Shown: positions 1 through 21,861 of the stretch, in pieces
Position numbering within the stretch: position 1 is the first letter of the stretch
Layout of the letters: each line of letters starts with the position of its first letter
Virus record (IMG/VR): IMGVR_UViG_3300028393_000373
Coordinates: 1 to 21,861 of that record
Length of the DNA stretch: 21,861 nucleotides
From: a virus
Reading direction: 5' to 3' (one strand)
The notes under the pieces: generated by a model
What the model was told of the DNA's origin: nothing
The model's database searches: none
Seen by the model: only the letters and a program-made list of their open reading frames with translations
Translations under genes and position numbers: made by a program

Positions 1-271
1 TGTAAAATATAAAAGAGCATGTGCATCTTATCTTCAAATGAAGATGGATTATATTCTTTGGAGACAAGAAATGTTATCTGATAAAGTTTATATGAAGTCA
101 GAAGAAGAATGGAAATGGAATGTTGCGTCTGCAAGTTCACACCTTAAAATGCCTGATGTTAATCAAGCAGAAAGTCTACGTAGACAACTTACTAAAATGG
201 TTGTACGTACAGAAGACTTTGCAAGTGGATTTAGTAATATTAATTTAAGAGGATTTAGAGGTAGATATTAA
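1..271 (+). CDS. C-terminal end of upstream gene, probable tail/ring protein (partial)
   Basis: The reading frame is open from the left edge (first full codon at base 2) to the TAA at 269-271, so this is the last 89 residues of a longer gene. The ATG codons at 38 and 44 are internal candidates only; neither has a ribosome binding site and the frame continues upstream of both. The tail is charged and probably helical, with Trp residues near WRQEM and EWKWN, and ends in a basic RGFRGRY. It lies 4 nt before the muzzle-type gene. In crAss-like phages that slot usually holds a small tail-ring or adaptor protein (crAss001-type ring proteins, P22 gp4-like in role), so that is my guess from position. 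I do not recognise the sequence itself. Confidence is high that it is coding and low for function. Confidence 0.62.
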   Translation, partial: VKYKRACASYLQMKMDYILWRQEMLSDKVYMKSEEEWKWNVASASSHLKMPDVNQAESLRRQLTKMVVRTEDFASGFSNINLRGFRGRY

Positions 272-275
272 AATT

Positions 276-3200
276 ATGGCTCAAGATAACCAAGGACCAT
301 CTGGAGTAAAAGACTTAGGTGGGTTAGTAAATAAAGACATTGCTTTTAGTAAAGTCCCTGAGAATGTAGTTTATGAATCTAAAAACTTTAGAGTAACTAC
401 AGATGATGGAGGTACATTAGCTGTTAGGTCTAATATAAAAGGTAATACATCAGTAATAAGTATTCCTAATGTACCATGTACTAAAGCATTAGTATTTGAC
501 TTAAATAAAGTAGGTAATCGTCTTACTGTAAGTCAACAATACACTTTAGAATTTTTTATTAATAGTGCAGGGCCTATAAATTTTGTATTTACTTATTCAT
601 CTATAAATACTTTTTTAAATGATGTTATAACATTTATAAATACAAATTCTACTTTTGTTTCTAGTTCTATTACAGCTGCACCTACATATAATACACAAGG
701 AGTATTTAGTACAAACTCTAGTACAACATATACAGGTACAATTGTATTAAGTTTAGTTAATTGTGAAACAATAAGTACAGGTAATTTTTATTCAGGTACT
801 GTTGCTTCTACTTTTACTAACTTAGGTTATAGTCCAGCAGATCAAAATTGTGTAAATTTATATTCTACTGAAGACCTTACTTTACCTGACTATAATACAA
901 ATTTAAATTTATTACCTATTGGTAATAGTAGTTATATAGGAGTTGCAGGTCCTGACCAATGGCAGTTAGATAATCAATGGTTTGGAGGTAATACATCTAC
1001 ACCTAATTATACTATTAACTTAGGTACTAATATAATTAATGCAGCAGGTGTTCCTTTATCCCACGCTTCTAATGTAACAAGAATTAGATACCAAGATTCT
1101 GATACTACAGCTTCATTTAAAAATCCTTCTTTTGCTTTAACAGCATATTATCCTTTAGGAGCAAATGCTTATAATTTACAAGATTATCCTACAGGTCCTT
1201 ATAATTTTGATTTAAGTTATTATGTAGGAGCTTTAAATACTACTGATGTAAGCTTTAAGTTAAAAGTTTACATGCACATGGGTAATGCTTGGACTGATTC
1301 AAGTCTTACTTATGAATATCCTACTATACTTAATAGTAGTCAATTTGATGGTACATATAAATGTGCTAAGGTTTATGAGCAAGCTTTAACTTCTACTAAT
1401 ATAAATCATTTAGCATTAAATGGAAATAATATAACTATTCCTGTAACTTTATCTGATACACCATATAATAATGGAGCTACACAAATTCCTGTTTATATTG
1501 TATTTGTTGAAGCTGTGTCTACAGGTGTTACTCCTTTTACATATAATATAGATTTTAATTTAGATTATTTAAAAGTAGCAGGTCCAGTTATTAATCCTAA
1601 TTTAGTTGTAGTAAATGATTTATCAGCAGGTGCTGCTAATCCATCAATTATAGGTTGGGTTAGTTTAAGAGATTCATATGATGATAATTTATATTTACTT
1701 ACTACTACAGGTAAAGTAGACCCTGATGACCCTACAACATGGGGAGGTCCTAATCTTCCTGTTACAGATGGACAGATATGGAAATTACATTATAATAAAG
1801 CAGGAGATTATACTGATAGTACAAATTATACTCTTGCTTTAATCTATGCTAATTCTGCATTAAACTTTACTGTATATCGTCCTATTGCTAATCCAGGAAT
1901 GATAGAAGGTAGATATGAAAATGAATTTATTCAAAAGATTTATTGGACAGATAATTATAATGTACCTAGACAAATAAATGTAGCTGATCCTAATGTAGCT
2001 AATTTAACATTAGAACAATTAAGATTACTTCCTTCTTTATCTATGGACTTACCTCAAGTAACAGAAGTTATAGTTGGTGGTGGTTTATACATGGGAGTAT
2101 ATCAAGTAGCCTACAGATTAAAAAATACAAATGGTTCAGAAACAAGGTTTAGCAGAACTTCTCAGTTAATTCCTATTATAGATGCACCAGAAAGTATTAC
2201 TGTAACTAATACATATTATCCTACAAAACCTTTATTAGATAATACAAATACTAATGACCCTAAACCTACAGTAGCAGGTAAATCAATTAGAGTAGAAGTT
2301 CAAAATGTAGATACAAATTTTGATACAATAGAATTTGCTACTTTGTATTATAGAGATAATACAAGTACTCCAGAAATTAATGTAGTAAAGGAAGTAATTA
2401 TTCCTTCTAATGGAATAATAGATACTTACATATCAGGTAATGAAGATAAAGTACCTATTACATTAGATGAGTTTACTGCATTTACTTCTGCAATTAATAG
2501 AGCTAAAACATTGGCTGCTAAGAAACAAACTTTGTTTTTAGGTAATGTAGCATTAGGAACTCAAATAGTAAATTGGGATGCTAGAGCATATAGGTTTCCT
2601 AGAAATAGTTCTACTACTATAATTACAGATGTTTCAAATACAAATAAAACTTATACATTAGATCAATCTTTAAATTATCAAATTACTCAAGAGAATGGAG
2701 TTTCTGTAACTCCTTATTTAATTCCTGAAGAACATGATTGTATTCAAGATTATAATTCTCAATCTCCTACTGTTGATACTAAATATTTATATCAACCTAA
2801 TAGTAATGTATTAGGAGGAGCAGGTCCTAATGTATCTTATGAATTTGTTACAGAGACTTTATTATTAGATAATAAAAAAGATAATGCTAATAATACTTTT
2901 GCTCCTCATTTAACTCCTGCTACTAATACAGGAACTACATTTTGGTCTGAAGATAGATATTATGCAAGTAAAGGTAATTCTTTATCTAACAATAACTCTC
3001 CTTATAAATATGATATATTCGTAGGTTATAGAAGAGATGAAATGGAAAGATTTGGTATTGTTTTTTTTGATGAACTAGATAATCCTACTTATGTAAATTG
3101 GATTGGAGATATTAGAATGCCTCATATGTTTATGCCTGACACTACAGATGGTGCAGTATATGCAGGAAGTGGTAATGGACGTAGTACAATTGATTCTTCT

Positions 3201-5813
3201 AATTTACATACTAATGTAGTTAAACTTGATACTACTAATGATTTTTTATATGGTAAACCTTTAGGAATTAGATTTACTATTGACTTTAGTAATTTACCAC
3301 CTCAATATAAAAAAGCTTCTATTGTACGTGTTCCTAAAAAAGAAGAAGATAAACATATATTAGGACAAGGATTATTTATAACTAGTGTTAAAACAAAAGA
3401 TGTAAGTCCTTTTCCGCAACAAGTATTTTTATGTAATCCTTCTCCTTATAATGCATATGATTATTATGATAGTATAAACAATGAAGTTTGGTTTGATTGT
3501 TGGTCATTTCATAGCCCTGATTTTTTATTTGATAAATTTTCAGGATATAGTGGAACAGATGCAATAGATGTATTAGGACTTTATAAAAGTATTAGTAATA
3601 CTTATTTATCAGATCAATATTCTCCTTCACAAGTTGTTGCAGTAGATGGTACATACCTTCTTGATAGTAAAGGAAGTCATAATATAGAAGGCTATGGAGC
3701 TAGACATAAAGTATATAGTTTAAATGAAAGTACTACTTTTCCTGCATCTATAAAAAATGTAAATACTTTTAATCCTTATCCTATTCAAAAAGCTACTTCT
3801 GTAAATGCAGGAGGAGATACTAGAAGTTATGATACAGGAATAACTGCTGATTATTCAGGAGGTACAATAAGAACTGTTCATAATTGTGCCCCTAAAGATT
3901 TATCTAGTTCACATGGTGGAGGATTAGGAACTAGTGCTGTAGGATATTCTTATGGAAGTAATTCTGTATTTATAGAATTAACTGAAGGACCTGCAAGTAA
4001 TTGGAATAAAACTGCATTTGGAGGAAATCAATTTTTAGGTGAACAATATTCACTTAGTGTTAGTTTTCCTACATCTCATTATTTAGCTAATTATACAAGA
4101 GTTATTCAAGGAGGTCCTTTTGGAGGCCATGGTTATTTTGCTAGGTCTACTAGTGAATATATTCCTTGTAATAATTTAATTGATATATCTTCTCATGGAG
4201 TTGTATCTACAAGAGTATTTGGAGGAGATACTGCAGTAGCAGTTATGGATCATACTATTCAATTTTATGATAGAGCAGAAGGAAGTGCTTTTTTATCTAA
4301 TTCTGATTCAGCTAAACTATTAACACATTGGGTATACTTTCCTTGTGAAACTTATGTAGCAATAGATTATAGAAGAAATTATAAAGATACTACAACTTTA
4401 ACTTATACAGGTGTTCCTAACAGAAGTAGGATTACAGAAAGTCCTGGTAATTTAAATGACTGGGGTACTGCTCCATATAGAATAGGAGCAGCTGAATACT
4501 TTAATGTAGATAATGTTTATAATCATACAGATAAATCTGCATATACATACTTTGCTAAACCTGCGTTAGGAGATATATCTCTTAGGTTTGATTGTAGAGT
4601 ATGGAAGTCTGAACCTAAACAAGATGGTGAGTTAGTAGAGTCTTGGAGTAACTTTAAACCTGGTGCATACTTAGATGTAGAATCAGCTTATGGTCCTTTA
4701 AATAACTTAATAGTATTTAAAGATAAGTTATACTATTTCCAAGATAGAGCATTTGGTCAATTACAAGTTAATGAACAAAAGTTAATTCAACCTGCTGATG
4801 AAACTGCAGCTAACTTAGTATTAGGTAGTTCAGGTATCTTAGAAAGGTATGATTATATTTCTACTAAGACAGGAACTAAACATCAGTTTGGTATGTCTGT
4901 ATCTGACAATAGTATGATATGGTTTGATACTCTTGCTAGAAAGATGTATAGATATACAACTCCTACAACTTCAGGCGGAGGCCTAGAACCTTTATCTGAT
5001 ATTAAAGGATTAAATGCTTTCTTGTATAATAGATTATCAGGTACTATTCAAACTAAAGATAATCCATATATCTATGAAGGAATTCATTGTACTTATGATT
5101 TTAGGCACAATGAATTTTATATGACTTTCTTAAATAAAGAAACTGAGTTTTATCTTACATTAGTTTATAATGATTTACTAGATGGGTATATAGGTGAATA
5201 CACTCATTATCCTAAAGTATATCTAAATGATAAATTAAACATCTTTTCTCCTGACCCAGTTAATTTATACAATGAAACATTGTATATCCATAACTATGGA
5301 AGATATGCTAAATTTTACCAATCACGTCTACCTGATTATTCTACATTAAGTTTTATTTTAAATACTTCTTCTACAACAGAAAAGGTTTTACAAAACTTAG
5401 AATTTGTAACAGAAGCTTTTAGTCCTAATACTCAACAAGCTCCTAGTGATTCACATTACTATGACCCTTTAGCTCAAATAGATTATCAAGATTTCTTTGA
5501 GTCTATGCGTATATCTGATAATTATCAAAATACTGATTGGATTACTTTAATTCCTAATAAATTAGATTTAAGTAGTAGAGATAATTATGCTAGAAGACAT
5601 AAGACTATTTGGAACTTACGTGTACCATCAGATAGAGTGCTAGATGTAAATCAAAATATATTTGATAATTTAAATCTTTCTTCTGTAAGACCACGTTTAA
5701 CTAGAAGGTTAAAAGACAAATGGTTTATGGTAGAATTACAATATAATAATAATCCTAATAATAAGTTAGTAGTTCATTCAGCTAAGGCTACTTTTGCTTT
5801 AAATTCAAGATAA
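276..5813 (+). CDS. crAss-like phage muzzle / tail stabilisation protein (P22 gp10-like role)
   Basis: This 1845-aa protein is a probable structural component at the tip of the short tail. The N-terminus (residues about 12-60) has the pattern I associate with crAss-like stabilisation/muzzle proteins: a Gly-Gly-x-x-NKD stretch, then VPEN, a 'KNFRVTTDDGG' segment and an 'IKGNTSVI' segment. Residues about 1473-1620 carry the other signature: GPLNNLIVFKDKLYYFQD, then a segment containing VNEQKLI, LGSSGIL and YDYIS, and then aromatic beta-strand repeats suggestive of a propeller. The C-terminus ends in a segment containing KWFMVELQYNN. Residues about 60-500 are rich in Ser, Thr, Asn and Tyr and look like beta-sandwich or adhesin-type sequence. 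No signal peptide, transmembrane helix or catalytic motif is seen. The start at 276 lies 4 nt after the upstream stop, without a Shine-Dalgarno sequence. It is 1 nt from the next gene, fitting a tail-then-cargo gene order. Family assignment is from memory, and exact homology to crAss001 gp44 is an inference. Confidence 0.8.
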   Translation: MAQDNQGPSGVKDLGGLVNKDIAFSKVPENVVYESKNFRVTTDDGGTLAVRSNIKGNTSVISIPNVPCTKALVFDLNKVGNRLTVSQQYTLEFFINSAGPINFVFTYSSINTFLNDVITFINTNSTFVSSSITAAPTYNTQGVFSTNSSTTYTGTIVLSLVNCETISTGNFYSGTVASTFTNLGYSPADQNCVNLYSTEDLTLPDYNTNLNLLPIGNSSYIGVAGPDQWQLDNQWFGGNTSTPNYTINLGTNIINAAGVPLSHASNVTRIRYQDSDTTASFKNPSFALTAYYPLGANAYNLQDYPTGPYNFDLSYYVGALNTTDVSFKLKVYMHMGNAWTDSSLTYEYPTILNSSQFDGTYKCAKVYEQALTSTNINHLALNGNNITIPVTLSDTPYNNGATQIPVYIVFVEAVSTGVTPFTYNIDFNLDYLKVAGPVINPNLVVVNDLSAGAANPSIIGWVSLRDSYDDNLYLLTTTGKVDPDDPTTWGGPNLPVTDGQIWKLHYNKAGDYTDSTNYTLALIYANSALNFTVYRPIANPGMIEGRYENEFIQKIYWTDNYNVPRQINVADPNVANLTLEQLRLLPSLSMDLPQVTEVIVGGGLYMGVYQVAYRLKNTNGSETRFSRTSQLIPIIDAPESITVTNTYYPTKPLLDNTNTNDPKPTVAGKSIRVEVQNVDTNFDTIEFATLYYRDNTSTPEINVVKEVIIPSNGIIDTYISGNEDKVPITLDEFTAFTSAINRAKTLAAKKQTLFLGNVALGTQIVNWDARAYRFPRNSSTTIITDVSNTNKTYTLDQSLNYQITQENGVSVTPYLIPEEHDCIQDYNSQSPTVDTKYLYQPNSNVLGGAGPNVSYEFVTETLLLDNKKDNANNTFAPHLTPATNTGTTFWSEDRYYASKGNSLSNNNSPYKYDIFVGYRRDEMERFGIVFFDELDNPTYVNWIGDIRMPHMFMPDTTDGAVYAGSGNGRSTIDSSNLHTNVVKLDTTNDFLYGKPLGIRFTIDFSNLPPQYKKASIVRVPKKEEDKHILGQGLFITSVKTKDVSPFPQQVFLCNPSPYNAYDYYDSINNEVWFDCWSFHSPDFLFDKFSGYSGTDAIDVLGLYKSISNTYLSDQYSPSQVVAVDGTYLLDSKGSHNIEGYGARHKVYSLNESTTFPASIKNVNTFNPYPIQKATSVNAGGDTRSYDTGITADYSGGTIRTVHNCAPKDLSSSHGGGLGTSAVGYSYGSNSVFIELTEGPASNWNKTAFGGNQFLGEQYSLSVSFPTSHYLANYTRVIQGGPFGGHGYFARSTSEYIPCNNLIDISSHGVVSTRVFGGDTAVAVMDHTIQFYDRAEGSAFLSNSDSAKLLTHWVYFPCETYVAIDYRRNYKDTTTLTYTGVPNRSRITESPGNLNDWGTAPYRIGAAEYFNVDNVYNHTDKSAYTYFAKPALGDISLRFDCRVWKSEPKQDGELVESWSNFKPGAYLDVESAYGPLNNLIVFKDKLYYFQDRAFGQLQVNEQKLIQPADETAANLVLGSSGILERYDYISTKTGTKHQFGMSVSDNSMIWFDTLARKMYRYTTPTTSGGGLEPLSDIKGLNAFLYNRLSGTIQTKDNPYIYEGIHCTYDFRHNEFYMTFLNKETEFYLTLVYNDLLDGYIGEYTHYPKVYLNDKLNIFSPDPVNLYNETLYIHNYGRYAKFYQSRLPDYSTLSFILNTSSTTEKVLQNLEFVTEAFSPNTQQAPSDSHYYDPLAQIDYQDFFESMRISDNYQNTDWITLIPNKLDLSSRDNYARRHKTIWNLRVPSDRVLDVNQNIFDNLNLSSVRPRLTRRLKDKWFMVELQYNNNPNNKLVVHSAKATFALNSR

Positions 5814-5814
5814 T

Positions 5815-8800
5815 ATGGCTACACAAAATAAACCTGCTCCTAAACCTAGAGTAGACTCAGATGAAAAAATAAAAAACTTTGCTATTGAAACTGGTAGTTA
5901 TGAAAGTTTTAAACCTAAAGTTTATAGAGATAATCGTGGTTATCTTACAATAGGACATGGTTTTAATTTAGATGATGCAGGTACTACTGCTTTTTTAAAA
6001 AACCAAGGTTACAATGTAAATGATTTACGTAGTGGTAAAGCAGCTTTAAATAAAAAAGAATCTACTGATTTATTAAATTTATTATTTGCTCGTTCTTATG
6101 ATCAAGCTAGAAACTTTGTACCAAACTTTGATACTCTTCCTGAAAAGGCTAGATATGTTTTAGCTGATATGACTTATAATATGGGTCTTTCTAAATTAGC
6201 AAAATTTAAACAAATGAAAGCTGCTTTTGAAAATAATAATTTTAATGAAGCAGCTAAACAATTAAAAGATTCTGATTATTATGATCAAGTAGGTAGAAGG
6301 TCTAGAGCACATTATAATGAACTATTAGACTTAACAGCAAAAACTGAACCTCAATTAGGATTTGTACCTAATTTTCCTGTACTTGAATATACTGATAAAG
6401 GGTTAACTCCAAAATGGGTTAACTATCCTGCACAAATAGGTCCTACACAAGATAATGCTACATATTTAGACACACAACCTTCTGAAGAATCTGTACTTCA
6501 ACCTAAGATTGATGCTTTAGGATGGGATGGTTTTCATTATGTTAAAAAAGAAAATCTTCCTAAAAAGGTAGAACCTACTATGTGGCAAAGTACTAAAGAA
6601 GCAGTAAAAGGATGGTTAAATGATTTTGAAGATAATACTTCTAATACTACTCCTAATCCTAATGATACTCCTATTCCTCCTATATTTAAACGTGGTGGAA
6701 AAATTTCAAAAGAAAGTAATAGTCCTACTTATAACCCACTAGATGACCCTAGGAATAAACCTACTGTTTATTTTAGTAAAGATAGAAGTAATTATGATCC
6801 TCTTTCTAATAATATTTATTTTAATCCTAATAATAATCCTTGGAATCCAGAAGATATATTAAAGCATGAAGGGTATCATTGGGCTCAAAATATGTATGGA
6901 GATTTACAAGCTCCAGACTTATACCCTGGTCCTTTAAGAAAACCTCAAACTCCAACTAACCCAAATACTTCATTAATACCTGATTATTATAATAGAGCTG
7001 CTTTAGAAAATCAAGTATCTCTTAATTATATGAAAGAAGGTAGAAATGCTTATGTAGATGAAAAAGGAAAGTCATTAATGCCTGATGATGTAGTTGTACC
7101 TTCAAGTCCTAGTTTACAATTTATTCCAAATGATGTTATATGGAGAGGTGTTAGAACTGACAATAGACCTTATAATGAATATACACATATTCCTGGAGCA
7201 GATGCTTTAAGATATAATACTCCTGATACTATAGAAGGTGATGCTAAATATTATGAAGATACTGAACCTATTAGTAATAAACCTATAATGGGCATTTATG
7301 GATTAGAAGATACATTAGGTTATAAACATGGAGGTTTAATTAAAAGAGCAGATGGTTCTTATTCTCGTAGAGGTCTATGGGATAATATAAGAGCTAATCG
7401 TGGTTCAGGACGTAAGCCTACTGCTGAAATGCTTAGACAGGAAAGAAAGATTAAGAAACATGCTGATGGTGGCTGGGTAAATATGTATGCAAATGGTTCT
7501 ACAGTAAAAGGTAATAAACCTCCTCAAAAAACTTTAAAGCAATCTTTATTAAATTATAAAGAAGGAGCAGATGAAAATAAGTTTGAACTTTTAGATCCTA
7601 CAGGAATTCTTTCTTGGGATGATGCTGCAAAAGGTTATGACTCATGGCAAAAATCTGGTAGAACTTTACCTACTTTATCAGAAGGTCTAGATATGTTTAG
7701 TGCTATACCTATTTTTGGTAAAGCTAAACAAGTAGAAATGGGTATGAAAGAAGCTGCTAATGCGTCTAAATGGGCAATAGATTGGTGGAAAGCTTATCAT
7801 GCTGCAGATTATCTTAGAGATGAATATAATGATAAAATTAAAAAGCATGATGATGGTTCATGGGTAACAGATAGTTCTATTCCTACACCTACTACTCCTT
7901 CTTATTATCCTGCAGGAGAAGATAGAACTTTAACTAATTATCAGATGGGTACTCTTAAAGCACCTATGTATGCAAGTGGAGGAGGAGTAAAGCCTATCTA
8001 TGTAACAAGTAAAAATGACCCTAGATTAAAAGCTTATAATGATAGTTTGAGTTTGTATAAAGAGAATTTTAATCAATTAAGATCAGAAAAATTAGATTTT
8101 ACACCTAAATTTTTAAAAAGGATTCCTTTTAATATAAAAAATGATAACATGTATGCTAAGGATTTCTTTGAAAGAAATGATATGTGGGATAGGAGAAGTC
8201 AAGGAGAAGTTTATCCAGAAAAAATAAAACCTATTTATTTTGATATAAATCAGATTGGTGATCAAACCCAACATAGTGCTTATTATAAAAAACCAGTACA
8301 ACCAATAATTTATAGAAAAGAAGAAGATATAAAACCTATTACATCAGGTGTAACAAAAGCAGAGAATGTAGCTTTTCCTACATATGAAGAAGAGTTAAAA
8401 CCTATGGCTCCTATTCCTCAAGAAGCTGTAAGAAGAATGTTTAATCCTGCATTTGACTTTAATATAGACTTTATGCCTAATAGAACTAAAGAGGCAGTTG
8501 TAGATCAAGCAGGTAATCCTAGATACAAGTATTACAATCAAGATAATGTAATATCTGAATCTGAGTATAATAATTTAATGAAAAAAGCTGATGGTGGTTC
8601 TATTATGTATGGACCAGGAGGAGGAGTGCAACCTTTTATAACATCTGACCCTAACTTATATAAGCAAAGATTACAAGCTTATAATGATAGTGTTTATACT
8701 CATAATCTTGGATTAGCAAATTTAAACTATGCTCAAAATCAACTTAAACAAAATGTAGATAAGTTTAATGCTCAATTGCCTTCAGCATTTGGACATATTA

Positions 8801-11046
8801 TTGGACCATCAATTAGCATTGCTCCTTTAAATAGATTTCATGTAGATAGTGGAGGAGATGTAATTAGAGGAATTTATCCTACTGAAGCAGCTTTTCAAGA
8901 AACTAATAATATGCGTTGGACAGGACAAGAGGATTATTTTAATTTATATAATAATCCTTCTTATTATAGACCTATGACACCTGATGAATTGAGTCAATAT
9001 ACTCAACTTAGAGCACTTCAACCAGTTTATCAACATGATCATTATTTTCCTTATGAAAGAAAAGATATTTATCACACTGGGTATATTGATTTATATGATG
9101 CTCCTAAACAAAAAGTAATCTTTGATAAAAATGCTCCTCCTGTTACTCAAAAGAAAAGTATAAAACCTTTACATCCAAAACAACATAGTGTTGAAATTAT
9201 AGACCCTATAAAAAGAAAAGAATTAAATCTTACAGATTTAGCTCTTCCTACAGAAGAATATGATATGCAACCTGTTCGTGATGTAGCTCCTCAAGGTTCT
9301 TCACAACTTACATTAAGAATGGTTCCTAATCCTAAGTTTAATGTTGGTTCAGGTAAAAGAAGTAAAGAACCTATAGTTGATCAATTAGGAAATCCTAGAA
9401 ATGTATTTTATAATAGAGATAAGGTAATTGGAAAAGAAGAGTATAATAAGTTATGGGATGAGCAAAATAAATTTGCTCAAGGTGGTCCTGTAATGTACAA
9501 TGCAGGTTCTACTGTATGGACTAATCAAGATACACCTCTTTGGGCTGCTGGTACTTCTACTCCAACTGCTACTCAACACTTTAGAAATACAGGTAGTTTA
9601 AATACTAGTAAATATAAAATAGGTGATGTAATACCTACAGGTATGAATTATAAAACTCCATCTTCAGGTACACATGATTATAATCAAGATGTACAACCTC
9701 CTAAAAAAATGGTTTTACATGCACCTGATACTACTATAATGGCTAAACATGGAGGACAAATAAAGAAACATGTAAATAGTCCTAGAGTACATGGTAATCC
9801 TGTTAATCCTAGTGGAATGAGTGAAGGTCCTTCTATGCAAAGAGGCGGAATGATGTTTGCAGATGGAGGAGGAATACAAGATATAATTAATCAACAATTA
9901 AATCAAAGTAGACCTCAAAGAGATGTAACTACCATTACACCAAAAAATTTAATTGCAGAATCTGTAGCTAAAGATATTGCAACATATGGTAGTGTTGAAA
10001 AAGCAGCTCAAGCAAAAGCTATTAAGAAATCACAAGCTGCTCAAAAAGAATCTACTATATCTACTCCTAAAATTGGACAGGGTAATTATGAATATTATAA
10101 TCCTGCACAAGGTGAATTTAGAGATGATACTAAGATAGCACCTGAAGGTTCAACTAGAGCAACGACTCAAGATTATCTGAATAAAGCAAATATGTTTATG
10201 GGATTTGGTTTAAATCCTGCAGCTAAATTTGCATATAATGCATTTGTCAGTGGACCTGCTCAATCTGCAATCAATCTTTCAAATACTGCTATGGGTAATA
10301 GACCTATAAGAGGTAATGAAGATTTTGCAAATTTTGGATGGGATGTTGCTAATGTTCTTCCATATGTTGAAGGTGTTACAAGTGGAGGAAAAAATCTTTT
10401 TAATGCAGGTAAAAATCTTTTTAGAGGAGCACGAAATGCTAATAATGCAATTTCAAAAACTAATCTTATTACTGATGAATTAGGAGTAAAGAGTGTTATA
10501 AATAATGCAGCAAAAGATAGATATTTTAAAGATATACAATTAGCAAAAGATGTACCTCCTGTTAGCACAAGAGAACCTAAATTCTATGAATATGGTACTA
10601 AGGAATTTGATCAAAGTTTATTAGACAGCCACTTTGCAGGTGAAAATGCTGCATTTAATATGGAAAATAATGGTTATGAATTTGACAATTATTTACAAGC
10701 AAAAGAAATAAATCCAATTTTACAGGAAGAGATGTTGCAAAGAGGGTTACTTAAAGAGTCTATAAAAAAACAACTTGGATTTCCAATTTCTGAAGCTGCT
10801 GATTTTAATTTAACTGATCCATTTAGTCCTTATAAAAACATATTTAATACATATGATCCTTTTTCAAAATATGGTTTATTTAATTTTGATGATGATGTTT
10901 TAAATATGCTTGAAAAAACAACATATAATCCAGCAAGAAATAAACAGTTTTGGCAAGAGTCTTTAAATAAAACCCCTCGTATGAATAAAATGGGTGGCTA
11001 CATACAAAATAATAACTCAAACACTTGGTTAGATCAATATAATTAA
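5815..11046 (+). CDS. Virion cargo protein with N-terminal T4-type lysozyme and zincin-like domain
   Basis: This is a 1743-aa mosaic. Residues about 20-172 are a GH24 lysozyme: E30, D39 and T45 have exactly the 9- and 6-residue spacing of the T4 lysozyme triad E11-D20-T26, inside YRDNRGYLTIGHG. It should cut peptidoglycan during entry. Residues 351-355 are HEGYH, an HExxH zinc-protease motif, with E398 (ALENQVS) as a possible third ligand. Residues about 520-548 hold a basic GLWDNIRA...KIKK segment. Residues about 718-1226 are two diverged tandem copies of one module. Gly-Gly motifs recur from residue 294 onward. Residues about 1450-1560 are Ala/Gly-rich and partly hydrophobic, and the extreme C-terminus again carries MGGY. 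The ATG lies 1 nt after the previous stop, with no Shine-Dalgarno sequence. Position after the muzzle gene suggests an ejected internal protein. Catalytic activity of the zincin part is unproven. Confidence 0.8.
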   Translation: MATQNKPAPKPRVDSDEKIKNFAIETGSYESFKPKVYRDNRGYLTIGHGFNLDDAGTTAFLKNQGYNVNDLRSGKAALNKKESTDLLNLLFARSYDQARNFVPNFDTLPEKARYVLADMTYNMGLSKLAKFKQMKAAFENNNFNEAAKQLKDSDYYDQVGRRSRAHYNELLDLTAKTEPQLGFVPNFPVLEYTDKGLTPKWVNYPAQIGPTQDNATYLDTQPSEESVLQPKIDALGWDGFHYVKKENLPKKVEPTMWQSTKEAVKGWLNDFEDNTSNTTPNPNDTPIPPIFKRGGKISKESNSPTYNPLDDPRNKPTVYFSKDRSNYDPLSNNIYFNPNNNPWNPEDILKHEGYHWAQNMYGDLQAPDLYPGPLRKPQTPTNPNTSLIPDYYNRAALENQVSLNYMKEGRNAYVDEKGKSLMPDDVVVPSSPSLQFIPNDVIWRGVRTDNRPYNEYTHIPGADALRYNTPDTIEGDAKYYEDTEPISNKPIMGIYGLEDTLGYKHGGLIKRADGSYSRRGLWDNIRANRGSGRKPTAEMLRQERKIKKHADGGWVNMYANGSTVKGNKPPQKTLKQSLLNYKEGADENKFELLDPTGILSWDDAAKGYDSWQKSGRTLPTLSEGLDMFSAIPIFGKAKQVEMGMKEAANASKWAIDWWKAYHAADYLRDEYNDKIKKHDDGSWVTDSSIPTPTTPSYYPAGEDRTLTNYQMGTLKAPMYASGGGVKPIYVTSKNDPRLKAYNDSLSLYKENFNQLRSEKLDFTPKFLKRIPFNIKNDNMYAKDFFERNDMWDRRSQGEVYPEKIKPIYFDINQIGDQTQHSAYYKKPVQPIIYRKEEDIKPITSGVTKAENVAFPTYEEELKPMAPIPQEAVRRMFNPAFDFNIDFMPNRTKEAVVDQAGNPRYKYYNQDNVISESEYNNLMKKADGGSIMYGPGGGVQPFITSDPNLYKQRLQAYNDSVYTHNLGLANLNYAQNQLKQNVDKFNAQLPSAFGHIIGPSISIAPLNRFHVDSGGDVIRGIYPTEAAFQETNNMRWTGQEDYFNLYNNPSYYRPMTPDELSQYTQLRALQPVYQHDHYFPYERKDIYHTGYIDLYDAPKQKVIFDKNAPPVTQKKSIKPLHPKQHSVEIIDPIKRKELNLTDLALPTEEYDMQPVRDVAPQGSSQLTLRMVPNPKFNVGSGKRSKEPIVDQLGNPRNVFYNRDKVIGKEEYNKLWDEQNKFAQGGPVMYNAGSTVWTNQDTPLWAAGTSTPTATQHFRNTGSLNTSKYKIGDVIPTGMNYKTPSSGTHDYNQDVQPPKKMVLHAPDTTIMAKHGGQIKKHVNSPRVHGNPVNPSGMSEGPSMQRGGMMFADGGGIQDIINQQLNQSRPQRDVTTITPKNLIAESVAKDIATYGSVEKAAQAKAIKKSQAAQKESTISTPKIGQGNYEYYNPAQGEFRDDTKIAPEGSTRATTQDYLNKANMFMGFGLNPAAKFAYNAFVSGPAQSAINLSNTAMGNRPIRGNEDFANFGWDVANVLPYVEGVTSGGKNLFNAGKNLFRGARNANNAISKTNLITDELGVKSVINNAAKDRYFKDIQLAKDVPPVSTREPKFYEYGTKEFDQSLLDSHFAGENAAFNMENNGYEFDNYLQAKEINPILQEEMLQRGLLKESIKKQLGFPISEAADFNLTDPFSPYKNIFNTYDPFSKYGLFNFDDDVLNMLEKTTYNPARNKQFWQESLNKTPRMNKMGGYIQNNNSNTWLDQYN
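5872..6330 (+). other. GH24 (T4-type) lysozyme domain within the 1743-aa protein
   Basis: The domain covers roughly residues 20-172 of the host protein. The core matches T4 lysozyme position by position: E30/E11, Y37/Y18, D39/D20, G42/G23, Y43/Y24, T45/T26, then I-G and G49/G30. One visible difference is Phe at residue 50 where T4 lysozyme has His31. The segment 'YVLADMTYNMGLSKLAKFKQM' (about residues 117-137) fits the helical lobe of the fold. The domain is intact, so it is predicted to be an active N-acetylmuramidase carried in the virion. It has no signal peptide or holin partner nearby, which argues against a role as the lysis endolysin. Confidence 0.88.
6748..7068 (+). other. HExxH zincin-like segment within the 1743-aa protein
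   Basis: HEGYH is encoded at 6865-6879 (residues 351-355), preceded by a segment ending NPEDILK, in the layout seen in metallopeptidase active-site helices. A candidate third zinc ligand, E398 (codon at 7006), lies 43 residues after the second His in AALENQVS. The segment is short, about 105 residues, so it could be a minimal protease domain or a degenerate one. The substrate is unknown; processing of the host polypeptide or of neighbouring virion proteins is a guess. Confidence 0.5.
7372..7506 (+). other. Basic GLWDNIRA...KIKKHADGG module with the Gly-Gly joint
   Basis: About 30 strongly basic residues run from GLWDNIRA through GSGRKPT to KIKKHADGG, and the full joint motif follows as ADGGWVNMYANGSTV (7462-7506). 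I recall similar 'LWDNIR...' segments as short stand-alone modules in unrelated phage virion proteins; that is memory, not a search result. The function is unknown. Net positive charge would suit contact with DNA or with an acidic lumen. Confidence 0.5.
7966..8604 (+). repeat. Diverged tandem protein repeat, copy 1 (213 aa)
   Basis: The copy starts with MYASGGGV, followed shortly by DPRLKAYNDS. It ends with VVDQAGNPRYKYYNQDNVI, EYNNLMKK and ADGGSI. The two ends match copy 2 clearly while the middle is poorly conserved. The matching parts use different codons, so this is an old duplication kept at protein level rather than a recent DNA repeat. Confidence 0.72.
8605..9492 (+). repeat. Diverged tandem protein repeat, copy 2 (296 aa)
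   Basis: The copy starts with MYGPGGGV, followed by a segment containing TSDPN and LQAYNDS. It ends with IVDQLGNPRNVFYNRDKVI, EYNKLWDE and AQGGPV. It is about 83 residues longer than copy 1. The extra length is a Tyr/Pro/His-rich middle, roughly residues 1010-1110, with no match in copy 1. The next motif (MYNAGSTV) begins directly after it, so copies are bounded on both sides by the same Gly-Gly/Met-Tyr joint. Confidence 0.72.
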
Positions 11047-11071
11047 TTAATTTTATAAATTATTTTATCCT
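11047..11071 (+). promoter_or_regulatory. 25-nt A/T-only-like leader before the 785-aa gene
   Basis: This is the longest gap between genes in the window. It is almost pure A/T, with three C/T bases just before the ATG, and has no Shine-Dalgarno sequence. No Bacteroidota -7 box (TAnnTTTG) is seen. It may serve only as an unstructured translation-initiation leader. A weak 6-bp A/T palindrome at 11048-11062 is expected by chance at this composition. Confidence 0.25.
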
Positions 11072-13429
11072 ATGAATAAAGCACAACAAATGCTAGCTAA
11101 GGCTGGCTTCCCTGATACAGCAGCAGGAAGAGCTGCTTTTCATAAACAATATCCTACTCCTGAATCTTTTTTTCAAGTCCATGGTGACCAAGATAATGAC
11201 ATGAATTCAGAACCTGATATGGACTCTGATGATATGTATAAATCAGGTGGTGGTATTCATATTAAGCCTTCTCATAAGGGAAGGTTTACTGCATATAAAC
11301 AACGTACAGGTAAAACTACTGAAGAAGCTTTACATTCTAAAGACCCACATGTTAGACAAATGGCTAACTTTGCTCGTAATGCAGCTAAGTGGAAACATGA
11401 AGATGGAGGACCTGTAATGTATGCTGATGGAGGTAAACTTCCTGAAAGTGTGCTTCGTAGTAGACTTGAATCTCACATGAGTCCTAATGAAGCTCAAAAC
11501 TATATTGATAGTTATGGTCATGGAGGTGTAGTAGATGTATATCAATTAATGGGTATGCCTACTCCTTCTATGTATGGATATGGAAGTCATATAACTCATT
11601 ATAGTCCTTCTTATAATTTTGGCCATGTTCAAAGTGCTAATAATACTTATAGACATGGCTATGCTAATGGAGGTCATGTAGGTATGTATAACTTTGGTTC
11701 TACTATTAAAGATATAGGAGCAGCTGCTTATGGAGTAGGAGAAGCTACTTTAGATACTGCTACTATGGGTCTTACAGATCAATTAACTGATGCAGGATAT
11801 AAAGGATTACAAAAAATAGGTGGTACTACAGATCCTAATAAATTAAAAAAACAAAACCTTTTACATGGCGCAGGTGAAGTAGCAGGAGCTGTTGTAGGTG
11901 GAGTAGCTACAGGTAATGTATCAGGTGCTTTTAATCAAGGACTAAAAGGTGCTAATGATGTTATTCAAAATACTAATATGAATGAGAATGACAAAGCTAA
12001 TTGGAGTACAGGTATTAATATGGGTAGAATGGCTACTCAATTTATAGGTGGTAATCCACTTAAAAGTGGAAGTCCTGGTCAAAGTGTAACACCTGGTGGT
12101 ACTAATTTTGGTACAGGTATGCCTGGTGGAAATTTAAGTAATTATGGAATTGGCTTTGCAGCTATGGGTGGTGCAGTTAATGCACCTAACATGATGAAGT
12201 ATGCACAAGGAGGTATGACTCCTGCTACAGAAATTAATGTAGAAAAAGGAGAGTTGCTTGTAAATAAAGATGGTAAAATTTTAACAGAATATAAAAGTAA
12301 TAACATGGTTCCACATCCTGAAGGTGGAGGTATGGACCCAAGAGGTACAGTACCTGCACAAGAAGGTCAATTTGTTATTACTAAAAGATTATCTCCTAGT
12401 TATAAAGCTGCTATGACTAATAATGATAAGTTATATGCAGATGCAATGCGTAATAATATTGCCTTTGATAAACAAAGAAAAGAAGCTAAACAACAAGCTG
12501 AAGAACAATTAATGGCGCAAAAAGCTAGTAAAGCTTATGGTAGATTTATGGCTAAGTATGGTGGGTATGTTCCTAAAATGGATGGAGGAAGTACTGTTGC
12601 TCCTATATTTGGAGAAGGTTATAATAATCCTGAAGCTCAACAAAATGAATATTTAGGATTAGATATTATTAATAAAACAAATAATAATATTATTCCAACA
12701 GGACAAGATGGTACACCTACTCCTTCTTGGTTTGCTAGAAATCAAGGAGATTTAAAAACTATAGGTGGTGAAGCTTTAATGTATGGCCCAGGTATTTATA
12801 ATATGGCTCGTAGCTTTGGTAAACCATTTCAAATGAATGCTGCAGATTATCAACTTAAAGGTAGAGTTAATCCTTATGAAGAAGAATATAGACCTGATTA
12901 TAGAACTTATAATGCAGCTGTAGCTAACTTAAATAGAATGCCTAATTCAGGTAATTTAGCAGCTAGAACTAACTTATTTAATGCTATGCAACAACAACAA
13001 GATGATGCTAGATATAAAATTAGTTTAGCTAATGCTCAAAGAAAAATGAGTGCTCAACAAGCTAACTTAGGAATAGAAGGTCAGAACTTAAATACTGCTA
13101 TGCAACTTGCTCAATTTAATGAACAAAATAGAGCTGCTAAACGTAATATGTTAGGTCAAGGTATAAGTGATTTAAGTAATATTGCACAGTTTGAAAAAAC
13201 TAATGCAATGACAGGTAATGCATTAGGAAGTATTATGCAACATTATACTGTACTTCCTGATGGTACTATGATTCCTAAAGGTGGTTATAACCCAGCAGGT
13301 TATAGTCCAATCTATAATCAAAGTAATACTCCAATTACTAATTCTAATGACCCTAATTTAATATCTCCTAATAGATACTCAGGAGGAATAAATTTTACTC
13401 CTACAAAACCAAGCTTTAGAAATAAATAA
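11072..13429 (+). CDS. Probable internal virion (cargo) protein rich in Gly-Gly joint motifs
   Basis: This 785-aa protein has no recognised enzyme domain. In order: an N-terminal helical segment (AGFPDTAAGRAAFHKQYPTP, residues 12-31); an IHIKPSHKGRFT to KWKHEDGG module (about residues 62-113) of a type I recall in other phage virion proteins; several Gly-Gly/Met-Tyr joints; an Ala/Gly-rich hydrophobic stretch with GxxxG spacing (about residues 266-293); a compact segment beginning VEKGELLV and ending EGQFVITKR (about 390-440) with HPEGGG between; two more joints near residue 500; and a Gln/Asn/Ala-rich, probably helical, C-terminal third (about 610-720). It follows the lysozyme-cargo gene by 25 nt and shares its joint motifs, which suggests a joint role in the particle. 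No signal peptide or classical transmembrane helix is seen. The start choice is supported by the first in-frame ATG after the gap. Confidence 0.75.
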   Translation: MNKAQQMLAKAGFPDTAAGRAAFHKQYPTPESFFQVHGDQDNDMNSEPDMDSDDMYKSGGGIHIKPSHKGRFTAYKQRTGKTTEEALHSKDPHVRQMANFARNAAKWKHEDGGPVMYADGGKLPESVLRSRLESHMSPNEAQNYIDSYGHGGVVDVYQLMGMPTPSMYGYGSHITHYSPSYNFGHVQSANNTYRHGYANGGHVGMYNFGSTIKDIGAAAYGVGEATLDTATMGLTDQLTDAGYKGLQKIGGTTDPNKLKKQNLLHGAGEVAGAVVGGVATGNVSGAFNQGLKGANDVIQNTNMNENDKANWSTGINMGRMATQFIGGNPLKSGSPGQSVTPGGTNFGTGMPGGNLSNYGIGFAAMGGAVNAPNMMKYAQGGMTPATEINVEKGELLVNKDGKILTEYKSNNMVPHPEGGGMDPRGTVPAQEGQFVITKRLSPSYKAAMTNNDKLYADAMRNNIAFDKQRKEAKQQAEEQLMAQKASKAYGRFMAKYGGYVPKMDGGSTVAPIFGEGYNNPEAQQNEYLGLDIINKTNNNIIPTGQDGTPTPSWFARNQGDLKTIGGEALMYGPGIYNMARSFGKPFQMNAADYQLKGRVNPYEEEYRPDYRTYNAAVANLNRMPNSGNLAARTNLFNAMQQQQDDARYKISLANAQRKMSAQQANLGIEGQNLNTAMQLAQFNEQNRAAKRNMLGQGISDLSNIAQFEKTNAMTGNALGSIMQHYTVLPDGTMIPKGGYNPAGYSPIYNQSNTPITNSNDPNLISPNRYSGGINFTPTKPSFRNK
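11255..11440 (+). other. IHIKPS...KWKHEDGG module followed by the Gly-Gly joint
   Basis: This module spans residues about 62-123. It opens with IHIKPSHKGRFT, continues through a TGK-TEEALHSKDP segment to ANFARNAAKWKHEDGG, and runs straight into the joint GGPVMYADGGKL. The basic, helical look and the terminal KH-x-DGG parallel the GLWDNIRA module in the upstream gene, although the two sequences are otherwise unrelated. I recall this family of segments as widespread in tailed-phage virion proteins; role unknown. Confidence 0.5.
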
Positions 13430-13431
13430 TT

Positions 13432-15510
13432 ATGGCTATATCAATATGGGATAAACCAGCTGAACTTAAATTAACACCTCTACCTTTTGAGGCATTAATG
13501 CAAGCTGGTTTAATGAAAGAAAAACAATATTCAGAAGGTGAAGCTTTAGAAGGTTCTTTAAATGATGAACTTGCTAAGATTGGTAGTATAGATATTGATA
13601 CTCCTGATAAAATAGCTGAGTTACAAAAGTATAAACAAGGTATTAATACTATTGTAGATAAATACAAAGGAGATTATGGTGCAATGTCTTCTGCATTTAA
13701 ACAATTGCAGAAAGATTTTAACTATAATAAAAACTATGGTAAGTTATCAGGTATTATAAATAGATATAACAAAAGAGTAGAAAGTGTTAATGCTAAAGTA
13801 GAAGCTAATAAAGAATGGATAAAGAGTAATGGAGAAAGAGGAATGAGTCCTGAAGATGTTGATGCAGCTCAAAAAGCAGAAGATGCTAATCAAGCTCCAT
13901 TAACTCAAAACCTTAGATTAGGTACATGGACTGGTTATAGAGCTGAAGACCCTAGAAATAGTATTAATTATAATACTGTAGCTTTAAAATATTCTGATAA
14001 AATTACTCCTGAAGTATTACGTCTTGAGGCAAAAAATAGAGGTTTACATGATGCAGGATATGGTTATCTTAAAAGTGATGATGGTACAATAAAAATATCT
14101 CCAGCTAATTTTAGAGCTCAAGTTATTGCAGATGCAATGAAGAATGATGAAGTAGTAAAAAATTATACAGCATGGCGTAATAGAATTACAGGTACAAATG
14201 ATAAAATATCTCAAATTGTAGGTAGTCCTGATAATAACTTTACAGGTATAGATTTAGAATCAGGTTTAGCTATTTCAAGAAATCCTAAAATTGCTAATAC
14301 ATTATTTGATGAATTATATCATAAACCTATTTATGATGCAGCTCGTTCTATAGGTAGTTTAACTAGAGTGTATGAAGAGAATTTAAAAACTGATTATCAC
14401 TTAAATGAAATAGCTAAAGAGCAAAGAGCTGCTCAAAAAGAAGCTGCTAATCAACCATATGAATATGCTATGGCAGGTTCATCTAATTCTATAAAAGACC
14501 TTACAGGTTTATCAAGTGATGACTTTAGTGTTATTCCTGTAGGTACTAAAGTAAATACAGCCCCTTTAATTAACCCAGACGGTTCAATAAGTATTAATGC
14601 TTTAAGAAGTCCTTCAGGACAAAACTTAAACATTAAAACAGTTACTACTCCTACTCCTAAAGTTGATGCTAATAATTTCCAAGGAGTTGAAAGAAATGGG
14701 TTTACTAATTTATTAAGAACATTAGCTTATATGAAACCTAATGATCAGTATGTTCAAGATGTTTATAATAAGTATAAAAATGGAGAAAAGCTTACTAATC
14801 AAGAAATGTTAGATACTTATCCTCATGTACAAAAAATAGCTGAGGCTGCTAATAAGTTAAGTATGGCTAATACTAATGTAAGTAATATAATAGATAATAA
14901 AGAAAGAGCAGCTATAAATCAATTACTTGGAACTAAAGGTGATGAAGTTGTTACAGTAAAACAATTAGGTACAGGTAATATAGGTAACTTAGAAATTTAT
15001 GATGTAGCTAATCATAAAACTATTAATGCTTCACAATTAAAAGCTAATCATATTATGAACCCTGATTCTCAAGTTAGTATTCAAGGTAAAATAAATGGTC
15101 CTAATGCTTATAGTATTTTAACAGGAAATAAGAAGTATGCTAATGGTTATCAATTGTTTATAGATGGTAAAGAATATATCATAGAAGCACCTCTTGAATG
15201 GAAAGACCCTAAAATGGCTATCCCTGCTCTTATGAAACAAAATGAAGCAGCTAATTATGCAGCTGTAGTTCAACCAGGTGTAGTATTAGCTGAAAATTTT
15301 GAAGGTATAGATTATGATTATAAGTTTACAGAAGACCCTAAAAATGCTGATCAAGGTTTATATACAGTAAACATTAAACCTGTAAAAGATGAATCTGCTG
15401 CAGCTAAGAGTTATAGAGAAGCTGTTCTTAATACACCTTTACCAAGTGCTAAAGATGTAACAGGAATTTTATTAGAGTATTATAAAATTATCAATACACC
15501 AACTAAATAA
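13432..15510 (+). CDS. Probable internal virion protein, function unknown
   Basis: This 692-aa protein starts MAISIWDKPAELKLTPLPF, with an ATG 2 nt after the previous TAA and no Shine-Dalgarno sequence. Residues about 20-150 are charged and probably helical or coiled-coil (an LQKYKQGINTIVDKYKGDYG segment, then an Asn/Lys-rich stretch). The middle contains TGIDLESGLAISRNPK and an Asn/Thr-rich region. Residues about 490-600 look mixed alpha/beta. No signal peptide, transmembrane helix, metal site or nuclease/protease motif is visible, and the Gly-Gly joint motif of the two preceding genes is absent. In crAss-like phages a protein with this kind of N-terminus (short hydrophobic 'LPF' then long helices) commonly precedes the giant virion proteins, so a cargo or structural role is likely from context. 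I cannot name a domain. Confidence 0.7.
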   Translation: MAISIWDKPAELKLTPLPFEALMQAGLMKEKQYSEGEALEGSLNDELAKIGSIDIDTPDKIAELQKYKQGINTIVDKYKGDYGAMSSAFKQLQKDFNYNKNYGKLSGIINRYNKRVESVNAKVEANKEWIKSNGERGMSPEDVDAAQKAEDANQAPLTQNLRLGTWTGYRAEDPRNSINYNTVALKYSDKITPEVLRLEAKNRGLHDAGYGYLKSDDGTIKISPANFRAQVIADAMKNDEVVKNYTAWRNRITGTNDKISQIVGSPDNNFTGIDLESGLAISRNPKIANTLFDELYHKPIYDAARSIGSLTRVYEENLKTDYHLNEIAKEQRAAQKEAANQPYEYAMAGSSNSIKDLTGLSSDDFSVIPVGTKVNTAPLINPDGSISINALRSPSGQNLNIKTVTTPTPKVDANNFQGVERNGFTNLLRTLAYMKPNDQYVQDVYNKYKNGEKLTNQEMLDTYPHVQKIAEAANKLSMANTNVSNIIDNKERAAINQLLGTKGDEVVTVKQLGTGNIGNLEIYDVANHKTINASQLKANHIMNPDSQVSIQGKINGPNAYSILTGNKKYANGYQLFIDGKEYIIEAPLEWKDPKMAIPALMKQNEAANYAAVVQPGVVLAENFEGIDYDYKFTEDPKNADQGLYTVNIKPVKDESAAAKSYREAVLNTPLPSAKDVTGILLEYYKIINTPTK

Positions 15511-15522
15511 TTATATTAACAT

Positions 15523-18500
15523 ATGTCTGTAGACCCTAAAGATTTAATAAACTACGGTTCACAATATTTAAATAAATCTGCTCAAAGTGACCCTAATATT
15601 ATACATCCAGAAGCTTCTTCTCAGTATGATACAGGATTTAAAGTCCCAGATTATGGTGATCCTTATTCTGCTTTAAATGAACAAAGAGCTGCACAACAAA
15701 CAGCTCTTGATAAACTAGGTAATGGTTTAGTTAATCTAAGTACTAGTGCTTTTACAGGTGCTGCAGAAAGTACAATAGGATTTGTATATGGAGTTACATC
15801 TGCTTTAGCTAATCAAGATGCTAGTAAATTATGGAAGAATAGTTTTACAGATAATTTTATTGACCCTATTAATGATTGGACTAAAACAAATAATCCATTT
15901 TATTATAGTAAAAAAGAACAAGACTCAAGTCTTTTAGGTTCAATGGGTTATCAAAACTTTTGGTTTGATAAAGTATTAGGTGGAGCAGGATATACTGTAG
16001 GTTCTCTTGCTGCAGGTTATGGATTACAAGGATTATTTAATTTAAGTAAAGGTTCAGCTTTATTTGGTAAAGCTTTAAGTGAAACTATTACTTCTGAAAA
16101 AGCTTTAAAGAGTGTAGAGTTAGCTGCTAAGTTAAATGGTAGTATTGATATGGGTAAGCAGTTTATGATGGGAGGAATTATGGCCCATGGTGAATCTGCT
16201 CAAGAAGCTCGTGATACATATAAAGAAGCTATAAAAAATGGTATGACTGAGCAACAAGCCATAGATGCAGCTAATACTAATTATGTAATGAATTTAGTTA
16301 TTACTGGTCCTACTGATATGATGCTATTAGGTAAATGGATTAATCCAGGTACTAAAGAAGCTATTAAAGATTATAATAAAATAACTAAAGTAATTGGTGA
16401 AGCAGGAGAAGTAACTTTAAAAGACGCTACTTTAGATAATGCTAGACGTGGTTATGTAAATGCTGGTAAAAAATTCTTAGAAGGTTTTATTGAAGAAGGT
16501 GGTCAAGAAGGATTACAATATGTTTCTAATATTACTTCTCAAGCTTTTGTTAAGAATCATAACATTAAAGGATTAGATTGGTATAGTTCTTTAGTAAGTG
16601 CAGTAGGAGAAGGATTAGGGCATTTGTCTGATAAAGAAGCTCTTGAAAGTATGTTAGTAGGTGGTATTACAGGTGGGCCTTTTGGTATAAAAGGAGCTCG
16701 TTCTGAAAGACTAGCTAGAGAAGCTGCTACTCAACAAAGAATTAATAATATAACTAAGGACCCTGAATTTTTACAAGGTGGTTCTAAAATGGCTAATTAT
16801 ATATTAGCTAATAATGCATTACAAAATGCAGAAGAAGCTAAACAAAATAAAGATGTGTATGAAGCTAAAAATCAAGAAGCTTATGCATTTGGTAAATATG
16901 TTCAAAGTCATATAGAAGGAGATACAGTAGATTTACTTGTAGAAAAATTAAATACTTTAAAGCAGGCTCCTGTAGAAGAGTTTAATCAATTCTTTGGATT
17001 TAAACCTGGTGATACAAAAAGTCAAAATGAAACTATTGATAAATTAACAAGTAGAATTGAAAAGTTACAAAACTTACATGATAATATTACTCGTGCTTAT
17101 GGATTATCTCAAGGTACTCCTCTTCAAATAGCTGAGAATAATTGGTTAAGAAATGCTTTATTTGAAGCATCTTTTACTATTGAGAATAAAGAAGAGCGTG
17201 AGAATAAAATGGCAGAAGAGTTAAGAAATATAACTCGTAATCCTGCTTTAGAAATAGCTCGTAAAAATTTAATTAATTCTTATAAAACTAATGACTTTGC
17301 AATAATTGAAGAAGCTACAAAAGAATGGGAAAAACTTACAGCACAATCTTTAAAAGGAGAAGCTAAAGTAAATGTAGGAACTTCTTATGAAGATTTTAGA
17401 AAAACTCAAAGAGATACATATCGTAAAGAATATAATGCTTTAGTAGAAAAAACATTAAATGAAAATCCTACAATAGCAGATGATATTACAAGTTTATTAG
17501 GTGATTTAAATAAAAATGCAGAAGAGCGTGAAACTCTTATTAAGTATTTAAATGCTTTAAGAAATCCTAAATCTCGTGAAGCAATTAAGCCTATAATAGA
17601 AAAGGCTATGCTTAAAGAAGTAGCTGATGCTATAAAACAAGCTAATCTTCAAGCTAGTAAAACTGCTCAAACTCCTGTAACTACTGAAGAAGATAGTGCA
17701 AATATATTTCCTACTACACCTGAGAAGAAAGAAAAGTTTGTTCAAACTCCTGGTGGTGAGCAAGTTAATATAGGAGAAATGACTAATGAGCAAATTGAAG
17801 CTAGTAAAGAAGCAGCAATAGAAGAATTAAATAAAATGGATCCTTCTAGTCCTACTTTTGAAGCTAAAAAAAATTATGCTGTTCAATTAGAAGAAGAATT
17901 AAATTTAAGAACTAATGGAGATGCTATATTAAAAAATCTACGTGAAAGATATAGAGCTGCTAATACAATAGAAGAAAAAAGAAAGATTATGGAAGAAGCT
18001 GCTAGTAAAGGTTTCCCTATTAATCTAGCTAAGTATGAAGAGGATGTTAAAAAGCATGAAGCTAAGAATCAAGCTCCTGCTGCTAAGCAAGAAGTAAATG
18101 GAATAGATGATTTCTTCAGTAATTTATTTAAAGGTACAGGTGAATTTCAAGATGTAGTTATTTACTCTAAAGGTGAAGAAGGTCTTATTGCACAAGAAGC
18201 TTTTGAGCATTTAAAAGATGACCCTGACTTTAAAGATAAAATTACTGTAGAAGTTCAAAAAGATGTTACTCCTGCAGGTCCTATTCCTTATGGTAATACT
18301 GAGACTACACAACATCCTACATTAGGTAAACAGCGTTCTAACTTTAATATTATTGTTAAGTATGCTGGTACTCCTATTGGTTTTATAACTTTCTATGATA
18401 CATTTGTAAATAAAAAAACAGGTAAAACTGTTGATATATTAAATATGGATCTTGATGAATTCAAGCAATTATTTAATAAGAATGCTACTGCAGCAGATTT

Positions 18501-21500
18501 AAGTACTTTTCAAAATGCTTATAAGAATGCTATGATGTTCCACAATTATGTAACATCAGATGAAATTTTAGAAGGTAAAAACTATGCTACTGTACCTGTT
18601 GGAAAGTTACGTGAGTTTATAAATCCTTATTTAACAAGTGGTAGTATTAGTAAAGTACAAGAGAATGAAGACTTTGTTCCATTAAGTAATTTTACTTTAC
18701 ATGAAAATAGTAAAGGTGAACCTACTATTGTAGATACTAAAGATCCTTACATTAGTAATTTAAATGATGCTGAAGGAAGTCCTACTACTTATAATACAAC
18801 TAACAGTGAAGCATATGAATCTAAAATAAATGAAGATGGTACATTTGGTAAACCAAATGTAAATCCTGAATTAGAGAATGCTTTTATAGAGTTAAGTAAA
18901 TTAAAGAAAGAAAAGAAAGCTTACAGTAGATATTGGGCTTTAGTAGAAGACTCAGGAGGTAATATTAAGATAGGAGATAAGAACTATCGTTGGACTGCTT
19001 TAACTCCTTCTGGTCCTTATGCTGAGACTGAAACTTTAATGAAAGGTTTAAATGAAGCTTTAAGTAATGACCCAGGTTCACCTGAAGCTCGTAAAGAAGT
19101 TAAGAAACAATTAAACAAAGGATTGTTTATTGTCTTTGGTGATAATGGTAATTATGCATCTAACTTTAGTGTAGGTATTCAACCTGACTATGGCTTTACT
19201 ACAAAAGACGGTAAGAAGATTCCTGAAGGTTATACATTACAAATATTCTCTCCTACATTCTTTAGAAATAAAGCTACGTCAGGAGAAACTAATGGTATTA
19301 AATGGTCTATTAAAAATGGAGATACTTTATATTTAAAAGTTACAGGTAGAACAGAATCTTTTGAAAAGTTAGTTTCTAGTTTTGAAGCTGTACGTCTTGC
19401 TTTATCTTCAGAAGGTGGTCCATTAGTAGGTACTACAGTTATTACAGAAAATTCATTTAAAAGTAATCCTGATGTACGTATAGATAAAATAGCTAAAGAT
19501 CAATTAACTTCTACATTTTCTTCTACTACTAAAGTAAAAAGAGAGAATCAAAAGTTAGCTTTTGGCTTTAATGAAAAAGCTCTTATTGATGCAACTCCAG
19601 GTGGCGCACCTCAGCCTAAAGTTCCTATACAACCTGCACCTAAACAAACTGCTAGTCAAACTATTGCAGATATAGATAAACAAAGAGATGCAGAACTAGC
19701 TGCATTAGGTATTAATGTATTCCAAGAACCTGGTAAACCTACTCCTAGTACACCTGTTACTCCTGCACCTGTTAATCAAACTGCAGCTAATTTACAAAAT
19801 GAAATAAATGAAGCAATAAGTTGGCTTACTCCTCCTGCACAAGGACCTTCAGTAGGTGAACAACTAGCTGATATTATTGCAGCAGGTAATGCAGAAATGG
19901 AAGGTGAACAAAATTATCCTGTACAACAAGGAGAAGATCCTAATATTATTGCACAAAATGTTGCAGCTGTTGAAGCTATTACTGCACAAGAAGTAGCAGA
20001 TTTAGCTAATCAAGCTATGGGTGGTAGTACAGAAACTACTACTCCTACTGCACCTCCTGATTTTAATCAAGTTCCTCCTAGTAATCTTCCTGTATTTTCT
20101 AGAGTAGATGAAGATACTACTCTTAGTCCTGAAGAAAAGATTAACTTAACAGAAGCTTTTGCTGAGTTACGTAAAATGTTACCTGATTGGATAGATGCAC
20201 AAGAGTTAGATATTTTAGAAGCTAATATTCATAAAGGTATAACTACATTAGGTTATTTTCAAAATAACATTATTAAGTTAGCAACTTTAGCTACAGTAGG
20301 TACTCAATACCATGAAGCATTTCATGCTGTATTTAGAACTATGTTAACTACACAAGAACAATCTCTTCAATATGAAATAGCTAAAGAAGAATTACGTGCT
20401 CAATTAAAACAAAAAGGTATTAGTTATAATACACATAAAGCAGAGTACTTACGTCTTACTCCTGAAGCTAGAAACTTAGCTGAGCCTGTAATAGAATTAC
20501 TTATTCTAGAAGAATACATGGCTGACAAGTTCAAAGATTATATGAACAAGCAAAAGACTACTTCTAAATTACGTAAGTTTTTTGATAAGATTTTACGTAT
20601 GTTAGGTCTTATGAAGACTAATGAAATGGATAAGTTATTTGCTAAAATTGAGAATGGTGGTTTTAAAAAAGCTACTAAAGTAACTTCTCGTTTTGATAGT
20701 CCTATATTTAAAGGAGCTCCTGCAAATAATTCTATCTTCTTACGCAATAATCCTGCGACTAATACTCCTGTTTATTTAAATAATGCTTTACAACTAAATG
20801 AAGTAAATAAAATTACTGGAATGGTTCTAAGTATTATAGATAATCAAAATGCTAATCCTGAAAATAGAGATGAGGATTTAAGTGCTTTTGATAATGATGC
20901 AGTAGATGCAATGATAGATAAGATTTTAAATCATTATGCAAAAGATTTTTTTAGTTTTAATTCAAATACTCATTTACAATTACAAGCTAATGGTAATTTA
21001 AATGCTTTAAAGAAGTATGAAGATTTAATGTATTTATATAACAATGCTGAGTCTAGAAGATTATTTAAAGAAGAAATATTTAAGAGTTTAAATAAGTTTA
21101 ATATTGATGAAACTTCTGATTATAGTATAGAAGATTCTGAAATTTCAGATACTTCTGCTGAAAGAAACTATGATAAGAACCACGAACAAGAAGGTGGCTT
21201 TGGTAGTTTATCTAAGTTTATGCGTAGATATATTGCTACTACAACTTATAAAGTTTCTTACAATGAATTTTTTGGTACTAATATACCAGAATTTGAAAAT
21301 AGTAAAATGGCAGTATCTGTAAATCCTACTAAAGTTTACAATGCTTTAACTAAGGCTTGTCAAAATCAAGCTGATATAAATAATGTATTACACATTTTAG
21401 CTGACCAATCACAAAATAATGGAGAGGCTATGCGTTTTATTACTAAATTTTTTGAAGAGTCTAATATTACAGTAAATCCAAATACAGGACTTGCAGATTT

Positions 21501-21861
21501 ATCAGGAGTTAGTCCTGAACAAGAAAGAGTAGTACAAGCAGTTGCTAAAGCATTTAATTTATGGAGTTTAAACTATAAGTTTGGTTCATTTGACCCTAAC
21601 GGTAAATTAGCTGAAGTAATAGATTCTAATCGTAGAGATGTAGATAAAATGCAAGTAAATAACTGGTCTCAGAATTTTACTGGTGCTGATCCTAAACAAG
21701 CTGCTAATCAAATTCAAGGAGTTTTAGGTTTATTACAAAAATCTAGAGTAGATGCAAATAAACAACCAACAGGAATTACAGAAGTTGAATTATTACAAGA
21801 AGCTAAAGTTATTCAAAATTCTTTAAAGGTTGCAGGTATGGAATTATCATTAGGTTATATT
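15523..21861 (+). CDS. Giant virion protein with zincin-like domain (3' end beyond window)
   Basis: The frame is open from the ATG at 15523 to the window edge: 2113 codons and no stop. The start is 12 nt after the previous gene. Residues about 60-350 are helical with Ala/Gly-rich hydrophobic patches (GGAGYTVGSLAAGYGLQGLF near 151-175) and FIEEGGQEGLQYVSN. Residues about 427-866 are charged and probably coiled-coil. Residues about 867-1355 look like mixed or beta-rich sequence. A Pro/Thr/Ala-rich linker region spans about 1357-1525. A zincin-like domain follows with HEAFH at 1597-1601 and the likely third-ligand helix LEEYMADKF at 1662-1670, then a basic KLRKFFDKILRML segment. The rest (about 1720-2113) is helical. 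Its position and size match the giant virion proteins that lie with the virion RNA polymerase in crAss-like phages. No DxDGD-type polymerase motif occurs in the visible part, so polymerase identity is not shown. Confidence 0.78.
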   Translation, partial: MSVDPKDLINYGSQYLNKSAQSDPNIIHPEASSQYDTGFKVPDYGDPYSALNEQRAAQQTALDKLGNGLVNLSTSAFTGAAESTIGFVYGVTSALANQDASKLWKNSFTDNFIDPINDWTKTNNPFYYSKKEQDSSLLGSMGYQNFWFDKVLGGAGYTVGSLAAGYGLQGLFNLSKGSALFGKALSETITSEKALKSVELAAKLNGSIDMGKQFMMGGIMAHGESAQEARDTYKEAIKNGMTEQQAIDAANTNYVMNLVITGPTDMMLLGKWINPGTKEAIKDYNKITKVIGEAGEVTLKDATLDNARRGYVNAGKKFLEGFIEEGGQEGLQYVSNITSQAFVKNHNIKGLDWYSSLVSAVGEGLGHLSDKEALESMLVGGITGGPFGIKGARSERLAREAATQQRINNITKDPEFLQGGSKMANYILANNALQNAEEAKQNKDVYEAKNQEAYAFGKYVQSHIEGDTVDLLVEKLNTLKQAPVEEFNQFFGFKPGDTKSQNETIDKLTSRIEKLQNLHDNITRAYGLSQGTPLQIAENNWLRNALFEASFTIENKEERENKMAEELRNITRNPALEIARKNLINSYKTNDFAIIEEATKEWEKLTAQSLKGEAKVNVGTSYEDFRKTQRDTYRKEYNALVEKTLNENPTIADDITSLLGDLNKNAEERETLIKYLNALRNPKSREAIKPIIEKAMLKEVADAIKQANLQASKTAQTPVTTEEDSANIFPTTPEKKEKFVQTPGGEQVNIGEMTNEQIEASKEAAIEELNKMDPSSPTFEAKKNYAVQLEEELNLRTNGDAILKNLRERYRAANTIEEKRKIMEEAASKGFPINLAKYEEDVKKHEAKNQAPAAKQEVNGIDDFFSNLFKGTGEFQDVVIYSKGEEGLIAQEAFEHLKDDPDFKDKITVEVQKDVTPAGPIPYGNTETTQHPTLGKQRSNFNIIVKYAGTPIGFITFYDTFVNKKTGKTVDILNMDLDEFKQLFNKNATAADLSTFQNAYKNAMMFHNYVTSDEILEGKNYATVPVGKLREFINPYLTSGSISKVQENEDFVPLSNFTLHENSKGEPTIVDTKDPYISNLNDAEGSPTTYNTTNSEAYESKINEDGTFGKPNVNPELENAFIELSKLKKEKKAYSRYWALVEDSGGNIKIGDKNYRWTALTPSGPYAETETLMKGLNEALSNDPGSPEARKEVKKQLNKGLFIVFGDNGNYASNFSVGIQPDYGFTTKDGKKIPEGYTLQIFSPTFFRNKATSGETNGIKWSIKNGDTLYLKVTGRTESFEKLVSSFEAVRLALSSEGGPLVGTTVITENSFKSNPDVRIDKIAKDQLTSTFSSTTKVKRENQKLAFGFNEKALIDATPGGAPQPKVPIQPAPKQTASQTIADIDKQRDAELAALGINVFQEPGKPTPSTPVTPAPVNQTAANLQNEINEAISWLTPPAQGPSVGEQLADIIAAGNAEMEGEQNYPVQQGEDPNIIAQNVAAVEAITAQEVADLANQAMGGSTETTTPTAPPDFNQVPPSNLPVFSRVDEDTTLSPEEKINLTEAFAELRKMLPDWIDAQELDILEANIHKGITTLGYFQNNIIKLATLATVGTQYHEAFHAVFRTMLTTQEQSLQYEIAKEELRAQLKQKGISYNTHKAEYLRLTPEARNLAEPVIELLILEEYMADKFKDYMNKQKTTSKLRKFFDKILRMLGLMKTNEMDKLFAKIENGGFKKATKVTSRFDSPIFKGAPANNSIFLRNNPATNTPVYLNNALQLNEVNKITGMVLSIIDNQNANPENRDEDLSAFDNDAVDAMIDKILNHYAKDFFSFNSNTHLQLQANGNLNALKKYEDLMYLYNNAESRRLFKEEIFKSLNKFNIDETSDYSIEDSEISDTSAERNYDKNHEQEGGFGSLSKFMRRYIATTTYKVSYNEFFGTNIPEFENSKMAVSVNPTKVYNALTKACQNQADINNVLHILADQSQNNGEAMRFITKFFEESNITVNPNTGLADLSGVSPEQERVVQAVAKAFNLWSLNYKFGSFDPNGKLAEVIDSNRRDVDKMQVNNWSQNFTGADPKQAANQIQGVLGLLQKSRVDANKQPTGITEVELLQEAKVIQNSLKVAGMELSLGYI
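19591..20094 (+). other. Pro/Thr/Ala-rich linker region before the zincin domain
   Basis: Three low-complexity stretches are visible: PGGAPQPKVPIQPAPKQTA near 19600, KPTPSTPVTPAPVNQ at 19735-19779 and TETTTPTAPPDFNQVPPSN at 20029-20085, with short helical pieces between. The region separates the helical/beta N-terminal two-thirds from the metallopeptidase domain. Such a linker suits a protein that must unfold to pass through the phage tail, or one that is cut between domains; both are inferences. Confidence 0.6.
20095..20700 (+). other. Zincin-like metallopeptidase domain in the giant protein
   Basis: HEAFH is encoded at 20311-20325, preceded by IKLATLATVGTQY, which fits a strand leading into the active-site helix. 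About 62 residues after the second His, LEEYMADKF (E1663/E1664) resembles the Glu-bearing helix of gluzincins that supplies the third zinc ligand. I recall the 'HEAFHAVF ... EEYMADKF' arrangement in large phage and polyvalent proteins. All expected ligands are present, so the domain is plausibly active. It is flanked upstream by a flexible Pro/Thr-rich linker region, which would let it move or be released. Confidence 0.65.

Follow-up and report, generated by a model that had tools for sequence, protein, structure and literature searches.

Two adjacent genes in a virus fragment carry the same short two-part Gly-Gly/Met-Tyr motif many times over, which raises the question of what such a repeated sequence does in their products. 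The fragment, hereafter the window, is a 21,861-base stretch from an uncultured Crassvirales phage. Crassviruses rank among the most abundant viruses of the gut. A first-pass annotation of the window had named protease cleavage sites, docking tags, and joints for module shuffling as possible roles of the motif. The analysis described here favors, with a probability of roughly 70%, the reading that the motif is a joint, conserved at the protein level, that connects interchangeable modules in the two proteins, which are probable ejected cargo.

Gene Order and Cargo Assignment

The first complete ORF of the window encodes a muzzle protein, which serves as the upstream landmark for the cargo genes. 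It is followed by p2 (1743 aa), C1 (785 aa), a C2-position protein (692 aa), and an open-ended partial gene of the virion-RNA-polymerase type (Table 1). In crAss001, the muzzle gp44 is followed by cargo C1 gp45, cargo C2 gp46, and then RNA-polymerase-associated proteins (PMC10172136). The window exhibits the same order of muzzle, C1, C2, and RNA-polymerase-type genes, the C2 and polymerase identities being assigned by position only, with p2 inserted between the muzzle and C1. Both a crAss_MUZ muzzle gene and the crassvirus gene order, the marks of a Crassvirales virion locus, were hence found in the window.

p2 and C1 are probably ejected virion cargo. For C1, this status is based on synteny, the crAss001 cryo-EM (PMC10172136), and homology to gp45: residues 47–107 match gp45 361–423 (40%, 1e-7), and residues 566–713 match g069 of Cellulophaga phage phi14:2 (3e-5), which is itself homologous to gp45 597–751. 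For p2, a virion role is suggested by its locus together with phi14:2 g070 and g069, which occupy the same place and were identified as virion proteins by MS/MS. No relatives emerged when C1 or the C2-position protein was used directly as the query, and the C1 sequence had no match in the PDB. The labels obtained from Pfam, PHROGs, and NCBIfam were limited to the muzzle, the lysozyme, and the SLT domain of one relative; none of these databases had an entry for the joints or for the cassette termed module A.

p2 carries at its start a T4-type lysozyme family match, whose Glu/Asp/Thr positions (IETG, YRDN, and YLTIG) were judged by eye only, followed by an HExxH block that is a putative protease. 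A structure model of a p2 fragment was discarded (pLDDT 32). Podovirus ejection proteins (T7 gp14–16, N4-like, and P22 gp7/16/20) are internal virion proteins, some with cell-wall enzymes, that are ejected before the DNA. The window cargo is similar in having cell-wall enzymes that would be carried in the virion; we know of no motif-bounded module exchange in the podovirus proteins.

Table 1. Features of the window, with the evidence for each.
Feature	Position	Strand	Evidence
Muzzle protein (crassvirus tail-tip gatekeeper)	276..5813	+	Pfam crAss_MUZ E 3e-143; motif count 0
p2, 1743-aa modular protein, probable ejected cargo	5815..11046	+	ORF; joints; module exchange with relatives
T4-type lysozyme domain of p2	5896..6309	+	Pfam Phage_lysozyme E 3e-6; T4 lysozyme E 1e-6
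HExxH (zincin-like) module of p2, HEGYH at 6865–6879	6733..7314	+	homologous block in L020 and L021
Module A of p2 (LIKRADGSYSRRGLWDNIRANRGSGRKPTAEMLRQERKIKKH)	7333..7461	+	widely recurring cassette; usually flanked by GG joints
Joint ADGGWVNMYANGSTV	7462..7506	+	p2; motif match, aligned copies
Half joint MYASGGGV	7966..7989	+	p2; motif match
Joint ADGGSIMYGPGGGV	8587..8628	+	p2; motif match, aligned copies
Joint AQGGPVMYNAGSTV	9475..9516	+	p2; motif match, aligned copies
Joint QRGGMMFADGGGI	9838..9876	+	p2; motif match, aligned copies
p2 C-terminal cap WLDQYN, joint motif family	11026..11043	+	terminal tag test
C1, 785-aa gp45-like cargo protein	11072..13429	+	gp45 and phi14:2 g069 matches; position after muzzle
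GIHIKPSHKG module of C1	11249..11404	+	homologues in gp45, DAC15, and ~65 phage records; core pLDDT about 70–80
Joint EDGGPVMYADGGKL	11399..11440	+	C1; motif match, aligned copies; pLDDT about 30
Joint ANGGHVGMYNFGSTI	11663..11707	+	C1; motif match, aligned copies
Gly-rich hydrophobic module of C1	11699..12061	+	found in p2 in L022 and L025
C1 module between joints (YAQGGMT...AKYGG)	12212..12559	+	conserved in L022, L024, and L025
Joint YGGYVPKMDGGSTV	12557..12598	+	C1; motif match, aligned copies
C2-position protein	13432..15510	+	synteny with crAss001 gp46; motif count 0

Recurrence of the Motif

All eight copies of the motif given by the first-pass annotation lie in frame at their coordinates within the p2 and C1 ORFs. 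Among the looser single Gly-Gly forms, MGGY at 10990 was placed correctly, whereas KRGG (6691), KHGG (7327 and 9748), and YAQGG (12203) had each been given a position 3 bases too high. The full pattern G[GD]x1-4M[YF]xxG[GSD] occurs 4 times in p2 and twice in C1, against an expectation of 0.00 for each from residue shuffles of the same protein, and the half pattern M[YF]xxG[GS] occurs 5 and 4 times (0.04 and 0.06 expected from the same shuffles). The muzzle, the C2-position protein, and the partial polymerase-type gene contain none, in agreement with the claim that the flanking genes lack the motif. The pattern was fitted to this window, and the relative L002 was used as an independent check; its cargo proteins have 4 and 2 copies of the full pattern, and its neighbor genes zero. 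A scan of the full IMG/VR for DGGxxMYxxGG gave 11 stretches, with many copies only in the lineage of the window.

The aligned copies give the rough consensus [KH]x[DENAY]GG[WYMPH][VIL]xx(M)YxxG[GSD]x[VIL], and at the protein level the joint may be written [HYM]xxGG[WMP][IVL]xx(M)YxxG[GSD]. The Lys/His cluster said to precede the copies proved to be a measurable preference for H/Y/M at −3 from the GG (41% of the cargo-gene pairs vs. 16% in other ORFs of the same viruses). At +3, I/L/V/M is found in 46% vs. 28%.

Module Boundaries and Exchange among Relatives

Seven contigs with a related muzzle were collected as relatives, using the muzzle alignment A2 as the query (A1 was too diverse). Joints persist in them, but the modules in between have changed order, dropped out, or passed from one of the two genes, p2 and C1, to the other. 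The p2 blocks differ (T4 lysozyme in the window, transglycosylase of Pfam SLT type in L025, and others), and HExxH modules are present in the window, L002, L020, and L021. Module A and the HExxH block have one order in the window and L020 and the inverse order in L021. Module A resides in p2 in most relatives and in C1 in L025, and the hydrophobic block of C1 sits in p2 in L022 and L025. The number of joint copies also differs widely.

In 13 p2/C1-type proteins, 129 of 243 homology ends fell within 8 aa of a GG joint (null 51) when the joints were left unmasked. Since a conserved motif could itself attract alignment ends, the joints were then masked, which left 88 of 154 ends (57%) within this distance, against a mean of 15% and a maximum of 25% for equally masked decoys. 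The count was 248/590 (42% vs. 13%, maximum 16%) in a set of 50 independent proteins from outside this lineage, for which module A was hidden as well. Every GG pair was taken as a joint in these tests, with MYxxG[SD]-like pairs added for the first set; this definition includes some non-joint glycines, so that the test is conservative. The proposal that each copy ends a different module is thus supported.

The exchange itself can be seen between close relatives. Of nine clean whole-module indels, seven start and end no more than 10 aa from a GG (0.68 expected), though two of these seven may represent a single event. L021 is without module A precisely between two joints that the window and L020 have. 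The marine pair L029/L031 shares about 91% identity in most of the cargo region, the difference being ~250 residues that lie precisely between the joints FADGGDL and FDKGGDL. The only joint in L031 is like the first of these to the left and like the second to the right, indicating a crossover within the Gly-Gly codons.

At least 590 IMG/VR stretches encode module A. In the 80 stretches that were read, it usually lies between GG joints in very different proteins, and it is sometimes a free ORF of about 50 aa. A crassvirus muzzle was found in 43 of 48 records searched, most of which had been chosen for module A. In 37 of 41 placed cases, the module-A gene lies directly downstream of the muzzle, no more than 6.5 kb away and on the same strand; one further case may follow its muzzle across contig ends. 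At the sensitivity of the respective searches, no relatives of module A were found in 50,697 phage records or in the genomes of 84,980 bacterial and archaeal species. The joints are thus seams at which whole modules are gained, lost, and exchanged. The reading as homologous joints for the shuffling of modules, one of the roles first suggested, is strongly supported by the boundary tests, the joint-to-joint indels, the L029/L031 crossover, L021, and the spread of module A.

Level of Constraint on the Joint

The L029/L031 crossover could be taken to mean that the nucleotide sequence of the joint is kept for promoting exchange, but short homology suffices for such a crossover. The joint codons vary freely between copies by synonymous drift, which places the constraint on the protein and not on the DNA, and Gly codons are used in them as elsewhere in these genes (p = 0.06 and 0.65). 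On the basis of codon use, a recombination site conserved as DNA was rejected as extremely improbable.

Gly-rich interdomain loops of no special function, in which recombination is merely tolerated, would be another protein-level account. Gly-Gly linkers are common, and part of the boundary signal could reflect such generic flexibility. The C1 structure model is weak (mean pLDDT 41, and no significant fold match), but its confident islands are separated by low-confidence joints, and this prediction is consistent with ordered modules separated by disordered joints, as generic linkers would also give. However, the residue preferences at −3 and +3 argue against mere flexibility, short of proving a function, and the aromatic and hydrophobic positions recur in unrelated contexts. 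Together with the terminal caps described next, they make generic linkers an unlikely explanation.

The p2 protein of the window ends with ...NTWLDQYN, and p2 proteins of relatives carry MxNWLDxY at their N-termini. All 8 terminal WLDxY hits in a first set of 453 ORFs were p2 proteins. In a wider set, WLDxY was found at 17 of 108 termini of module-A proteins vs. 8 of 1208 others (p = 6e-14), and at least five of these 8 likewise come from p2 genes. The pattern GGWL[DN]xY gave 8 matches in 20 whole records, all in or adjoining cargo genes according to coordinates converted by hand, while the reversed control pattern gave 0.

Comparison with crAss001 gp45 and Related Systems

In crAss001, gp45 is stretched out along the portal and the tail barrel, and its ejection in a partly unfolded state has been proposed; cryo-EM resolved a portal-bound segment (425–552) and a barrel-bound segment (214–245) (PMC10172136). 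The portal-bound segment starts at the joint-like AFGGWLNTQGG, and the barrel-bound one starts inside the joint-like SAYGGPLEFGSGAI, which places such sequence at or next to ordered virion contacts. gp45 (PDB 7qog, 7qoi, 7qoj, 7qol, and 8ckb) resembles the window cargo in its position after the muzzle, its GIHIK-type module, its A-F/Y-G-G joints between modules, and, via phi14:2 g069, its homologous C-terminal part. It differs in having fewer and looser joints, no Met-Tyr half, and no preceding p2 gene. The portal-bound domain forms one module in the module-A relatives L060 and L073 (E 3e-21 to gp45), and the phi14:2 cargo has a portal-type module between GG joints. In phi14:2 g070/g069, HExxH modules are likewise separated by GG joints and the muzzle adjoins, but the cargo is divided differently among the genes and the Met-Tyr repeats are absent. 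A profile search of the window with the gp45 portal-bound domain (425–552) gave no significant match; C1 residues 381–496, also without a significant match to it, are not claimed as a portal-binding domain.

These segment starts bear on the docking role, in which GG-W/V-...-Y would be a short linear motif for a portal, ring, or capsid protein, repeated for multivalent loading, with swapping as a by-product. The confinement of the motif to the cargo genes of the locus and the WLDxY caps at p2 termini are also compatible with this role. However, tryptophan is missing from many joints, and copy number is very variable among relatives. Docking as the primary function is a serious possibility of somewhat less than even odds. 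Encapsulin-type cargo-loading peptides, short terminal tags on varied enzymes, would work alike, whereas the joint copies are internal as well as terminal and any shell binding by them is hypothetical.

The same cryo-EM model bears on cleavage, in which a maturation or host protease would cut after Gly-Gly to free the modules. Proteases that cut at Gly-Gly are known, module A can also stand alone as a free ORF, and several p2 proteins have HExxH modules. The model of 425–552, however, passes intact through GG427–428 and GG434–435, and L022, L024, and L025 keep their joints with cargo genes lacking HExxH, which leaves other protease types or host proteases as candidates. Cleavage, the first role proposed, is thus opposed by both observations and appears very unlikely.

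Proposed Role of the Joints

We propose, in keeping with the preferred reading as joints between interchangeable modules, that the cargo proteins sit in the capsid and tail as strings of small modules, which may be threaded out via the portal and tail as suggested by crAss001. The joints would be extended seams at which modules can be spliced in without disturbing their neighbors or the threading. By analogy, such a string fits the portal-to-barrel route of gp45. The aromatic part (GGW-L-D-x-Y / GGxV-MY) may further be a short address that seats the string on the portal, tail barrel, or capsid wall, for which we would put the chances a little under one half. More tentatively still, GG-W-L-D-x-Y / GG-x-V-x-MY could be an address-and-hinge code that docks swappable module strings in crassvirus heads and tails, with environmental crassviruses sharing a pool of modules.

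Because the swapped modules include cell-wall enzymes, swapping would probably retune envelope penetration to the host. Phages exchange such envelope-penetration enzymes as whole cassettes, with the cuts at seams that are conserved in the protein, so that host adaptation may act on the cargo locus. With the joint motif defined, module boundaries can be predicted in hundreds of cargo genes that lack annotation, and the idea that a short peptide directs cargo loading becomes testable. Neither the motif nor a shuffling of modules in crassvirus cargo proteins was described in the literature searched, which held few subscription papers.

Additional Modules in the Cargo Proteins

Several further units were observed in these proteins. 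In p2, a repeated unit of ~60 aa (NPxFNxxxxRxKExVVDxxGNPRYxxYNxDxVIxxxEYNxL; 8430–8628 and 9294–9516) directly precedes two joints, and L002 has additional copies. Module A also occurs tens of kb from the muzzle, as the tail of a 167-aa protein or as a free 50-aa ORF (L093–L102, L124, and L125). A short domain, MTKQxILxMTGLSExEFYxxYPTQESF, is always located at the start of 12 C1-type proteins (L022, L024, L025, and others), and the C1 start in the window resembles a divergent version of it (pLDDT 72–86). The GIHIK module matches many gut crassvirus proteins annotated as 'transcriptional regulator' or 'putative transmembrane protein', annotations that look unreliable. In L002 (18270–20190) and L024 (11254–15315 and 15346–19032), a long Gly/aromatic module of alternating-strand-like sequence lies between joints (GFSTGFTTNYKLPG... 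and RITFPLIGGIDWSTKG...) and reads by eye like a putative outer-membrane β-barrel. C1 of DAC15 (L007:19248–21743) contains the GIHIK module twice in tandem, with the copies bounded by the GG joints AYGGPLFDEGGG, AEGGYLYEDGGG, and AEGGFLDDYD, and is an isolate-level example of module duplication.
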